This document shows positions 1 to 64,000 of a DNA stretch of 64,000 bases, piece after piece. Made by a program: the position numbers and the translations under genes. Positions within the stretch are counted from its first letter, which is position 1; every line of letters starts with the position of its first letter. Source of the DNA: Bacillus sp. (in: firmicutes) (GTDB lineage: Bacteria; Bacillota; Bacilli; Bacillales; Bacillaceae_J); the NCBI GenBank assembly GCA_012842745.1, contig DUSF01000017.1:1-64000 (forward strand), written 5' to 3'. A model generated the notes under the pieces. That model saw only the letters and a program-made list of their open reading frames with translations. It searched no databases and had not been told where the DNA came from.

Positions 1-79
1 CAAGCTATCTAAATAATACCCCAGTCCTCGGCCTTGTAAAAGGTGGGGACTATTTGTCTTGGAGTATCTTAATAATAAC

Positions 80-826
80 TTAATCCTCATCTACGGAGTA
101 GGTGGGGATAGTTTGACGCTTACCTTTAAAAAGCCGTTTATATGTTTTTGCTATAGTTTTTTCTAACCCAATATGATAACCAATAAGAAAATTTCCTTGA
201 GTAGTTTGAAAATAGGGATATCCTTGCTTAGGATTAGGTTGTTTCATATATAAATAGCTGTAATTTGTGAATTCACCTTTTAATATTTGTTCACGCTTTG
301 TTATGCCACCTATTGGGTATCCTGTATCGAGTTGGGACAGATATAATTCATCAATAAAATCAGAAACAACCTCTACAAACTTTTCATCAGATATATCTTT
401 AATATTTCTACTCAAATAGAGTGTAGACTGTGGAAAGTATTCCAGTGTTATTTGATCAAAATTTAGATTTGACGCTTCTTCCATTAGACTAATCTTTGCC
501 TCAATAATCTTTTCATTCATTTCAATTTCTTGCTTTTTTTGTGTGATTTCTGCTTTTTGCTTATACATCAAAGCTAAAAATTCTTCAGGAGATTTATTTT
601 GAGTGTATTGTTGAATTTCATGTAGAGACATCCCTAAATCCTTCAACAAATCAATAACATTGAATAAATCTAACTGCCGAATTGAATAATACCGATATCC
701 TTTAGAGTTCTTTAAAACAGGTGATAAAAGTCCAATTTGATCATAATAAAACAGTGTTTGCTTATTAACTTTACACAGCTTTGCAAATTCACCTGTTGTA
801 AAATACTTAACGTTATTTTCTTTCAT
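80..826 (-). CDS. bltR: MerR-family activator, BltR-like
   Basis: Predicted transcription activator of a polyamine/drug response. The N-terminal winged helix-turn-helix (about residues 8-75; FTTGEFAKLCKVNKQTLFYY then GYRYYS) is typical of MerR, followed by a coiled dimerisation helix (about 85-110) and a C-terminal effector-binding domain. The divergent neighbour is a clear BltD homologue, as in the B. subtilis bltR-blt-bltD locus, which supports the BltR assignment; the efflux pump gene blt is absent here. I start it at the ATG ending at 826, about 11 bases after AGGAG; a TTG three codons upstream is directly abutted by that site and is less likely. It probably binds the dyad between the two genes. 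Confidence 0.8.
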   Translation of the reverse strand: MKENNVKYFTTGEFAKLCKVNKQTLFYYDQIGLLSPVLKNSKGYRYYSIRQLDLFNVIDLLKDLGMSLHEIQQYTQNKSPEEFLALMYKQKAEITQKKQEIEMNEKIIEAKISLMEEASNLNFDQITLEYFPQSTLYLSRNIKDISDEKFVEVVSDFIDELYLSQLDTGYPIGGITKREQILKGEFTNYSYLYMKQPNPKQGYPYFQTTQGNFLIGYHIGLEKTIAKTYKRLFKGKRQTIPTYSVDED

Positions 827-843
827 GTTTTTCAACTCTCCTC

Positions 844-874
844 TTGACTATATAGTTACTATATACAATAAGAT
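844..874 (+). promoter_or_regulatory. MerR-type promoter with dyad in a 19-bp spacer
   Basis: TTGACT (844-849) and TAAGAT (869-874) are separated by 19 bp. A perfect dyad, TATATAGT-T-ACTATATA (849-865), fills the spacer. Over-long spacers with a central dyad are characteristic of MerR-activated promoters, which the regulator untwists on effector binding. The promoter reads toward the acetyltransferase; the dyad lies just upstream of the regulator gene and would also cover its own promoter. Confidence 0.7.
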
Positions 875-913
875 AAATTTGTAATCAATAATTTTAAGAA
901 AGGTTATGACATT

Positions 914-1378
914 ATGTTTAGGGAAATTCGAGACATCACAAGCTCGAATAAGAAAGAAATTTTGTTATTAAATATTGCTGAGGAACAACGCGGTTTTATT
1001 GAATCAATCCCTCAATGTTTAAAAGAAGCTAGGGAAGACTATCGTTTTGTGCCTGTTGGCTTATATGAAAATGGCACAGCGGTTGGCTTCGCAATGTATG
1101 GGAAGTTTGAAGAACAAGTTTGGTTGGATCGCTTTTTAATAGATGAGCGATTCCAAGGTAAGGGGTTAGGTAAATACTTCCTTCAAGAAATCATCCTATT
1201 TTTAGAGGAGAAATTTACGGGTCATGATATTTATTTAACTGTTTTTAAGGACAATACTCGTGCGATTCAATTATATAAACGATTTGGCTTTTTCTTCACT
1301 GGCGAAAAATATAAACGAAATGAAGAAATAATGCGGAAGAAAGTTGACATTGGGGGCAGTCCCCCTATTACGTTGTAA
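914..1378 (+). CDS. bltD: Spermine/spermidine acetyltransferase, BltD-like
   Basis: GNAT-fold enzyme predicted to transfer acetyl from acetyl-CoA to polyamines. It closely matches B. subtilis BltD as I recall it: the N-terminal FIES motif, PVGLYENG, VGFAMYG, VWLDRF.IDERFQGKGLGK (acetyl-CoA pyrophosphate loop R/Q-x-x-G-x-G, about residues 75-95) and AIQLYKRFGF near the C-terminus. The start ATG follows AGAAAGG. The last ten codons (DIGGSPPITL) are unusual: they are encoded across a GGGGG-CAGT-CCCCC hairpin (1352-1365) and extend past the normal family end, so they probably come from a palindromic repeat inserted at the 3' end. Confidence 0.85.
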   Translation: MFREIRDITSSNKKEILLLNIAEEQRGFIESIPQCLKEAREDYRFVPVGLYENGTAVGFAMYGKFEEQVWLDRFLIDERFQGKGLGKYFLQEIILFLEEKFTGHDIYLTVFKDNTRAIQLYKRFGFFFTGEKYKRNEEIMRKKVDIGGSPPITL

Positions 1379-1401
1379 ATACTCTAGCTGGAGGGTTTAA
1401 A

Positions 1402-2046
1402 ATGAGTAATTTGGGTTACAGAAAGATTAGAACAAGTGATTATAGCAGGGTGAAAGAACTAATTAATGAAGCATTTAAACTTGATCACTATACTTCAAAT
1501 CCAAACATGTTAGATATTGTTTTAGAAATGTATTTAAGAGGCTGTCTTCTTGAGCAAACCTATACTGAAGTTGTAGAAGAAAATGGAGAAGTGATTGGTT
1601 TATTATTTGGAAAAGTAAATGAGAAAAATCATGTTCTAAAAAATGCACCTCACCTCTGGGCTTTGTTTATCTGCAGAGTAAAACTATTATTTACGAATAA
1701 AAAAGAGAAAGCATCCTTACATGATTACAAAAAAATCACGAATTCCTATAGTCATCTAATAAAGGAATGCCATGATCATTTTGACGGAGAGGTCGTACTT
1801 TTTATCGTTGGCGAAAAATGCCGAGGCAAAGGGATTGGTAAAACGCTTATGAAACATTATTTAAATTTTTGCAAGGGGAAAGAGATTAAAAGTTTGTACC
1901 TATTTACCGACACAAAATGCAACTATGGATTTTATGAAAATAATGGCTTTATAAGAAGAGGTCAAAAGCTGATTAACATTAATACAATCAACGGACCATC
2001 TGATCTAGGCGTTTACTTATACTCTTATAGAATGAACGAAAAATAA
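1402..2046 (+). CDS. GNAT-family N-acetyltransferase, substrate unknown
   Basis: A 214-residue GNAT protein 23 bp after the BltD-like gene and probably co-transcribed. The acetyl-CoA binding signature GEKCRGKGIGKTLMKHYL lies at about residues 133-150, preceded by the beta-strand VVLFIVG and followed by CNYGFYENNGFI, the usual helix/strand that closes the fold. A good ribosome site (GGAGGG) precedes the ATG. There is an insertion rich in basic residues at about 85-115. I recognise the fold but not the substrate. Confidence 0.75.
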   Translation: MSNLGYRKIRTSDYSRVKELINEAFKLDHYTSNPNMLDIVLEMYLRGCLLEQTYTEVVEENGEVIGLLFGKVNEKNHVLKNAPHLWALFICRVKLLFTNKKEKASLHDYKKITNSYSHLIKECHDHFDGEVVLFIVGEKCRGKGIGKTLMKHYLNFCKGKEIKSLYLFTDTKCNYGFYENNGFIRRGQKLININTINGPSDLGVYLYSYRMNEK

Positions 2047-2097
2047 TTGATCATTTATAAAAAGTGACTTATCTAGATAGACAGTATTAAAAAATCC

Positions 2098-2640
2098 TTA
2101 CAAATGAACACAAAGCCTATCGACCATTTCCATAGGGTTTTTACTTATTTCATCCATGGAGGCTTGCGCTGCTTTACGTATTTCATCGACGGATGAAAAA
2201 AATATATTATAGATTACAGATTTCTTTAACCATCCACATAGTCCCTCGACTAAATTCAGTTGTGGACTATGTGGATGATAGACAAGCCGTATTCTGTCTT
2301 TGTTTTGCTCCAAAAATGGCTAAATTCAATTCGCATGATGAATACGAGCATTTTCCAAAATTAATACCGTTTTTCCGTAAAGAAAAACGCAATGTCTGGA
2401 AACCCTTTGTTTATTAGCTTTTTCAGCCCTGCTATTTCTCCACCCTTGACATCAAGACAACACACTCGACGTGGCTCGAGAGGACATGATGAATGTCATT
2501 TGAGTTTGTCCGTTCTCGGAAATATATCCACTGCGTTTTTGGAACTATCGGTAGACGGGAACATATCGACTATATCGTATAAAAGAAAGATGCGTCTTAA
2601 CTTCAAATTTAGATTGTACTTATAATCTCATTGACAAATT
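2098..2640 (-). pseudogene. Decayed IS630-family transposase
   Basis: Reading the minus strand, fragments of an IS630/DDE transposase can be followed through several frameshifts and stops. The C-terminal part (2098-2313) reads VYHPHSPQLNLVEGLCGWLK, matching the family's SP.LNP.E...WLK region with its catalytic Glu. Just upstream is YGKTVLILENARIHHAN, the strand normally carrying the second catalytic Asp (here Glu), followed by two stop codons. The 5' portion (about 2463-2634) is about 95% identical by eye to 8462-8636. The element is inactive and its termini are not defined. Confidence 0.7.
2463..2634 (-). repeat. IS630 relic repeat, copy 1
   Basis: A segment of about 172 bp that recurs at 8462-8636 with roughly eight substitutions and one indel by eye. 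It is the middle part of the IS630 transposase relic. Both copies carry the same in-frame TAG and TAA in the transposase frame, so the lesion predates their separation or was present in a common source. Confidence 0.75.
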
Positions 2641-2651
2641 GGAATTTGTCA

Positions 2652-2894
2652 CTATAATTCAAAGAGCACATTTTCATAGTTTTGAACGTAATATTTAATA
2701 TTCTTCCTGCCCTTTTGAATAACTGTATGTCTCTCTGATTCCAGCATCTTTCTCTGCTTTTCCACACCACCAGGATACTTTGGATTCAATTCACCATTTG
2801 CTTTTAATGTTCTCCAATATGGTGTTTCATTCTCACTTCTTTGGTAACTTGCCCATTCAAAGCTGTCGTTGCTGAATTTATATAAAATCTTTAA
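2652..2894 (-). pseudogene. C-terminal fragment of an MGMT/ATL-family protein
   Basis: An open stretch with no start codon, ending at TAG, reads TPYWRTLKANGELNPKYPGG then VEKQRKMLESE and KGRKNIKYYV. This matches the C-terminal end of MGMT-family (alkyltransferase-like) proteins as I know them. The N-terminal part, including the DNA-binding helix-turn-helix, is missing. It overlaps the end of the helical-repeat gene by four bases, so the junction looks like a deletion end-point. Confidence 0.55.
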
Positions 2895-4726
2895 TCAATA
2901 AATTCCTTCAATGCTCCTCGGAAAGCGGTGTGCCGTGGGTATCTTTCCAAATACCTATTTATAACTATACTTTTTGCCATCCTCATGCCTAGAGACTCTT
3001 TTACTTCTCCCAATGCAGCTGCCAACAAAGCAACATCATTGTATTTATTTCTGTATTTTCCACCTACAATACCATCTATTCTTTTATCAATTATGGATTC
3101 AAGCCACTCAACATGTGAATTCAGGTCTTCCACAGTTATTACATAATTTAGTTTCCATAAACGAAAGATATTCCAAAATATTTCTTCACCTTTTTGCACA
3201 CTCACTTCAGTTTCAAATAAAGAACTTTCTTCCATGAACAAAAGGTTTTTGTTCTCATGAAATCCTATTCTTCTTAAAACCCGGGTTGATATTTTTTTGC
3301 CTGCTTTTCTTAGATTATGATCCGCATATAGATACAATAGCATCAAATCTAACCCATGACTGATAAAATTACCACTCCAGCCCAAGGGATTTTTCTGTTC
3401 CGTACACCATTTTTGTATTTTATCAAAATATCCCGAAAAAAAGCATAGATATTTATACTCTATTTCATTAATATTATTTTTAGCTGTTTCAGATATGTGA
3501 TTGTAGTGATTATTTGATATGCTCAAGGTTTTTATTCTTTTTTCTGCAAGATCTTTATATTCCCTTGTAACTTCTTCGTTCACAAAAATTCTTAAATAAT
3601 TCGGTATCGTTGAATTGGAGTAAAATGCTTCATACCAACATTTTCTCATGAATTCAATATCATTGACACAATGTGATGCTTGGGCAGTCTTAATAGCAAT
3701 TTCACCGCGTATTTTCAAATCATTTTCTATTCTATCAAGCGCCTCTTTTCCAATCTCTTTCATTTTCTCATAATCATGAGTCTTTTCATATTCCAATAGG
3801 GCTGCCAGATAAACGGATGGATGCTCTTTGTAGCCTTTTCTCGCCATTTCCAGCAAACCCTCTGTCCCTTTATAATATAATAATCCTTCCTTTAATAAAC
3901 GTGCCGAAACCTCTCCGCTCTGTTTCATAAGAAAATTAATCCACGACTGAAAAAACAGATCAGTTTCTCTTAACTCTTCTCTACCTATCGAGAAAATGTC
4001 TTCAATATGAATCTCTTTAAAATAAGGGTATGTGAAATATGAATACAAAACACTTGCGCGTTGAACAGCCGCATGTAATTGATAATTTGAATACAGTACA
4101 TCCAGTGCAAGCACCTTTAAGTTTACTCCAACCAATTTTTCATCGACCATTTCTTCAAGGTCTAATTCAAAAGAATCGCCGCCATCCTCATCTTTAACAA
4201 ATATTGGGGTATCCATTACCAATTTAAGAATTGTCACTGCTTCTTCATATCTGCAATCATTCATACAGTCATGCGCAAATAAAACTGCTTCCTCAATTAT
4301 CCTGCCAATACCCTCATTGTCCTCATATTCCCACATCCATTCACTTGACCAATATCCATTAGAATAATCTTCATATCCTTGGGCCGTTAAACACAATTCG
4401 CCATTTTCTATATCAGTAAAAATTTGCTTTATATCATTTATCTTTTCTTTTACTTTCTCATTAGGTATTAGTCTTTTATGCTGAAGCTTCTCCTTACTAT
4501 CTTCCCGTTTATCTTGATTATAGCAATCTTCAAGTAGCTGTAGAAAAGACTTTCTCTCGCTTTCGGGTGTTTTCCTCGCAATATTATTTAGACATCTCCT
4601 TAATTCCTCTATGCCCATACTGTTTAATATTTCATTTGACTTCTGAACAAATATTTTCTGTTTCATTTTGCCCCCCATGTATCCCTCTGCTTCATATTTA
4701 TCATAAAAATCTATAATTTTCTGCAT
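2891..4726 (-). CDS. Helical-repeat protein of unknown function (about 612 aa)
   Basis: I do not recognise a named family. The protein is almost wholly alpha-helical with repeated helix pairs in the manner of TPR/HEAT solenoids: LLEMARKGYKEHPSVYLAAL, then EKMKEIGKEALDRIENDLKI, and a C-terminal LLAAALGEVKESLGMRMAKS followed by YPRHTAFRGALKEF. The C-terminal Y-x-R-x-x-A-F pattern resembles helical regions attached to SWIM zinc-finger proteins, but no SWIM cysteines are present. No transmembrane or catalytic motif is visible. A GTG and an ATG open the frame at 4729/4726 without a clear ribosome site; a later ATG (codon 18) after AGAGGG is an alternative. It follows the primase-helicase gene on the same strand with a 200-bp gap. 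Confidence 0.6.
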   Translation of the reverse strand: MQKIIDFYDKYEAEGYMGGKMKQKIFVQKSNEILNSMGIEELRRCLNNIARKTPESERKSFLQLLEDCYNQDKREDSKEKLQHKRLIPNEKVKEKINDIKQIFTDIENGELCLTAQGYEDYSNGYWSSEWMWEYEDNEGIGRIIEEAVLFAHDCMNDCRYEEAVTILKLVMDTPIFVKDEDGGDSFELDLEEMVDEKLVGVNLKVLALDVLYSNYQLHAAVQRASVLYSYFTYPYFKEIHIEDIFSIGREELRETDLFFQSWINFLMKQSGEVSARLLKEGLLYYKGTEGLLEMARKGYKEHPSVYLAALLEYEKTHDYEKMKEIGKEALDRIENDLKIRGEIAIKTAQASHCVNDIEFMRKCWYEAFYSNSTIPNYLRIFVNEEVTREYKDLAEKRIKTLSISNNHYNHISETAKNNINEIEYKYLCFFSGYFDKIQKWCTEQKNPLGWSGNFISHGLDLMLLYLYADHNLRKAGKKISTRVLRRIGFHENKNLLFMEESSLFETEVSVQKGEEIFWNIFRLWKLNYVITVEDLNSHVEWLESIIDKRIDGIVGGKYRNKYNDVALLAAALGEVKESLGMRMAKSIVINRYLERYPRHTAFRGALKEFID

Positions 4727-4933
4727 CACATAATAATTAGCCAGTAATTCTTGTGATAGTTTCGTATCCCTTAATTAATACAACGTTTCATTTTTGCAAA
4801 ATACCCCGCCAAAACGGTTGGAATCTCAATTACCGCCCAGTTGCATCCATTAGGTTTTTCCACACTACTTTTCCATTTAATTTAATAGTGATTGCCCGGA
4901 CATGGCAACATAAGCATTAAATGCGTGATGATA

Positions 4934-7195
4934 CTAAAATAACCTCATCTGCTCCGAAACTGATTTACTATTCTCAGTTACATACCCCATCGATTTATAC
5001 CCGGCTAACCTTTTTTCATACATTGCCTTTAATACTGGGACATTTACGTCTACATAATCATACACTTGAACTTCTTGTTTACTATGGAAATGACGGTGAA
5101 GCCGACCAACATATTGTTGAAGAGTTCCCTTCCAAGATATTGGCATTGTTAAGAATAAAGTATCTAACCGTGCATCATCAAAGCCTTCTCCAATGTATTT
5201 TCCAGTTGCAATCACTAACCGCTCCTCATCTTTTGGAATAGCTGATAGACGTTCAAGCTCCTTTTTCTGATTTTTTTTCTTCATGTTTCCCGCTAACACA
5301 ATGATGTTCTTAGCGAATCCACTAAATTGATTTTTCAATCTTTCCAGATGGTCGAGCCGTTCGGTTAAAATAATCGGAGAACGTCCCTTTTCCAGTGACT
5401 GTAATACGTCGTCAAAAATTTGAAGGTTTCTGTTTGAATCTGATGTGAGCTCCTCATATATCTCATGAAATTCAGTTTTCTTTGTACTAAAATTGGTTTC
5501 CTTCAAAATTAGCACATGGCTAAATGGACGAATTTTCGCCTGGTTTTTCTCATCAATCTTATAACGAATAGGCCCACACTGCATCATAATAATTGGGTGC
5601 ATTCCATCTTTCCGTTTCGGTGTAGCTGTCAGTCCCAATACATATTTTGGGCGGATCTTTTTCAACACATTTTCAAAAGTGATTGCTGAAATGATATGGC
5701 ATTCATCCACAATGATTTGTCCATATTGGGTAATAAAGGATTTTAACTGACCTCCGTAATTCAAACTTTGTATCGTTGCGACATCTACCCTTCCGGTTAT
5801 TTTATTTTTCCCTCCACCAATTTGTCCGATCTCACCTCTTGGTATATTCAAAAATTCCGAAAGCCTCTCTACCCATTGCTTCATTAATTGATTCCGATGC
5901 ACTATTACAAGTGTATTCACCTTTCTCTCTGCAATAATCGCTGTGGCAACAACCGTTTTACCGAATCCAGTAGTCGCGGACAGAGTGCCCAGATTATCTG
6001 CTAACAATGTATTTACGACCTCATTTTGTTGCGACGATAATGTCCCGTGAAAATTAACATCAACACTTTCGCCCTCATATTGATTGTCCACAATATCTAG
6101 GTTGATTGATTGCCCCGCAAGAAAATCAATTAACTCTTTCAAACATCCCCGCGGCAATATCAAGGAATCCTGTTCATCATCTGTGCATTGAATCCTACTC
6201 GGTATTTCGTGTGTAGATAACCTTTTGGCTTTTGCTTTATAATACTTTGGGTTATTAAATGATGCGATATTAGCCATTTCAGATAATAAGGCTAGAGGAA
6301 TTCCAGTCTTCTTAATATGAATACCGTTTTTTAGTTCAATTTTTATTTCTCTAGGTGGCGATACTGGTGTTTCAACTTCATTTTTAAGAACGGAAAGAAT
6401 ACTATCCTCTGTCATTTTTCGTACTGTTGATAAATACAACCATTGGTCCGGATAAGGAATAAAATGCTCATCAACAAATAAACTATTTCCATTTCTCCTA
6501 GGTACCTTCTGAAGCGGAAGCGCAATAAGATTCCCGAAACCTCCTTTTGGCAAATTGTCTTGGTTAGGAAACATCCGATCAAATGATTCCAGAAGAAATC
6601 CATCATTTTCTTCCTTTGTTTTCTTTAACAGAACGATTCCCAATTTCCTTGTGATTGTTGCAGAAACCATTGACGAAAAGAAAATCCATATATGGGCTCC
6701 ATTACCAGATCTGGACCTTTCAATGTGAAAAGGAATCCTCATCCACTTGCAAGTTTCAGAGAAAGCAATTACATCTTGTTCCCATTGCTTTTTATCAAAA
6801 TCAACAGCCAAGAACGAGCAAGTTCCATCTGGTAACAATGGATAGATCCCAATAGTCTTTTTACCATCCAAATGGTCAATATATACTTGATCAGTCAGAG
6901 GTAGCAGTTTGCGATGTTGGCTCTGTTCACTTTGAACATCTAATCTTTGGAAGGTTGTTTTTTTAAACTCACGTGCAGGCATGTACCTTTTATTGCCATC
7001 TGCCGATTCCCAGCGTAAAGCATAGACATCTGTCCTGCCTTTAAATAAACCTTTCAGCAACTGTACTTTCTCTTCTAAAGATGATTGTTTCGTTACTATT
7101 TTACTAGTGTTAGCCGTGGTTTGATTATGCATCATTTTCGTCAATAATTGCTTCAGATAATGATTTTCCTTTTGCAATCGTTCGAATTCATTCAT
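4934..7195 (-). CDS. Archaeo-eukaryotic primase-like/SF2 helicase fusion (TOTE conflict-system type)
   Basis: A 753-residue fusion. After a short coiled coil (1-22), an archaeo-eukaryotic primase (AEP) domain spans about 45-290, with the metal motif FLAVDFD (131-134), SGNGAHIWIFF with catalytic His 168, and FGNLIALPL near 220. A superfamily II helicase follows: ATTGFGKT Walker A (407-414), DECH box (497-500), LTATP (522-526) and QYVGRLHR motif VI (694-701). Databases name such AEP domains after 'TOTE' conflict systems, which are thought to act against invading DNA; that role is inference here. ATG follows GAGGGAT. All core motifs look intact, in contrast to the decay around it. A chromosomal repair role is the main alternative. 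Confidence 0.8.
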   Translation of the reverse strand: MNEFERLQKENHYLKQLLTKMMHNQTTANTSKIVTKQSSLEEKVQLLKGLFKGRTDVYALRWESADGNKRYMPAREFKKTTFQRLDVQSEQSQHRKLLPLTDQVYIDHLDGKKTIGIYPLLPDGTCSFLAVDFDKKQWEQDVIAFSETCKWMRIPFHIERSRSGNGAHIWIFFSSMVSATITRKLGIVLLKKTKEENDGFLLESFDRMFPNQDNLPKGGFGNLIALPLQKVPRRNGNSLFVDEHFIPYPDQWLYLSTVRKMTEDSILSVLKNEVETPVSPPREIKIELKNGIHIKKTGIPLALLSEMANIASFNNPKYYKAKAKRLSTHEIPSRIQCTDDEQDSLILPRGCLKELIDFLAGQSINLDIVDNQYEGESVDVNFHGTLSSQQNEVVNTLLADNLGTLSATTGFGKTVVATAIIAERKVNTLVIVHRNQLMKQWVERLSEFLNIPRGEIGQIGGGKNKITGRVDVATIQSLNYGGQLKSFITQYGQIIVDECHIISAITFENVLKKIRPKYVLGLTATPKRKDGMHPIIMMQCGPIRYKIDEKNQAKIRPFSHVLILKETNFSTKKTEFHEIYEELTSDSNRNLQIFDDVLQSLEKGRSPIILTERLDHLERLKNQFSGFAKNIIVLAGNMKKKNQKKELERLSAIPKDEERLVIATGKYIGEGFDDARLDTLFLTMPISWKGTLQQYVGRLHRHFHSKQEVQVYDYVDVNVPVLKAMYEKRLAGYKSMGYVTENSKSVSEQMRLF

Positions 7196-7563
7196 AATGA
7201 TCCCTCGGAATTAGATTATGATTAATATCATTATAACCAATTTGTGTGAGAGAATATCAAACGAAAGCGAAGGATGAAACTAAAAGAGCCTAATTCTTCA
7301 ACCGGAATTGGGCTTTGTACAACTTTTTCACTTTACCCATTTTGCATATCATAAAAAAACATCAATTTTAATTTCAACTGACACCTTTAACTAAATCCTA
7401 TCCTATCTTCGATTATTTAAATAGTCGATTATTGGAATGTATGTTTTTAACTAATTTTTGTACATTTTTAGTGACACTTTTTCCAAAGTATCTTAAATAT
7501 TGTGATAGCTGTATTGAAGGATGTTATAATAATGCTAACAATGAAAGGATGTGAGATAAATCC
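7196..7563. other. Intergenic region with a hairpin
   Basis: No gene is supported in these 368 bases between divergent genes. A hairpin with arms AGCCTAATTC and GAATTGGGCT (about 7288-7316) is followed on the minus strand by a T-rich run, so it could terminate leftward transcription, but no leftward gene ends here. The last 60 bases before 7564 hold a plausible rightward promoter (TATAAT near 7527). Confidence 0.4.
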
Positions 7564-7824
7564 ATGAAATGGACAGATGTTAGAAAATTGTATCCAAATC
7601 AATTTGTGAAACTTAAAGTGTTATCGTCCTATATTAAAAATCAGCAAGAAATTATTGAGGATGTAGCTGTTATAGCACCTGTATCGGACGAGTTGGCAAC
7701 GAAAGAACTGTTAAAATCTAAAGGTGATGAATTGGTTTATCATACAATTCATGAGAGTATTATTCTTGAAATTCGTCAAGATGTGGGTATAAGGAGATTG
7801 GACTACCATGAAAATCAAGTATGA
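7564..7824 (+). CDS. Small protein paired with a retropepsin-like protease
   Basis: An 86-residue soluble protein of unknown function beginning MKWTDVRKLYPNQFVK and ending with the GIRR motif near the C-terminus. I recall similar small proteins next to retropepsin-like genes in Firmicutes. It overlaps the downstream protease start by 17 bases, so the two are translationally coupled. The gene itself appears intact although its partner is broken. No catalytic residues are evident; chaperone, substrate or antitoxin-like roles are all possible. Confidence 0.65.
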   Translation: MKWTDVRKLYPNQFVKLKVLSSYIKNQQEIIEDVAVIAPVSDELATKELLKSKGDELVYHTIHESIILEIRQDVGIRRLDYHENQV

Positions 7825-8188
7825 ATCCGGGTTACTTCTATTAGATATCACTTTAACATTTAACGGAAAGAGTAAAGTAATTGAAAATATGGTGTTGGAC
7901 ACGGGAGCTGCTAAAACGCTTATATCCCAAGATGTTGTTGAAGATATTGGTCTTACAGTTGATTTAAATGACAGGATTGTTACCTACTTCGGAATTGGAG
8001 GGAAAGAACATGCATTCAGAAAGCAAGTTGAAACTATTGAAATTGGCGATTTTACCGCTGAAAATGCAGAGGTAGATTTCAATGATTTTGGATATAAAGA
8101 CATTAATGGATAACTCGGATTAGATTTGTTATTGGAAGCCTGATTCATTATTGATTTATTCCAATTAAAGATGAACAGAAAAAATTAG
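7808..8188 (+). pseudogene. Retropepsin-like aspartic protease, two nonsense codons
   Basis: The frame encodes a single-domain pepsin/retropepsin: the catalytic flap-and-loop VLDTGAAKTLIS (D-T-G-A) lies near residue 34, followed by YFGIGG and an IEIGD strand. Translation stops at TAA (8111-8113) just before LGLDLLLEA, meets a second in-frame TGA (8141-8143), then continues FIIDL to a TAG at 8186. The hydrophobic LGLD strand normally completes the fold, so the shortened product is probably inactive. Confidence 0.7.
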
Positions 8189-8350
8189 TAATGTTCAAAA
8201 ATACACTTCTGCCCCATGAGCCCCATAAGAATATCCACTTTTTTGGTTGATCCAATTTTCCAGATTCAACAATATTTATTAAAACGAATATAAGATTATT
8301 TTATGTCTTCTAGATATTTACTCCCAACATTGGTTAGAGCCGGCAACGAA

Positions 8351-8400
8351 AAAAAATCCCCGCTCTCTGCCACATCAGGCTAAAGCTAGGGTGATTTTTT
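8351..8400 (+). terminator. Hairpin terminator after the retropepsin relic
   Basis: AAAAAATC (8351-8358) pairs with GATTTTTT (8393-8400) around an imperfect GC-rich inner stem (CCCGCT.../AGCTAGGG). The T run follows on the plus strand and the A run gives it on the other, so it may be bidirectional. Confidence 0.6.
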
Positions 8401-8461
8401 TATTTATTGTTTCATAAAAGGAATTAGCGAAGATTATTATTTTAATTTTAGCAACACACAG

Positions 8462-8636
8462 CACTCAACATGGCTCGAGAGGACATGATGAATGTCATTT
8501 GAGTTTGTCCGTTCTCGGAAATATATCCACTGCGTTTTTAGAACTATCGGTAGACGGGAACATATCGACTATATCGTATAAAAGAAAGATGCGTCTTAAC
8601 TTCAAATTCAGATTGTGCCCATAATCTCATTACAAA
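8462..8636 (-). repeat. IS630 relic repeat, copy 2
   Basis: Diverged duplicate of 2463-2634 (see that entry). Only the middle portion of the transposase remains here; neither the N-terminal nor the SP.LN C-terminal region is found next to it. It lies 15 bp beyond the stop codon of the PLD-family gene. Confidence 0.75.
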
Positions 8637-8650
8637 TTGAAATTTGGCAA

Positions 8651-10309
8651 TCACTTTTTATTAGGTCTTCTTTTGATAAGCAACAATTTTTCCATATCTG
8701 CAAATAAAGAAGTATCTATTAATTCAAACATCATCCATTTTCCGTCATGATAGGTCTTGGTCTCATCATAGACTTTTTGCACTTCAAGGGAATAATTTTG
8801 TTTATCTGTTTCAAATTTTGTCCGTTCATGTTTTCCCAAAATAACCATAAAGCCAAAGCAATTTTCTTTCGCATATAATGCACAAAGCGTTTTTCCACAT
8901 CTGCGATATTTGTACTCATATTCCCATGCTTTGCCTCCATTGTTCCATAAATGTTCCATGTCATATTTTTGTTCAATCATGCCACATAATGCTGTCCAAA
9001 CTTCAAATAATGGTTTCCCGATTAAAGCAATCAAATCCTCACTTGTGGGTACTTTATCCATTATTAACTGTTGACGTGAATCATAATACTGTGTTTTAGG
9101 AAAAGACGGGGCAATCTCAATGGCTGCCATTGAACCTTTTAATACAAGGAAACCATTATCCATAATTATTCCTTTCGCCTTCGCTCCTCTAGCCGCATGA
9201 ATATAGAAATATCGTTCTTCCTCAATTGTCCAATTAACTTGAATATTGTTTTCTCTAACTCTTGACCTTTTACCGTAAAACGCCATCAAGCAAGCATTTT
9301 TAAAAGACTGCCATTGATTATCATTTAAATTTAAAATCTCATCCATCGTAAATCTTAAAATTTCACAATTGAAACTTTTAAAAATCCATTCTTCCGAATT
9401 TCCCCTTCGTTCTTCTGGCAATATTGAAACTAAATTTTCAACTTCTTCACTTGGATAAATTAATTGAACAAGATTTTCTTTGGTATATGGTAACAAAAAT
9501 AATCTGTAATTCATAATATTACAGGCTATATTTGCTTTATTATTATTCAATGAATAACGGAAAGCACATTGTTCCCTTACTTCTTCAGGGATGTTTCTTT
9601 TTATCATCTCATATACAATTCTTATTTTTTCGGCATTCTTTTCACTTAAATTACACTGCTTGATTACAATATTTAATGCTTCGATTTCATCTAATATTTC
9701 TGTTTCATTAATTGCATTAACTTTTGATTGCAATTGATGGCTCATTTTTGGATTAATAATTTTCTTATTAGCGGTATCCAATTCTTTTTTTACTGTTGAA
9801 GCCACTTCCTTTTTAGCACCAACAGTTAAAAGTTCATTTTCAATATTTAACAACAATTGCTGATCTACAATTCCAGCACGATCCCACAACGAAGATAAAT
9901 CTTGTGAAATCTGTTCAATTCCATCTTTAACTAAAACCCCATATTCGAGATTATGAAATAAGCCATTAGGTGTAAAATTAGCCGATGTAATAACAGCTTG
10001 TTTATTATCAAATAAATAAACTTTTGCATGTAGATTTGAAAAGTAGCGTATTTCAACATGATTTAGTTCCAGTAAATTGTAAATAGCATCTAAATCAGAT
10101 GCATTTGTGAGAAAATCATGCAAGGATAACCTAGTTAAAACTCTAATTTTCCCCACCCTAAAATCGGACATCTTTTTAATCAAAGAATTCATTGAGATAT
10201 AGGGTGCAACAATAAAAATTTCAACTTCCGATTGTTCAAATAGTTGTTCTAATTTTTCTCCAATATAATTATCATCATTTTTATGATTAGTTAAGAATTG
10301 TACAGTCAT
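8651..10309 (-). CDS. PLD-family nuclease-like protein with unknown C-terminal region
   Basis: The N-terminal third is a phospholipase D fold of the DNA-nuclease type: a single HKD motif HAKVYLFDNKQAVITSANFT (H94, K96, D101 from the chosen start) followed by N-x-E-x-G (HNLEYGVLV), as in Nuc/BfiI-like enzymes that dimerise to build one active site. About 400 further residues (helical region near 150-230, then a mixed domain) match nothing I know; they may recognise the target. The ATG at 10309 has GGAG eight bases upstream and is preferred over an ATG six codons earlier. It may be a defence or phage-borne nuclease. Confidence 0.7.
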   Translation of the reverse strand: MTVQFLTNHKNDDNYIGEKLEQLFEQSEVEIFIVAPYISMNSLIKKMSDFRVGKIRVLTRLSLHDFLTNASDLDAIYNLLELNHVEIRYFSNLHAKVYLFDNKQAVITSANFTPNGLFHNLEYGVLVKDGIEQISQDLSSLWDRAGIVDQQLLLNIENELLTVGAKKEVASTVKKELDTANKKIINPKMSHQLQSKVNAINETEILDEIEALNIVIKQCNLSEKNAEKIRIVYEMIKRNIPEEVREQCAFRYSLNNNKANIACNIMNYRLFLLPYTKENLVQLIYPSEEVENLVSILPEERRGNSEEWIFKSFNCEILRFTMDEILNLNDNQWQSFKNACLMAFYGKRSRVRENNIQVNWTIEEERYFYIHAARGAKAKGIIMDNGFLVLKGSMAAIEIAPSFPKTQYYDSRQQLIMDKVPTSEDLIALIGKPLFEVWTALCGMIEQKYDMEHLWNNGGKAWEYEYKYRRCGKTLCALYAKENCFGFMVILGKHERTKFETDKQNYSLEVQKVYDETKTYHDGKWMMFELIDTSLFADMEKLLLIKRRPNKK

Positions 10310-10382
10310 TCTGAAAACTCCAATCATTTACTGTGTGTAATATTATTTTCAACAATAACTGCAAAATCCCTTTCTTCATTTA

Positions 10383-11969
10383 TCAAAACAACAACTTCCT
10401 ATCATAAAACTTCAAACTCTTTACCGACTGTACTAATTGAACAGCACCATATAAACTATCTGGAGCATCGTCATGCTTGCAATGTTTGTTATAATCCTTT
10501 ATTTGGTTACTATACCTTATATTTGAAGTATTGAATAGAATGTGTCCCTTCTTCACATCTGGCTCTAAACTTATGATTCTCTCATGTTTCTGCCCTTTCG
10601 TTTGCACACTTTCAATCGGTAAATGAATCTTGGCTTTCCACAATTCCTCTTCAAATTTCTGCTTCATATAACTTTGTGCTTGGTTCGTTTCAAAGCCAAT
10701 TTTTTCAACAGGATATGTATTCAATTTATTAATCACTTCCTGAAATAAATCGTCAGGTAACATCTTATAAATACTGCCATCCACAACATATCGTTGCTTC
10801 GTTTTTCGATGTTGTCCTAATATCGTGATTGCTGAGTAATCATTTTTCTTCCCTGCTTTAATGGCTGGGTCAATATACATGACCACTTCCATTTCCTCAA
10901 ATTCAGGCAACTCACTCCAATACTCCAAGTTCTGAAATATGTAATCATCGGTTGACCGTGGATCATTCTGCATTTCCTTATAGAATGACTTATCACCCAT
11001 CGCTTGTTTCTTTTGCATCAAATAATAATAATCCAAATATTCATTCCATAAAATTTCTGTCCCCTCAAGCATCTCTTCTTTATGAGCATTAAAAAAAGAC
11101 AGGGCTGTGTTTATCCTGTCTAAGTCTGATAAATCATTATAAAGTTTCTCCCATTTAGACCAGAAATCATCTCGTTCTGACCATTGAATAATCGCTGCCT
11201 TCTTAATACTTCTAACACCTGGAATTCTTCCTTTTAACAAATCGGACATTAAATCTTCTTCATGCAGAATTGTACCGACAACAAGAATATTCGTATCCCT
11301 AGTGCCAATTGGAATAACTACATCCCGAAATGTTGATTTAACTTGTTCACGTTTTGTTTCCGATTTTGCGGTATCATCTTTAAGCAAGTCATCCAGTAAT
11401 ACTAGTGTTGGTCGATGATGTTTATAATGGACACCCCGAAGCGAGCCATCAATTCCACGAATCATTATGCAACTATCCAAGCCACTTCTAGACTTAATCC
11501 AAATCTCATTGTTGTTCCAGCGGTTGCCTTTCTGAATACCAAAATCATCAATGAACAATTGGTTATTTTCTAACTCATCCTTAATCATATCGAGAAATGG
11601 CAAAGCAATTTGTTCTGTTGCTGAAATGATCAATGTGAATTGTGATTTATCATAAAGTGTGGCATATAGCGGAAATAAAAAAGAATTAATCGTACTTTTG
11701 CCATGCTCACGAGGTAAGCCAAAAGCGTTGATTAATCCTTTGTTATTAAGCATATATCATAATTCTGTAAATAGTTCCTGATGGAATTGACCAAATTGGC
11801 GATCAAAGTATTTAGGAAAATAGCATAATGCAAAAAATTCAATGTCCAACTCACCAAGTAGTTTACGAAGTTCTAAGAATGAAAATTCTTCGATGAGTAG
11901 TTTGATTTTATCATTATTGAAATGCTTTTGAAGATATTGCTTGAGAAGTTGATGTCCATCATTTTTCAT
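10383..11969 (-). pseudogene. Phage terminase large subunit interrupted by TGA
   Basis: Terminase large subunit (packaging ATPase plus nuclease). The N-terminal 70 codons (11757-11969; FFALCYFPKYFDRQFGQFHQ is the usual adaptor region) end at an in-frame TGA (11757-11759). The same frame reopens two codons later and runs 456 residues with Walker A FGLPREHGKST, Walker B LVLLDD, nuclease motif YIDPA...DYSA, then GFETNQAQ and a terminal HDDAPDSL. Without the TGA the length (about 528) fits the family. The ATPase half alone lacks its N-terminal lid, so loss of function by nonsense mutation is the simplest reading. No portal or capsid genes follow. Confidence 0.75.
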
Positions 11970-12028
11970 AACGTATATGTCACCCCCATAATAAAAAACT
12001 CCTCCTAATGTAAAAATTAGAAAGAGTT

Positions 12029-12238
12029 TTAATGTACATATCCATTGACTTCATTGTTAATTCTTCGTGCCCAATATTCATCATCATAGTGCATAACATA
12101 CTCTGGATTTTCATTTAAAGTTTTTATAAAACTTGAATTCCCAACGATTTTTTCAGCTTCACCTAAATTACAGTTAAAAAGCATTGCATAAGATTCCACC
12201 ACATAATTTTTCATTTCTAAAATAGCTTGTTTACTCAT
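12029..12238 (-). CDS. Small partner of the DUF3990 gene (putative antitoxin)
   Basis: A 69-residue helical protein beginning MSKQAILEMKNYVVESYAML and ending in acidic and aromatic residues. It overlaps the DUF3990 gene end by eight bases and has its own ribosome site (GAGG seven bases before ATG). DUF3990 genes are often accompanied by small helical proteins such as DUF3791; this one is similar in size and helical character but I cannot confirm the family. The overlap suggests coupled translation and an antitoxin or immunity role. Confidence 0.5.
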   Translation of the reverse strand: MSKQAILEMKNYVVESYAMLFNCNLGEAEKIVGNSSFIKTLNENPEYVMHYDDEYWARRINNEVNGYVH

Positions 12239-12845
12239 TTATTACCTCACCCCACTTCATATATGAATAGCTTAAACAATTAATAGCTTCTGCTGTATGC
12301 AAAGAAACTTGATTGTACTTTTCTTTTGTAAATCTGTACGGCTGGATTCCCTTTTTAAATTCTTCCCAACTAATCAAACCCAAACTATACTTTTTAATCG
12401 TTGGAAACAAATTTGTATCTGCAACATCACCATAAACATAATCAAACATTTGATTCCAATTGTGATAATCAGATTTAACTTTATTTGCTCCTATACGATT
12501 ATTGTAAATAAATTCAGCCCATTTGTCACTAACATGGGTAAAATATTCACCAGTTAATTTTGACAATTTATGGTCATCTAAATTATACGCTATTACTAAA
12601 GGAACTGCAAACGCTCGCTCAATATGTGGATTGTTTTGTCTAATTTGTCTGATTTCATTATTGTAGACCCCTGTTTTAACTTCTGCAAATTTCATAGCCT
12701 GTTCAAAATTTAATGTAACATAAAAGCCCCTTCCAAAATCAGTGTTAGGATTACTTTTAGATAAATCAATCCCATTTTTTAAGCTATGAAAATGTTCTGA
12801 TACTGTACCATGATAGACGGTATTTGGCAATGTTATTTTAGTCAC
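12231..12845 (-). CDS. DUF3990 protein, ADP-ribosyltransferase-like
   Basis: The N-terminal VYHGTVSEH and TDFGRGFYVTLNFEQAMKFA motifs are characteristic of DUF3990, whose H/Y-x-G-T...G-x-G-F-Y-x-T pattern resembles the NAD-binding core of ADP-ribosyltransferases. The C-terminal half is helical (YGDVADTN then LISWEEFKKGI). I start it at a GTG (12845) seven bases after GGGG; a TTG seven codons upstream is possible. It is read with the following small gene as a putative toxin-partner module in a prophage-like setting. Catalytic activity is inference. Confidence 0.65.
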   Translation of the reverse strand: MTKITLPNTVYHGTVSEHFHSLKNGIDLSKSNPNTDFGRGFYVTLNFEQAMKFAEVKTGVYNNEIRQIRQNNPHIERAFAVPLVIAYNLDDHKLSKLTGEYFTHVSDKWAEFIYNNRIGANKVKSDYHNWNQMFDYVYGDVADTNLFPTIKKYSLGLISWEEFKKGIQPYRFTKEKYNQVSLHTAEAINCLSYSYMKWGEVINE

Positions 12846-13016
12846 TTTATAACCCCATTTCTCCAATACTATTCTAACATCTATAAATAATACGAACTAG
12901 CCAAATAGATTAATTTCCCCATAAAATCATCAAAAAAATTTTCACACCTGTTGCTACCAACCACTTTTTTCAAAATAGAAGCACCCCACCCCTAGAACAA
13001 AAAAAGAGTGGCTTGT

Positions 13017-13405
13017 TTACCACTCAATATGCTCTAGGGCTTGCTCAACTTCCTTTGCTGTTGTTACTGTATAGATATTCGTTGTCTGGATATTCGAATG
13101 TCCAAATATTTGTTGGATCGTGGTCAGTTCCACTTGTTGTTTCACCAAAGTATATCCCAGAGAGTGCCTTATTTGGTGCGGAGTTACCTTTATATTTGTC
13201 CTGTCACCGTAATATTTCAATATTAGGTTAATGGCATTCCGTTTCAATGCTCCACGTTGACCAATCAATAGGTGTTCTTCGTCTGTTATCGGTCTAACTG
13301 CTAAGTATTGCTCAATGGCTTTCCTTGCATCTTTATTCAATGGTAGTGTTCTTTTTACATTACCTTTGCTATCACTATTATAAATACAACAAATTAAGAA
13401 GATTC
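13017..13405 (-). pseudogene. C-terminal fragment of a tyrosine recombinase (integrase)
   Basis: Only the C-terminal catalytic half remains: VTPHQIRHSLG (H-x-x-R box), LTTIQQIFGHSNIQTT and the nucleophile region NIYTV. The first catalytic Arg region and the core-binding domain are missing. In-frame coding continues upstream of the first possible start (YNSDSKGNVKRTLPL is the K-beta-hairpin), then breaks by frameshift in 13390-13460. It is a non-functional remnant marking a former integrative element. Confidence 0.75.
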
Positions 13406-13460
13406 TGTATTTTTAACAGGTATACGTCCTTCCCAGATGTTAAACCCCTAGGATATTTAA

Positions 13461-14486
13461 CTATAAGATATTCAGGACAGATATTACTTTTCTCTTCTTT
13501 TGATTGATCCATTTTCTTGACATATCATGTGCTAAATTGTAGAAAACAATATCTCTTCTATTCTCTTTATCTCCTAGATATTGTATTGATAATGCTGTTT
13601 TTGGATATATAACGGTTACTAATAATGTCAGTTCTTTAATTTTTCTGATTACTGAATTATATATTGGGTTAACTTGGCTATCTGTATATAGTAAGTGCTG
13701 AATATGATTAACATCTGAATAGATTGTGATACTTCTAAGATGTATGTATTCGCTACGATTCTTTGTATCAACTAAATGATTCAGCGCATAAACTATAGCT
13801 AATAATTCTCCGTAAACGGAATTAACTGCCACTTCGACACTGAATACCTCTGATATAGTCCTTATTGACTGATTTTTGATAAAAACTAATCCAACACCAA
13901 TCTTTTCCTGACTATACATTGAACAATCACAAAAAATTTTCAAAATCCTATTATCCCAAGAAGGTCTTGCTCTACTTTTTCTGATTCCTATTATTATACT
14001 TTCATCATTCTTACTTGGGTTGATTATTTGTTCACACTTTTCGCAAATACAGTGTAAGTTTAATGGTGTTCTTTTCCCACCATCTCTACTTGATTTTATC
14101 ATTTCGATGTTATGACTCTCTTGTCCGCAAAATTGGCATCTGTAATCAGCTCTTGCTAATACTAAATCCCTTAGTTCTTCCTCATTAAATTGTTCAGAAA
14201 TAGTTGACTTATCTTTAATAATTGCTCTACCTTGTTTAACATACAGTTTGGCATCGCTAATTTTTATTTTCCGTTTTTTCCCATCCTTTGTTTCCAATGT
14301 TATGACACCTTTTAATCGTTTTGTTCTGCGATTATAAGTAACCCCTTTATATATAAACGTTGTATTTCGGCTAGTAATCTTACATATATTACAAATGCGT
14401 GACCTCGAAGAAGTAAATTGGCTAATAAGTCTGTTTTTATTACAATTTATACATTCTTTTCTAAACTTAAGTTTTTCTCTAATCAC
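13461..14486 (-). CDS. RNase HI-like protein with HNH-like zinc ribbon
   Basis: A 341-residue multidomain protein. Residues 13-37 hold two CxxC pairs (CINC, CNIC), a zinc ribbon. Residues about 120-160 form an HNH-like zinc ribbon (CQFC...IEMIKSSRDGG...NLHCICEKC), but the catalytic D-H of HNH nucleases is replaced by E-M. The C-terminal half (about 185-330) is RNase HI-like with all four acidic positions in context: FCDCS, YGELLAI, IYSDVNH and AHDMSRKW. It starts at GTG after GGATGGTGA. A basic segment ending VKQGRAIIKDK precedes the HNH ribbon. Function unknown; probably acts on RNA or RNA-DNA hybrids of a mobile element. It lies between the integrase fragment and the displaced methyltransferase end. 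Confidence 0.65.
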   Translation of the reverse strand: MIREKLKFRKECINCNKNRLISQFTSSRSRICNICKITSRNTTFIYKGVTYNRRTKRLKGVITLETKDGKKRKIKISDAKLYVKQGRAIIKDKSTISEQFNEEELRDLVLARADYRCQFCGQESHNIEMIKSSRDGGKRTPLNLHCICEKCEQIINPSKNDESIIIGIRKSRARPSWDNRILKIFCDCSMYSQEKIGVGLVFIKNQSIRTISEVFSVEVAVNSVYGELLAIVYALNHLVDTKNRSEYIHLRSITIYSDVNHIQHLLYTDSQVNPIYNSVIRKIKELTLLVTVIYPKTALSIQYLGDKENRRDIVFYNLAHDMSRKWINQKKRKVISVLNIL

Positions 14487-14909
14487 TGGTAATCACCATC
14501 CTACATAGTATGCGATACCTGTCGGTTTCCTTTTACCATTAATTGTAGCATGTTTTCACTAAGAAAAGTTTATTGGTTATATATAAAACAAAATTCATCT
14601 ACGAAAGCCTTATTTATATACCTCGTTTATCAGCTAGCGGCATTAAACATGCTTGCTAAAATTCAACATTACGTCTGATTGTTTTAATCAGTCATAACCA
14701 TGACAAAAAGCACCTACATTTCTGCAGATGCCTTTATCACAACTAAATTACAATTCCGCTTTTACTTTAATCTCATTTTTTGATCTGTATACTCGTCATG
14801 CTTTAGCACTACGGAACATTTTCTATATATCATAAGACGATGAAGGGGGATATATCCATCCTAACATCTAATTGTGAATTCTAAATCCTCTGTCCACTTT
14901 TAGAAAACG
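14487..14909. other. Intergenic, contains displaced methyltransferase 3' end
   Basis: No intact gene. The stretch 14704-14860 is a diverged copy of the end of the yfjO-like gene and its terminator (listed separately). The rest (14487-14703) is AT-rich with no supported feature. Confidence 0.6.
14704..14860 (-). pseudogene. Diverged duplicate of the yfjO-like 3' end
   Basis: This segment aligns with 17195-17360, the last codons and terminator of the intact 23S rRNA methyltransferase gene, at about 70% identity by eye with small gaps. Shared blocks include AAAAAGCACCTAC (14705-14717 and 17196-17208) and TAGCACTACG.AACATT. Translated on the minus strand it gives SVVLKHDEYTDQKM, matching [13 protein letters not shown] of the intact protein, then meets a stop. 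The likely explanation is a gene end displaced when an element integrated at the 3' end of this gene; a decayed gene duplicate is the alternative. Confidence 0.65.
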
Positions 14910-15179
14910 CTATTTCCTTTTTAAAGATTGTATTTCTAATTCTAAACATTCAATTTCTAGACATAATTTAGATTTTTCTAGACATAATTTTGTTTTTTCC
15001 AAATCACATTCTTCTTTTCTTAATTTTAAAATGTTTATTGAATTTTTTAAATGAACTAAAATTACAGCAAAAAGAAACAATATAACACCAAAAGCTAGAT
15101 AATCAATATAGCTAATATTCGAGAAATCAATTAATATAAAAGTAATTACAATCCATAAACTTAAGACAAAAATATGCAT
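14910..15179 (-). CDS. Small membrane protein with coiled coil
   Basis: An 89-residue protein with two predicted membrane segments (FVLSLWIVITFILID and YLAFGVILFLFAVILV) and a C-terminal charged helix containing an imperfect heptad repeat (LEKTKLCLEKSKLCLEIE). No homologue recognised. Composition and position suggest cargo of an eroded element between the displaced methyltransferase end and the ISL3 insertion. The opposite strand and flanks have no competing gene. Confidence 0.45.
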   Translation of the reverse strand: MHIFVLSLWIVITFILIDFSNISYIDYLAFGVILFLFAVILVHLKNSINILKLRKEECDLEKTKLCLEKSKLCLEIECLELEIQSLKRK

Positions 15180-15235
15180 TAGCTCACACCCCTATTAACA
15201 TATTATTCCACCCAAGTTTAATTATAACGTAATAT

Positions 15236-15243
15236 TCCAAATT
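15236..15243 (+). repeat. Target-site duplication, left (TCCAAATT)
   Basis: Eight bases immediately outside the left inverted repeat, identical to 16969-16976. Eight-bp duplications are the rule for ISL3 elements. Confidence 0.9.
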
Positions 15244-15323
15244 GGCTCTTACGACCTTTTGGGGAAGGCTCAAACTACACCTTTTGTGATATAATAATAG
15301 TAGCATGAAGGGAGGAATCTACC

Positions 15324-15794
15324 ATGATTGAAATCCTTCATAGACTTGATAGGAATTTGAAATTGTTATATTCATTTCAAGGGGAAAATCGCCTAACCCT
15401 TATTTTAGAACTTGAAACAAAATCGGCGGCTTGTCCTTATTGCGGTCATTTTTCTTCACGCCCCCATAGTTCCTACACTCGGTCCGTTCATGATTTACCA
15501 ATTCATGATCAAGAAATTTCTTTAATTATTCACTTGCATAAATGGTTCTGTGATCAAGAAAGTTGTCCTACTAAAGTCTTTACAGAACGGCTAAACTGGT
15601 TAAGCCCTTATCGCCGAAAGACCATTAGATTAGAAGAAACCTTGCGTACCCTAGCTTTCTCAATGAGTTGTCTTCAAGCTGAAAAAGTATGTCACCGTCT
15701 GCATATGCCAGCTAGTCATGATGCATTGCTAAATTTAATTAAAAGTACGGACATTCAATCTGAGCATGAAGATTCTCCCTTTTGTAGCTATTGA
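15324..15794 (+). CDS. ISL3 transposase, N-terminal part
   Basis: The first 156 codons encode the ISL3 zinc-binding and DNA-binding region: CPYCG near residue 38, CDQESC near 72, and the helix-turn-helix ending at HMPASHDALLNLI. Translation stops 29 bases after the downstream frame opens. The domain normally continues directly into the DDE domain of the next frame, so a single-base frameshift or a programmed shift separates them. The ATG follows GGGAGG. Confidence 0.85.
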   Translation: MIEILHRLDRNLKLLYSFQGENRLTLILELETKSAACPYCGHFSSRPHSSYTRSVHDLPIHDQEISLIIHLHKWFCDQESCPTKVFTERLNWLSPYRRKTIRLEETLRTLAFSMSCLQAEKVCHRLHMPASHDALLNLIKSTDIQSEHEDSPFCSY

Positions 15795-16896
15795 TGATTT
15801 TGCTTTTCGTAAGGGGAGCTACTATGGTACATTATTTTGTGATTTAAAAACGGGACAACCTATTGATTTACTTGAAACAAGAAAACAGGAAGAAGTAACG
15901 CAATGGATTAAAAACCATTCGACTATTATGTTTATGACAAGAGATGGTTCCACTATCTACCGAAAGGCCATTGATTCTGTTGAACGACCAATTGTGCAAG
16001 TCATGGATCGTTTCCATTTGCTTCAGAATCTTCATCGGTATATGGTAAACGCATTACAACGAATGCTCCCTCAACGTTGGGAAAAGATTGAACAAAAAAA
16101 TGAAGAAGCAGCTACAGAAAGAGATAATAAACAAGAATTCCCCCAACTAAATCCAAAACAAGAAAGGAAGTGGCAATTAATTCAGAACATCCAACTAGAT
16201 CATCAAGCTGGAATGTCTTTTCGTGGACTTTCAAAGAAATACAAAATAGATCGCAGAACAATCTCCAAGTATATAAAAATGGAGAGTTTCCCCATTCAGA
16301 AAAGAAGACCACATCCTTCAATGTTAAATCCTTATTTAGAAACTATTTACCAAATGGTAAGAAACCATTCAACCTCACGTCAAATCTATGAATATATAAA
16401 AAAGCAAGGATTTAAAGGTGGCTTTGATTCAGTCCGTCGACGGGTAACATCAATCCGTAAGGAAATGCTGAAGACAGATCAAGTTCCACCAATTGTAAAA
16501 TCTTGTCATCGGAAAGCTATTATGCATCTTTATTGGAAATTGCATCAACAATTATCCGATGAAGAACGTCAAAATCTTAATTATGCTCTAACCGCATTTC
16601 CTAACACTAAAGAACTATATGGATTTGTTCAATATTTTCGTGAAAATATAAACCAAAACGACTCCCAGTGCATTAAAAAACTTATTTCATCTATCAATAA
16701 CCACATCACTCCAGAAATTAAAAGTTTTATAAACTATTTATACAAGGAACTTGATTCAATAGTACTATCGATTCATTACACATACAGTAACGGAGCAATA
16801 GAAGGGCAGATCAATAGATTAAAGACCATTAAAAGGTTGCTCTACGGACGTGCAGGTTTTCGACTTCTTAGAAAACGAGTGTTATATAGATGGTAA
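15766..16896 (+). CDS. ISL3 transposase, DDE catalytic part
   Basis: Encodes the catalytic domain: FVAIDDFAFRKG (first Asp), VQVMDRFHLLQN (second Asp, D-x-F-H), a helix-turn-helix insertion GLSKKYKIDRRTISKYI, and YSNGAIEGQINRLKTIKR with the catalytic Glu. The C-terminus (YGRAGFRLLRKRVL) is complete. It opens with ATG in the -1 frame relative to the upstream part, without a clear ribosome site. Whether one protein is made by frameshifting or the transposase is dead cannot be told from sequence. Confidence 0.85.
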   Translation: MKILPFVAIDDFAFRKGSYYGTLFCDLKTGQPIDLLETRKQEEVTQWIKNHSTIMFMTRDGSTIYRKAIDSVERPIVQVMDRFHLLQNLHRYMVNALQRMLPQRWEKIEQKNEEAATERDNKQEFPQLNPKQERKWQLIQNIQLDHQAGMSFRGLSKKYKIDRRTISKYIKMESFPIQKRRPHPSMLNPYLETIYQMVRNHSTSRQIYEYIKKQGFKGGFDSVRRRVTSIRKEMLKTDQVPPIVKSCHRKAIMHLYWKLHQQLSDEERQNLNYALTAFPNTKELYGFVQYFRENINQNDSQCIKKLISSINNHITPEIKSFINYLYKELDSIVLSIHYTYSNGAIEGQINRLKTIKRLLYGRAGFRLLRKRVLYRW

Positions 16897-16968
16897 CGAT
16901 ATTCTAGAAAAATAATTTCTTTTCTTATAAAAGAACTCCTACATTTTCACCAAAGTATCGTAAGACCC

Positions 16969-16976
16969 TCCAAATT
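16969..16976 (+). repeat. Target-site duplication, right (TCCAAATT)
   Basis: Exact copy of 15236-15243 directly outside the right inverted repeat. Confidence 0.9.
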
Positions 16977-17200
16977 ACTCCACTATACATTGACATAAAT
17001 AGTATATTATTACCTTACAAAATTTTGACTACAAATTCCTGAAAACCTCTTCATTTTTCCTTGCAATGATTTATTTATATCCTCATCCTACTTTTCAATC
17101 CAAAAATAAAATGCTCTGGCAAGGGAATTCCAATTTTCGCCACCAATGTACAGCACCTGCTATTATCAAATTACTTTATTTAATATAATCAACATAAAAA

Positions 17201-17225
17201 GCACCTACCTTCATCAAGTAGATGC
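17201..17225 (-). terminator. Terminator of the yfjO-like gene
   Basis: Minus-strand hairpin GCATCTAC/GTAGGTGC followed by TTTTT, 18 bp past the stop codon. A diverged copy lies at 14705-14730. Confidence 0.8.
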
Positions 17226-17242
17226 CCTTTATCTTGCCTATA

Positions 17243-18751
17243 TTACAACTCAGCTGCCACTTCAATCTTCATTTCTTTGCCTGTTTCTTCGTCTTTATAA
17301 TCCTTATGATATAGCACTACGCAACATTCTATATGAGATGTATGCGGAAACATATCCACCGGCTGAATATATTCAACTTTATATGCCTTGCTTAAAAACT
17401 GAATATCTTTAGCAAGCGTTGATGGGTTACAGGATACATACACCATCCGCTTTGGTTTTAGCTTTAACACGGTTTGAAGAAAGTTTTGGTCACAGCCTGT
17501 TCGCGGTGGGTCTACTACGATAACGTCTGGACGCCATCCTTCTTTTTGCCATTTAGGTAGCCAATGTTCAGCCTTGCCTACGACATAGGTTGCATGTTTG
17601 AAATTATGTCTGGTTGCATTTAGTTTTGCGTCTTCAATCGACTCTGGGATTGTGTCCATGCCGCGGATTTCTGCTGCTCCATCTGCCAGCCAGAGACCGA
17701 TTGTGCCGACACCGCAGTAGGCATCCACAATTTTTTCTTTCCCTGTTAATTGCGCTGCTTTTTTTACTTCATCATATAGCTTCACGGTTTGCTCAGGATT
17801 CAACTGGAAAAATGCCCGTGCTGAGAGTTCAAATGATAAATCCCCTAATGTTTCTTGGATGACTTCCTCACCTTCAAGATGGATTGTTTCCTCGCCAAAT
17901 ATAAGGGACGTTTTTTCCCCATTAATATTTTGCAAAATGGATTTGACTTCTGGTAGCTGCTTTTTTACTTCTGCAACAAATAGCTCTTTTTTCGGAAACT
18001 CCCTTTTTGCTGTAACGATGACGAGCTGAATCTCCCCTGATTGAAAACCAACTCTAGTGACAATTGTCCGTACAAGTCCTTGCCGTTTTCTTTCGTTATA
18101 AATTGAAATATCTAGATTTTGTAATATTCCTTTGACTACTTGAGTGACTTTGTTTGTACTTGGATGTTGAACCAAGCAATCGGAAATATCAATGAGTTGA
18201 TGTGAGTTAATCCCATATAAACCAGCTAAAATTTTTTGGTCTTCACGCCCTACCTGTAGCTGACTTTTATTCCGATAACCCCATGGATGTTCCATCCCAA
18301 TTGTTTCACGAATATCAAGTTGATCAATGTTTAGATTTGTGTGTCGTTCCAATGCTTGAATGACGATATCCCGCTTCTCTTTTATCTGCTGTTTGTAATC
18401 TAAGTGTTGTAACTGACAGCCACCGCATTCTTCATAAATGGGACAGAGCGGTTGAATGCGGTACGGTGATTTTTGACGGATTTTTTTTACTTTTGCCTCT
18501 GTATAATTCGGAAGAACCTTTGTGGCAACCGCGACGATGACCTCACCTGGTAATGCCCCTGGTACAAACACAGCTTGTTTTTTGAAAAAGCCAACTCCTT
18601 CACCGTTTATACCTAATCTTTTAATCGTGAGCGGAAATTCCTGTCCGACCTGTAGCTGTGCTATGTTTGTCTGATTGTCTTTAAATGATTTTGATTGGGG
18701 CCTTTTTTTATCGGTTTCGAAACTTTGCTTGTTTTGCTTTAACTTGGACAT
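17243..18751 (-). CDS. yfjO: 23S rRNA (uracil-5-)-methyltransferase, RlmD/RlmCD family
   Basis: SAM-dependent C5 methylation of a uracil in 23S rRNA. A TRAM RNA-binding domain (about 30-95; [10 protein letters not shown]) is followed by an Fe-S cluster motif [10 protein letters not shown], a SAM-binding core [15 protein letters not shown], catalytic VDPPRTGC and [11 protein letters not shown], whose Cys attacks C6 of uracil. At 502 residues it has a short basic N-terminal extension. The neighbours pdaA-yfkD-yfkE-yfkH match the B. subtilis order around yfjO, so I prefer yfjO to its paralogue yefA/rlmCD; the exact uracil is uncertain. Its 3' end appears to be an integration site. Confidence 0.85.
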
Positions 18752-18887
18752 ATTCTTTCTCCATTTCTTTATTGTCTATCCTCATTATATGTTGATTTTT
18801 TATATGCAGGCAAATTCTTGTTTTTTATTAGAAAAACCAGTAATAGGATGAAGCCCTAGTACTGGTTCTCTGTTTACGGAAAGACAC

Positions 18888-18938
18888 TTATTGTCCAAGT
18901 TTGACCTATTATTGGCCGGAATCCATGTTTTATTGTCT
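18888..18938 (-). repeat. 21-bp-period array of TTATTGTCC (3 units)
   Basis: TTATTGTCC (18888), TTATTGGCC (18909) and TTATTGTCT (18930) recur exactly 21 bp apart between pdaA's 3' end and yfjO. The intervening 12 bases are not conserved. The same word occurs in the opposite orientation in an array at 50160-50251. Confidence 0.8.
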
Positions 18939-18966
18939 GATTACCTTTTACTACCAAAAAACTCCG

Positions 18967-19800
18967 CTATTTCATATAATTCTGATACAATAACGGTTTT
19001 GGCATTGACTTTTCCAACATTAAATCATCTAAGCTTTTAAACGTATATCCTTTCTCCCTTAAAGTATCGATAACTTTTGAGAGAGCTCTAGCGTTATCCT
19101 CCGATACGGTATGCAAGAGAATAACAGCTCCAGGATGAATTTGGCCCACGATATTATCATATGCATATTTCCAACCCTTTTGGTTGTTAACGTACCAATC
19201 AACAAAAGCAAGAGACCAAAACACATTTACATATCCCAAATCTCGCGAAAGTTTTAATGTTCGTTCACTAAAAATGCCTCTTGGTGGCCTAAGGTACATC
19301 ATATCTGTTCTGCCTGTTACTTTTTCATACTCCTCTTTAATAAGCTGCAGCTCTTTTTTTAGGCGAATATCACTTGCTTGTGTTAGATCGGGGTGGTGCC
19401 AAGAGTGGTTGCCAACAATATGTCCTTCATTCACCATTCTTTTTACAAGGTCTGCATTTTCAGTTATATAATGGCCCGTTATAAAAAAAGTTGCCGGTAC
19501 TTTCTTCTTTTTCAACACATCTAAAATATCTGCTGTGTAGCCATTTTCATAGCCATTATCGAACGTTAAATAAATTTCTTTCTTTGATGTGTCACCTAAA
19601 TAAAAGGAACCGTATTTTGCTAGGACATTTTTAAATAATTCTCCCGCATCAGCAGGCTCTTCATTCCGGCTTTTTTTCATTCCCCAATGATAAGGTTTGT
19701 TCGGAACCGTTTCTGCTTCAGCTTGTATAGTAAATGTACAACTTAACAGTAATAATATAGCTATAACCATCTGCACTATTGTTTTCAATGTACCTTTCAT
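18967..19800 (-). CDS. pdaA: PdaA-like delta-lactam-biosynthetic de-N-acetylase
   Basis: Polysaccharide deacetylase predicted to de-N-acetylate N-acetylmuramic acid for muramic delta-lactam formation in the spore cortex. A signal peptide occupies about residues 1-29 (TIVQMVIAILLLLSCTFTI then QAEAE). The NodB domain shows YLTFDNGYENGYT (TFD-x-G, metal Asp), GNHSWHHPDL (H-x-x-x-H zinc ligands), LRPPRG and a late LLHT. The ATG at 19800 follows AAGGGGG; an upstream open extension has no ribosome site. It lies between fumarase and yfjO on the same strand. Confidence 0.85.
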   Translation of the reverse strand: MKGTLKTIVQMVIAILLLLSCTFTIQAEAETVPNKPYHWGMKKSRNEEPADAGELFKNVLAKYGSFYLGDTSKKEIYLTFDNGYENGYTADILDVLKKKKVPATFFITGHYITENADLVKRMVNEGHIVGNHSWHHPDLTQASDIRLKKELQLIKEEYEKVTGRTDMMYLRPPRGIFSERTLKLSRDLGYVNVFWSLAFVDWYVNNQKGWKYAYDNIVGQIHPGAVILLHTVSEDNARALSKVIDTLREKGYTFKSLDDLMLEKSMPKPLLYQNYMK

Positions 19801-19883
19801 CAAATGTGCCCCCTTTTTTGACAACTGTTTAAATATATTTTTTGACAGGGGCACAGTTTCATACCAAACATGATTTTCCATTA

Positions 19884-19916
19884 GAAAAAGAAGAGTACCT
19901 TCAAATAGCACTCTTC
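19884..19916 (-). terminator. Terminator of the fumarase gene
   Basis: Minus-strand stem GAAGAGT/ACTCTTC followed by TTTTTC, shortly after the fumarase stop. Confidence 0.75.
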
Positions 19917-19934
19917 CTCCATTAATAAATTAAA

Positions 19935-21482
19935 TTAGTTAAATACTTTCTCTTTAAATTGGGCAAGCTTTTCTAGAGATGATTTTTCAACATCTTCGTG
20001 CAAGCTGTTACCATGTGAATCCATTGTTACAACTGCTTTAAAGCCCTTAACACTTAAATGCCACATTGCTTCCGGTAGACCGAACTCTAATAAATCTACA
20101 CCATCAACACTTTCAATACAATCCGCATAGTATTGTGCTGCACCACCGATTGCATTTAAGTAGACACCGCCATGCTCTTGTAATGCTTTTAATGTTTTTG
20201 GTCCCATTCCGCCTTTTCCAATAACAGCACGGATACCAAATTTCTTCATGATATCGCCTTGGTAAGGCTCCTCACGAATACTTGTTGTTGGTCCTGCTGC
20301 TTTAACATGCCATACGCCTTGATCATCTTTTAACGTAACTGGGCCACAGTGATAAATAATTTGACCATTTAAATCAACTGGTGCATCGTGGTCCATTAAA
20401 TGATGATGGATAGCATCACGGCCTGTGTACATTCTGCCGTTAATCGTTACAACATCACCAACTTTTAAAGAACGGATTTGTTCTTCAGTTACTGGTGCCT
20501 GTAAAACGACTTCTCTTGGTCCATCAGTAGTTTCTGCTGCTGCAGCAACTTCTTCTTGAGGTTGTTTCGCAAAATCAACATCATCACCTTCTTGGTAATG
20601 CCATTCAGTGATTGCACCAGTTGTAGCGTTGATTTTTACGCCTTGACGACGGTATGCCCAACAGTTATAAGCAACTGATACGAAGAAGCTTGCTGGAAGG
20701 CGATTTGCTACACCGATTTTACAGCCTAGTAATGTAGTTTCACCACCAAAGCCCATCGTGCCAATACCAAGCTTATTCGCATTTTCCATTACATACTCTT
20801 CAAGTTTACGTAAATCTTCAATTGGATTTACATCGTCTGCATTTCTAAAAAGCTGTTCTTTGGCAAGGTCATAGCCTGAACCGCGGTCCCCGCCGATACC
20901 AACGCCGATAAAGCCGGCAGAGCATCCTTGACCTTGTGCTTGATAGACAGAATGCATAATACATTTGCGGATACCATCTAAATCACGACCTGCACGTCCT
21001 AAACCTTCTAATTCACATGGTACACTGTATTGAATATTTTTATTTTCACAACCGCCGCCTTTTAAAATTAGGCGAACATCGATATAATCTTGATCCCATT
21101 GTTCAAACTTTACGACAGGTGTTCCTTCCCCTAGGTTGTCGCCAGTATTGCTGCCAGTTAAAGAATCAACTGAGTTTGAACGAAGTTTTCCGTTTTTTGT
21201 TGCTTCTGCAACCGCTTTACGAATCACTTCTTTAATTTCCATTTGATTTACACCAACAGGAGTTTTTACTTTAAATGTTGGAAGACCTGTGTCTTGGCAA
21301 ATTGGTGAGATATTTTCCTCAGCCATAATAATATTAGTAGAAATAGTGTCTAATGAAATTGCTGATCTTGTGCCAGCACTTTCACTTAATTTTGCCTTGT
21401 AAATGGCACGGCGTGCGTCTTTTGGTAACTTTGTAGATGTTTCAACAACTAATTTGTACATACTTTCAAATAATTGTTCCAT
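19935..21482 (-). CDS. fumA: Class I fumarate hydratase ([4Fe-4S])
   Basis: Interconverts fumarate and malate in the TCA cycle. The 515-residue single chain has the alpha region (ISPICQDTGLPTF, GGCENKN, GCSAGFIGVGIGGDRGSG) and the beta region (GDVVTINGRMYTGRDAIHHH, then GPTTSIREEPY and IGKGGMG). The Cys residues in ICQDTG, GGCEN and the later LLGCKIG are candidate cluster ligands. A ribosome site (AGGGG) precedes the ATG. The class I enzyme is oxygen- and iron-sensitive; B. subtilis instead uses class II, and this gene interrupts the conserved pdaA-yfkD neighbourhood. Confidence 0.9.
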   Translation of the reverse strand: MEQLFESMYKLVVETSTKLPKDARRAIYKAKLSESAGTRSAISLDTISTNIIMAEENISPICQDTGLPTFKVKTPVGVNQMEIKEVIRKAVAEATKNGKLRSNSVDSLTGSNTGDNLGEGTPVVKFEQWDQDYIDVRLILKGGGCENKNIQYSVPCELEGLGRAGRDLDGIRKCIMHSVYQAQGQGCSAGFIGVGIGGDRGSGYDLAKEQLFRNADDVNPIEDLRKLEEYVMENANKLGIGTMGFGGETTLLGCKIGVANRLPASFFVSVAYNCWAYRRQGVKINATTGAITEWHYQEGDDVDFAKQPQEEVAAAAETTDGPREVVLQAPVTEEQIRSLKVGDVVTINGRMYTGRDAIHHHLMDHDAPVDLNGQIIYHCGPVTLKDDQGVWHVKAAGPTTSIREEPYQGDIMKKFGIRAVIGKGGMGPKTLKALQEHGGVYLNAIGGAAQYYADCIESVDGVDLLEFGLPEAMWHLSVKGFKAVVTMDSHGNSLHEDVEKSSLEKLAQFKEKVFN

Positions 21483-21611
21483 TCTAGTTCCCCATTCCCC
21501 TCTGACATTTTAGAAAAAAACGTAAACTTCCAACACTATTATAAGCCTTGTCGATTTTTTTCGAAACCCTTAAATAGAAGGAAAATTATGATTACCTCAG
21601 TTTTTCCAAAT

Positions 21612-21660
21612 AAAAAAGGACCATATATAGAAAAACATCTCTACTTTCCATGGTCCTTTT
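21612..21660 (-). terminator. Terminator of yfkD
   Basis: AAAGGACCA (within 21612-21624) pairs with TGGTCCTTT (21651-21659); the minus-strand product ends in TTTTTTA. It lies directly after the yfkD stop codon. Confidence 0.75.
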
Positions 21661-21667
21661 ATGTTGT

Positions 21668-22486
21668 TCATTTCGGTGTTCCACTTGTTACAAATTTAAA
21701 GGATAAATGATCTTGGACTGGTATCCAAGCGCCAATGCCTTGTTGAGTAACATTTTTAATATTAAGCTTAGCTTTGCTGCCTTTAAATTCTAGGTAAACT
21801 TCACCAAAGGTTACTTTTCCCTTTTCATTGACTGCTGGAGCAAACGCATAAAGATATCCCAACTTTTTAGGTGAGATGTTATAAACTTGATCCTTTTTTG
21901 TTCCTTGTCCAATCACTGTTTCAAAAGCTAAAGGCAGCTCCGTTTTTTTCATTGCTGTTAACATCATCATCTTTTGGACTTCTTCAGCATTATTAATTCT
22001 TGAAGTTAAACCACCTTTAATGACGGTTTCTGTTTCTTGAAGATAATGAATTTTTTGTGGGGCATTGCCACCACGATTATCAAATTTATTTGTGTTCACT
22101 GGTTTATACTCCCAATTAATATTCGTTTCAATCGATTCATAGCTTAATGGCCATTGGCCAAGATAGATTGTTGCCCGGAATCCAACAGCTGTAGGCGTTG
22201 TATTAATAGAAGATTCATTTAAAATGCGGATAAGATCCGGGTTTTGAATCGGTACATCTGTTGTTTCGAGCAAGGTTTTTGCTAAATCACTTGGTTGCAG
22301 ATAAGGTAGATCTTGGGTCGGATTTGGGTATGTGTTTTCTTTTGTAATATCAAGAACTGAGTCGGGAACTTTAATTTTAGTTAGTTTATTTGACTTTGAA
22401 TTTTCTGCGCTAGTTGTGCTTTGAAAACTTAACAACGTAAGCATAAGGATTGTTACTATTATAACAGTACTTTTTAGCGCCTTCAC
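21668..22486 (-). CDS. yfkD: YfkD-like exported protein
   Basis: A 272-residue protein with an N-terminal signal segment (STVIIVTILMLTLLSFQS) and a secreted beta-rich domain (VGFRATIYLGQWPLSYES; KLGYLYAFAPAVNEKGKVTF; GIGAWIPVQDHLSF). The family has no known function; identity rests on resemblance to B. subtilis YfkD and on its place beside yfkE. The chosen start is a GTG eight bases after GGAGG; an ATG six codons upstream overlaps the ribosome site itself. Confidence 0.75.
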   Translation of the reverse strand: MKALKSTVIIVTILMLTLLSFQSTTSAENSKSNKLTKIKVPDSVLDITKENTYPNPTQDLPYLQPSDLAKTLLETTDVPIQNPDLIRILNESSINTTPTAVGFRATIYLGQWPLSYESIETNINWEYKPVNTNKFDNRGGNAPQKIHYLQETETVIKGGLTSRINNAEEVQKMMMLTAMKKTELPLAFETVIGQGTKKDQVYNISPKKLGYLYAFAPAVNEKGKVTFGEVYLEFKGSKAKLNIKNVTQQGIGAWIPVQDHLSFKFVTSGTPK

Positions 22487-22564
22487 AATGGTGACCTCCT
22501 TCATAATACTTAGTTGTATTTTTTTCGAAAATTTGCTTGTTTATCCATAAAAGTAGTTGGGAAT

Positions 22565-23623
22565 TTATAACAAATAAAACCCAATCCCCATAATCGAATA
22601 GGCTGCAAGCAATGTTGCACCTTCAAACCAGTTTGTATCACCATCATTTGAAATCACAATTGTTAATAATACAGCAGTAACCATCGAGATTAACTCTGGC
22701 ATCGTGAAAACAAGTGGCATCGATGTTTCAAAAAACAGCGAAATTATAACTAAAAGAGGCGCAACAAACATTGCTACTTGGAGCGTTGAGCCCACAGCAA
22801 TTTCCACGGCAACATTCATTTTATTTTTATAAGCCATAATGATCGCTGAGGCATGTTCTGCTGCGTTTCCAACAATCGCCACGATAATGACCCCAATAAA
22901 CAATTCGCTCCAGCCAAAAGTCTCCGCTACTTCCGCAAATGTATGTACTAATTTTTCCGATACAAAGGCAACTGCTATAGTTGCAATTAATAAAACCACA
23001 AGTGCTTTTCCGATACCCCATTCAGCTTTCTCTTCGTGTTCGACATTCTTATCAGCCTTATGCTGATATACACCTCGATGAGTAACAAGTTTAAAGAAAA
23101 GTGCCGCTAAATATAAAATGATTAAAATGATTGAAATTCCCGTACTTAGAGCTAGTTTTTGAGATTGTACCATCCCTTGTGAAAAAACCTCTGGAATGAC
23201 AAATGCGACGATTACAGCAAAAACTAACAGACCTGAATTATGCCTTGCATCATAAACATTAAACGCTTGGCGCTTATATTTCAAACCGCCAACAAAAAAC
23301 GACAAACCAGCCACTAATAGTAAGTTACCTAAAACCGAACCAGTTAAAGATGCAAGCACAACACCAACTAAACCAGCCTTTAACGAAAAAATCGAGATAA
23401 TTAATTCAACGGCATTCCCAAAGGTTGCATTTAATAAACCACCAATCCGCTCACCTGCGAGCACAGCTAAACTCTCTGTTGCTCGTCCCATATAACCAGC
23501 TAAGGCAATAATTGTTAAGCAATATATAGCAAACATAACCGTCGTTGGAAAGTGGAACATACTTCCTGCAACTGATAATGGCACCCCAACTAAAACCAGA
23601 ATCAGGAATAATTTTTTTACCAT
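22565..23623 (-). CDS. yfkE: H+/Ca2+ exchanger, CaCA family (YfkE/ChaA)
   Basis: Integral membrane exchanger of about 11 helices that exports Ca2+ against protons. The two conserved alpha-repeats are visible: FGNAVELIISIFSLKAG (about residues 70-86) and VGNAAEHASAIIMAYKNK (about 245-262), each with the metal-binding Glu. A short acidic/His-rich loop (KADKNVEHEEK) separates the halves. The length from the chosen ATG, 352 residues, equals that of B. subtilis YfkE; GAGGGG lies about 12 bases upstream. Confidence 0.85.
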   Translation of the reverse strand: MVKKLFLILVLVGVPLSVAGSMFHFPTTVMFAIYCLTIIALAGYMGRATESLAVLAGERIGGLLNATFGNAVELIISIFSLKAGLVGVVLASLTGSVLGNLLLVAGLSFFVGGLKYKRQAFNVYDARHNSGLLVFAVIVAFVIPEVFSQGMVQSQKLALSTGISIILIILYLAALFFKLVTHRGVYQHKADKNVEHEEKAEWGIGKALVVLLIATIAVAFVSEKLVHTFAEVAETFGWSELFIGVIIVAIVGNAAEHASAIIMAYKNKMNVAVEIAVGSTLQVAMFVAPLLVIISLFFETSMPLVFTMPELISMVTAVLLTIVISNDGDTNWFEGATLLAAYSIMGIGFYLL

Positions 23624-23780
23624 AAAAACGAACCAACCCCTCATAGTTAAAATCTAAAAATATCAACCCCCTATTATAATTTCCAAAAACAACATAAATA
23701 TTTTCAGCCAAAAATTCGACAAATTTGATATGTTGAATTTTGCAAATTTTTTAAAATATAAGTAAATTCCTCTTCCCTGA

Positions 23781-23796
23781 ATACCTAAGTAGGTAT
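23781..23796 (+). promoter_or_regulatory. CstR/CsoR-like operator upstream of sqr
   Basis: ATACCTAAGTAGGTAT is a perfect 7-bp inverted repeat with a 2-bp centre. It abuts a consensus -10 TATAAT (23796-23801). CsoR-family regulators, including the persulfide sensor CstR, recognise ATACC...GGTAT dyads, and sqr is a CstR-type target in Staphylococcus aureus. Binding here is inferred. Confidence 0.55.
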
Positions 23797-23800
23797 ATAA

Positions 23801-23815
23801 TGTATTTAAAATACA
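23801..23815 (+). promoter_or_regulatory. Second dyad downstream of the sqr -10
   Basis: TGTATTT-A-AAATACA, a perfect 7-bp inverted repeat around a single A, lies at the expected transcription start. It could bind a second regulator; its AT-rich composition makes chance a real alternative. Confidence 0.3.
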
Positions 23816-23842
23816 CTGGTAAGTGCCAAAAGGGGGATTAAG

Positions 23843-25264
23843 ATGGCGAAGATTGTCGTTTTAGGAGCTGGCTTTTCGGGACAAACAGCAGCATTGTATT
23901 TACGAAAAAAGTTAGATAAGAAACATGAAGTAATTGTTATTAATCCATGGCCAAGATTCACTTATATACCTTCATTAGTCTGGGTTGGCGTAGGTCAAAT
24001 GGAACCTGAAAAAACAATGTTTGAATTAGCACCTGTTTTTAAAAAGAAAGGAATCACATTTATTCAAGCTTGGGCTAGAGAAATCCATCCAGATGAACAA
24101 TTTGTAATGACAGAAGCAAAGGATGGGACAACACAAAAAGTGGAGTATGATTATTTAATCAATGCTACTGGACCTCATTTAAATTTTGAAGGAACAGAAG
24201 GATTAGGGCCTGACAGCGGACATTCACATTCCATTTGTAATATCCACCACGCCAAAATGGCTAGAGATGCTTATTTAGAAATTGTTGAACGCATGAAAAA
24301 AGGAGAAAATGTTAAAATTTTAATCGGAACGGGACATGGACAGGCTACTTGTCAAGGAGCGGCATTAGAATATATTACAAATGTTCATAGTGACCTTGTA
24401 AAAAGAGGATTAAGGGAACGCGCCAAAATTATGTGGATTTCAAACGAACCAGCTTTAGGCGATTTAGGCGTAGGCGGTATTTATGCCCAAAAACACGGAT
24501 ACATTATGAAATCTGAAGCTTTCACCAAATCCCTTTTTGCTGAACAAGGCATTTATTATCAAGTACAGACAGCCGTTAAAAAGGTTGAAAACGGAAAGGT
24601 CACTTGGGAAAATTACGCGGGAGAAGACGGAGAAACAGAGTTTGATTATGCAATGTTAATTCCACAATTTAGAGGAGCAAAAATTAAATATATAGATAAA
24701 GCGGGGCATGAGATCTCTTCTAAACTAACGAATCCTGGGGGTTTTATGTTAGTTGACGGTGGCTATGGGAAACAATGGGATGAATTGAAAACTTCAGATT
24801 GGCCTTCAACATATCAATCACCATTTTACCCTAACATGTTCGCAGCCGGAATCGCCTTTGCACCACCTGGTTCAATATCAAAGCCACATGTTACGAAAAA
24901 TGGCACAGTGATAACCGCAACTGCACCGCGTACAGGAATGGCAGCTGGAATTATTGGTAAAATAGTTGCATTAAATATTATTGATATGATTGAAGGAAAA
25001 GCCCCTTCCCATTATGAATCAATGACAGAAATGCCTGGTGCGTGTATTGCTTCTCTCGGAAAATCAACATGGAATGGTTCAGCTGCTTCAATTTTGATGT
25101 ATCCTGTTACACCAGATTACGAAAAGTATCCTGAATATGGAAGGGATCTTAAAGTATGTGATATGGAAATTGGACTTGCAGGTGCTTGGATAAAACGGAC
25201 TTTACACACAATGTTCCTATATAAAATGAAAGGAAACCCTGGCTGGAGTATGATTCCCGAGTAA
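23843..25264 (+). CDS. sqr: Sulfide:quinone oxidoreductase-like flavoprotein
   Basis: Peripheral-membrane FAD enzyme predicted to oxidise sulfide to sulfane sulfur and pass electrons to quinone. The N-terminal Rossmann fold reads IVVLGAGFSGQTAALYL; PWPRFTYIPSLVWVGVG and YDYLINATGPHLNFEG are typical of the SQR/NDH-2 family. Cysteines at SICNIHH, QATCQGA and PGACIASLG are candidates for the redox pair. The amphipathic C-terminal HTMFLYKMKGNP may anchor it to the membrane. The ribosome site is AAGGGGG. A CstR-like operator overlaps the promoter. A related NAD(P)H or other quinone reductase is the alternative. Confidence 0.75.
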   Translation: MAKIVVLGAGFSGQTAALYLRKKLDKKHEVIVINPWPRFTYIPSLVWVGVGQMEPEKTMFELAPVFKKKGITFIQAWAREIHPDEQFVMTEAKDGTTQKVEYDYLINATGPHLNFEGTEGLGPDSGHSHSICNIHHAKMARDAYLEIVERMKKGENVKILIGTGHGQATCQGAALEYITNVHSDLVKRGLRERAKIMWISNEPALGDLGVGGIYAQKHGYIMKSEAFTKSLFAEQGIYYQVQTAVKKVENGKVTWENYAGEDGETEFDYAMLIPQFRGAKIKYIDKAGHEISSKLTNPGGFMLVDGGYGKQWDELKTSDWPSTYQSPFYPNMFAAGIAFAPPGSISKPHVTKNGTVITATAPRTGMAAGIIGKIVALNIIDMIEGKAPSHYESMTEMPGACIASLGKSTWNGSAASILMYPVTPDYEKYPEYGRDLKVCDMEIGLAGAWIKRTLHTMFLYKMKGNPGWSMIPE

Positions 25265-25287
25265 ATTAAACGAAAGGATGATAACTT

Positions 25288-25431
25288 ATGATACTTCCCA
25301 ATGAAATGAAGCCAACTAAACGAACATTGTTTATAAGAAAATGTAAAACCTATCAATTTACTAGGTTTTTAGCACTAAATTTAAAAATTTTAAAAGTAGC
25401 CTTATTCCCACCCCATAAAAAACATTCATAA
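25288..25431 (+). CDS. Small basic protein downstream of sqr (47 aa)
   Basis: A short frame 23 bases after sqr with a strong ribosome site (AAAGGATG, seven bases before ATG). The product is rich in Lys/Arg with a hydrophobic middle (FTRFLALNLKILKVALF), so it may be membrane-associated. It ends before a clear terminator, making a two-gene sqr operon plausible. I recognise no homologue. Confidence 0.5.
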   Translation: MILPNEMKPTKRTLFIRKCKTYQFTRFLALNLKILKVALFPPHKKHS

Positions 25432-25458
25432 TTTAGTTATACTTTTTTATCTGTATAA

Positions 25459-25487
25459 AAAAGCTGGGCATATAAGCTCAGCTTTTT
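25459..25487 (+). terminator. Terminator of the sqr operon
   Basis: AAAAAGCTGGGC pairs with GCTCAGCTTTTT around an ATATAA loop, followed on the plus strand by T-rich sequence. Confidence 0.75.
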
Positions 25488-25635
25488 CAGTTTTTTTATA
25501 TAAAACGCCCTTTTCGCAAAACTTTCAAAAAATCCCATTGACCATCTCGCTTGTACTGTTATATAATACAATTAACAAATGAATAACTGTATTATTACAG
25601 TAACCTATTATATATAATTCTAGGAGGAATTTAGG

Positions 25636-25797
25636 ATGAATAGACAAGAACGGAAAAACATGATTGAATTTATTACTAAAAACAGAAGCTTTGAAAATGA
25701 AAAGCTAATGTATATGACCGACGAAGATATCGAGCACATTTACAACAGCACATATTATCAATACGAAGAATTTATTGAAGACAACATCATTCAGTAA
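25636..25797 (+). CDS. BH0509-like small protein (53 aa)
   Basis: Begins MNRQERKNMIEFITKN and contains YMTDEDIEHIYN, the pattern of the Bacillus BH0509 family of short acidic helical proteins of unknown function. An excellent ribosome site (AGGAGG, eight bases before ATG) and a following terminator support expression as a single-gene unit. No partner is implied by the neighbours. Confidence 0.65.
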   Translation: MNRQERKNMIEFITKNRSFENEKLMYMTDEDIEHIYNSTYYQYEEFIEDNIIQ

Positions 25798-25803
25798 TAA
25801 GAA

Positions 25804-25850
25804 TGGGGTAGTTCATAAGTCGATTTTCTGGCTTAGAACTGCCCCTTTTA
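25804..25850 (+). terminator. Terminator after the BH0509-like gene
   Basis: GGGGTAGTTC pairs with GAACTGCCCC (one G-T pair) and is followed by TTTT. Confidence 0.8.
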
Positions 25851-25868
25851 CAAATAAAGAGTTTATAT

Positions 25869-26804
25869 TCATTTCGCATGAGCGAGATTTTCTTGTTTTT
25901 TACGATTAACAATAATAATCCCCGTTGTTACAAAAATAAGTCCTACTAAAACATAGGCATGCATCTGTTCCCCCAATAACATTGATGAAAGAAAAACACC
26001 AAATACGGGAATGAAAAATAAATACATCGATACTTTCCCTACTTCATTATATTTCATCACATTATTCCAAAGTATAAATCCTGCTGCAGATAAAAAAGAC
26101 AAATAAAGAAGCATCCACAATGCTTTAATGGAAAAAACAAATGGTGCAAAACCGATGAACATTGCCCCAGACACTAATAAACCAATCGAGCCGAAAAGCA
26201 TTTGGTAGGCAGTTAAATAAGCAACATCGATTTTCATGCTGCCATTACGGGCAAATAAATTTCCGAGCGCCCCAGCCATCGCTGATAACAATAGAAAAAA
26301 CTCTCCCAAGCCAAACTCCAATACAAATGTCCCTTTTGTCAAATTAACAATCACCACACCTGTAAAACCGACAATCAAACCAATCGATTTTCGGAAGTTT
26401 ATCGCCTCATCTTTATACATAAAATGGGCAAATAGTATTTGAAAAAAAGAAGTAGTTCCCGCAATAATCGAGCCTTGAATGCCAGTACTTAAACTTAAGC
26501 CAATATAAAAGAAAACATATTGGATAAATGTTTGGAAAAAACCAATTTTCAGTACTGGTTTTAACGTCTCCTTTTTAAATATTGCTTTCTTTTTTGTAAT
26601 CACTATAAAAATTATGATGAATAGACTGGCTAAGAAGAAACGATAGCCCGCAAACAATAATTGCTGAGCTGTTTCCCCACTTTCTATATCCAGCTCATGA
26701 TAGCTTAACTTTATAAACGGAAAAGCACTTCCCCAAAGAAAGGTTGCTAGTAGTGCTGCAATAATAACCCCATACTTGTTTGTAAAAAATTTTTCCGCAG
26801 CCAA
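25869..26804 (-). CDS. DMT-superfamily (EamA) exporter
   Basis: A 311-residue, ten-helix drug/metabolite transporter made of two EamA repeats: the first begins IIAALLATFLWGSAFPFIKL, the second FFLLLSAMAGALGNLFARNG. The positively charged tail NRKKQENLAHAK is cytoplasmic. Members export amino acids or other metabolites; the substrate is unknown. It is monocistronic and convergent with the small gene to its left. Confidence 0.8.
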   Translation of the reverse strand: MAAEKFFTNKYGVIIAALLATFLWGSAFPFIKLSYHELDIESGETAQQLLFAGYRFFLASLFIIIFIVITKKKAIFKKETLKPVLKIGFFQTFIQYVFFYIGLSLSTGIQGSIIAGTTSFFQILFAHFMYKDEAINFRKSIGLIVGFTGVVIVNLTKGTFVLEFGLGEFFLLLSAMAGALGNLFARNGSMKIDVAYLTAYQMLFGSIGLLVSGAMFIGFAPFVFSIKALWMLLYLSFLSAAGFILWNNVMKYNEVGKVSMYLFFIPVFGVFLSSMLLGEQMHAYVLVGLIFVTTGIIIVNRKKQENLAHAK

Positions 26805-27040
26805 TTTAATCTCTTCCCCTCAAAAATAATCTAAGTTTTTATTTTATATCGTTTATGGTGATTTTCCAATAAACAATATTTTTTATATGCCATAGCTACA
26901 AAAATTGTAAAATTTGCTTTTCATCCTAACCATTGAATGATATAATTTATTTATAATAACTATAAACTAAAATTTAAAATAATTATTGACAGGCTGTCAC
27001 CAATCGTGGCAGTTTTCGTCTTTTATTCAAGTGTTGATCA

Positions 27041-27055
27041 TGATTATAGTTATCA
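27041..27055 (+). promoter_or_regulatory. Fur-family box upstream of the P1B4 ATPase
   Basis: TGATTATAGTTATCA matches the 7-1-7 Fur consensus TGATAATnATTATCA at 12 of 14 positions and the PerR consensus at about 10 of 14. It covers a -10-like TATAGT (27045-27050), a position suited to repression. PerR controls the homologous gene in B. subtilis. Confidence 0.6.
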
Positions 27056-27080
27056 ATTAGAATTTTAAGGAGGCATTAAA

Positions 27081-29015
27081 TTGGGAGGAAATTATAATGT
27101 AATAGATAACAATTCTCAATTAAAAGAGCAAGGGAAACAGTCTAGTTTTCTAAACAAATTGACCGAGCATTGGGAATTAATCGCTGCAATTGTAAGTGGC
27201 ATCTTTATTGTGACTGCGTGGATTTTTTCAAAAATCGGCATGGAATCTACATCGATTGCTATCTTTATCCTCGCCTTTATCATTGGAGGTTATGCTAAAG
27301 CAAAAGAAGGAATTACTGCAACAATAAACCAAAAGGAACTTAACGTTGAAATGCTGATGATTTTCGCCGCTATTGGTTCTGCTATTATTGGTTACTGGGC
27401 AGAAGGGGCGATACTAATTTTTATTTTTTCATTAAGTGGGGCGCTTGAAACATATACAATGAATAAAAGTAAAAAGGAAATTTCGAGCCTTATGAGTCTC
27501 CAGCCTGAAGAAGCATTGCGGGTTACAAATGGTACCGAAGAAAAGATACATGTATCCTTATTAAATATCGGTGATCATATTTTAGTGAAACCAGGTGAAC
27601 GTGTCCCTTCAGATGGAACGATTATCCGTGGTGAAACAACTTTAGATGAAGCGGCGATTACAGGAGAGTCTATTCCTGTAAGTAAAAGTACAAAAGATGA
27701 AGTTTATGCTGGAACGGTTAATTTAAACGGCTCGATTGTCGTTGAAATTACAAAGGAAAGCTCCGAAAGTTTATTTCAAAAAATTATTAATCTTGTCCAA
27801 AATGCTCAAAGTGAAAAAGCACCGTCACAGCTATTTATTGAAAAATTTGAAGGAACATACGTTAAAGTTGTATTAGTTGTTGTTGTTCTTATGATGTTCC
27901 TTCCTCATTATCTTTTAGGGTGGAGCTTTCAAGAGGCCTTTTATCGAGCAATGATTTTGTTAGTTGTTGCATCGCCGTGTGCGTTGATGGCAGCCATCAT
28001 GCCAGCAACATTATCAGCCATTTCAAACGGTGCGAAACATGGTATTCTTTTTAAAGGCGGTATTCATCTTGAAAAACTGATAGCGCTAAAAGCAATTGCT
28101 TTTGATAAAACAGGTACATTAACGAGAGGGAAACCAGAAGTAACAGATGTTTGCATACGACCTGACTTGACGGAAGAAGAATTTTTATTTGCAACAGCAT
28201 CAATTGAAAATCATTCAAACCATCCGTTGGCACAAGCGATTGTCCAATTTGCAAAAGAAAAGTATTCATTCACATTTGAGGAGCCAGCGCAATTTAAGGA
28301 TGTTGCTGGTTGGGGTGTTGAAGCTTGTATTCATAATAAACAGTGGAAAATTGGTAAGAAGGATTTTGTCGGTGTTAATGAAGCGGAAAGCTTCCAGAAC
28401 GGCATTGCTAAAACTTTAGCTAGTGAAGGCAAAACAATCGTTTATGTAAAAGATGAAAATGGCGTTGCTGGCATTCTAGCCTTGAAAGATGTTGTTCGTG
28501 ATATTACGAAACAAGCCATTCAGACTTTAAAAATGAATGGTATTCATACTGTTATGCTTACTGGGGACAGCCAACATACCGGTGCAGCCATTGCTAAAGA
28601 AAGCGGAGTAGATTATTTTATTGCCGAATGTTTACCTGAAACGAAGGTTGAACACTTGAAGCAACTTCAAAAGAAATACAAAGAAGTTGGCATGGTTGGA
28701 GATGGTATCAATGATGCCCCTGCCCTTGCTACAGCAAGTGTTGGCATTGCCATGGGTGAAGGTTCCGATGTTGCTTTAGAAACGGCTGATATTGTCTTAA
28801 TGAAAAATGATCTTACAAAAATTGCTGAAGCCATTACATTATCAAAACGAATGAACAAGATTATTAAACAAAATATTATTTTTTCAATTTCAGTCATTAT
28901 GCTATTAATTGCTTCCAATTTCCTACAAGTCCTTGACCTTCCTTTTGGAGTAATTGGTCATGAAGGCAGTACAATACTAGTCATTTTAAATGGACTGCGC
29001 TTATTAAAAAACTAA
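27081..29015 (+). CDS. pfeT: P1B4-type metal efflux ATPase, PfeT-like
   Basis: Membrane ATPase predicted to export Fe(II), possibly Co(II) or Zn(II). The P1B4 signature is present: SPC in membrane helix 4 (VVASPCALMA, about residue 296) and HEGST in the last helix region (VIGHEGSTILV). Also seen are TGES, the phosphorylated Asp in DKTGTLTRG (about 340), HP in NHSNHPLA and GDGINDAP. There is no N-terminal CxxC metal domain, as in P1B4. Its length (644) matches B. subtilis PfeT (formerly ZosA), a PerR-regulated iron exporter. Translation starts at TTG seven bases after AAGGAGG. Confidence 0.85.
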   Translation: MGGNYNVIDNNSQLKEQGKQSSFLNKLTEHWELIAAIVSGIFIVTAWIFSKIGMESTSIAIFILAFIIGGYAKAKEGITATINQKELNVEMLMIFAAIGSAIIGYWAEGAILIFIFSLSGALETYTMNKSKKEISSLMSLQPEEALRVTNGTEEKIHVSLLNIGDHILVKPGERVPSDGTIIRGETTLDEAAITGESIPVSKSTKDEVYAGTVNLNGSIVVEITKESSESLFQKIINLVQNAQSEKAPSQLFIEKFEGTYVKVVLVVVVLMMFLPHYLLGWSFQEAFYRAMILLVVASPCALMAAIMPATLSAISNGAKHGILFKGGIHLEKLIALKAIAFDKTGTLTRGKPEVTDVCIRPDLTEEEFLFATASIENHSNHPLAQAIVQFAKEKYSFTFEEPAQFKDVAGWGVEACIHNKQWKIGKKDFVGVNEAESFQNGIAKTLASEGKTIVYVKDENGVAGILALKDVVRDITKQAIQTLKMNGIHTVMLTGDSQHTGAAIAKESGVDYFIAECLPETKVEHLKQLQKKYKEVGMVGDGINDAPALATASVGIAMGEGSDVALETADIVLMKNDLTKIAEAITLSKRMNKIIKQNIIFSISVIMLLIASNFLQVLDLPFGVIGHEGSTILVILNGLRLLKN

Positions 29016-29025
29016 TACCGACAAA

Positions 29026-29056
29026 AAGGGCGGCCTTATGCTGAGGGGCCGCCCTT
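29026..29056 (+). terminator. Terminator of the P1B4 ATPase gene
   Basis: Ten-bp GC-rich stem AAGGGCGGCC/GGCCGCCCTT with an 11-base loop, 11 bases after the stop codon. Confidence 0.85.
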
Positions 29057-29062
29057 CTATCA

Positions 29063-29146
29063 TTAGTGATAATTATTCTTTTTATTCGCACTGCTTGAAG
29101 TTTTATGCTTAGAACCACTTTTCTTTTTATTTTGATTTTTACCCAT
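29063..29146 (-). CDS. Very small basic protein (27 aa)
   Basis: Encodes MGKNQNKKKSGSKHKTSSSA plus seven residues, almost entirely Lys/Asn/Ser. GGAGG stands eight bases before ATG, better than chance. Similar tiny Lys/Ser-rich proteins in Bacillus are nucleic-acid-binding or spore proteins, but I cannot assign it. It lies between the ATPase terminator and yfkH. Confidence 0.45.
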   Translation of the reverse strand: MGKNQNKKKSGSKHKTSSSANKKNNYH

Positions 29147-29250
29147 CGTTGACGCCTCCTTCGATGATGAAAGCGAAATGCTTTTCAAAGATAGTATGGC
29201 ATCTTACATAACACTATATAGTAATAAAACTTCACCAATCTTTGTATTAA

Positions 29251-30060
29251 TTACCTCGATTTTTTATCAATCCGCATCATTGCATTAATTTCCCCGCCCA
29301 AAATAATAACCATCGCCGATAAAAAAAACCATATCATTAAAATAATAATTCCAGCCAAGCTTCCATATGTAGCTGTATAATTTGCGAAGTTCAATACAAA
29401 ATAAGAAAAAGCAAGCGAAACAAGCTGCCAGCCGAATGTTGCAAAAAACGCCCCATACCATACTTCTCTGATTCGAAGTTTTTTATTCGGTGCAAAATGA
29501 TATAACACAGCGAGCACAATGACCATGACAAAAAAACTAATGAAAATTCTGAAAAAGTCCCAAATAGCGATAATAGACTGCGAAACTCCAAAATAATTAG
29601 AAAGAAATAAGCCAATCGCCTTTCCAAAAACGGGCAACAACAAAGCAATGATGATGGCAGCAATCATGGCGATGGTTAAGATGATTGCTATTAGCCTTGA
29701 TAGTAAGTATGGCCTGCTTTCTTTCACACCATAGGCACGATTTAAGGCACGGATAATAGCATTAATGCCATTGGATGCTGACCAAATTGTCGCAATCAGA
29801 CCAAAAGATAACAAGCCACCTTTTGGCCCCTCCATGATTTGCCGTAAATTCGTTTCTATTAAATCCATTGCTTCGCCAGGTGCAAACTGGCTTACAAGCC
29901 CGAGCAAGTCATCAAGGGATATAGGCAAATAACCGATGAGTGTAATTAGAAAAATTAAAAACGGAAAGATAGATAATAGAAAAAAATAAGCTAATTGCGC
30001 CGACAAACCGATTACTTCATCTTGAATAAAGCGATTAAATAGTTCTTTAATAAAGTTCAT
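29251..30060 (-). CDS. yfkH: YihY/BrkB-family membrane protein (YfkH)
   Basis: A 269-residue protein with six predicted membrane helices and the family motifs LSAQLAYFFLLSIFPFLIFL, TIWSASNGINAIIRALNRAY and the C-terminal YGSLAGIIILMIWFFLSAMV followed by GGEINA. The family was once called ribonuclease BN by mistake; its function is not known. It is the YfkH homologue by position, following the yfkD-yfkE block in B. subtilis order. It starts eight bases after the upstream YtxH-like gene, so the two form an operon. Confidence 0.8.
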   Translation of the reverse strand: MNFIKELFNRFIQDEVIGLSAQLAYFFLLSIFPFLIFLITLIGYLPISLDDLLGLVSQFAPGEAMDLIETNLRQIMEGPKGGLLSFGLIATIWSASNGINAIIRALNRAYGVKESRPYLLSRLIAIILTIAMIAAIIIALLLPVFGKAIGLFLSNYFGVSQSIIAIWDFFRIFISFFVMVIVLAVLYHFAPNKKLRIREVWYGAFFATFGWQLVSLAFSYFVLNFANYTATYGSLAGIIILMIWFFLSAMVIILGGEINAMMRIDKKSR

Positions 30061-30067
30061 TTATTAA

Positions 30068-30388
30068 CTATCCTCTTCCATCTCCATCTTCGACATTTTT
30101 ATTAGTCATTAGCAAGCAATTACCTGATTGTTTAATGTCATTCACTTTTTCAACGATAAAAGCTAGGTCGTCAGTTACTTCTTCTACTTTTTGTCTTGTT
30201 GCCGATAGCTTATTAGAAACGTTGTCAATAAGAACGGATGGATTTTTACTATAAACCCACACCTTTCTACTACAATCCTTTATTTGCAAAACTGCTTTTT
30301 CTCTCGTTTGACGGTCTAACAAAGATATAGCCGCACCAAGAACAGCACCATATAGCATCCCTTTTACTAATTTATTTTGCTCTCCCAT
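30068..30388 (-). CDS. YtxH-like membrane-anchored protein
   Basis: A 106-residue protein whose N-terminus (KGMLYGAVLGAAISLL) is a glycine-rich membrane segment of the YtxH type, followed by a long amphipathic helix with YtxH-like heptads (SVLIDNVSNKLSATRQKVEE). Such proteins are often stress-related in Bacillus; the role is unknown. It is the first gene of an operon with yfkH. The C-terminal 20 residues are low-complexity. Confidence 0.65.
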   Translation of the reverse strand: MGEQNKLVKGMLYGAVLGAAISLLDRQTREKAVLQIKDCSRKVWVYSKNPSVLIDNVSNKLSATRQKVEEVTDDLAFIVEKVNDIKQSGNCLLMTNKNVEDGDGRG

Positions 30389-30623
30389 TTATGTACGCTC
30401 CTTCTTAATAAATAACATCACTTCTATTATATCCAATTTTAAAAAAGCAGATGAAATTAAATCGCCGTAATTAATTATTATTCAAATATTATTATTTTTC
30501 ATGTATAATTTCTTATCATTACGATTAGCACTATCTCACTCCCACTTTTTTGAAAAATTGGGCTACTTTTCTGAAAAGTCTTCATATAATTATAATACCA
30601 AATTTTAGATTGGGGGAACACGA

Positions 30624-31135
30624 ATGGAACCATCTTTTACTTTTTTAGATTTAATTAATAAAATTAGCGATTGGATTTGGGGGCCGCCCCTACTAATTCT
30701 AATAGTAGGAACAGGAATTTTTTTAACGCTTCGCCTAGTTTTTTTACAAATTACTGCCCTGCCCTATGCTCTTAAGCTAGCATTCAGTAAACATCAAGAT
30801 CATACTTCTAATGGGGCTATCTCTCATTATCAAGCACTTATGACGGCTTTAGCGGCAACGGTTGGAACACAGTGCTTGGCTGGGCATACTATGGTGAAAA
30901 ATGTTTCTCCTATCTATTTGGAAATAGCGCAATAAAATTTTATCGCTTTATATTTGTAATAGCCGTTTTTATCGGCGCAGTTTCTACACTTGATGCTGTA
31001 TGGAGAATCGCGGACATCATGAATGGCCTCATGGCCTTCCCTAACTTAGTTGGATTACTTGGCTTATCAGGCGTAGTAGTTGCTGAAACAAGGAGATTTA
31101 AAAAGAAGAGGCAGGAAGAAAGAGGTAGGGTCTGA
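30624..31135 (+). pseudogene. Alanine/glycine:cation symporter (AgcS) with internal deletion
   Basis: The first 90 codons are the N-terminus of a sodium/alanine symporter (ISDWIWGPPLLILIVGTGIF, then ALMTALAATVGT). After VGT the sequence jumps into another frame to LGWAYYGEKCFSYLFG, a motif near residue 380 of the family, and runs to the normal C-terminus. Some 290 codons are missing from an expected 470 or so, with a frame change at the junction (about 30866-30875). The promoter region and ribosome site remain, but no functional carrier can be made. Confidence 0.85.
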
Positions 31136-31160
31136 CTCTTTTGGCCAGCCCTATTTTTTG

Positions 31161-32264
31161 TTACTTTTTAACGATTTCCTCCATTCTCATTATTTCATTT
31201 CTGATGCCCTCGTATTTTCTATCTAACACACTAAAGTCAATCGCCGCTATATAAATTTTTTCCAATTGATCATGTAGTTGTTTTGCTTTTGCAAGATAGG
31301 ATGTTGCTTTTTTCATTTTTGCTGAATATCTTTCTTTTATCTCACTTATTTCAGTAGCGTATTTCTCATCTATTCCTACTGGTAGCGTTCTAGTAAACAC
31401 GTCGATAACTTTATCATTTTTTCTGTCTGGAAAATGCTCATGTGGCGCTGTGCTGTCAAATATGGCAATACCTATTTCCCTTAAAATAACCATATCTACG
31501 CTTCTTGGATCAAAACCACAATGATATATTTCGACATCATAGCCAAGGTCTTCCGCACTTGCGGCAATTTTTTTCAACATCGTTGATTTTCCGGAACCTG
31601 GCCGCCCTTTTATAAAATAGCGGTTTTCGATGCCTTCTGTTAAATTTTGAATAAAATCAATTGGGCCTATTGGTGTCGCCGCACCTAAAAAACGATGCCT
31701 AACGTTAGCCTTCTTATTTAATTTGACGCCCCCCAAAAGTTGTTGAATTAATTCTTTCGTAAATTTATTGGCTTCCGCAAAATCCATGTTTTTAATATAA
31801 ATTCCTTCCCACTCATCATGAATTTTTAGACCTTCGGCAAATAAACTATAAGCGGTTTGAAATGATTTAGATATTTGCTCTGAGAGCTGGAGAATATCTT
31901 TCTTATGGACTGCCAGTTTATCGGAATCCCATGCTTCTCCTAAATTAACATATTCCTCAATTGCGCCAGGTGCTTTTGGCTCAATTACATGCGGTGCTGT
32001 GCCATCAACGATTCCCACCTGCAAATCTCTAATAATAACACCATCAATCGAATGATTATCTGATGAACAATGTAAATATTCAATATTGAAGCCTTTATTC
32101 AACCATTCTTCCCCAATTTTTTTCATTAAAAATGATTTTCCTGTTCCAGGACCACCTTTTAATATGAATAAACGTTCCAAATCTTTAATATTTGAATCAA
32201 ATAAATTGTGGAAGCCTCTTGCTGTATTTCCTCCAGCATAATAGTTTATAACTTTACCAGCCAT
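31161..32264 (-). CDS. Double P-loop ATPase (PRK06851-like)
   Basis: A 367-residue soluble NTPase built from two homologous halves. Each has a Walker A (ILKGGPGTGKSFLMKKI near residue 35; IKGRPGSGKSTMLKKI near 220), then a strand with E-x-x-H-C (IEYLHCSSDN / VEIYHCGFDP), VIIRDLQVGIVDGTAPH / VILREIGIAIFDSTAPH, and a helical tail with LHDEWE / LHDQLE. The halves look like an ancient duplication. Families of this type are annotated only as ATPases; the substrate is unknown. It is transcribed alone. Confidence 0.75.
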   Translation of the reverse strand: MAGKVINYYAGGNTARGFHNLFDSNIKDLERLFILKGGPGTGKSFLMKKIGEEWLNKGFNIEYLHCSSDNHSIDGVIIRDLQVGIVDGTAPHVIEPKAPGAIEEYVNLGEAWDSDKLAVHKKDILQLSEQISKSFQTAYSLFAEGLKIHDEWEGIYIKNMDFAEANKFTKELIQQLLGGVKLNKKANVRHRFLGAATPIGPIDFIQNLTEGIENRYFIKGRPGSGKSTMLKKIAASAEDLGYDVEIYHCGFDPRSVDMVILREIGIAIFDSTAPHEHFPDRKNDKVIDVFTRTLPVGIDEKYATEISEIKERYSAKMKKATSYLAKAKQLHDQLEKIYIAAIDFSVLDRKYEGIRNEIMRMEEIVKK

Positions 32265-32505
32265 TTATTTTACACTCCCTACAAGCATTTTTGGAAAATT
32301 CCCGTTCTTAATACAATATGTTGAAAAGCTTAATAGGTGAGTGCCTATATGCGGAACTACTATGTGTTTGCAGCTTTGCCGTAAATGTCGATTCCCCGGG
32401 AAATACGTATTGGGAAAAAAGTTTTCTTCCATCCAATTGTTATGTCATATATAATCAGTTATGTGTGAAAACTTCTGAACGTCCAGTAATAATATGGAGG
32501 GAATT

Positions 32506-34062
32506 ATGAGCATTTTAACTGTCAAAAATTTAAGCCACGGCTTTGGAGACCGCGCCATTTTTAATAACGTCTCCTTTCGGCTTTTAAAAGGAGAGCATAT
32601 TGGCTTAATCGGTGCCAATGGTGAAGGTAAGTCTACCTTTATGAATATTATTACGAGAAAACTTGATCCTGATGCTGGTCAAGTAGAGTGGTCAAAAAAT
32701 GTCCGCGTCGGCTATTTGGACCAACATACTGTTCTTGAAAAAGGATTAACAATTCGTGATGTATTAAAAAGTGCGTTTCAATATTTGTTTGACCTTGAGG
32801 CTGAAACGAATCAAATTTACGAGCGGATGGCGGATGCCTCGCCTGAAGAACTCGAAAAGCTACTAGAGGATGTTGGCACAATTCAGGACCTTTTAACGAA
32901 TAATGATTTTTATATTATTGATGCGAAGGTAGAGGAGGTTGCCCGCGGTCTAGGCTTGCAAGATATCGGCCTTGAACGTGATGTTACTGATTTAAGTGGC
33001 GGACAAAGGACAAAAATTTTGCTTGCGAAATTATTGCTTGAAAAGCCAGATATTTTACTTTTAGATGAGCCGACAAACTATTTAGATGAGCAGCACATTG
33101 AATGGTTGAAGCGTTACTTGCAAGAATATGAAAATGCGTTTATCTTGATTTCGCACGATATACCGTTTCTTAATAGTGTGATTAATTTAATTTATCATAT
33201 GGAAAATCAAGAGTTAAACCGCTATGTTGGTGACTATGACAATTTCATATCTGTGCATGAAATGAAAAAACAGCAGTTAGAAGCTGCCTATAAAAGACAA
33301 CAGCAGGAAATATCAAAATTAAAAGATTTTGTTGCTCGTAACAAAGCTAGTGTCGCAACAAGAAACATGGCGATGTCCCGTCAGAAAAAGCTTGATAAAA
33401 TGGAAGTTATTGAATTAGCAAAAGAAAAACCAAAACCAGAATTTAATTTCAAAGAGTCCCGCGCCTCTGGTAAGGTTATTTTTGAAACGAAAAATTTGGT
33501 AATTGGTTATGATGAACCATTATCAAGACCTTTAGATTTGCGGATGGAACGCGGGCAAAAAATTGCACTTGTCGGAGCAAATGGGATTGGTAAGACAACG
33601 TTGCTACGAAGTATCTTAGGCGAAATAAAGCCGCTTTCAGGAACCGTTGAACGTGGGGACTATTTACACATCGGCTATTTTGAACAAGAAGTCAAAACAA
33701 AAAATAATAATACTTGTATTGATGAGATTTGGAATTCGTTTCCCCACTTTAATCAATACGAAGTACGTGCAGCTCTTGCAAAATGTGGTCTGACAACAAA
33801 GCATATCGAAAGTAAGGTTGAAGTATTGAGCGGTGGCGAAAAGGCAAAAGTTAGATTTTGTAAGCTAATTAATACGGAAACTAATTTACTTGTTTTGGAT
33901 GAGCCGACAAACCATCTTGATGTTGATGCAAAAGATGAGTTAAAGCGTGCTCTTAAGGCGTATAAAGGCAGCATTTTATTAATTAGCCATGAGCCAGAAT
34001 TTTATAATGAAGTTGTCACAGATGTATGGAACTGTGAGTCTTGGACAACGAAGGTGTTTTAA
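32506..34062 (+). CDS. yfmM: ABC-F translation-type ATPase YfmM
   Basis: Soluble ABC-F protein with two nucleotide-binding domains and no membrane part. Walker A motifs are GANGEGKSTF (near 38) and GANGIGKTTLL (near 360); signatures are LSGGQRTK and LSGGEKAK; Walker B/H-loop reads LLLDEPTNYLD and LVLDEPTNHLD. A charged linker (YKRQQQEISKLKDF) separates the domains. ABC-F proteins act at the ribosomal E site, rescuing stalled ribosomes or giving antibiotic resistance. The 518-residue length and near-identical motifs match B. subtilis YfmM. The start is the ATG at 32506 after GGAGGG. Confidence 0.85.
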   Translation: MSILTVKNLSHGFGDRAIFNNVSFRLLKGEHIGLIGANGEGKSTFMNIITRKLDPDAGQVEWSKNVRVGYLDQHTVLEKGLTIRDVLKSAFQYLFDLEAETNQIYERMADASPEELEKLLEDVGTIQDLLTNNDFYIIDAKVEEVARGLGLQDIGLERDVTDLSGGQRTKILLAKLLLEKPDILLLDEPTNYLDEQHIEWLKRYLQEYENAFILISHDIPFLNSVINLIYHMENQELNRYVGDYDNFISVHEMKKQQLEAAYKRQQQEISKLKDFVARNKASVATRNMAMSRQKKLDKMEVIELAKEKPKPEFNFKESRASGKVIFETKNLVIGYDEPLSRPLDLRMERGQKIALVGANGIGKTTLLRSILGEIKPLSGTVERGDYLHIGYFEQEVKTKNNNTCIDEIWNSFPHFNQYEVRAALAKCGLTTKHIESKVEVLSGGEKAKVRFCKLINTETNLLVLDEPTNHLDVDAKDELKRALKAYKGSILLISHEPEFYNEVVTDVWNCESWTTKVF

Positions 34063-34070
34063 TTAAAAGA

Positions 34071-34097
34071 AGCCCTCTGCAGAAGTAGCAGAGGGCT
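34071..34097 (+). terminator. Bidirectional terminator between yfmM and fhs
   Basis: Perfect ten-bp stem AGCCCTCTGC/GCAGAGGGCT with a seven-base loop between convergent genes. Confidence 0.85.
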
Positions 34098-34106
34098 CCA
34101 TTTCAT

Positions 34107-35798
34107 TTAGAACAATCCAATCGCTCTGCCGTCAACATCAACATCCATATTTAATGCGGCAGGTTTTTTCGGTAAACCAGGCATTGTCATCACATCGCCT
34201 GTTAATGCAACAAGGAAGCCAGCCCCGATAGACGGGCGTAATTCCCTTACCGTAATCGTAAAGCCTTCTGGTCTACCCAGCTTTGCTGGATCATCAGATA
34301 GTGAATATTGTGTTTTCGCCATACAAACTGGTAACTTATCCCAACCGAAAGCTGTATATTCTTCAATTTGCTTTCTTACTTTTGGAATAAACTCAACACC
34401 AGCTGCACCATACACCCTTTTAGCGATTGTTTCAATTTTCGCTTCAATTGAATCATGTAAATCATATAATGGCTTATAGTTGCTTTCTTGTTTATCTAAT
34501 ACTTTTAGAAGTTTAACAGCTAAGTCGATGCCACCTTCGCCGCCTTTTGCCCATACTTCAGATAAAGCAACGTCGTAATTTCTTTCCTCACACCATTTCT
34601 CAATGAATTCAATTTCTTTCTCAGAATCTGTAATAAAGCGGTTAATTGCGACAACGAATGGCAGCCCAAAGCTTTGTACTGTTTCAATATGCTTTTGAAG
34701 ATTCCCCATCCCTGTTTTTAGGGCATCTACATTTTCTTCAGTAAGATTTGCTTTGTCAACACCGCCATGCATTTTTAAAGCACGAATCGTCGCAACAATA
34801 ACGACGGCTTGCGGATCAATATTTCCTAAACGGGATTTAATATTTAAAAATTTTTCTGCACCGAGGTCAGCACCAAAGCCAGATTCGGTCACAACAAAAT
34901 CACCAAGCTTGCTCGCAAGTTTTGTTGCAATAATACTATTACAACCATGGGCAATGTTTGCAAACGGACCACCGTGAACAATTGCTGGTGTATTTTCCAA
35001 CGTTTGCACTAGATTTGGCTTAATAGCCTCTTTTAAGAGTAGTGTCAAGGCACCTTGAACACCTAAATCTTTTACTGTAACTGGTTGCTTTTCAAAGTTA
35101 TAGCCAACAACAATATTAGATAATTTCTCCTTTAAATCTGTAAGGTCCTTTGCTAAACAAAGAATCGCCATAATTTCAGAGGCAACAGTAATATTAAAGC
35201 CATCTTCTCTTGGGACACCTTGGATTGGGCCGCCAAGCCCTACGACGACTTGTCGTAACGCACGGTCATTTAAGTCTACAACCCGCTTCCATGTAATTCT
35301 TCTTGTATCAATTTGACACTCATTGCCTTGGTGAATATGGTTGTCGATAAATGCTGCTAAAGCATTGTTAGCTGTCGTAATCGCATGGAAGTCACCTGTA
35401 AAATGAAGGTTAATATCCTCCATCGGCATTACTTGAGAGTAGCCACCACCGCTTGCCCCACCTTTAATTCCCATTGTTGGTCCAAGTGAAGGCTCTCGCA
35501 AAGCGACAATCGTCTTGTGTCCGATTTTATTTAATGCTTGTCCTAGTCCAACTGTAACTGTTGATTTTCCTTCTCCAGCTGGTGTCGGGTTGATCGAAGT
35601 TACTAAAATCACCTTTCCATCTGGCTGGCCTTGAAGACGCTTCATCACATCTAAGGAAATTTTAGCTTTGTAACGGCCATATGGCTCCCACTCATTCTCT
35701 TGTAAATTTAGCTGTTCAGCAATATCTTTAATGGGCTTCATAACTGCTTCTTGAGCAATTTCAATGTCTGATTTTACTTTTTTTGATTGTACACTCAT
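34107..35798 (-). CDS. fhs: Formate-tetrahydrofolate ligase
   Basis: ATP-dependent formation of 10-formyl-THF from formate and THF, feeding purine and formyl-Met synthesis. The P-loop region reads [20 protein letters not shown] (near residue 68), followed by [33 protein letters not shown] and a C-terminal PGLPKKPAA. The 563-residue length is typical. It is a single-gene unit; purC and release factor genes nearby are on the same strand but separated by gaps. Confidence 0.95.
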
Positions 35799-35974
35799 AC
35801 TATGTCTCCTATTTTTTATAATATTTTTATTTCTATTTTATAAGAACTTGTCGGAAAACTCATCCTTTTTTGGAAATGTTAATAAATTTGAAACTTTTAT
35901 CAATTACTAAATAATAGAGGGCACCCAGCAATGTGAGTCCCCTCATCTCGTTATTTTATCTTTAAAATCGAAAA

Positions 35975-37543
35975 TTACACGCTTTTATAGTCATTAGCCT
36001 CAAACAAATCAATTAATTCAACATCCTTATTCTTATCTTGAAAATATCTGAGCGTAAAATCGTTTTCAAAAAGAACAGCATATCTGTCGTAACGGTCTTG
36101 AACAAGCAGGCTTCTTGAGTCGAACAACCGACGATCCTTTGGCGGCTCGGCAAGCCACCTTGGGATCCGTTCCCCTAAAGGTGCAAATTCTACATCAACA
36201 TTGTATTCAGCCTTCATTCGGTACTCAAAAACTTCAAACTGCAACTGGCCGACTGCACCGAGAATCACATCGTCGTTTGATTCTTGTTTAAAAAGCTGAA
36301 TCGCTCCTTCTTGGACAAGCTGTTCGATTCCTTTTTTAAATTGCTTTGATTTCATGACGTTTTTCACGCGAACTTTGCGAAACATTTCCGGTGGGAACTG
36401 CGGCAATTCCCGGTAGTGAATATCTTCTTTTCCAGCTGTTAGTGTGTCACCGATTTGATACATGTTTGGATCATAAATTCCGATAATATCTCCAGCATAG
36501 GCTTCGTCTACCGTTTCACGGCTTGATGCCAAAAATTGCTGTGTTTGATTAAGATTGATCGTTTTATTTGTTCTCGTTAATCGAACACTCATACCGCGTG
36601 TGAATTTGCCTGAACAAATTCGTAAGAAAGCAATCCGATCACGGTGGGCTGGATTCATATTCGCTTGGATTTTAAAAATATAGCCTGTAAACGTCTCTGA
36701 ATCTGGGCTCACAAGACCATCATCTGTTTTTCGAGGCTTTGGTGCTGATGCAAAACGGATAAACGTATCAAAAAACGTGTGAACACCGAAATTGGCAAGC
36801 GCACTTCCAAAAAAGACAGGGGTCAACTCCCCTTTCATGACGCGCTCCTCGCTAAATTCATTCCCAGCCTCATCAAGTAGCTCCAATTCATCGAAAACCG
36901 CTTCAATCGCAGGGCTTTTCGATTTGTCCAGCTGCTCGAGCGGTGTGATTTCTTCATTTTCATCACCTAAAAAATGAACAAACTGATTGTTAAAGCGGTC
37001 AATAATACCTTCGAATCTTTTACCCATGCCAACTGGCCAATTCATCGGGTATGATTCGATGCCAAGCACCTCTTCAATTTCCGCCAAAAGCTCAAGTGGG
37101 TCTTTCCCTTCACGATCCAACTTATTAATGAAAGTGAAAATTGGGATACCTCTCATTCGGCACACTTTGAAAAGCTTAATTGTTTGCGGCTCCACACCCT
37201 TTGTTGAGTCAATAATCATCACTACACTATCTACAGCAGTTAGCGTCCGATACGTATCCTCACTAAAGTCCTCATGTCCAGGTGTATCTAAAATATTAAC
37301 GTAATAATCTTTGTACGGAAAACTCATTACACTTGATGTAACTGAGATTCCTCTTTTTTTCTCAATTTCCATCCAGTCTGATGTCGCAAATTTCCCTGAC
37401 TTTTTCCCTTTTACTGTACCAGCTTCACGGATAATATTCCCGAAAAGGAGGAGCTTTTCAGTCATCGTTGTTTTCCCAGCATCTGGATGGGAGATTATTG
37501 CAAACGTCCGTCTATTGTTTACTTGATCTTTTACACTCATCAT
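35975..37543 (-). CDS. prfC: Peptide chain release factor 3
   Basis: Translational GTPase that recycles RF1/RF2 from the ribosome. GTPase motifs: [15 protein letters not shown] (P-loop), RGISVTSSV (switch I), [13 protein letters not shown] (G3), FINKLDREG (G4). The C-terminal region carries [12 protein letters not shown], diagnostic of RF3 rather than EF-G. It is 522 residues long. Either of two adjacent ATGs could be used after GAGGGG. RF3 is absent from B. subtilis 168 as I recall but occurs in several other Bacillaceae. Confidence 0.92.
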
Positions 37544-37631
37544 TCATTTCCCCTCTTATTTTTCACTTTTTTACTATATCACATTGAAAATATGAAGGAA
37601 AAGAACAAAATAAGGTGCTTTGTAATGGAAT

Positions 37632-37862
37632 TTAATCCTCATCCTTAACGTCAATATCCTCAGGTATAGGCTCACTATTTATTTCTTCTATAAATTGTTT
37701 GTACTTTTCCAATTGTTCAAAATGAGTATTAAACTGTTCTTTATTAATTAAATAAATGTCACCGTCGTATATGGCGCGGATTCTTTTTTCGTGGATTAAG
37801 CTTTCAACATACGTTTCCGGCATTGACAGTAATTCAGCAGTATCTTTAATTGTTAGGTACAT
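37632..37862 (-). CDS. Excisionase/MerR-like helix-turn-helix protein
   Basis: A 76-residue protein whose first 50 residues form an HTH_17-type domain (TIKDTAELLSMPETYVESLI then GDIYLINKEQF). The tail is strongly acidic (EPIPEDIDVKDED). Such proteins are DNA-binding excisionase-like regulators; the target is unknown. No mobile element genes adjoin it, so a housekeeping regulator is plausible. Confidence 0.65.
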   Translation of the reverse strand: MYLTIKDTAELLSMPETYVESLIHEKRIRAIYDGDIYLINKEQFNTHFEQLEKYKQFIEEINSEPIPEDIDVKDED

Positions 37863-37897
37863 AAATTTATTATCCTTCCTACATAATATATGTTTCT

Positions 37898-38800
37898 TTA
37901 ATAGTACCCATCTAATACTTTAAAGAAATCCTTCAAAAAATCATAAAATACTTTTTCAGTTGGCAATAAATCTCGTTCACTAGGCGTAATAATGCCAACC
38001 GTCCGCGTCACTTCAGGGTCAACAATGAATAATTTCTTTGTTGCGCGCGGCTTGCTATCAATTAAACTAATCTCCGGAATAAGAGTAACACCAAGACCTG
38101 CAGATACTAATCCTTTTATAGCATCAATGTCCTTACCTTCAAAAGCAACCTCTGGTTCAAACCCGTTTTGACGGCACGCATTCACCACTAGTTCATGCAG
38201 CCCAAATCCAGTTGGGAACAATACAAACGGGTCATGGCGCAGCTGATGTAGCTTAATTTTGTCTTGGATTGCAAGCGGATGGTCTTCCGGCAATAACGCT
38301 ACAATTTTCTCCAAAAATAATATTTCCGTTTTTAACTTATTATTGTTTTTTGGTAGTGGACCAATTAAGGCCATATCTACTTTTCCCGTTATGACGCAAT
38401 CAATCAAATAATGGTAAGACCCTTGTCTAAACTTAAATTTAACATTCGGATGTTTTGCCCGAAAAGCGGAAATACATGTAGGTAACGTATAGTTGGCCAT
38501 ACTGCTTGGGAAGCCAATCCGGACAGTCCCTTGCTCAGGGTCTAGAAATTCATCAACTTCTCTTTTAGCTTTTTCAAGCACTTCCATTGCTTCCTCTACA
38601 TGATTCAAAAAAATTTCTCCAATTGGGGTAAGTCTAACATTTCGACCTTCCCTAACAAAAAGATCAACCCCAAGCTCCTGTTCCAAATTAAAAATTTGTC
38701 GACTAACGGCAGATTGTGCAACATGCATCGCATTAGCAGCCTCGGTTACGTGCTCTCTTTTGGCGACTTCAATAAAATAATGAAGCTGTCTTAATTCCAT
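37898..38800 (-). CDS. gltC: LysR-family regulator, GltC-like
   Basis: A 300-residue LysR regulator with an N-terminal winged helix (MELRQLHYFIEVAKREHVTE; NAMHVAQSAVSRQIFNLEQE) and a periplasmic-binding-like effector domain. Its length and sequence resemble GltC, which activates glutamate synthase genes in B. subtilis and senses 2-oxoglutarate/glutamate. Here it is divergent from gdhA instead of gltAB, so it may control glutamate dehydrogenase. I take the ATG at 38800, since the ten upstream codons lack the family's conserved start. Confidence 0.75.
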   Translation of the reverse strand: MELRQLHYFIEVAKREHVTEAANAMHVAQSAVSRQIFNLEQELGVDLFVREGRNVRLTPIGEIFLNHVEEAMEVLEKAKREVDEFLDPEQGTVRIGFPSSMANYTLPTCISAFRAKHPNVKFKFRQGSYHYLIDCVITGKVDMALIGPLPKNNNKLKTEILFLEKIVALLPEDHPLAIQDKIKLHQLRHDPFVLFPTGFGLHELVVNACRQNGFEPEVAFEGKDIDAIKGLVSAGLGVTLIPEISLIDSKPRATKKLFIVDPEVTRTVGIITPSERDLLPTEKVFYDFLKDFFKVLDGYY

Positions 38801-38840
38801 GTTATCACCATCTTTCTTAATACATATCATTTCGGCATTG

Positions 38841-38858
38841 ATATTATCTAAATAATAT
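38841..38858 (+). promoter_or_regulatory. Candidate LysR-type site between gltC-like gene and gdhA
   Basis: ATATTAT-CTAA-ATAATAT, a perfect 7-bp inverted repeat 40 bp upstream of the regulator gene. Position suits autoregulation and divergent control. The site is AT-only apart from one C, so chance is possible. Confidence 0.35.
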
Positions 38859-38964
38859 ATTGGATTAGATTAATTTTCGAGTATAAAATAAAACTACATA
38901 AGTTACGTTAAATTATTCAAATCTTAATTAATGAAATAATCATTTCAAATAAAAAATATTATAG

Positions 38965-40371
<1,407 letters not shown>

Positions 40372-40423
40372 ATATCAATATTTCGGAAGTAGAAGAACCC
40401 CCCTGCTTTCCTAAATAACCATC

Positions 40424-40468
40424 GTAATTGCTCATAATAGCAAATTACGATGGTTATTTTTTACTAAA
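40424..40468 (+). terminator. Terminator of gdhA
   Basis: A 16-bp perfect stem AATAACCATCGTAATT/AATTACGATGGTTATT with a T run on the plus strand. Confidence 0.9.
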
Positions 40469-40589
40469 AAATGTTTGCAAAACAGGAAAAAAGTCCCTAT
40501 AATAACTTTTAAATACATTTTTTATATTTTTTCTATAAAAAATTTAATAGAAAGAAAAATTTACTACACAAAGAATAGGGGTTGGGGCT

Positions 40590-42623
40590 ATGAATTTAAA
40601 ATTAGGGCCGAAGTACACAATAATGTTAACAGGATTTATCGCTATTATTATGTTCATTATTATTCTAATAGCAAATAACATCGTTTATAAAAACACCTTT
40701 AAATCAACTGACTCCCTCGTTGAAGATAAGGTAAAGACGGATGCTGCCGTTTTTTCAGATATGGTGACAAAGCATTTTCTTGAGTTAAATATATATGCTA
40801 GAGATACTGAAATTTTCAAAGGGCCTGAAGATGAACTTATTACATACTTGGATAAAATCACCTCCCAACATTCCGAACTATTTGAAAACGTTTTCTACTC
40901 AAATAAACAAGGGATAGCGACTTTAGGTAATGGGATGAAGGTTGATTTAAATGAAAGATCCTATGTAAAGAAAACATTTGAAACAAAAGCAAATATTATT
41001 AGCGAACCTGTTATTAGTAAAAGTACAAACAACCCAATCGCTGTTTTAACCGCTCCCGTTATCGACAATGGGGATTGTATTGGTTTTTTTGCAGCTAGCT
41101 TAAAACTGGACAAGCTTTCTGAAATGATAGCTTCTGTAAAAGTAGATCACCCAGATTCATACAGTTATATTGTTGATAATAAAGGGCTAGTAATTGCCCA
41201 CATGAACAAAAATTATAATTTTAAAGTAAACATTACAACTACTGAAAAAGTCGATCTTGGTAACGGCGAAACAGCGCAAATGACTCAAAGTTTAGTCGAC
41301 GTAAGTAATGAAATATTAACAAAGCCTAGTGGTGCTGTAAAATATGATTTAAACGGCGTAACATCGTATAACTATTTTACCGAAATCCCTAGCACTGATG
41401 GTTGGAAAATTATAACAAAGGTGCCTGAAGAATATATTACCAAAGCAGCTGACGAGATTAACAAGACTTTAACTATTATTGGTATTATTACAGCTTTATT
41501 ATCTGCATTTGTTGCCTACGGTATGAGCAAAATGATTACGCGGCCTACAAATCAGCTCGGACAACTCGTTCTTCAGACAGCCGATTATGATTTAAGAGTA
41601 ACGAGGGATTATGAAAATTTAAAAAAGAAGCAAGATGAAATCGGTGCAATGACGAATCATATTTTCACACTTCGCAAAAACTTTAGGGAAATTTTAAATA
41701 ATATTAAAGCCCACTCAGAAAAAATTAATGAAGCAATGGAGCAAAATATGGCGGCTGTTGAAGTTTTAAACACATCCTCCGAAGAAACAAGTGCAACATC
41801 GGAAGAACTGCTCGGAAGTATGCAGGAAGTAAATGCCTTCACTAATGATGTAAATGGCTCTTTAAATAATCTCGTTAAAATTATGAATGATTTGTCTATG
41901 CTTATTGACGAAGGTAATGATACAGTTTCAGAAATTAATACAAGAGCTGAAAAACTAGAGGAAGATTCCTATCAATCTAAAAAATTAGCTGATGAAATTG
42001 GACAAGAAGTTAACGCAGAGCTTTCATCTGCCATTGTAGAAGCGAAGACAGTCAATGAAATTAGCAATCTAGCCAACACAATCAAGGGCATTGCTGACCA
42101 AACAAATTTATTAGCTTTAAACGCCAGCATTGAAGCAGCTCGTGCAGGAGAATATGGAAAAGGCTTTGCAGTGGTAGCTGATGAAGTAAGAAAACTAGCA
42201 GAAGAAAGTACGGTTGCAGTTGGTAGCATTCAGCAGCTAACAGAAAAAGTGATTACGGCTGTTGAAAAGTTAATTCATTACACTGAAAAACTGCTGCAAT
42301 TCCAAAGTGAAACAGTATCCAAAGACTATGATAAATTGATTGAGGTTGCCGATCAATACAAGGATGATGTCGAAAATATTAAAGGCATCTTTAATAATAT
42401 TGACCAATCTAGTGAACATATTCAGAATGCTGTAGAAACATCAAGCACTCAGCTCAAAGAGCTTCTTTTAATTATTGAAGATAGTACAAATGCCATTGAG
42501 AATATTGCTACAAAAAATATGCAGTTGACAAATGAAGCAGCAAATATTAAAAATCAAACATTAAATACATCGCAAAATGTTAATGAAATGACGAATGAAA
42601 TTAACAAGTTTACATTATCATAA
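40590..42623 (+). CDS. Methyl-accepting chemotaxis protein
   Basis: A 677-residue transmembrane chemoreceptor. One membrane segment near residues 10-30 ([18 protein letters not shown]), an extracellular dCache-type sensor about 35-285, a second membrane segment near 290-310 ([20 protein letters not shown]), HAMP about 310-370, and a signalling helix bundle whose tip reads [20 protein letters not shown] (near 508) with [15 protein letters not shown]. The ligand is unknown; dCache receptors often sense amino acids, which would suit its gdhA and tryptophanase neighbours, but that is inference. It starts at ATG after GGGG. Confidence 0.9.
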
Positions 42624-42645
42624 CTAGTATAGCTACATAGCAAAA

Positions 42646-42674
42646 AGCCCCAACCACATTTTGTAGTTGGGGCT
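42646..42674 (-). terminator. Bidirectional terminator, chemoreceptor/tryptophanase
   Basis: AGCCCCAAC...GTTGGGGCT stem between convergent genes; the minus-strand transcript continues into TTTTTG. Confidence 0.85.
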
Positions 42675-42683
42675 GAAATCGTT

Positions 42684-44132
42684 TTACAAACTATCGCCAA
42701 AATCTGCACGGAATTTTTCTAGTAGCTTCAATTCCCAATCAGTTGTTGTTTCTAGCTTACCGAAGAAGAAGCGCAATACAGATGGCTCTTCTACAAATTT
42801 CAAACCACCGATTAAATGGCGATTTTCATACAGCCAATGAATGCGGTCAACCGCATATTTCACATGTGAAAGCGAGTAGACACGGCGCGGCATCGCTAAT
42901 CGTAAAAGCTCCATATGTGATAAGACTTCGGTGCCGTCTTCATTACGCTGTTCTGATAACGTTCCACGCTCCATCCCACGAACACCACTGACTAGATAAA
43001 ATGCAGCGGCCAAGGCACCGGCTGGATATTCATTTTGTGGAACATGGTCGACAAACCGCATTGCATCAATATGGCATCCTAACCCACCTGCTGGTGTTAC
43101 CACTGGAACTCCTCTTTTTACAAGTTCATTGACCATATATTCAATAAATTGCGGGCCTTGATTAATCATATTTTCATCCATTGTTTCTTCTAAACCGACA
43201 ACAATAGCTTCAATTTCACGAACAGACATCCCGCCGTATGTAAGGAAACCTTCATATAAAGTGATTAACTCACGCATTTTCAAATAAGCTTCTTTGCTGT
43301 TTGTGCAAATACCACCACCACGGGCACAGCCTAGTTTACGGGCTGAGAAATAGATAATATCAGCTAAATCAGAAATTCGGCGAGTAATCTCGCGAATGCT
43401 CATATCCTTGCACTGTTCTTCACGCTCTTTAATAAAATATAGATTATCAGCTAGCAAACTAGCATCAAACACGAGCATAATACCATATTCGTCACATACT
43501 TTACGAATTTCTTCCATATTTTCAAGAGAGTGTGGCTGGCCGCCGATTAAGTTTGTACCTGCTTCAAGACGGACAAAAGCAATTTTGTCAGCACCATTTG
43601 TTTCGATTAAATCTCTTAATTTAGCAATATCCATATTTCCTTTAAATGGATGATTACTGTTTATTTTTAATGCTTCATCTGTAAAAATTTCCTCAACCGT
43701 ACCACCGTTTAAAACGACATGTGCCTTTGAGGTTGTAAAATGGTAGTTCATTGGAACGATTGTGTCAGGTTTTACATATACTTGCGAAATAATATTTTCA
43801 CAGGCACGTCCTTGATGGGCAGGCAGGAAATATTCCTTCCCGAAAAGCTCTTTAATTTTTTGCTCTAATTTTGTAAAAGTAACAGACCCAGCATAGCTGT
43901 CATCGGCTTCTAGCATTGCTGCTTGCTGCTTATCGCTCATCGCATTAACGCCGCTATCTGTTAGCATATCCATAAAGATATCAGTATTTTTAAGCAAAAA
44001 TGTATTATAGCCTGCTTGTTTAATAGCTTCTAGGCGACGCTCAATTGGTTGAAGATTAATTTTTTGAACAATGCGTGCCTTGTGCATCTCAAGCGGTATA
44101 TTTTCACCATAGAAAAACTTTACATTTGCCAT
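42684..44132 (-). CDS. tnaA: Tryptophanase/tyrosine phenol-lyase family enzyme
   Basis: PLP-dependent beta-eliminating lyase predicted to split an aromatic amino acid to pyruvate, ammonia and indole or phenol. The 482-residue chain has the fold's landmarks: NYHFTTSKAHV, EAGTNLIGGQP, YGIMLVFDASLLADN, the PLP-Lys segment SARKLGCARGGGICTN, and TYGGMSVREIEAIVVGLEE. In E. coli TnaA the Lys segment is SAKKDAMVPMGGL; the Lys is kept here but the Asp after it is Leu, so specificity may differ. No tnaB permease is adjacent. A 250-base leader with a hairpin precedes it. Confidence 0.75.
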   Translation of the reverse strand: MANVKFFYGENIPLEMHKARIVQKINLQPIERRLEAIKQAGYNTFLLKNTDIFMDMLTDSGVNAMSDKQQAAMLEADDSYAGSVTFTKLEQKIKELFGKEYFLPAHQGRACENIISQVYVKPDTIVPMNYHFTTSKAHVVLNGGTVEEIFTDEALKINSNHPFKGNMDIAKLRDLIETNGADKIAFVRLEAGTNLIGGQPHSLENMEEIRKVCDEYGIMLVFDASLLADNLYFIKEREEQCKDMSIREITRRISDLADIIYFSARKLGCARGGGICTNSKEAYLKMRELITLYEGFLTYGGMSVREIEAIVVGLEETMDENMINQGPQFIEYMVNELVKRGVPVVTPAGGLGCHIDAMRFVDHVPQNEYPAGALAAAFYLVSGVRGMERGTLSEQRNEDGTEVLSHMELLRLAMPRRVYSLSHVKYAVDRIHWLYENRHLIGGLKFVEEPSVLRFFFGKLETTTDWELKLLEKFRADFGDSL

Positions 44133-44299
44133 TTTTACAAAACACTCCCTTAGTTACTATTCAAAAATAATTTCTAAAATATAAAACTATCTATTCTATT
44201 CAATTTTGCTAAAGGGATTATACGGACTATTTTGACAAAAGACAACACAATTTAGTAAACTGGGTTTAAAATTGCTAGTTTTTTATCAATTTAAAACAA

Positions 44300-44333
44300 A
44301 AACGCTTTCATGTGGTGAAATATGAAAGCGTTT
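44300..44333 (-). promoter_or_regulatory. Terminator-like hairpin in the tnaA leader
   Basis: Twelve-bp perfect stem AAACGCTTTCAT/ATGAAAGCGTTT with a ten-base loop, followed on the minus strand by TTGTTTT. It lies 168 bases upstream of the tryptophanase start and no gene ends here, so it would act as an attenuator of tnaA rather than a normal terminator. Confidence 0.5.
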
Positions 44334-44371
44334 AAGCAGAAAGCTAATATAATAATTCATATTTTTTTATT

Positions 44372-44407
44372 TTAACAAATGGTATAAATTTCATCTATAA
44401 TATCCAT
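44372..44407 (-). CDS. Possible leader peptide upstream of tnaA
   Basis: An 11-codon frame (MDIIDEIYTIC) with AGAGG nine bases before the ATG, ending 39 bases before the attenuator-like hairpin. E. coli tnaA is controlled by a leader peptide (TnaC), which contains an essential Trp; this one has none, so any mechanism would differ. Very short frames arise by chance, hence the low confidence. Confidence 0.25.
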   Translation of the reverse strand: MDIIDEIYTIC

Positions 44408-44544
44408 CACAAAAACCTCTATTTTCAACAAGCTGTCAATCCTTTTATACAATTTTGTGAACTCACATCATTTCTACTTTTAATGAAAACTAATTTTGTT
44501 AGACTATAAATCGGAAGTGAAAATTTTTTTGGAGGTTGATTCAT

Positions 44545-44961
44545 ATGCCGTCTCTTCATGATTTACTACCAAAACTTTGGAATAAGAGAAGTCAGGAGTT
44601 AGAAGAATTCTTTGAAAATCCATGGCCGTGGAGTAAGGTTTTTGATGTTGATGTTAAAGAAAATGAAAAATCAATCACCATTCAAGCTGATTTACCTGGA
44701 TTTAACAAAGAAGAAATTGAAATTGGAATAGACGACTATTCCCTAACAATTAAAGCTTCTCGTTCCGAGGAAAAGGAAGAAAAAGGAGAAAAGTATTACA
44801 AGCAGGAACGTACTTATGGTAAAGTTGAACGCACAATCCCTCTTCCTGCTGAGGTCATCGTTGATTCATCAAAAGCCAAGTATGAAAATGGGGTATTAAA
44901 TATCACATTAGAGAAGAAAAACCCATCGTTACCTGAGCGCAAATATATTTCAATAGAATAA
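44545..44961 (+). CDS. Small heat-shock protein, Hsp20/IbpA family
   Basis: ATP-independent holdase chaperone. A variable N-terminal arm (1-33; FFENPWPWSKVF) precedes the alpha-crystallin domain (about 35-130): SITIQADLPGFNKEEIEIGI, LTIKASR, the ERTYGKVERTIPLP strand and YENGVLNITLEKK (G-V-L motif). The product is 138 residues from the ATG at 44545, nine bases after GGAGG. It is monocistronic with a terminator after it. No CIRCE element is visible, so its control is not HrcA-like. Confidence 0.88.
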   Translation: MPSLHDLLPKLWNKRSQELEEFFENPWPWSKVFDVDVKENEKSITIQADLPGFNKEEIEIGIDDYSLTIKASRSEEKEEKGEKYYKQERTYGKVERTIPLPAEVIVDSSKAKYENGVLNITLEKKNPSLPERKYISIE

Positions 44962-44968
44962 AAATAAA

Positions 44969-44996
44969 GGAAGCAGGGGACCGCTCTCTTGCTTCC
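44969..44996. terminator. GGAAGC palindrome, copy 1 (terminator)
   Basis: GGAAGCAGGGGACCGCTC then GCTTCC forms a hairpin between convergent hsp20 and the GalT-like gene. It is one of four related GGAAGCAGGGGACGGTTC elements in this part of the window. Confidence 0.65.
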
Positions 44997-46015
44997 TATA
45001 TTTTTCCAACGTGCACGCGTGCTTTTGCTGCAACCACCTCGGGAATTGGATAGGCAAGCGGCTCTTGATGCAATGACTGAAAGAAATTAATATCACTTGT
45101 ATTAAGCAAACCAATCGTTAACCGTGGAATAAGACGTACATGTATAGGTTCTTTCCCTTTGCGATCTACTGGTATATTTACCATTAGATTAAAGCTTGCA
45201 AAGCCTTGTTCTGCTAGAGTAGCAAAAATAGCCTTTAAACTCTGCGCGAAGTTCTGCCAGTCATGTTCATTAATATCATAAATGGAGTAGGATTTGGTAA
45301 AAATAGCGATAAAATCATTATGACCTTTTGGCGCAAACGCATGCAGCCAAGCAATATTCCCTAATTCACCAATCCATCTTTCTTGAGTATATTTTTCAGT
45401 TTCATACAAGCTCATGAAAAATTCTTGTTCAAACTCGCGCTCATAAGCTGCGGTTTTTTCATTAATTAAAGCTTGGTAGTTCGTTGGTGACTCCGATAAA
45501 ATAACTTGGATATGGGGATGAAGGATACTTCCCCCTGATGGCGGCAAGTAGTTCCAGTTAATTGATGCATTACGTGCTTTTGAATCAGCTGCAATTACGT
45601 TTTGAGTATATATTTGCGCTGCCATAAAGGCATTCTTAATCATTTCCACCGTAAACTCTTCTAATTTCATATAATGTTGACCAGAAAAAATAACAACACC
45701 ATTGTGTTTGCTATAAGGAAATAAATTCGGGAATACAACCGCTTCCCCTTGAGTAATCCTTCCTTCTTGCGAAATTTCTTTCGGAAAAACCGGGGTCAGA
45801 TTATGTAAATTTTCTGAGCAAAATGGACATTTAGCGCCTCCTGTCTTTTCCGCCAATTCAGAATAATCTGGTGGTGTAACAACCATGCCTGCATCAAAAA
45901 TTAACCGGGACGATTCACCTGTCAACGGATCAAAGCGAACCTCCGTCTTTCGTTTAATTAAATTGCCTTGATTATCATAAAACGTAAACCATTCCTCTTT
46001 TTTTCGAAACTTCAT
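44996..46015 (-). CDS. GalT/HIT-superfamily protein (DUF4931-like)
   Basis: A 339-residue protein related to galactose-1-phosphate uridylyltransferase: CPFCSENL provides a zinc-binding CxxC, and GGSILHPHIQVIL carries the H-P-H-x-Q nucleotidyl-transfer motif with the nucleophilic His. NLFPYSKHNGVVIF is the matching strand. It lacks Leloir-pathway neighbours (galK, galE), so the sugar-nucleotide substrate is unknown; DUF4931 is my recollection of the family name. It is followed by a methyltransferase gene on the same strand upstream. Confidence 0.65.
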   Translation of the reverse strand: MKFRKKEEWFTFYDNQGNLIKRKTEVRFDPLTGESSRLIFDAGMVVTPPDYSELAEKTGGAKCPFCSENLHNLTPVFPKEISQEGRITQGEAVVFPNLFPYSKHNGVVIFSGQHYMKLEEFTVEMIKNAFMAAQIYTQNVIAADSKARNASINWNYLPPSGGSILHPHIQVILSESPTNYQALINEKTAAYEREFEQEFFMSLYETEKYTQERWIGELGNIAWLHAFAPKGHNDFIAIFTKSYSIYDINEHDWQNFAQSLKAIFATLAEQGFASFNLMVNIPVDRKGKEPIHVRLIPRLTIGLLNTSDINFFQSLHQEPLAYPIPEVVAAKARVHVGKI

Positions 46016-46089
46016 CGTTATTTTCGCCCCCTTTCATATGAATATACCACTTCAGATAATTATTGTCAGTATATTCAGACTAACCTTCC

Positions 46090-46122
46090 GGAATCAGGGG
46101 ACGGTTCGGTTCTTCTGCTTCC
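46090..46122. repeat. GGAAGC palindrome, copy 2
   Basis: GGAATCAGGGGACGGTTC (46090-46107) followed by CTGCTTCC (46115-46122); an imperfect hairpin between the methyltransferase 3' end and the GalT-like gene. Confidence 0.6.
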
Positions 46123-46124
46123 CT

Positions 46125-46730
46125 TTATACTAATTGGTAAATTAAAAACCTCTCATAGGAATCATTTTCATATAATTCTGGCACAATGATTTCCTTTTTT
46201 AATTCAAACACCGTATGGTTTTCTAAAAAATAAACATAATCCTCTGATGGATAATACAAAATCAGCTCTATTTCCCTTTTTGATTCCGCTACAGAAAGAA
46301 GAATATTAATTAACACGGCTATAAAGATTTGAATGGAAAACGGGTTAAAGAAGTAAAAGCGGTTATCCAGCGGATCAATTTCATAGTCCTGTGCCAGGCG
46401 GCACTGAAATCGAATCTTCTCTTTATTTCTATTGTATTTTTTAAAATAACTAGTTTGGTTTTCAAGCGCCTCTTTGTAAAAAACCTCGTTCATTTCAATT
46501 CCGGTAGCTGAGGCTTGAAAAAAATAATGAATATAAAAATTCAAACGTCCTTTGCCGCAGCCAAAATCAACATAATGGTCGCTCTTGTTTACTTCATAAT
46601 CATTAAATAACGCCTCTAAAGCACAGTATGGCGTTGGTTCATAGCGGTGATAGTGAACAGATATACTCTCTTTCTTTTGGACGCCCCCTGTTTTTATGTT
46701 CAGCAATTTATCATAATAATGTTCCTTCAT
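46125..46730 (-). CDS. SAM-dependent methyltransferase, substrate unknown
   Basis: Rossmann-type methyltransferase of about 201 residues. SAM motif I is YVDFGCGKGRLNFY (near residue 52), followed by an acidic strand end in GIEMNEVFY and motif IV-like YFFNPFSIQIF. The N-P-F variant of the N-P-P-Y motif leaves N-methylation or small-molecule methylation open. The ATG at 46730 follows GGGGAGA by nine bases; an ATG six codons upstream lies within that site. It is flanked by palindromic repeats on both sides. Confidence 0.75.
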   Translation of the reverse strand: MKEHYYDKLLNIKTGGVQKKESISVHYHRYEPTPYCALEALFNDYEVNKSDHYVDFGCGKGRLNFYIHYFFQASATGIEMNEVFYKEALENQTSYFKKYNRNKEKIRFQCRLAQDYEIDPLDNRFYFFNPFSIQIFIAVLINILLSVAESKREIELILYYPSEDYVYFLENHTVFELKKEIIVPELYENDSYERFLIYQLV

Positions 46731-46757
46731 TGCAATTACTCTCCCCATTTAACAACT

Positions 46758-46793
46758 GGAAGCAGGGGACGATTCGAACCGTCCCCTGCCTCC
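46758..46793. repeat. GGAAGC palindrome, copy 3 (perfect stem)
   Basis: GCAGGGGACG (46762-46771) pairs perfectly with CGTCCCCTGC (46780-46789), extended to GGAAGC...GCCTCC. It follows the yeeN stop and may terminate it. Confidence 0.7.
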
Positions 46794-46801
46794 TTTCCCA
46801 C

Positions 46802-47521
46802 TTATTCTCCTAAATCAACATTATGATAAACTTGTTGAACATCATCACAATCTTCCAAAGCATCAATCATTTTTTCAAATTGTGCCAAGGACTCTTCGGG
46901 AAGTACCACATCATTTTGTGCAAGCATTGTTAGTTCAGCTACAGTAAATTCATTTATGCCCGCATTTCTGAATGCTTCTTGAACGGCATGGAACTGTTCA
47001 GGCTCTGCATAAATGATAACCGCTTCATCTTCTTCGATAATGTCACGGACATCAATATCCGCTTCCATTAAAATTTCAAGTGCTTCTTCCGCTGTCTTGC
47101 CTTCAAGACCGATTACAGCTGTTTTATCAAACATATAGGCTACAGACCCACTCACACCCATGTTACCACCATTTTTACCGAATGCCGCACGTACTTCTGA
47201 TGCCGTGCGATTCACGTTATTTGTCAATGCATCAACAATTACCATTGAGCCATTCGGTCCAAAGCCTTCATAACGAAGCTCAGCATAGTTTTCGTCAGAG
47301 CCTCCTTTTGCTTTTTCAATCGCGCGGTCAATAATATGCTTTGGCACATTGTAGGTTTTTGCCCGTTCAAGAACAAACTTTAAAGCCTGGTTTGATTCTG
47401 GATCAGGCTCACCCTGTTTTGCAGCTACATAAATTTCCACTCCAAATTTAGCATAAATACGACTAGTGTTGGCATCCTTAGATGCTTTCTTATCTTTAAT
47501 ATTGTTCCATTTACGCCCCAT
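46802..47521 (-). CDS. yeeN: YebC/PmpR-family protein YeeN
   Basis: A 239-residue TACO1/YebC-family protein. The N-terminus [20 protein letters not shown] and [22 protein letters not shown], and [20 protein letters not shown] match B. subtilis YeeN rather than the paralogue YrbC, which begins MAGHSKW. The family was long viewed as transcription regulators; more recent work assigns YebC proteins a role in translation of difficult (proline-rich) sequences. It is monocistronic. Confidence 0.88.
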
Positions 47522-47594
47522 CTTGTTCCACTCTCTTTCAACATCGTTTAACTCTATTATTATACACGTAAAATTATAGATTTAAAAATAAAAA

Positions 47595-47625
47595 TGAACC
47601 AGCAATAATTAGCATCGCTGGTTCA
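47595..47625 (-). terminator. Terminator of the CoA-transferase gene
   Basis: Perfect nine-bp stem TGAACCAGC/GCTGGTTCA just after the stop; the minus-strand product ends in TTTTTATTTTT. Confidence 0.85.
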
Positions 47626-47634
47626 TCGAATCCA

Positions 47635-49161
47635 TCACTTTGTTTCTTCCACTTTTTCTTCAACTTCTGGTTGCATCGTTCCATATTTCCGTAAATTATC
47701 GTGCCAAGATAATGCCTTTTCGATGACATGCGGTGTTTGTCCACCTCTAGTCAATGCCTCAGTAAAATAATCCCAAAGCTGGCTACGGTACATTGGATGC
47801 ACGCAATTATTAATAATTCTTTCAGCGCGCTCTCTTGGTGCTAAACCACGAAGATCCGCATAACCTTGTTCTGTAACAACAACATCAACATCATGCTCTG
47901 TATGGTCAATATGGGAAGCAAAAGGAACGATACTCGAAATCTTTCCACCTTTTGCAATTGATTTTGTTACAAAGATACCTAAACGTGCATTTCTTGCAAA
48001 GTCACCTGAACCACCAAGACCATTCATCATATGTGTACCCATTACATGGGTAGAGTTAACGTTCCCATAGATATCAAATTCTAGGGCTGCATTTATCGAA
48101 ATTAAGCCGAGACGGCGGATGATTTCTGGGTTATTCGACATTTCTTGCGGACGCAATAAAATACGATCACGATATTTATCAAAGTTTGAATACACATCTT
48201 TCATTTTCTCTTCCGATAAAGTGATCGCACAAGTAGAAGCAAATGTAACCTTACCTGCATCCATTAAATCGAAAACAGCATCCTGTAATACTTCTGAATA
48301 TAATTGTAAATTTTCAAATTCTGAATCTAATAGTCCAGCTAGTACTGCATTCGCAACAGAACCTACACCCGATTGCAATGTCGGAAGCTGTTCTGGCAAT
48401 TTGCCTGCGACAATTTCCTTCCGTAAAAAGTCAAATAAATGATTGGCCATAACGTTTGTTTCTTCGTCAGGTGGGACGATAGCTGATGGTGTATCTGGTA
48501 AATTAGTAAATACAATCCCTTTAACCTTATCAGCATCATACGGTATTCCAACTGTACCCATTCGATCAGATGGTTTTGTTAATGAATGCGGCTGTCTTTT
48601 TCCTTGTTCGCCTGGATCATAAAAATCATGCAACCCTACCATGCTTAATGGATGTGCAATATTTAATTCAATAATGATATTTTTAGCATGATTGGAAAAT
48701 ACTTGGGAGTTTCCTCCAGATGTAGTAGGGATAATCATGCCATCTTCGGTGATAAGACAAGCTTCAACAATTGCATAATCAATTGGATCAATTGCCTTAT
48801 TGCGAACTAACTCAGCAACATGTGAAAGATGAATATCAGTATATAGTACGTCACCATTATTAATTCCTTTTCTCATTGTACTGTCAGATTGATATGGAAG
48901 ACGTTTTCTAATGATGCCTTTTTCAGTAAATAGCTTATCAATACCTGAGCCGATGGAAGCACCAGTATATAAGTTTACTTTAAAAGATTCTGTATCGGCA
49001 CGTTTTACTAAAGCTAACGGAACTGCCTTTGCGTCACCAGCTGAAGTAAAACCACTGATTCCTAATGTCATTCCATCCTGAATCCATGATGCAGCTTCTT
49101 CTGCTGTAACAACCCTATCCTTTAGTCGCGGATCTCGAATTCTGTCCATATGTCTCTCCAT
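47635..49161 (-). CDS. Acetyl-CoA hydrolase / succinyl-CoA:acetate CoA-transferase family
   Basis: A 508-residue class I CoA-transferase of the Cat1/AarC type. Landmarks are LGISGFTSAGDAKAVP, IPTTSGGNSQVFS, QSGVGSVANAVLAGL, LYSEVLQDAV with the expected catalytic Glu, GLGGSGDFARNA and VVVTEQGYADLRGL. It either moves CoA between succinate and acetate or hydrolyses acetyl-CoA; sequence alone does not decide. It could recycle acetate in a TCA cycle lacking or bypassing succinyl-CoA synthetase. The first ATG follows AGGTGGGG. Confidence 0.88.
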   Translation of the reverse strand: MERHMDRIRDPRLKDRVVTAEEAASWIQDGMTLGISGFTSAGDAKAVPLALVKRADTESFKVNLYTGASIGSGIDKLFTEKGIIRKRLPYQSDSTMRKGINNGDVLYTDIHLSHVAELVRNKAIDPIDYAIVEACLITEDGMIIPTTSGGNSQVFSNHAKNIIIELNIAHPLSMVGLHDFYDPGEQGKRQPHSLTKPSDRMGTVGIPYDADKVKGIVFTNLPDTPSAIVPPDEETNVMANHLFDFLRKEIVAGKLPEQLPTLQSGVGSVANAVLAGLLDSEFENLQLYSEVLQDAVFDLMDAGKVTFASTCAITLSEEKMKDVYSNFDKYRDRILLRPQEMSNNPEIIRRLGLISINAALEFDIYGNVNSTHVMGTHMMNGLGGSGDFARNARLGIFVTKSIAKGGKISSIVPFASHIDHTEHDVDVVVTEQGYADLRGLAPRERAERIINNCVHPMYRSQLWDYFTEALTRGGQTPHVIEKALSWHDNLRKYGTMQPEVEEKVEETK

Positions 49162-49284
49162 ACTTCTACCCCACCTTAAACGATTTTAAAGTAATTATAT
49201 ATGTAAAATCAGTAAAAATTTTCATTTCGCGACAAAAGACGGAATTTTCTAATAAGCCAGCTAATTTCTCTACCGAAACAGTAA

Positions 49285-49318
49285 AAAAGCATCCGCACTC
49301 TGTGTTGTGGATGCTTTT
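49285..49318 (-). terminator. Terminator of purC
   Basis: Ten-bp stem AAAAGCATCC/GGATGCTTTT, with the T run on both strands, after the purC stop. Confidence 0.85.
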
Positions 49319-49336
49319 ACTTACAGTATTTTTTTA

Positions 49337-50020
49337 TTATTCTTCAAGCATAAGTTGTTCCAATTTTAATGGTTCTATATATTCACCATTTTTGTAAGCA
49401 CGCATATTTCCACCTGAAATTTCATCAATTAAAACAATCTTTTTGTCTTTTAGTCTTCCAAATTCGAATTTAATATCATATAACTCAATATCTTTTTTTG
49501 CTAATTCTGCTTTGACAAGATCCGCAATTTTTCTTGTCAATTCTTTTAATTCTTTATACTCACTTAACGTTAAAATTCCAAGCATATGAAGCGCATCATC
49601 ACTAATCGGTGGGTCTTGACGCTCATCGTCCTTAATCGTAACTTCAACAAATCCATCGAGCGCTTGACCTTCTTCAGCGTACATTCCATAACGACGTAAA
49701 AAGCTACCTACAGCCCTGTAGCGACAAATGACTTCAAGTCCATTACCAAATACAGTCGCTGGTTTGACGGTCATTGTTGCATTTTCAATGTCAGCATCAA
49801 TATAATGGGTTGGAATGCCCGCTTCAGCTAATTTTTCAAAAAAGAATTTCGTTAATCTAAGCCCTGCTTTACCTGCCCCTTCGATTGTTAAACCGACAGT
49901 GTTCGCGCCTGGGTCGAAAACGCCATTTTCTCCTGTTACATCATCCTTGAACTGCAGCAAATAATTTCCGTCCCTAAGAGCATAAACATCCTTTGTCTTA
50001 CCAGTATAAATGAGTTCCAT
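49337..50020 (-). CDS. purC: SAICAR synthase, stand-alone copy
   Basis: Phosphoribosylaminoimidazole-succinocarboxamide synthase (EC 6.3.2.6), purine pathway. The 227-residue protein shows YTGKTKDVY near the N-terminus, GKAGLRLTKFFFEKL, VICRYRAVGSFLRRYGM, DDERQDPPIS and IVLIDEISGGNMRAYK. The ATG at 50020 follows GGAAGG; a 42-codon upstream extension is not family-like. It stands outside any pur cluster, between a drug exporter and a CoA-transferase, so it may be a second copy. No PurR box or purine riboswitch was seen. Confidence 0.88.
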   Translation of the reverse strand: MELIYTGKTKDVYALRDGNYLLQFKDDVTGENGVFDPGANTVGLTIEGAGKAGLRLTKFFFEKLAEAGIPTHYIDADIENATMTVKPATVFGNGLEVICRYRAVGSFLRRYGMYAEEGQALDGFVEVTIKDDERQDPPISDDALHMLGILTLSEYKELKELTRKIADLVKAELAKKDIELYDIKFEFGRLKDKKIVLIDEISGGNMRAYKNGEYIEPLKLEQLMLEE

Positions 50021-50084
50021 CGTAATGTTCCTTCCATTTTTAAATTCTTTAGTAATTCCATTATGCCTCGATTTTTGTAAAAAT

Positions 50085-50102
50085 GGAAGCAGGAGACGGT
50101 TC
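50085..50102 (+). repeat. GGAAGC palindrome, copy 4 (left arm only)
   Basis: GGAAGCAGGAGACGGTTC, the same core as the other three copies with one change, but without a matching right arm. Confidence 0.6.
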
Positions 50103-50159
50103 AATATTACTGAAAAAGTAGCCTTCATAATGCACATATATTTCAAGTATATGGCAATC

Positions 50160-50251
50160 GGACAATAAATGGCCTTGGGCGGACATTAAGTTACCCAAAC
50201 TCGACAATAAATGACTCTTATTGGACAATAAAAGTGATTCTAGGACAATAA
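50160..50251 (+). repeat. 21-bp-period array of GGACAATAA (5 units)
   Basis: Units at 50160 (GGACAATAA), 50181 (GGACATTAA), 50202 (CGACAATAA), 50223 and 50243 (GGACAATAA) are spaced 21, 21, 21 and 20 bp. The 12 bases between units vary. The array lies between the drug exporter's 3' end and purC; a three-unit array of the same word on the other strand is at 18888-18938. Confidence 0.85.
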
Positions 50252-50271
50252 GTTTGAAATGGCTCAATTTT

Positions 50272-51816
50272 TTAAGTGGTCTCGGACGGTTCAACTAATT
50301 TTTGTACAACCTTTTGAACGGTAGAATTGCGTATGCCCGGGTCTTCTGCTGGTGTTGCTCTTTGGATAAAGAATGCGAGAATGAGGGCAACAGCAGAAAT
50401 AAAAGTGGCAATTAAGAAAGCATAGTTAATTCCTTTCAGCATTGCTTCCATTTCAATTTGCTGCCTTATTTGAGCTATAGCTGCCGCTGATGGCTGACTA
50501 GCTGCGCCGGCATCGTACATCGCATCTGCCGCTAATTTCTTCGCAACAGATTCCATTCGATTAGACATAATCGTAATTAATAAGGCTGTGCCAATTGCCC
50601 CTGATACTTGGTTTAATGTATTATTCATCGCTGTCCCGTGCGGGTAAAAACGGGCTGGCAGTTGATTTAAGCCATTTGTTGCGACTGGCATCATCACCAT
50701 TGACATTCCAAATGCACGGACCGTATATAAAGTGATTAAATATGTATTTGTAGTTTCCAACGATAATTTGCTCAATTCATAAGTTGTGATTGTTAAAATA
50801 GCGAGCCCAACCACCGCTAATATACGTCCACCTACCTTATCAAATAAACGGCCTGTAACAGGAGACATAAGGGCGCTAATAAGTGCACCTGGAAGCAGCA
50901 TTAATCCAGCGTCCAATGGGGTAATCCCCTTAAGCGTTTGCATATAAATGGGTAGAAGCAGAATACCGGAAAACATCGCCATATTAACAATCATTGTAAT
51001 CGCCGATGCCAATGCATACATAGGGTATTTAAATACAAAAAAATTAAGCAATGGGCGTTCTTTCTTTACTTGGCTTGTTATAAAACAGACTAGAGAAATT
51101 ACACCAATGATTATCGATAAATAAACTTGCGGGCTATCCCAACCTTTATTTCCTGCAGAACTGAAGCCATACATCAACCCGCCAAAACCAACGCTTGATA
51201 ACAGTATTGATTCGAAATCTAAATGAATATTGACCTTTGCTTTTTTATCCCTAAGCAAGAAAAAGCCAATAATTAATACAGCGGCTGCAATTGGAGTAAC
51301 AAAATGAAAAAGCATTCTCCAGTCATAATGTTCAACAATCCAACCGGATAAAGTCGGCCCGATGGCCGGTGCAGCCATCAAAATTAAACCAAAAACGCCC
51401 ATCGCCGTCCCCCGTTTTTCGACTGGAAAACTAACTAACATCACATTCATTAATAACGGCATCATAATCGCCGAGCCCGATGCTTGAATCATCCGTCCTG
51501 TTAATAGGACTGGAAAAACATGGGCAACCCCAGCAAGGATTGTTCCTGCTGTAAATAATCCCATCGCCACTAAAAATAAATGGCGCACCGAATATTTTTC
51601 AATTAAAAACGCTGTAATTGGAATTAAAATTCCGTTAACTAACATAAAGCCTGTTGTGAGCCATTGTACAGTTGCTGTATTTATTTTTAAATCCTTCATA
51701 ATCGACGGTAAAGCAATATTTAATAACGTATTATTTAAAAAAGCAATAAAAGCACCAATCATTAAAACCGAAAGAATTCCATATGGTGCCTGTTCCTTTT
51801 TAATATCTTGATTCAC
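50272..51816 (-). CDS. DHA2-family MFS drug exporter (14 TM)
   Basis: A 514-residue proton-driven multidrug efflux protein of the EmrB/QacA type. Fourteen predicted helices; motif A-like GRLFDKVGGRILA, motif C IGPTLSGWIVEHYDWR (antiporter signature), and TVQWLTTGFMLVNGI in helix 2. The chosen start is a GTG seven bases after GGAGG; an ATG seven codons upstream overlaps that site. It follows a crotonase gene but is separated by a terminator. Substrates are unknown. Confidence 0.88.
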   Translation of the reverse strand: MNQDIKKEQAPYGILSVLMIGAFIAFLNNTLLNIALPSIMKDLKINTATVQWLTTGFMLVNGILIPITAFLIEKYSVRHLFLVAMGLFTAGTILAGVAHVFPVLLTGRMIQASGSAIMMPLLMNVMLVSFPVEKRGTAMGVFGLILMAAPAIGPTLSGWIVEHYDWRMLFHFVTPIAAAVLIIGFFLLRDKKAKVNIHLDFESILLSSVGFGGLMYGFSSAGNKGWDSPQVYLSIIIGVISLVCFITSQVKKERPLLNFFVFKYPMYALASAITMIVNMAMFSGILLLPIYMQTLKGITPLDAGLMLLPGALISALMSPVTGRLFDKVGGRILAVVGLAILTITTYELSKLSLETTNTYLITLYTVRAFGMSMVMMPVATNGLNQLPARFYPHGTAMNNTLNQVSGAIGTALLITIMSNRMESVAKKLAADAMYDAGAASQPSAAAIAQIRQQIEMEAMLKGINYAFLIATFISAVALILAFFIQRATPAEDPGIRNSTVQKVVQKLVEPSETT

Positions 51817-51851
51817 CGCTGTTCCTCCTTTAGACACACTCTCTGAAGCAC

Positions 51852-51894
51852 AAAAAAACCGAAATATGACTTTTTATAGTCTTACTCCGGTTTT
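51852..51894 (-). terminator. Terminator between the crotonase and exporter genes
   Basis: Hairpin with AAAAAACCG on one side and CCGGTTTTT on the other around an ATGACT/AGTC inner stem, downstream of the crotonase-like gene on the minus strand. Confidence 0.65.
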
Positions 51895-51920
51895 TAATTC
51901 TATACGATTATTCTTATTTT

Positions 51921-52688
51921 TTACTGATTCCAAACAGGTTTTCTTTTTTCCAAAAAGGCGCAAATTCCTTCTTGTGCGTCAGGATGTTTAGTGTTCAAAG
52001 AAATGACCTGTGTAGCATATTGCAGCGCTTGGAAATCTTCCATGTTAATTTGTTGATAAAACTGGCGCTTCCCTAATTCAATGATGTTTAGGCTTTGTTT
52101 TGTAATATCTTTTGCTAATTTTTCGGTTTCTTCGTCCAACAGCTCAACAGGTACAACTTTGTTTACCAACCCATGCTGCAATGCCTCTTCTGCTGACATG
52201 AAGTTACCAGTAAACAACAGCTCCGCTGCCTTTTTCCGACCAATATTGCGGCTTAAAAATACGGCTGGTGTGCTGCAAAATAAACCGCTATTTATGCCCG
52301 GTGTTGCGAACTTGGCCTCTACACTCGCTACCGCTAAGTCACTTGCTGCCACTAATTGGCAACCCGCTGCAACAGCTGCACTCCGTACCTTTGAAATGAC
52401 AATCTGTGGCATTTCTCTAATCGTGCGCATTACATTCAGACACGCTTGAAATAGCGCTAATACTTCAGTTTCTGTCTTTGATTGAATTTCCTTTAGGCTG
52501 TGGCCAGCAGAAAACACTCGATCCGACCCCTCAATCACAACGACTTTTGTTTCCCTTTTTGTGGCTATTTCTTTTAATAAAGTATCAAGTTCATCAATAA
52601 GCTGCATCGTTAACGTGTTAAACTCTTTAAGATTTTCTAACGTAACATATGCAATTCCTTCTGTTTGTCTGAATGATAGTAATTCCAT
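51921..52688 (-). CDS. Enoyl-CoA hydratase/isomerase-like protein (ECHDC3 type)
   Basis: A 255-residue crotonase-fold protein. The oxyanion-hole strands are recognisable (FSAGHSLKEI; AAVAAGCQLVAASDLAVA), but both general acid-base glutamates of enoyl-CoA hydratase are replaced: G-C-E is GCQ and P-E is PG (ATPGINSGLFCSTPAVFL). The GLFCSTP motif is typical of the ECHDC3 subgroup, whose reaction is not established. It may bind an acyl-CoA without hydrating it. Stand-alone gene followed by a terminator. Confidence 0.8.
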   Translation of the reverse strand: MELLSFRQTEGIAYVTLENLKEFNTLTMQLIDELDTLLKEIATKRETKVVVIEGSDRVFSAGHSLKEIQSKTETEVLALFQACLNVMRTIREMPQIVISKVRSAAVAAGCQLVAASDLAVASVEAKFATPGINSGLFCSTPAVFLSRNIGRKKAAELLFTGNFMSAEEALQHGLVNKVVPVELLDEETEKLAKDITKQSLNIIELGKRQFYQQINMEDFQALQYATQVISLNTKHPDAQEGICAFLEKRKPVWNQ

Positions 52689-52784
52689 GCTCCTCTCCCA
52701 CTCCTCTTTTTTTGAACTTCACTTTCAAATTCATGCTGTCTATTTTTTAGTTTGAGTGTTCAGACAATTTTAGTCAACAAAAAA

Positions 52785-54599
52785 TTATAATAATGCCATA
52801 AATTCCTCACCAGTAATCGTTTCCTTTTCAAACAGATATTCAGCCAATTCATGTAGCTTCTCTTTATTTTCCTCTAAAATTTCAGTTGCCCGCTGATGGG
52901 CAATTTTAATAATTTTCAAGACTTCAGCATCAATTTTGGCGGAAGTTTCGGCTGATACTAATAATGTGGTATCTGTCCCTAAATAAGGATTATTGACAGT
53001 TTCCAGCGCCATCATATCAAACTCTTCACTCATTCCATACCTTGTCACCATATCGCGCGCAATTCTAGTTGCTTGCTGAATATCATTTGCCGCCCCGGAA
53101 GTAATCGTTTGAAAGACAATTTCTTCTGCAGCCCGGCCTCCCATGAAGGTTGTAATTTTATCCATTGCTTGCTCTTTTGTAAGCAATACTTGTTCCCTCT
53201 CTTCAATCTGCATTGTATAGCCTAAAGAGCCGGATGTTCGCGGGATGATGGTAATTTTATGTACTGGTGCAGAGTGATTCTGTTTGGCTGCAACTAAGGC
53301 ATGGCCAATCTCATGGTAAGCAATCGTTAATTTATCCTTCATCGGAATGACCGCATTTTTTCTTTGATAGCCTGCTATGACCACTTCGACAGACTCCTCA
53401 ATATCACTTTGAGAAACAAAATTACGGCCCAGTTTAACTGCACGGAGAGCACCTTCATTAATAATATTAGCTAAATCAGCTCCAGAAGCACCTGGCGTTG
53501 CTCTAGCAATTGCATTTAAATCAATATTATCCTCAAGCTTTACCTTATCAGCATGCACCTTTAAAATCGCTTCCCTACCTACCAAATCAGGCAATTCCAC
53601 AGGAATTCTGCGGTCAAATCGGCCTGGTCTTAAAAGTGCTTTATCAAGCGTTTCCGGCCGGTTCGTTGCCGCTAAAATAACAACTCCTTTACTAGCGTCA
53701 AACCCGTCCATTTCCGATAAAAGCTGGTTCAATGTTTGTTCCCGCTCATCATTGCTGCTAATGCCCATTGAATTACGACTCTTACCAATGGCATCAATTT
53801 CATCAATAAAAACAATACATGGCGCCTTTTCTTGAGCCTGCTTAAATAAATCCCTAACCCTTGCTGCCCCCATCCCAACAAACATTTCAACAAATTCAGA
53901 GCCTGAAATGGAGAAAAATGGTACCTTTGATTCCCCTGCCAACGCCTTAGCCAGCAATGTTTTCCCTGTTCCCGGAGGGCCAACTAACAGCACTCCTTTT
54001 GGAATCTTAGCGCCTATTTCTTTATATTTCGTGGGATTATGTAAGAAGTCAACAATTTCTTGCAAAGCTTCTTTTGCCTCATCTTGCCCCGCCACATCTG
54101 CAAAGGATTTTCCTGTTTCTGCTTTAACATATATTCGCGCATTACTTTTGCCGATGCTTAATGTTTGACCAGCGCCCCCGACTTTCCCCGCCATCTTGCG
54201 AATAAACATTTGGCTAATCCAAATAAATAACAATAATGGCAAAATCCAAGTTAAAATAAAATTGATAAATGATGAATCATCACGTTTAATTGTCGACGTA
54301 AAAGGAACCTTCGCATCATATAGACGATTTACTAATTCCGGGTCGTCCATGCGGCCCGTCACATATGCTCTTTCTTCGCCTTTTTTATTAGTAGCCATAT
54401 AGGAGATTTGATTTTCTGTAATCTTGACTTCTTTAACATTCCCCTTGTCAATTTCTGTTAAAAACGTTCCATAATCAACCTCAATAATTTTCTGTTCTAA
54501 TATTGTTGGGAAAATGACCGTATTCAAAACCAGCACAATACTCATAGCAATGAGGAAATAATATATCATTGGCTTCCCCGAATTCCGTTGTATTTTCAT
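52785..54599 (-). CDS. ftsH: FtsH-like membrane AAA+ zinc metalloprotease
   Basis: ATP-dependent protease of the cytoplasmic membrane. Two N-terminal membrane segments ([33 protein letters not shown]) flank a short external domain. AAA motifs: [45 protein letters not shown]. The zinc site is HEIGHALVA (usual FtsH is HEAGH) with a later GGRAAEE. It is 604 residues, shorter than B. subtilis FtsH (637) and without its C-terminal tail, and lies away from the usual hpt-coaX context, so it is probably a second, specialised FtsH. ATG at 54599; an upstream extension is unlikely. Confidence 0.85.
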
Positions 54600-54806
54600 T
54601 GTATATTTCCTCTCCCTTCCAGCCCTTTTCATAGTTACCCACATTCTACCACTTTAAATAGTATTATCCTTCTGAAAAAATTGTCGTTTGTGTGAAACAA
54701 TGACAAAAGTCGTAATGAAAAAATAAAAAAAGTGAAACTTATTTCATTTTTTAACGTAAATACTATAGAATGGTGTATAACAGGAAATTATGGAGGGATT
54801 TTTTTA

Positions 54807-55253
54807 ATGAAAAAACTATTAGCAGCGATCATTACGGCAACACTTATTTTTACACCGTTAGGAACTGTCATTTTTCAAGACCAGCCGACAACGGTTGATG
54901 CAAAAAAATACAGCTCAGGCAAGAAAGGGTTTAACCTCAATAAAAATCAACCAAATAACAACAATAACAACTCTTATTTCCAAAACAAAAAACCTGACTC
55001 ACCTAAAACAAATAAGTCTGCTGCTACACCAAATCAAACTAATAAAGGCGGCCTCATGAAGGGCTTAATGCTTGGAGGTTTGGCTGGTTTACTTTTCGGA
55101 AGTTTATTCGCCAATATGGGATTTTTGGGATCAATTCTAGGCTTGTTAATTAATGTCCTTGCGATTGTTGTCTTAATTGCAGTGATACGCGGTATTTTCA
55201 ACTACTTCAAAAATAAAAAGAAAAAAGAGGATATTAATCCATGGAGAGGCTAG
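54807..55253 (+). CDS. Exported/membrane protein, Tim44-like annotation group
   Basis: A 148-residue protein: signal segment (LLAAIITATLIFTPLGTVIF), an Asn/Ser/Lys-rich disordered linker (about 30-80), and a glycine-rich then hydrophobic C-terminal membrane region (GLMKGLMLGGLAGLLFGSLF; GLLINVLAIVVLIAVI). Similar Bacillus proteins are labelled preprotein translocase Tim44-like, a name with little experimental support. The ATG at 54807 has GGAGGG nine bases upstream. It overlaps the next gene by 13 bases and shares its transcript. Confidence 0.65.
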   Translation: MKKLLAAIITATLIFTPLGTVIFQDQPTTVDAKKYSSGKKGFNLNKNQPNNNNNNSYFQNKKPDSPKTNKSAATPNQTNKGGLMKGLMLGGLAGLLFGSLFANMGFLGSILGLLINVLAIVVLIAVIRGIFNYFKNKKKKEDINPWRG

Positions 55254-55528
55254 TCATTTCGGAGCAAGATATTATAAATGCAACATGCATTTATATTTCC
55301 CGTAAAAGGCAAGTAAAGCCTGAAGAGGTAGAAGTAGAATTGCAGTATGATGATGATTACGGCTTTTCTGCGGAAGTTTATGTTGATGGACGCCAGCAAA
55401 TCCTAACAGCTGGAAACTTAATTGAAGCTCTGCGCCTATGGCTTGAAGAATTTCTTAACAGCGATCCTTATGCCGGTATTCAGCTCGTGCTTGATGATGA
55501 TGAAGGAATTATTGCTGTTATTAATTGA
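55241..55528 (+). CDS. YxcD/DUF2653-like small protein
   Basis: A 95-residue acidic cytoplasmic protein: ISEQDIINATCIYISRKRQV, then YDDDYGFSAEVYVDGRQQIL and a terminal LVLDDDEGIIAVI. This matches my recollection of the YxcD (DUF2653) family, whose function is unknown. It overlaps the membrane-protein gene by 13 bases, so the two are translationally coupled, and a strong terminator follows. Confidence 0.65.
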   Translation: MERLVISEQDIINATCIYISRKRQVKPEEVEVELQYDDDYGFSAEVYVDGRQQILTAGNLIEALRLWLEEFLNSDPYAGIQLVLDDDEGIIAVIN

Positions 55529-55546
55529 TGGGCCAAAATCGTTAGA

Positions 55547-55570
55547 AAAAGCTGTCGGTTGACAGCTTTT
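55547..55570 (+). terminator. Terminator after the YxcD-like gene (bidirectional)
   Basis: Perfect ten-bp stem AAAAGCTGTC/GACAGCTTTT with a GGTT loop between convergent genes. Confidence 0.9.
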
Positions 55571-56541
55571 TATTTTTTCCTCTTACTCATCCTTCCTAAA
55601 ATAAACGCACCTGCTGTTAAACCGATTATTGTATTTGTTTTCTTATTAAAGATTGATTTAGCAACAAGATTGATGTTTTGCGGCCTTTCCGCCAAGCGGC
55701 GCATGAAATAACCATACCAATCCTTTCCAAACGGCACATACGTACAGAAGTTGTAGCCTTCTTCCGCTAGCTGTAGTTGTAATTCTCTTCTAAAGCCGTA
55801 AAGCATTTGAAATTCATATTTATCTTTCGGGATATTATGTTGCTCCACAATTTTTTTCAAATGGTTAATAATATGATGGTCATGTGTAGCAATTGATGTG
55901 AATTTACCGTTTAATAAATGCCATTCGGTAATCTTAATATAATTAGCATCGATATCTTTTTTGTCTTGGTACGCAATTTCGGCCGGTTCTTTATAGGCAC
56001 CCTTTACAATCCGAATGCGTAAATCTTTATATTTCTCAGTATATTCCTGTGCTTTATGGAAATAAGCTTGAACAACTGTACCAACATTATCAAAATCCCG
56101 CAAAAGCACATCGAGAGCATCATAGGCAGGCTGAAGATGGCCTGAATCTTCGATGTCAAAGTTTACAAACATATTGTAAGTCTTTGCCTTTTCGAGAATT
56201 TCCCATAAATTCGCTAAAGCGAAATCAAAATCAATATCTAACCCTAATTGCGTCGGCTTTAATGAAATATGGGCGTCAACTTGATTTTCATGAATCGCTT
56301 CAATTACTTTGAGAATATTTTCTTTTGCTTCAATTGCTTCTTCTTTTTTATATACAAATTCCCCGAGATTATCGACCGTACAAGAAATCCCATTGGAGTT
56401 GAGCTCTTTAATACTTTTAATGACTTCTGGTATATTTGTACCCGCTACGACACTTTGCGCACCTAATTTTAACCCATATTTTTTGGCAGCATTATTTAAA
56501 AATTGGTTTTGCGAAAGGCCAATAAAAAATTCTTTTAACAT
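55570..56541 (-). CDS. Proline dehydrogenase (PRODH)
   Basis: FAD enzyme that oxidises proline to pyrroline-5-carboxylate, passing electrons to quinone. The 323-residue beta-alpha barrel shows ISLKPTQLGL, MFVNFDIEDS, VVQAYFHKA (V-x-Q-A-Y-L-like FAD motif), RIVKGAYKEP, IATHDHHII, FQMLYGFRRE and YFMRRLAERPQN (substrate-binding R-R). The ATG at 56541 follows GGGAG by nine bases. A C-terminal hydrophobic tail (TNTIIGLTAGAFILGRM) may bind the membrane. The pyrroline-5-carboxylate dehydrogenase gene is not adjacent. Confidence 0.88.
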   Translation of the reverse strand: MLKEFFIGLSQNQFLNNAAKKYGLKLGAQSVVAGTNIPEVIKSIKELNSNGISCTVDNLGEFVYKKEEAIEAKENILKVIEAIHENQVDAHISLKPTQLGLDIDFDFALANLWEILEKAKTYNMFVNFDIEDSGHLQPAYDALDVLLRDFDNVGTVVQAYFHKAQEYTEKYKDLRIRIVKGAYKEPAEIAYQDKKDIDANYIKITEWHLLNGKFTSIATHDHHIINHLKKIVEQHNIPKDKYEFQMLYGFRRELQLQLAEEGYNFCTYVPFGKDWYGYFMRRLAERPQNINLVAKSIFNKKTNTIIGLTAGAFILGRMSKRKK

Positions 56542-56619
56542 AGCGTTTACTCCCTTACTCAAAAATAAGCCCGCTCCTATTAAGAAATGGGCTACTTCAA
56601 CGTCAGCCATTTAACTCCA

Positions 56620-57960
56620 TTATTCTCCATCTCGTACAGCTTCTTTTACACTAACCTTCACTTTGATGATGCGCCGATTATTCATTTCCTTAACAGCAAA
56701 CTCAATATTTTTATACTCAATCACTGGTCGCTCATGAACTGCTGGGATATAGCCAAGCTGTCCAATCATAAATCCACTCAACGTATCATAATCGTGCGTT
56801 GGCAGGTCGACATGAAGGATATCTTCTACTTCATAGAGATTCATTGTCCCAGCCATTATATAATGAAATTCATCAATTACTTCAACCTCATTTACATCCA
56901 GCTCAGGCTCATCATATTCATCAAATAATTCACCAACAATTTCTTCAATCAAATCTTCAATCGTAACAATCCCATCTGTCCCGCCATATTCATCAATAAC
57001 AATCGCCATATGGGTGTTACTTTTTTGCATATCCCTAAATAATTGATCAATTTTAATCGATTCTAAAACGTAATAAGGCTCACGGACTAAATCACGTAAA
57101 TTGAAATAGGTTTGGTTATCACTCTCAATAAATTGGAATAAATCCTTAACATGCAAAATGCCAATAATTTTGTCAATATTCTCCTCGTATACAGGCACTC
57201 TTGTATATTTTTCAACATTTGCAATATGAAGTGTTTCTTTCAAACTAAAGTCAGCGGGAATGGCCACAATATTTGTCCTATGGGTCATAATGTCAGAAAC
57301 CGTTTTATTATCAAACTCAAAAATATTATTTATCATTTCTTTTTCAGCTTCTTGAATGGTCCCTTTTTCTTGTCCTACATCGACCATCATCCGAATTTCT
57401 TCCTCTGTAACGTCTTCATCATCGGCATTAGGGTCAAGGCCAAACATCTTTACAATTACATTTGTAGACAATGTCAAAAACTTAACAAAAGGATAGTTAA
57501 CTTTAGATAGCACCGTTAATGGAGTGACTGCAATAAATGAAATCTGCTCTGCCTTTTGTAAAGCAAGTCTTTTCGGAACGAGTTCACCGAATACTAACGT
57601 GAAATAAGATAAAACCAATGTAATCACTACAGTAGAAATCGTTTCAAGTGTCCCCTTAGCAATCGGCATTCCTAAGTTATAGAGATATTCCGCCAACCTT
57701 CCGGCAAAGCTCCCTGCAGCAAAAGCACTCGCCAAAAATCCAGCAATTGTAATCCCAATTTGAATCGTTGCTAAGAAGCGGCTCGGCTCCATTAAAAGAG
57801 ATTGAACTAATTTTGCTTTTTTATGCCCGCTATCAGCCATTACCTTTATCTTATTATCATTTAACGAAACAAGTGCCATTTCAGATGCTGCAAAAAATGC
57901 ATTTAACAAAATTAGTACAAGGAGTACGAATATTTCGGCGCCCAAGAAATCTACCCCCAA
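56620..57960 (-). CDS. HlyC/CorC (CNNM) family transporter with CBS domains
   Basis: A 446-residue membrane protein: an N-terminal DUF21/CNNM domain with about four helices (LLNAFFAASEMALVSLNDNK; TIQIGITIAGFLASAFAAGS; VVITLVLSYFTLVFGELVPK), a CBS pair (IMTHRTNIVAIP; TDGIVTIEDLIEEIVGEL) and a CorC/HlyC C-terminal domain. Related Bacillus proteins (YhdP, YqhB) are linked to Mg2+ efflux or homeostasis. Paralogue identity cannot be fixed by eye. It lies just upstream of proline dehydrogenase on the same strand. Confidence 0.85.
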   Translation of the reverse strand: MGVDFLGAEIFVLLVLILLNAFFAASEMALVSLNDNKIKVMADSGHKKAKLVQSLLMEPSRFLATIQIGITIAGFLASAFAAGSFAGRLAEYLYNLGMPIAKGTLETISTVVITLVLSYFTLVFGELVPKRLALQKAEQISFIAVTPLTVLSKVNYPFVKFLTLSTNVIVKMFGLDPNADDEDVTEEEIRMMVDVGQEKGTIQEAEKEMINNIFEFDNKTVSDIMTHRTNIVAIPADFSLKETLHIANVEKYTRVPVYEENIDKIIGILHVKDLFQFIESDNQTYFNLRDLVREPYYVLESIKIDQLFRDMQKSNTHMAIVIDEYGGTDGIVTIEDLIEEIVGELFDEYDEPELDVNEVEVIDEFHYIMAGTMNLYEVEDILHVDLPTHDYDTLSGFMIGQLGYIPAVHERPVIEYKNIEFAVKEMNNRRIIKVKVSVKEAVRDGE

Positions 57961-58214
57961 ATATATAAATATTTTCTACAATCATTACTTTATCAAAATT
58001 TAAATTTCTTGCATATAAAATGGTGCTTTATGTGGCTATGTATTTTAGAACATTAAAATTATTGTGTCACGGTTCTCTATTTATCATTCCCAATGAGGTT
58101 TCAATGCATCAAAAACTCATTTTAAAAATATTGTTGACTTATTCAAAACCATTAATTATTATAAATAATATAATTCAAATCAAATTACTCGGTTATTAAG
58201 GAGGAGACAGAAAT

Positions 58215-59282
58215 ATGGTACAGATGATTTTCACCGGGTTACTTTGTGGGGCATTGCTTGGATTTGTGATGCAGAGAGGCCGTTTCTGCTTAACTGGCGG
58301 ATTTAGAGATATGTATATAGCAAAAGATAATCGTATGTTTTATGCTTTATTAATTGCCATTGCTGTCCAAAGCGTTGGTGTCTATTCGTTAATTCAGATC
58401 GGAAAATTCGAGTATTCTGCAGGCGCCTTTCCATGGACAGCCGTTATTGTTGGGGCTTTTATATTCGGAATTGGGATAGTTCTTGCAGGCGGTTGTGCAA
58501 CAGGCACATGGTACCGCGCAGGTGAAGGTCTTATTGGCAGTTGGATTGCACTAACCGGTTACATGCTAATGAGCGCCATTATGAAATCTGGACCATTAGC
58601 AACTGTTAATGAATCATTTAAAACTACTCAACTCCCAACAAACTCTATTTCCGAAAGTTTCGGAATTTCTGTTTGGGTATTAATCGCTATTTTTGTAGCA
58701 ATTGTATTTGCCATTGTAGTTAAGGAACTAAGAAAACCAAAGGTTGTTATTCCTGCGATGAAGCCAAAGCGGACTGGTCTAGCTCATCTCTTATTTGAAA
58801 AACGTTGGCATCCATTTTTTACAGCCATTTTAGTTGGACTAATTGCAACTCTTGCTTGGCCACTCAGTGCCGCAACTGGAAGGGTTTTTGGGCTTGGAAT
58901 CACAACTCCTTCAGCTAATATTTTACAATACTTGGTGAGCGGCGATGTTAAAATTTTAAACTGGGGCGTATTCCTCGTACTTGGCATTTTTCTCGGCTCT
59001 TTTATAGCTGCAAAGGCAAGTCGCGAATTTCGCTTTAGAATGCCTGATACAAAAACAGGTGTTACAAGTTTCATTGGCGGAATTTTAATGGGCTTTGGTG
59101 CTAGCCTAGCTGGTGGATGTTCCATCGGTAATGGTTTAGTTATGACGGCCATGATGACATGGCAAGGTTGGGTTGGATTAATGTTTATGATTTTAGGGAC
59201 TTGGTCTGCATCCTATTTCATGTTTGTTCGAGTTAGTGTTAAAAAGAAAACTATTACAGCGAAATCAGCAGTTACTGCATAG
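58215..59282 (+). CDS. YeeE/YedE-family sulfur-compound transporter
   Basis: A 355-residue membrane protein with about nine to ten helices of the YeeE/YedE (TsuA) family, which imports thiosulfate or related sulfur compounds. Two half-repeats each carry a conserved Cys-rich signature: MQRGRFCLTGGFRD and GGCATGTWYRAGEG in the first, LAGGCSIGNGL in the second. It is followed 12 bases later by tusA, the usual partner, and preceded by AGGAGG. Selenium delivery by a YedE/YedF pair is an alternative. Confidence 0.85.
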   Translation: MVQMIFTGLLCGALLGFVMQRGRFCLTGGFRDMYIAKDNRMFYALLIAIAVQSVGVYSLIQIGKFEYSAGAFPWTAVIVGAFIFGIGIVLAGGCATGTWYRAGEGLIGSWIALTGYMLMSAIMKSGPLATVNESFKTTQLPTNSISESFGISVWVLIAIFVAIVFAIVVKELRKPKVVIPAMKPKRTGLAHLLFEKRWHPFFTAILVGLIATLAWPLSAATGRVFGLGITTPSANILQYLVSGDVKILNWGVFLVLGIFLGSFIAAKASREFRFRMPDTKTGVTSFIGGILMGFGASLAGGCSIGNGLVMTAMMTWQGWVGLMFMILGTWSASYFMFVRVSVKKKTITAKSAVTA

Positions 59283-59294
59283 GAGGAATGAATC

Positions 59295-59519
59295 TTGCAA
59301 AAAACATTAGAAGTCATGGGTCAAGTTTGTCCTTTTCCATTAGTAGAGGCAAAAAAGGCAATTGCGGATTTGCATTCAGGAGACGAATTAATCGTTCAAT
59401 TTGATTGCACACAAGCAACAGATAGTATCCCTCGCTGGGCTGCCGAAGCTGGCCATAAAATCACCAATTTTGAGCAAATCGGCGAAGCAGCTTGGACCAT
59501 TACTGTGCAGAAAAATTAG
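59295..59519 (+). CDS. tusA: TusA-family sulfur carrier
   Basis: A 74-residue sulfur carrier that holds a persulfide on the Cys of its CPxP motif (VMGQVCPFPLVEAKKAI). The C-terminal strand and helix (ELIVQFDCTQATDSI; GHKITNFEQ) are normal. Translation starts at TTG, eight bases after AGGAGG. It is coupled to the YeeE gene and should receive sulfur from the imported compound for distribution to sulfurtransferases. Confidence 0.88.
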   Translation: MQKTLEVMGQVCPFPLVEAKKAIADLHSGDELIVQFDCTQATDSIPRWAAEAGHKITNFEQIGEAAWTITVQKN

Positions 59520-59529
59520 TACATTATAT

Positions 59530-59562
59530 AAGCTCTGGGAATTGTTAAAGGTCCCAGAGCTT
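59530..59562 (+). terminator. Terminator of the YeeE-tusA operon
   Basis: Perfect 11-bp stem AAGCTCTGGGA/TCCCAGAGCTT after the tusA stop, followed by TAATTATT. Confidence 0.85.
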
Positions 59563-59751
59563 TAATTATTAAGAATCCATAATTTACTACATAAATAAGG
59601 GGAATTAATATGGAGCAGTTCTTTACCTAGCAATTAGTTTGAAATTTTTACTTCTTATAACGAACCATTCCAATTATAATAATTAGGTGTGATGCTCATC
59701 ATGCCTATTTTTTTTGCTTAATACAAAATTTACAACAAGGGAGAAGAAACA

Positions 59752-60660
59752 ATGTGGTTTATTTTTTCGCTTTTAACAGCATTAGCTTGGGGTAGTGCTG
59801 ACCTATTTTATAAAAAAGGATCCAACAGCGACGATAAGTACAGTCACCTTAAAATTGTCACGATTGTAGGCTTAGTCATGGGGCTTCATGGCACAGCCTA
59901 CATGCTTTTGAAAGGAATCGCGTTTGATCCATTTGATATGGTAAGATATTTACCTGTTTCTGGACTTTATATTTTATCAATGACGATTGGTTATATCGGA
60001 TTAAGGTATATTGAGCTTTCCATTGCTTCACCTGTGCAAAATTCTTCAGGAGCAGTCACTGCCATCTTATTATTCATCTTTTTCCCGCAGGACCTTGGTT
60101 TCATTGATGTAGCAGGTATAGCTATTATTACTTTTGGTGTCGTTGGTCTTGCCTTCTTAGAAAAAAGAGCTGAAGTAATAGCCCTTAAAATAAGCACAGC
60201 TCCAATCGATAAAAAATATCAAATCGGCTTTTTGGCGATTACTTTTCCGATTATATATTGTGTTATCGATGGTCTTGGAACTTTTGCTGATGGAATTTAT
60301 CTCGATGAAATGAAGCTTATTAGTGAAGATTCAGCCCTTCTTGCCTATGAATTCACTTTTTTCATTTGTGGTGCAATTGCCTTTATATTTTTAAAAGGCA
60401 TCAAAAAAGTAGACTTTGCTATTTTCAAAGAGCGTGATAAAGGCTTAGCAGCTATTTTTGAAACAACTGGACAATTTTTTTATGTTTTTGCGATGGCCAA
60501 AAATGCAATTATCGCTGCACCACTAATTGCATCCTATAGCATTTTTTCGGTCATCCTTTCAAGAATTTTTCTAAAGGAAAGACTAAGCAAAAATCATTAC
60601 GCTGTCATCATCGTTGTCATGTTAGGTATCATTCTGCTTGGGGTTGCGGATGAGCTATAA
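59752..60660 (+). CDS. DMT-superfamily permease (EamA-like)
   Basis: A 302-residue membrane protein with about ten helices. WFIFSLLTALAWGSADLFYK opens repeat one, and the second repeat starts near GFLAITFPIIYCVIDGLGTF. Both repeats end with sequences like VIIVVMLGIILLGV. It belongs to the DMT superfamily but is distinct from the exporter at 25869. The substrate is unknown. The ribosome site is GGGAG; a hairpin terminator follows. Confidence 0.78.
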   Translation: MWFIFSLLTALAWGSADLFYKKGSNSDDKYSHLKIVTIVGLVMGLHGTAYMLLKGIAFDPFDMVRYLPVSGLYILSMTIGYIGLRYIELSIASPVQNSSGAVTAILLFIFFPQDLGFIDVAGIAIITFGVVGLAFLEKRAEVIALKISTAPIDKKYQIGFLAITFPIIYCVIDGLGTFADGIYLDEMKLISEDSALLAYEFTFFICGAIAFIFLKGIKKVDFAIFKERDKGLAAIFETTGQFFYVFAMAKNAIIAAPLIASYSIFSVILSRIFLKERLSKNHYAVIIVVMLGIILLGVADEL

Positions 60661-60734
60661 CTTTATTAATAAGAATAGTGAATGGCATTTGCACTATCCC
60701 CACCGATTGAGAACTAAAAAATATTGAAAAATGC

Positions 60735-60777
60735 AAAATAGCAATTCATTTCGCGCAGAGCATTGAGTTGCTATTTT
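60735..60777 (+). terminator. Terminator after the DMT permease gene
   Basis: AAAATAGCAATTCA pairs with TGAGTTGCTATTTT (one mismatch) and runs into T-rich sequence. Confidence 0.8.
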
Positions 60778-60915
60778 TATTATATTTTTTCATCGTAATG
60801 CACAATAGAGCCATATTGTTCACTACAATTTAACAGAAACATATTTCGAAATTAATATTGAATAAACACAAGGCTATAATCCCCATCCAAGGCTCCAAAT
60901 TCCGAAAATAGGTAC

Positions 60916-61824
60916 CTACGCTTCGGAAGCAAGGTATTTTTCCACAAAACGCAAAAAAATCTTAGCGCACGGTGATAAATATCGTCCCTCAAAGTAAAAG
61001 ACAGAAACCCAGCGTGAAAGAGGAGGGTCCAAGGATAAAATAGATATTGATGGGCCCGGAGATTCTGCCATTAACCGCGGGAGAACCGAAACCCCTAGTC
61101 CTTCCGCTACTAGTGTTCGTGGGGAGGCACACTCGTATGCAATAAGTGGCTCAAAGCCTTCTCTCATGCACGTCGCAATAAGCTGCGAACGAATTCCGGA
61201 CCCCTCCTTAAAGGATACAAATGATTCTTCACTAAGTTCTTTAATAGAAATTGCTTTTTTCTTCTCTAGTGGGTGTCCTTTGGTTACAGCTAAAACCAAT
61301 TCATCTTGATAAAGAGGCTTTGAACAAATTCCCTTTGGCGCAACTAAATTTATTAAATGCGTTGAGTATTTAATATCCACTGCATGGGCCAAAGCAAGAT
61401 CTAATTCCCCCTTTTTGAGAGCATCTAGCAACGGTTCAGTAGTGTTCTCCCTTATAAACACTTTAATCTTAGGAAACTCTTTCCCAAATTCCACGAGCAA
61501 CCTTGGCAGCCTAGTTTGCACTAGGGACTCTAGCGCTCCTACTATAATGTTACCGTGCGGGTAGTTTATGAACCCTTTAACTGAATCTTTTGCCCTTTGT
61601 GCCTCCGCTAAAGTCTTTTCAGCACCAATATAGAATTGCTCCCCAGCCTCTGTTAAGGTTACCCCTCTGCCAGTTCGTTTAAAAAGCTTGAGGCCCAGTT
61701 CCTGTTCCAAATTACCAATTTGTTGCGAGAGAGCTGGCTGAGCTATATTTAATCGTTCGGACGCTCTTGTAAAATTATTTAGTCTTGCCACTTCAACGAA
61801 GTAAGTTAGTTGCTTAAGCTCCAT
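60916..61824 (-). CDS. LysR-family regulator (divergent MFS gene)
   Basis: A 302-residue LysR regulator. Winged helix: MELKQLTYFVEVARLNNFTR and RLNIAQPALSQQIGNLEQEL; effector domain from about residue 90 (IIVGALESLVQTRLPRLLVE). It resembles GltC/CynR-type members. It is divergent from an OFA-type transporter with an ATTGT-N7-ACAAT dyad between them, so it probably controls that transporter in response to its substrate. Confidence 0.82.
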   Translation of the reverse strand: MELKQLTYFVEVARLNNFTRASERLNIAQPALSQQIGNLEQELGLKLFKRTGRGVTLTEAGEQFYIGAEKTLAEAQRAKDSVKGFINYPHGNIIVGALESLVQTRLPRLLVEFGKEFPKIKVFIRENTTEPLLDALKKGELDLALAHAVDIKYSTHLINLVAPKGICSKPLYQDELVLAVTKGHPLEKKKAISIKELSEESFVSFKEGSGIRSQLIATCMREGFEPLIAYECASPRTLVAEGLGVSVLPRLMAESPGPSISILSLDPPLSRWVSVFYFEGRYLSPCAKIFLRFVEKYLASEA

Positions 61825-61858
61825 TCTTCAACGACCACCTTCATTTGCGAAATAAGTA

Positions 61859-61875
61859 ATTGTTATACCTACAAT
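61859..61875 (+). promoter_or_regulatory. LysR-type operator (T-N11-A dyad)
   Basis: ATTGT-TATACCT-ACAAT, a perfect 5-bp inverted repeat with T-N11-A geometry, midway between the divergent LysR and MFS genes. Confidence 0.55.
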
Positions 61876-61948
61876 AGCATATATATATTTTTCTTATCAA
61901 TTATGCCGTATTATAATCTTTTAATATAGAAAGGTAGGAGTACGGATT

Positions 61949-63211
61949 ATGAATAACGGCAAACGTCCTTATTATGGTTGGTATATTGTTATATGTGCTA
62001 CAGTTATTGTTTTGCTTTCAATGGGATTGCGAATGGGAATTGGACCTTTTGTTGAACCAGTTATGGCTGACTTAGATTTATCTCGAACGGAGCTATCATT
62101 CATTGTGGCAATCGGGATGATTGTTTATGGAGTTGGAATGCCAATAGCAGGACTGCTTTTGAAAACGTTAAGTAGTAGATTTATGATAGTAACAGGAGTA
62201 ATTATTGTTTGTTTATCGATTGTATGGGCCATAAATGCTACAGGGCCAGTTTCTTTTCTACTTTCCTTTGGTGTTTTTCTATCGCTTGGGCTTTCCTTTT
62301 TAAGCAATATTTCATTATCTCCGATTATCAGTAAATGGTTTGTTAGACAAAGAGGAAAAGCACTTTTTTATCTGGCAACAGGCGGAATGGCAGGCATTGC
62401 AGTTATGACTCCTCTTGAAACATGGTTAATCCAACTTGTAGGCTGGAAGCACACTCTTCTTATATTTGCAGGAGTATTCATTTGCATCATTGCTCCTTCG
62501 GCAATTTTTATTATGCGAGAAAATGTACCAGAAGGGGCTGACACTACAGGAGCAGTACGTAATCTAGTAAAACAAGAACCAGCAAATATTAGTATGAGGG
62601 ATGCAGTAAAGACAAATGCCTATTGGAAAATCATTCTCGGCTTATTTGCCTGTGGATTTGGGATGAATCTTTTAGGTTCTCATGGCGTACCTATGTTGGT
62701 AAACCATTGTTTTGACCCAATGATTGCTTCTTTTGGCGTTGGCATGATTGGTATTGTTGCAATGTTCAGTACAGTCGTCTTAGGACATGTAGCAGATCGA
62801 TTTCCTAGGAGAAATATTTTATTCCTAGTGTATTTTGTTCGCGGCCTTGGGTTAATCGGTTTAGTTTTAGCAGCCACGAAATGGCAGCTCTTTCTTGTAG
62901 CATTTAGTGGCGGATTAGTATGGTCAGGCTCTATTGCAATGTCTACCGCTATTTTAAGCGACCTTTATGGAACACGTTTACTTGGAATCTTAAATGGGTG
63001 GGCATACTTTATCGGACATCAAATTGGAGCAGCTTTGGGGTCATTTCTTGGTGGCTGGCTATATGATGCTTCTGGCACTTATTTATATGCATTTATCACT
63101 GCTGGTGCACTGTCCATTATTGCCAGCCTAGCATCGATTACATTGCCACAACATCTTTCCTTCAATAAGCAAATAAAAATAGGTGAACAGCATAATAGTG
63201 AGCAAACCTAA
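61949..63211 (+). CDS. MFS transporter, OFA/monocarboxylate type
   Basis: A 420-residue, 12-helix major facilitator. The N-terminus YYGWYIVICATVIVLLSMGL and FVEPVMADLDLSRTELSFIV are typical of the oxalate/formate antiporter-like (OFA) or monocarboxylate group; HVADRFPRRNILF is a motif A in the second half. The substrate is probably an organic acid but cannot be read from sequence. The ribosome site is GGTAGGAG. The LysR regulator is divergent and a strong terminator follows. Confidence 0.8.
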   Translation: MNNGKRPYYGWYIVICATVIVLLSMGLRMGIGPFVEPVMADLDLSRTELSFIVAIGMIVYGVGMPIAGLLLKTLSSRFMIVTGVIIVCLSIVWAINATGPVSFLLSFGVFLSLGLSFLSNISLSPIISKWFVRQRGKALFYLATGGMAGIAVMTPLETWLIQLVGWKHTLLIFAGVFICIIAPSAIFIMRENVPEGADTTGAVRNLVKQEPANISMRDAVKTNAYWKIILGLFACGFGMNLLGSHGVPMLVNHCFDPMIASFGVGMIGIVAMFSTVVLGHVADRFPRRNILFLVYFVRGLGLIGLVLAATKWQLFLVAFSGGLVWSGSIAMSTAILSDLYGTRLLGILNGWAYFIGHQIGAALGSFLGGWLYDASGTYLYAFITAGALSIIASLASITLPQHLSFNKQIKIGEQHNSEQT

Positions 63212-63233
63212 CCGGTTATGGGTAACAGATATT

Positions 63234-63276
63234 AAAAAAGTCCTGAAACAGTACATGAACTATTTCAGGACTTTTT
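63234..63276. terminator. Bidirectional terminator, MFS/DUF4256
   Basis: AAAAAAGTCCTGAAA pairs with TTTCAGGACTTTTT between convergent genes; U runs on both strands. Confidence 0.9.
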
Positions 63277-63287
63277 CCGTGCAAAAT

Positions 63288-63869
63288 TTAGACCCTTAGC
63301 GAGCCACGGAACCCTCTGGCAGCATAGTAAGATTCTGCACCATTGTGATATACGAAGACATGCCCGAAGCGACGATCGCAAAAAAGGGCACCGCCGAGTT
63401 CTCTAATATCAGATGGTGTTTGCACCCAACTCGACGTTTTCATATCGAAATTTTCAAGTTTCTGCAACGCTCGATATTGTTCTTCCGTTAATAGTTCAAT
63501 ACCCATGGCAGTTGCCATATCAATAGCGTTATTTTCTGGTTTATGATTTTTCCTTGACTCCAGCGCTTCACGGTCGTAACAAACACTCCTGCGACCTTTA
63601 GGACTTTCCGCTGAACAATCAAAAAAAATGTATTCGTCCTTTTTTTCATCATAATCAATAACATCTGGTTCACCGCCAGTTCTTTCCATTTCATTGAGTG
63701 ACCACAGTTTTTCAAGATTAGCATCCAGCTTTTCATGGACTTTAGCCCACTCAAGACCTTTATGTCGGTTCATGTTTTTTTCAAAACGGACTTTCAATAC
63801 TTTAAGTAAATCCTCACGTTGCTCTAGTGAAAACTCCTTATTATCGCTAACCTTATTTCCCTTGATCAC
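63288..63869 (-). CDS. DUF4256 protein
   Basis: A 193-residue soluble protein matching the DUF4256 pattern: FEKNMNRHKGLEWAKVHEKL, MERTGGEPDVI, FDCSAESPKGRRSVCYD, then VQTPSDIRELGGALFCDRRFG and VFVYHNGAESYYAARGFRG. The family has no known function. The start is a GTG eight bases after AAGGAGG; a TTG six codons upstream overlaps the ribosome site. Confidence 0.8.
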   Translation of the reverse strand: MIKGNKVSDNKEFSLEQREDLLKVLKVRFEKNMNRHKGLEWAKVHEKLDANLEKLWSLNEMERTGGEPDVIDYDEKKDEYIFFDCSAESPKGRRSVCYDREALESRKNHKPENNAIDMATAMGIELLTEEQYRALQKLENFDMKTSSWVQTPSDIRELGGALFCDRRFGHVFVYHNGAESYYAARGFRGSLRV

Positions 63870-64000
63870 GGTAGTTTCCTCCTTCAATAATGTTTAATTG
63901 AACTGAATCAGAGAAATTAGTTTCTTTTTATGATTATTTAAGGACATTTGGGGGAGATTAAATATTAAAAAAGTTAATAGTCGTTTACTGTGCAAAGGAA

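Follow-up and report, generated by a model that had tools for sequence, protein, structure and literature searches.

Nine-Base Words Repeated Every 20 or 21 bp at Gene Ends in Bacillales: Candidate Protein-Binding Arrays, Some of Them Carried by a MITE-like Element

The Locus

Within the window, by which we mean the whole 64,000-nucleotide stretch of Bacillus sp. DNA that was analysed (contig DUSF01000017.1), an array of five short words lies inside a small inverted-repeat element between a purC-like gene and an MFS transporter gene, and a second array lies some 31 kb away. The features are as follows:

18888-18938, minus strand: second array, degenerate and stand-alone, with the three words AGACAATAA, GGCCAATAA and GGACAATAA in steps of 21/21
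49337-50020, minus strand: purC-like (SAICAR synthase) gene, downstream; the five-word array is 139 bp upstream of its start
50085-50102, plus strand: left half of a GGAAGCA-GACGGTTC repeat, another dispersed palindromic repeat, overlapping the left duplication
50095-50102, plus strand: probable target-site duplication GACGGTTC, left copy, read by eye
50103-50284, plus strand: short inverted-repeat (MITE-like) element with the array inside; one of about 14 in the genome, which have from 1 to 5 words
50103-50117, plus strand: left end of the element, AATATTACTGAAAAA (GAGACCACTGAAAAA in other copies)
50148-50159, plus strand: leader TATATGGCAATC, abutting word 1 and also found before stand-alone arrays of the same genome
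50160-50251, plus strand: five-word array, steps 21/21/21/20
50160, plus strand: word 1, GGACAATAA, exact
50181, plus strand: word 2, GGACATTAA, one mismatch to GGACAATAA
50202, plus strand: word 3, CGACAATAA, one mismatch to GGACAATAA
50223, plus strand: word 4, GGACAATAA, exact
50243, plus strand: word 5, GGACAATAA, exact
50269-50283, plus strand: right end of the element, TTTTTAAGTGGTCTC
50272-51837, minus strand: MFS transporter gene, whose last codons and stop (VEPSETT-stop) come from the right end of the inserted element
50285-50292, plus strand: probable target-site duplication GACGGTTC, right copy, read by eye

A preliminary description of this DNA had reported five units of one word in steps of 21/21/21/20, and the steps are exactly as it gave them; five words are indeed present, the word being exact in three and carrying one mismatch in each of the other two. 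It had also placed a second array in the opposite orientation about 31 kb off, which we find on the minus strand as three words, one of them exact, with the leader AAAAGGTAATC and 28 bp past the stop codon of the 18967-19911 gene. Lone words are not rare in the window (29 matches with at most one mismatch, against 23.8 expected), and the longest phased chain in 60 first-order Markov windows was a single word in 59 and two words in one, against the five observed, which bears out its judgement that chance was unlikely. An origin from decayed coding sequence, which it had named as a ground for giving up its reading, is rejected, since steps of 20 and 21 bp break every reading frame and the flanking genes are intact. 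Elsewhere in the window, at 15324-16896, two overlapping ORFs together resemble one frameshifted transposase, presumably ISL3-like.

The Inverted-Repeat Element

The element occurs in the own genome in about 14 copies, the window copy counted, which are homologous over about 180 bp, spacers and flanks included, and among which the number of words varies from 1 to 5 by whole units. The inverted ends of intact copies are 15 bp long, GAGACCACTGAAAAA and TTTTTCAGTGGTCTC, and in some of these copies (L001, L019) GAGACCACTGAAAAA stands at both ends, as terminal inverted repeats of a MITE do; in the window copy the right end has one mismatch and the left end is divergent. The element is also small (about 90-180 bp), non-coding and multicopy in the manner of a MITE, and has probable target-site duplications of 8-9 bp, read by eye as GACGGTTC in the window, GATGGTTC in L338 and ACCTGTCCC in L331. 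These short direct repeats flank several copies and vary with the target, and they are not clear in L328, L330 and L332. The copies sit inside another dispersed palindromic repeat (GGAAGCAGGGGACGGTTC and its relatives). No full-length relative with the end sequence of the element was found in plasmids.

The palindromic repeat that serves as insertion target, GGAAGCAGGGGACGGTTC with its GGGACAGG-type relatives, is seen at 50085-50102 and in the flanks of L325-L338, and GGGACAGGTTCC sequences akin to it are present in the Halalkalibacter loci L063 and L089.

The window copy is thus the cargo of a MITE-like element that captured an array and probably carried it to its present place, and the element shows us a transposon-like unit that spreads a putative binding platform.

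Two Classes of Arrays in One Genome

In the own genome (3.50 Mb in 71 contigs) there are 58 exact word pairs, all of them at 20 or 21 bp though distances of 19-23 bp were allowed, and a reversed control pattern gave 0 pairs in the same genome; together with the Markov windows, these counts reject a chance origin. The pairs fall into about 30 arrays of two classes, namely the roughly 14 element copies and about 20 stand-alone arrays. The proposal of a genome-wide intergenic element is therefore upheld, both by these arrays, whose absence would have spoken against it, and by a more generic form of the array in 77 of the 397 genomes of the order.

The stand-alone arrays have in common the leader TATATGGCAATC directly before word 1, and 14 of the 20 have five words, with spacers that are unrelated. 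Word positions in these 20 arrays hold about 1.3-2 bits, absolute values that are inflated because the words were chosen by similarity, and mid-spacer positions hold about 0. Spacer identity is 0.33 within arrays and 0.32 between them.

A Wider Family with a Variable Triplet

A scan for three exact words across 84,980 species genomes returned 47 stretches, mostly from Bacillaceae (Halalkalibacter, Alkalihalobacterium, Calidifontibacillus, Sutcliffiella, Psychrobacillus, Fictibacillus, Alteribacter and others), and outside this family a few isolated tandem repeats. The in-depth searches covered one order and used a generic pattern of three GGNNNATAA words at 20/21 bp, the nine-base frame being SGNNNATAA. 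Carriers belong to 31 of the 135 genera of the order, with about 1,030 matches (the table being summed by hand), whereas the reversed pattern gave 35, spread over 13 genomes. Word distances of up to 30 bp in 79 arrays of 16 genomes were 20 bp (145 cases), 21 bp (122), 19 bp (6) and 17, 22 and 29 bp (one each), statistics that are biased towards 20/21 because the pattern of three words at 20/21 bp was itself what selected the arrays of these 16 extra genomes.

The clearest view of the triplet comes from two orthologous sites in 16 Sutcliffiella genomes, the degU-degV gap and the region downstream of gatB, where in most cases the same terminator and leader precede the array and the word depends on the species: GGACAATAA in G389, G061 and G096, GGTTGATAA in G150, G174 and G016, GGCTTATAA in G398 and G223, GGCAAATAA in G309 and, downstream of gatB, CGCGGATAA in G174, G398 and G016. 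At one such site the triplet switches as a block between species (ACA, TTG, CTT, CAA), and at the second it is CGG. Triplet identity is 0.78 within arrays and 0.35 between them, a difference reached in 0 of 2000 permutations. Array presence is patchy within genera, with a clean loss at both Sutcliffiella sites in G330, and from these two facts we take the function of the arrays to be dispensable.

Fifteen genomes with at least three fetched arrays each were compared for the number of their triplets. One class prevails nearly throughout in G208, G169, G387, G014 and the own genome, and the triplets of different genomes agree only to 0.31. Several classes are found in G396, G377, G338, G074 and G313, with identities of 0.75-0.92 within an array against 0.29-0.53 between arrays (permutation P ≤ 0.001); in the first four of them the triplet is uniform in each array and differs among the arrays of one genome (0 of 1000 permutations). 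In G396, G377 and G338 spacers of one array resemble each other hardly more than spacers of different arrays do, so their uniform words are not accounted for by unit duplication; in G074 and G313 the spacers, too, are more alike within arrays. Mixed arrays occur in related species (G124).

Other tandem arrays were seen in long intergenic gaps of related genomes (L123 9850-10060, the nuoN-ywmB gap of L121 and the spoIID-spoIIQ gap of L122), and they include a 20-bp repeat that is nearly perfect (TATTAAACTTTTAATGAGGG) and another of 59 bp, besides arrays in 20/21-bp steps whose words include CGCAAATAA and GGATTATAA.

Position and Orientation

Arrays are found at gene 3' ends and avoid divergent (promoter-promoter) gaps, as counted in 73 gaps with both neighbours called by a simple codon-usage script: 3 of these 73 are divergent, whereas 21 of 84 control gaps drawn from these loci are (P 3e-4); for convergent gaps the counts are 22 of 73 and 6 of 84 (P 3e-4). 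The preliminary description had proposed testing orientation against replication and gene ends. Polarity proved inconsistent, with 28 arrays of tandem gaps pointing one way ('>>') and 20 the other ('<<'), so that in 20 of 48 the array runs antisense to its gene neighbours. In G005 all arrays are on one strand, and the strict rule that this suggested, of arrays following the direction of replication or transcription, was dropped because orientations are mixed in the own genome and in the 79 arrays.

Several arrays are preceded by an intrinsic terminator, and two are apparently downstream of a 5S rRNA gene, the rRNA being recognised by eye. The same gene neighbours recur across species and genera: the own genome has arrays in common with G003 in what we take to be the nuoN-ywmB and helicase-HD gaps, and with Calidifontibacillus in the presumed spoIID-spoIIQ gap, the gene names being assigned from the sequences.

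Three further observations concern the surroundings of the arrays. At the Sutcliffiella loci L052, L062, L064, L078, L087, L088 and L091, G and T prevail in the flank before the array and C and A in the flank after it, a strand-composition switch that we dropped as a general signature because it is strong only in Sutcliffiella and absent in the own genome. On contig C1 of G313 and contig C1 of G223 the arrays seem to cluster near the presumed replication origin. At L067 3207-3292 a c-di-GMP-I riboswitch (81.9 bits) is found downstream of an array, at a distance of a few hundred bp.

What the Arrays May Be

We consider the chances about even that the arrays are cooperative binding platforms for one or more sequence-specific proteins at the ends of transcription units, the copy in the window having been brought there by the inverted-repeat transposable element. 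About five words of the frame GGNNNATAA at 20/21 bp, that is, two helical turns, would all come to lie on one face of the DNA, where a putative protein would read the word together with its variable triplet and where neighbouring words may help each other, so that binding on that face would be cooperative. With the arrays in gaps where at least one of the flanking genes ends, the role might be that of a boundary at the ends of transcription units, either as a roadblock to read-through or as a topological or nucleoid boundary; we infer binding, cooperativity and boundary role from sequence comparison. Single-triplet genomes would then have one factor, and those with several array classes would have either a set of paralogous factors or variants of a single one. 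The fit to a DNA-binding protein that works on one face comes from the two-turn phasing, the constant frame with its variable triplet, the free spacers and the preserved sites. Against it we count the patchy presence, the losses (G330), the inconsistent polarity, the mixed arrays (G124) and the small number of related orthologous arrays.

A first alternative, which we regard as unlikely, is that the arrays are selfish short repeats that spread by transposition and are tolerated at gene ends without any function for the host, the inverted-repeat element being their vehicle and the stand-alone arrays old copies with eroded ends. The element, present in roughly 14 copies, agrees with it through its inverted ends and probable target duplications, as do the varying number of units between these copies, the patchy presence among close relatives and the location at gene ends away from promoter gaps, which is what tolerated insertions would show. 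The stand-alone arrays, however, have the leader and the words in common and not ends or spacers, they lie at the same site across species, and their triplet switches as a block at one site that has not moved. Moreover, erosion should hit words and spacers equally, whereas in the orthologous Sutcliffiella arrays the words change about 6 times less than the spacers, with differing sites of 6/215 against 30/186 (odds ratio 0.15), and the P of 2e-6 overstates independence because the test covers five pairs from a few related species with sites labelled by word patterns. Among the element copies of the own genome this contrast is weaker (differences from the consensus of 5/360 in words, 14/376 in spacers and 17/583 in flanks). 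A purely selfish reading explains the location of the window copy and does not explain the slower change of the words.

Action at the RNA level is less likely than a DNA-binding protein, and indeed improbable; here a read-through transcript with repeated GGACAAUAA motifs would be bound by an RNA-binding protein, or would form a structure at the transcript end. Many arrays do follow an intrinsic terminator in the sense direction, and the C-rich half of the skewed Sutcliffiella flanks resembles a Rho loading region, but this skew is missing from the own genome, the strict 20/21 phasing has no obvious reason in RNA and the antisense arrays of tandem gaps speak against it. Moreover, folding the window array gave z values of -0.26 and -1.33, no better than those of shuffled sequences; the z of -3.40 at L169 480-620 belongs to a flank with a terminator and gives no evidence on the array. 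In an Rfam search of six loci with E up to 1, no array matched a curated RNA model. Of the three options in the preliminary description, the mobile short repeat suits the window copy and the nucleoid-protein platform is in line with a stand-alone class that behaves like conserved binding sites, while folding does not support the transcript-end RNA structure, though arrays lie at gene 3' ends.

Tandem duplication alone, in which slippage expands the units and the words are remnants of recent copying, would suit the clearly recent expansions with repeated spacers in Alteribacter L073 (15 units), Calidifontibacillus L115, G014 and G199, but it is highly improbable in general, being largely refuted for the stand-alone class by spacers no more alike within most arrays than between them next to near-identical words, and by the same word in unrelated arrays across the genome.

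To return to the binding platforms, a nine-base word set two helix turns apart, with a triplet that varies by species or locus, suggests an undescribed DNA-binding system. More tentatively, paralogous DNA-binding proteins of Bacillales may each read GGNNNATAA through the triplet, each with its own two-turn-phased arrays at the ends of transcription units and with a specificity that switches between species, which would amount to a diversifying addressing code for chromosome sites; to our knowledge, no such code has been described in any system. If the platform reading is right, a sizeable share of Bacillales chromosomes would bear unrecognised conserved binding platforms at transcription-unit ends, whose word switches as a whole from species to species and, in certain genomes, from locus to locus. 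This would point to site-specific DNA-binding proteins of one family, possibly with several members, and provide a natural system for studying switches in their specificity.

Comparison with Known Systems

Searches of the open-access literature returned only primers and unrelated text for the word, and nothing relevant for Bacillaceae intergenic repeats. Two known architectures were rejected. A CRISPR or TIGR guide array would occupy few loci of a genome and have an effector close by, whereas here a 9-nt word with 11-12-nt spacers occurs in about five units at tens of loci, and the flanking genes include no common effector-like neighbour. A CsrA sponge does not suit the architecture either, and the leading GGA is lost from related words, GGTTGATAA among them.

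The iterons of plasmids and phages are direct repeats of the RepA/RepE type, about 19-22 bp apart, which bind their initiator cooperatively. The arrays are like them in having about five direct repeats in helical phase, 20 and 21 bp apart almost exclusively. In contrast, iterons serve one origin beside the initiator gene, whereas the arrays are dispersed over tens of chromosomal sites with diverse neighbours and no common neighbouring gene.

REP sequences and BIMEs are repetitive extragenic palindromes with RAYT transposases, and as far as the abstracts of PMC2817692 and PMC3733652 describe them, they are like the arrays in their many copies per genome outside genes, their lineage-specific classes and their possible use as protein-binding sites. 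REP units are palindromes of 20-40 bp, whereas the arrays are direct repeats on one strand, with unrelated spacers and no hairpin, the window array folding no better than shuffles.

Among MITEs, and next to the insertion sequences that target REP sequences in the abstract of PMC1525189, the window element is alike in its inverted ends, its probable 8-9 bp target duplications, its lack of a gene and its place inside another palindromic repeat; what sets it apart is its cargo, an array of a class that is also found without the element.

The TAACTGA heptamers, according to the abstract of PMC4679880, are direct repeats of Beggiatoaceae, Cyanobacteria and Bacteroidetes that stand just upstream of start codons, in sets that number two to six in the main genome treated there, and are proposed to be the sites of an unknown factor. 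They are like the arrays in being a short same-strand word in sets at many intergenic sites, and the arrays, compared with what that abstract describes, differ by their place at gene 3' ends, their nine-base frame, their 20/21-bp phase and their lineage-variable triplet.
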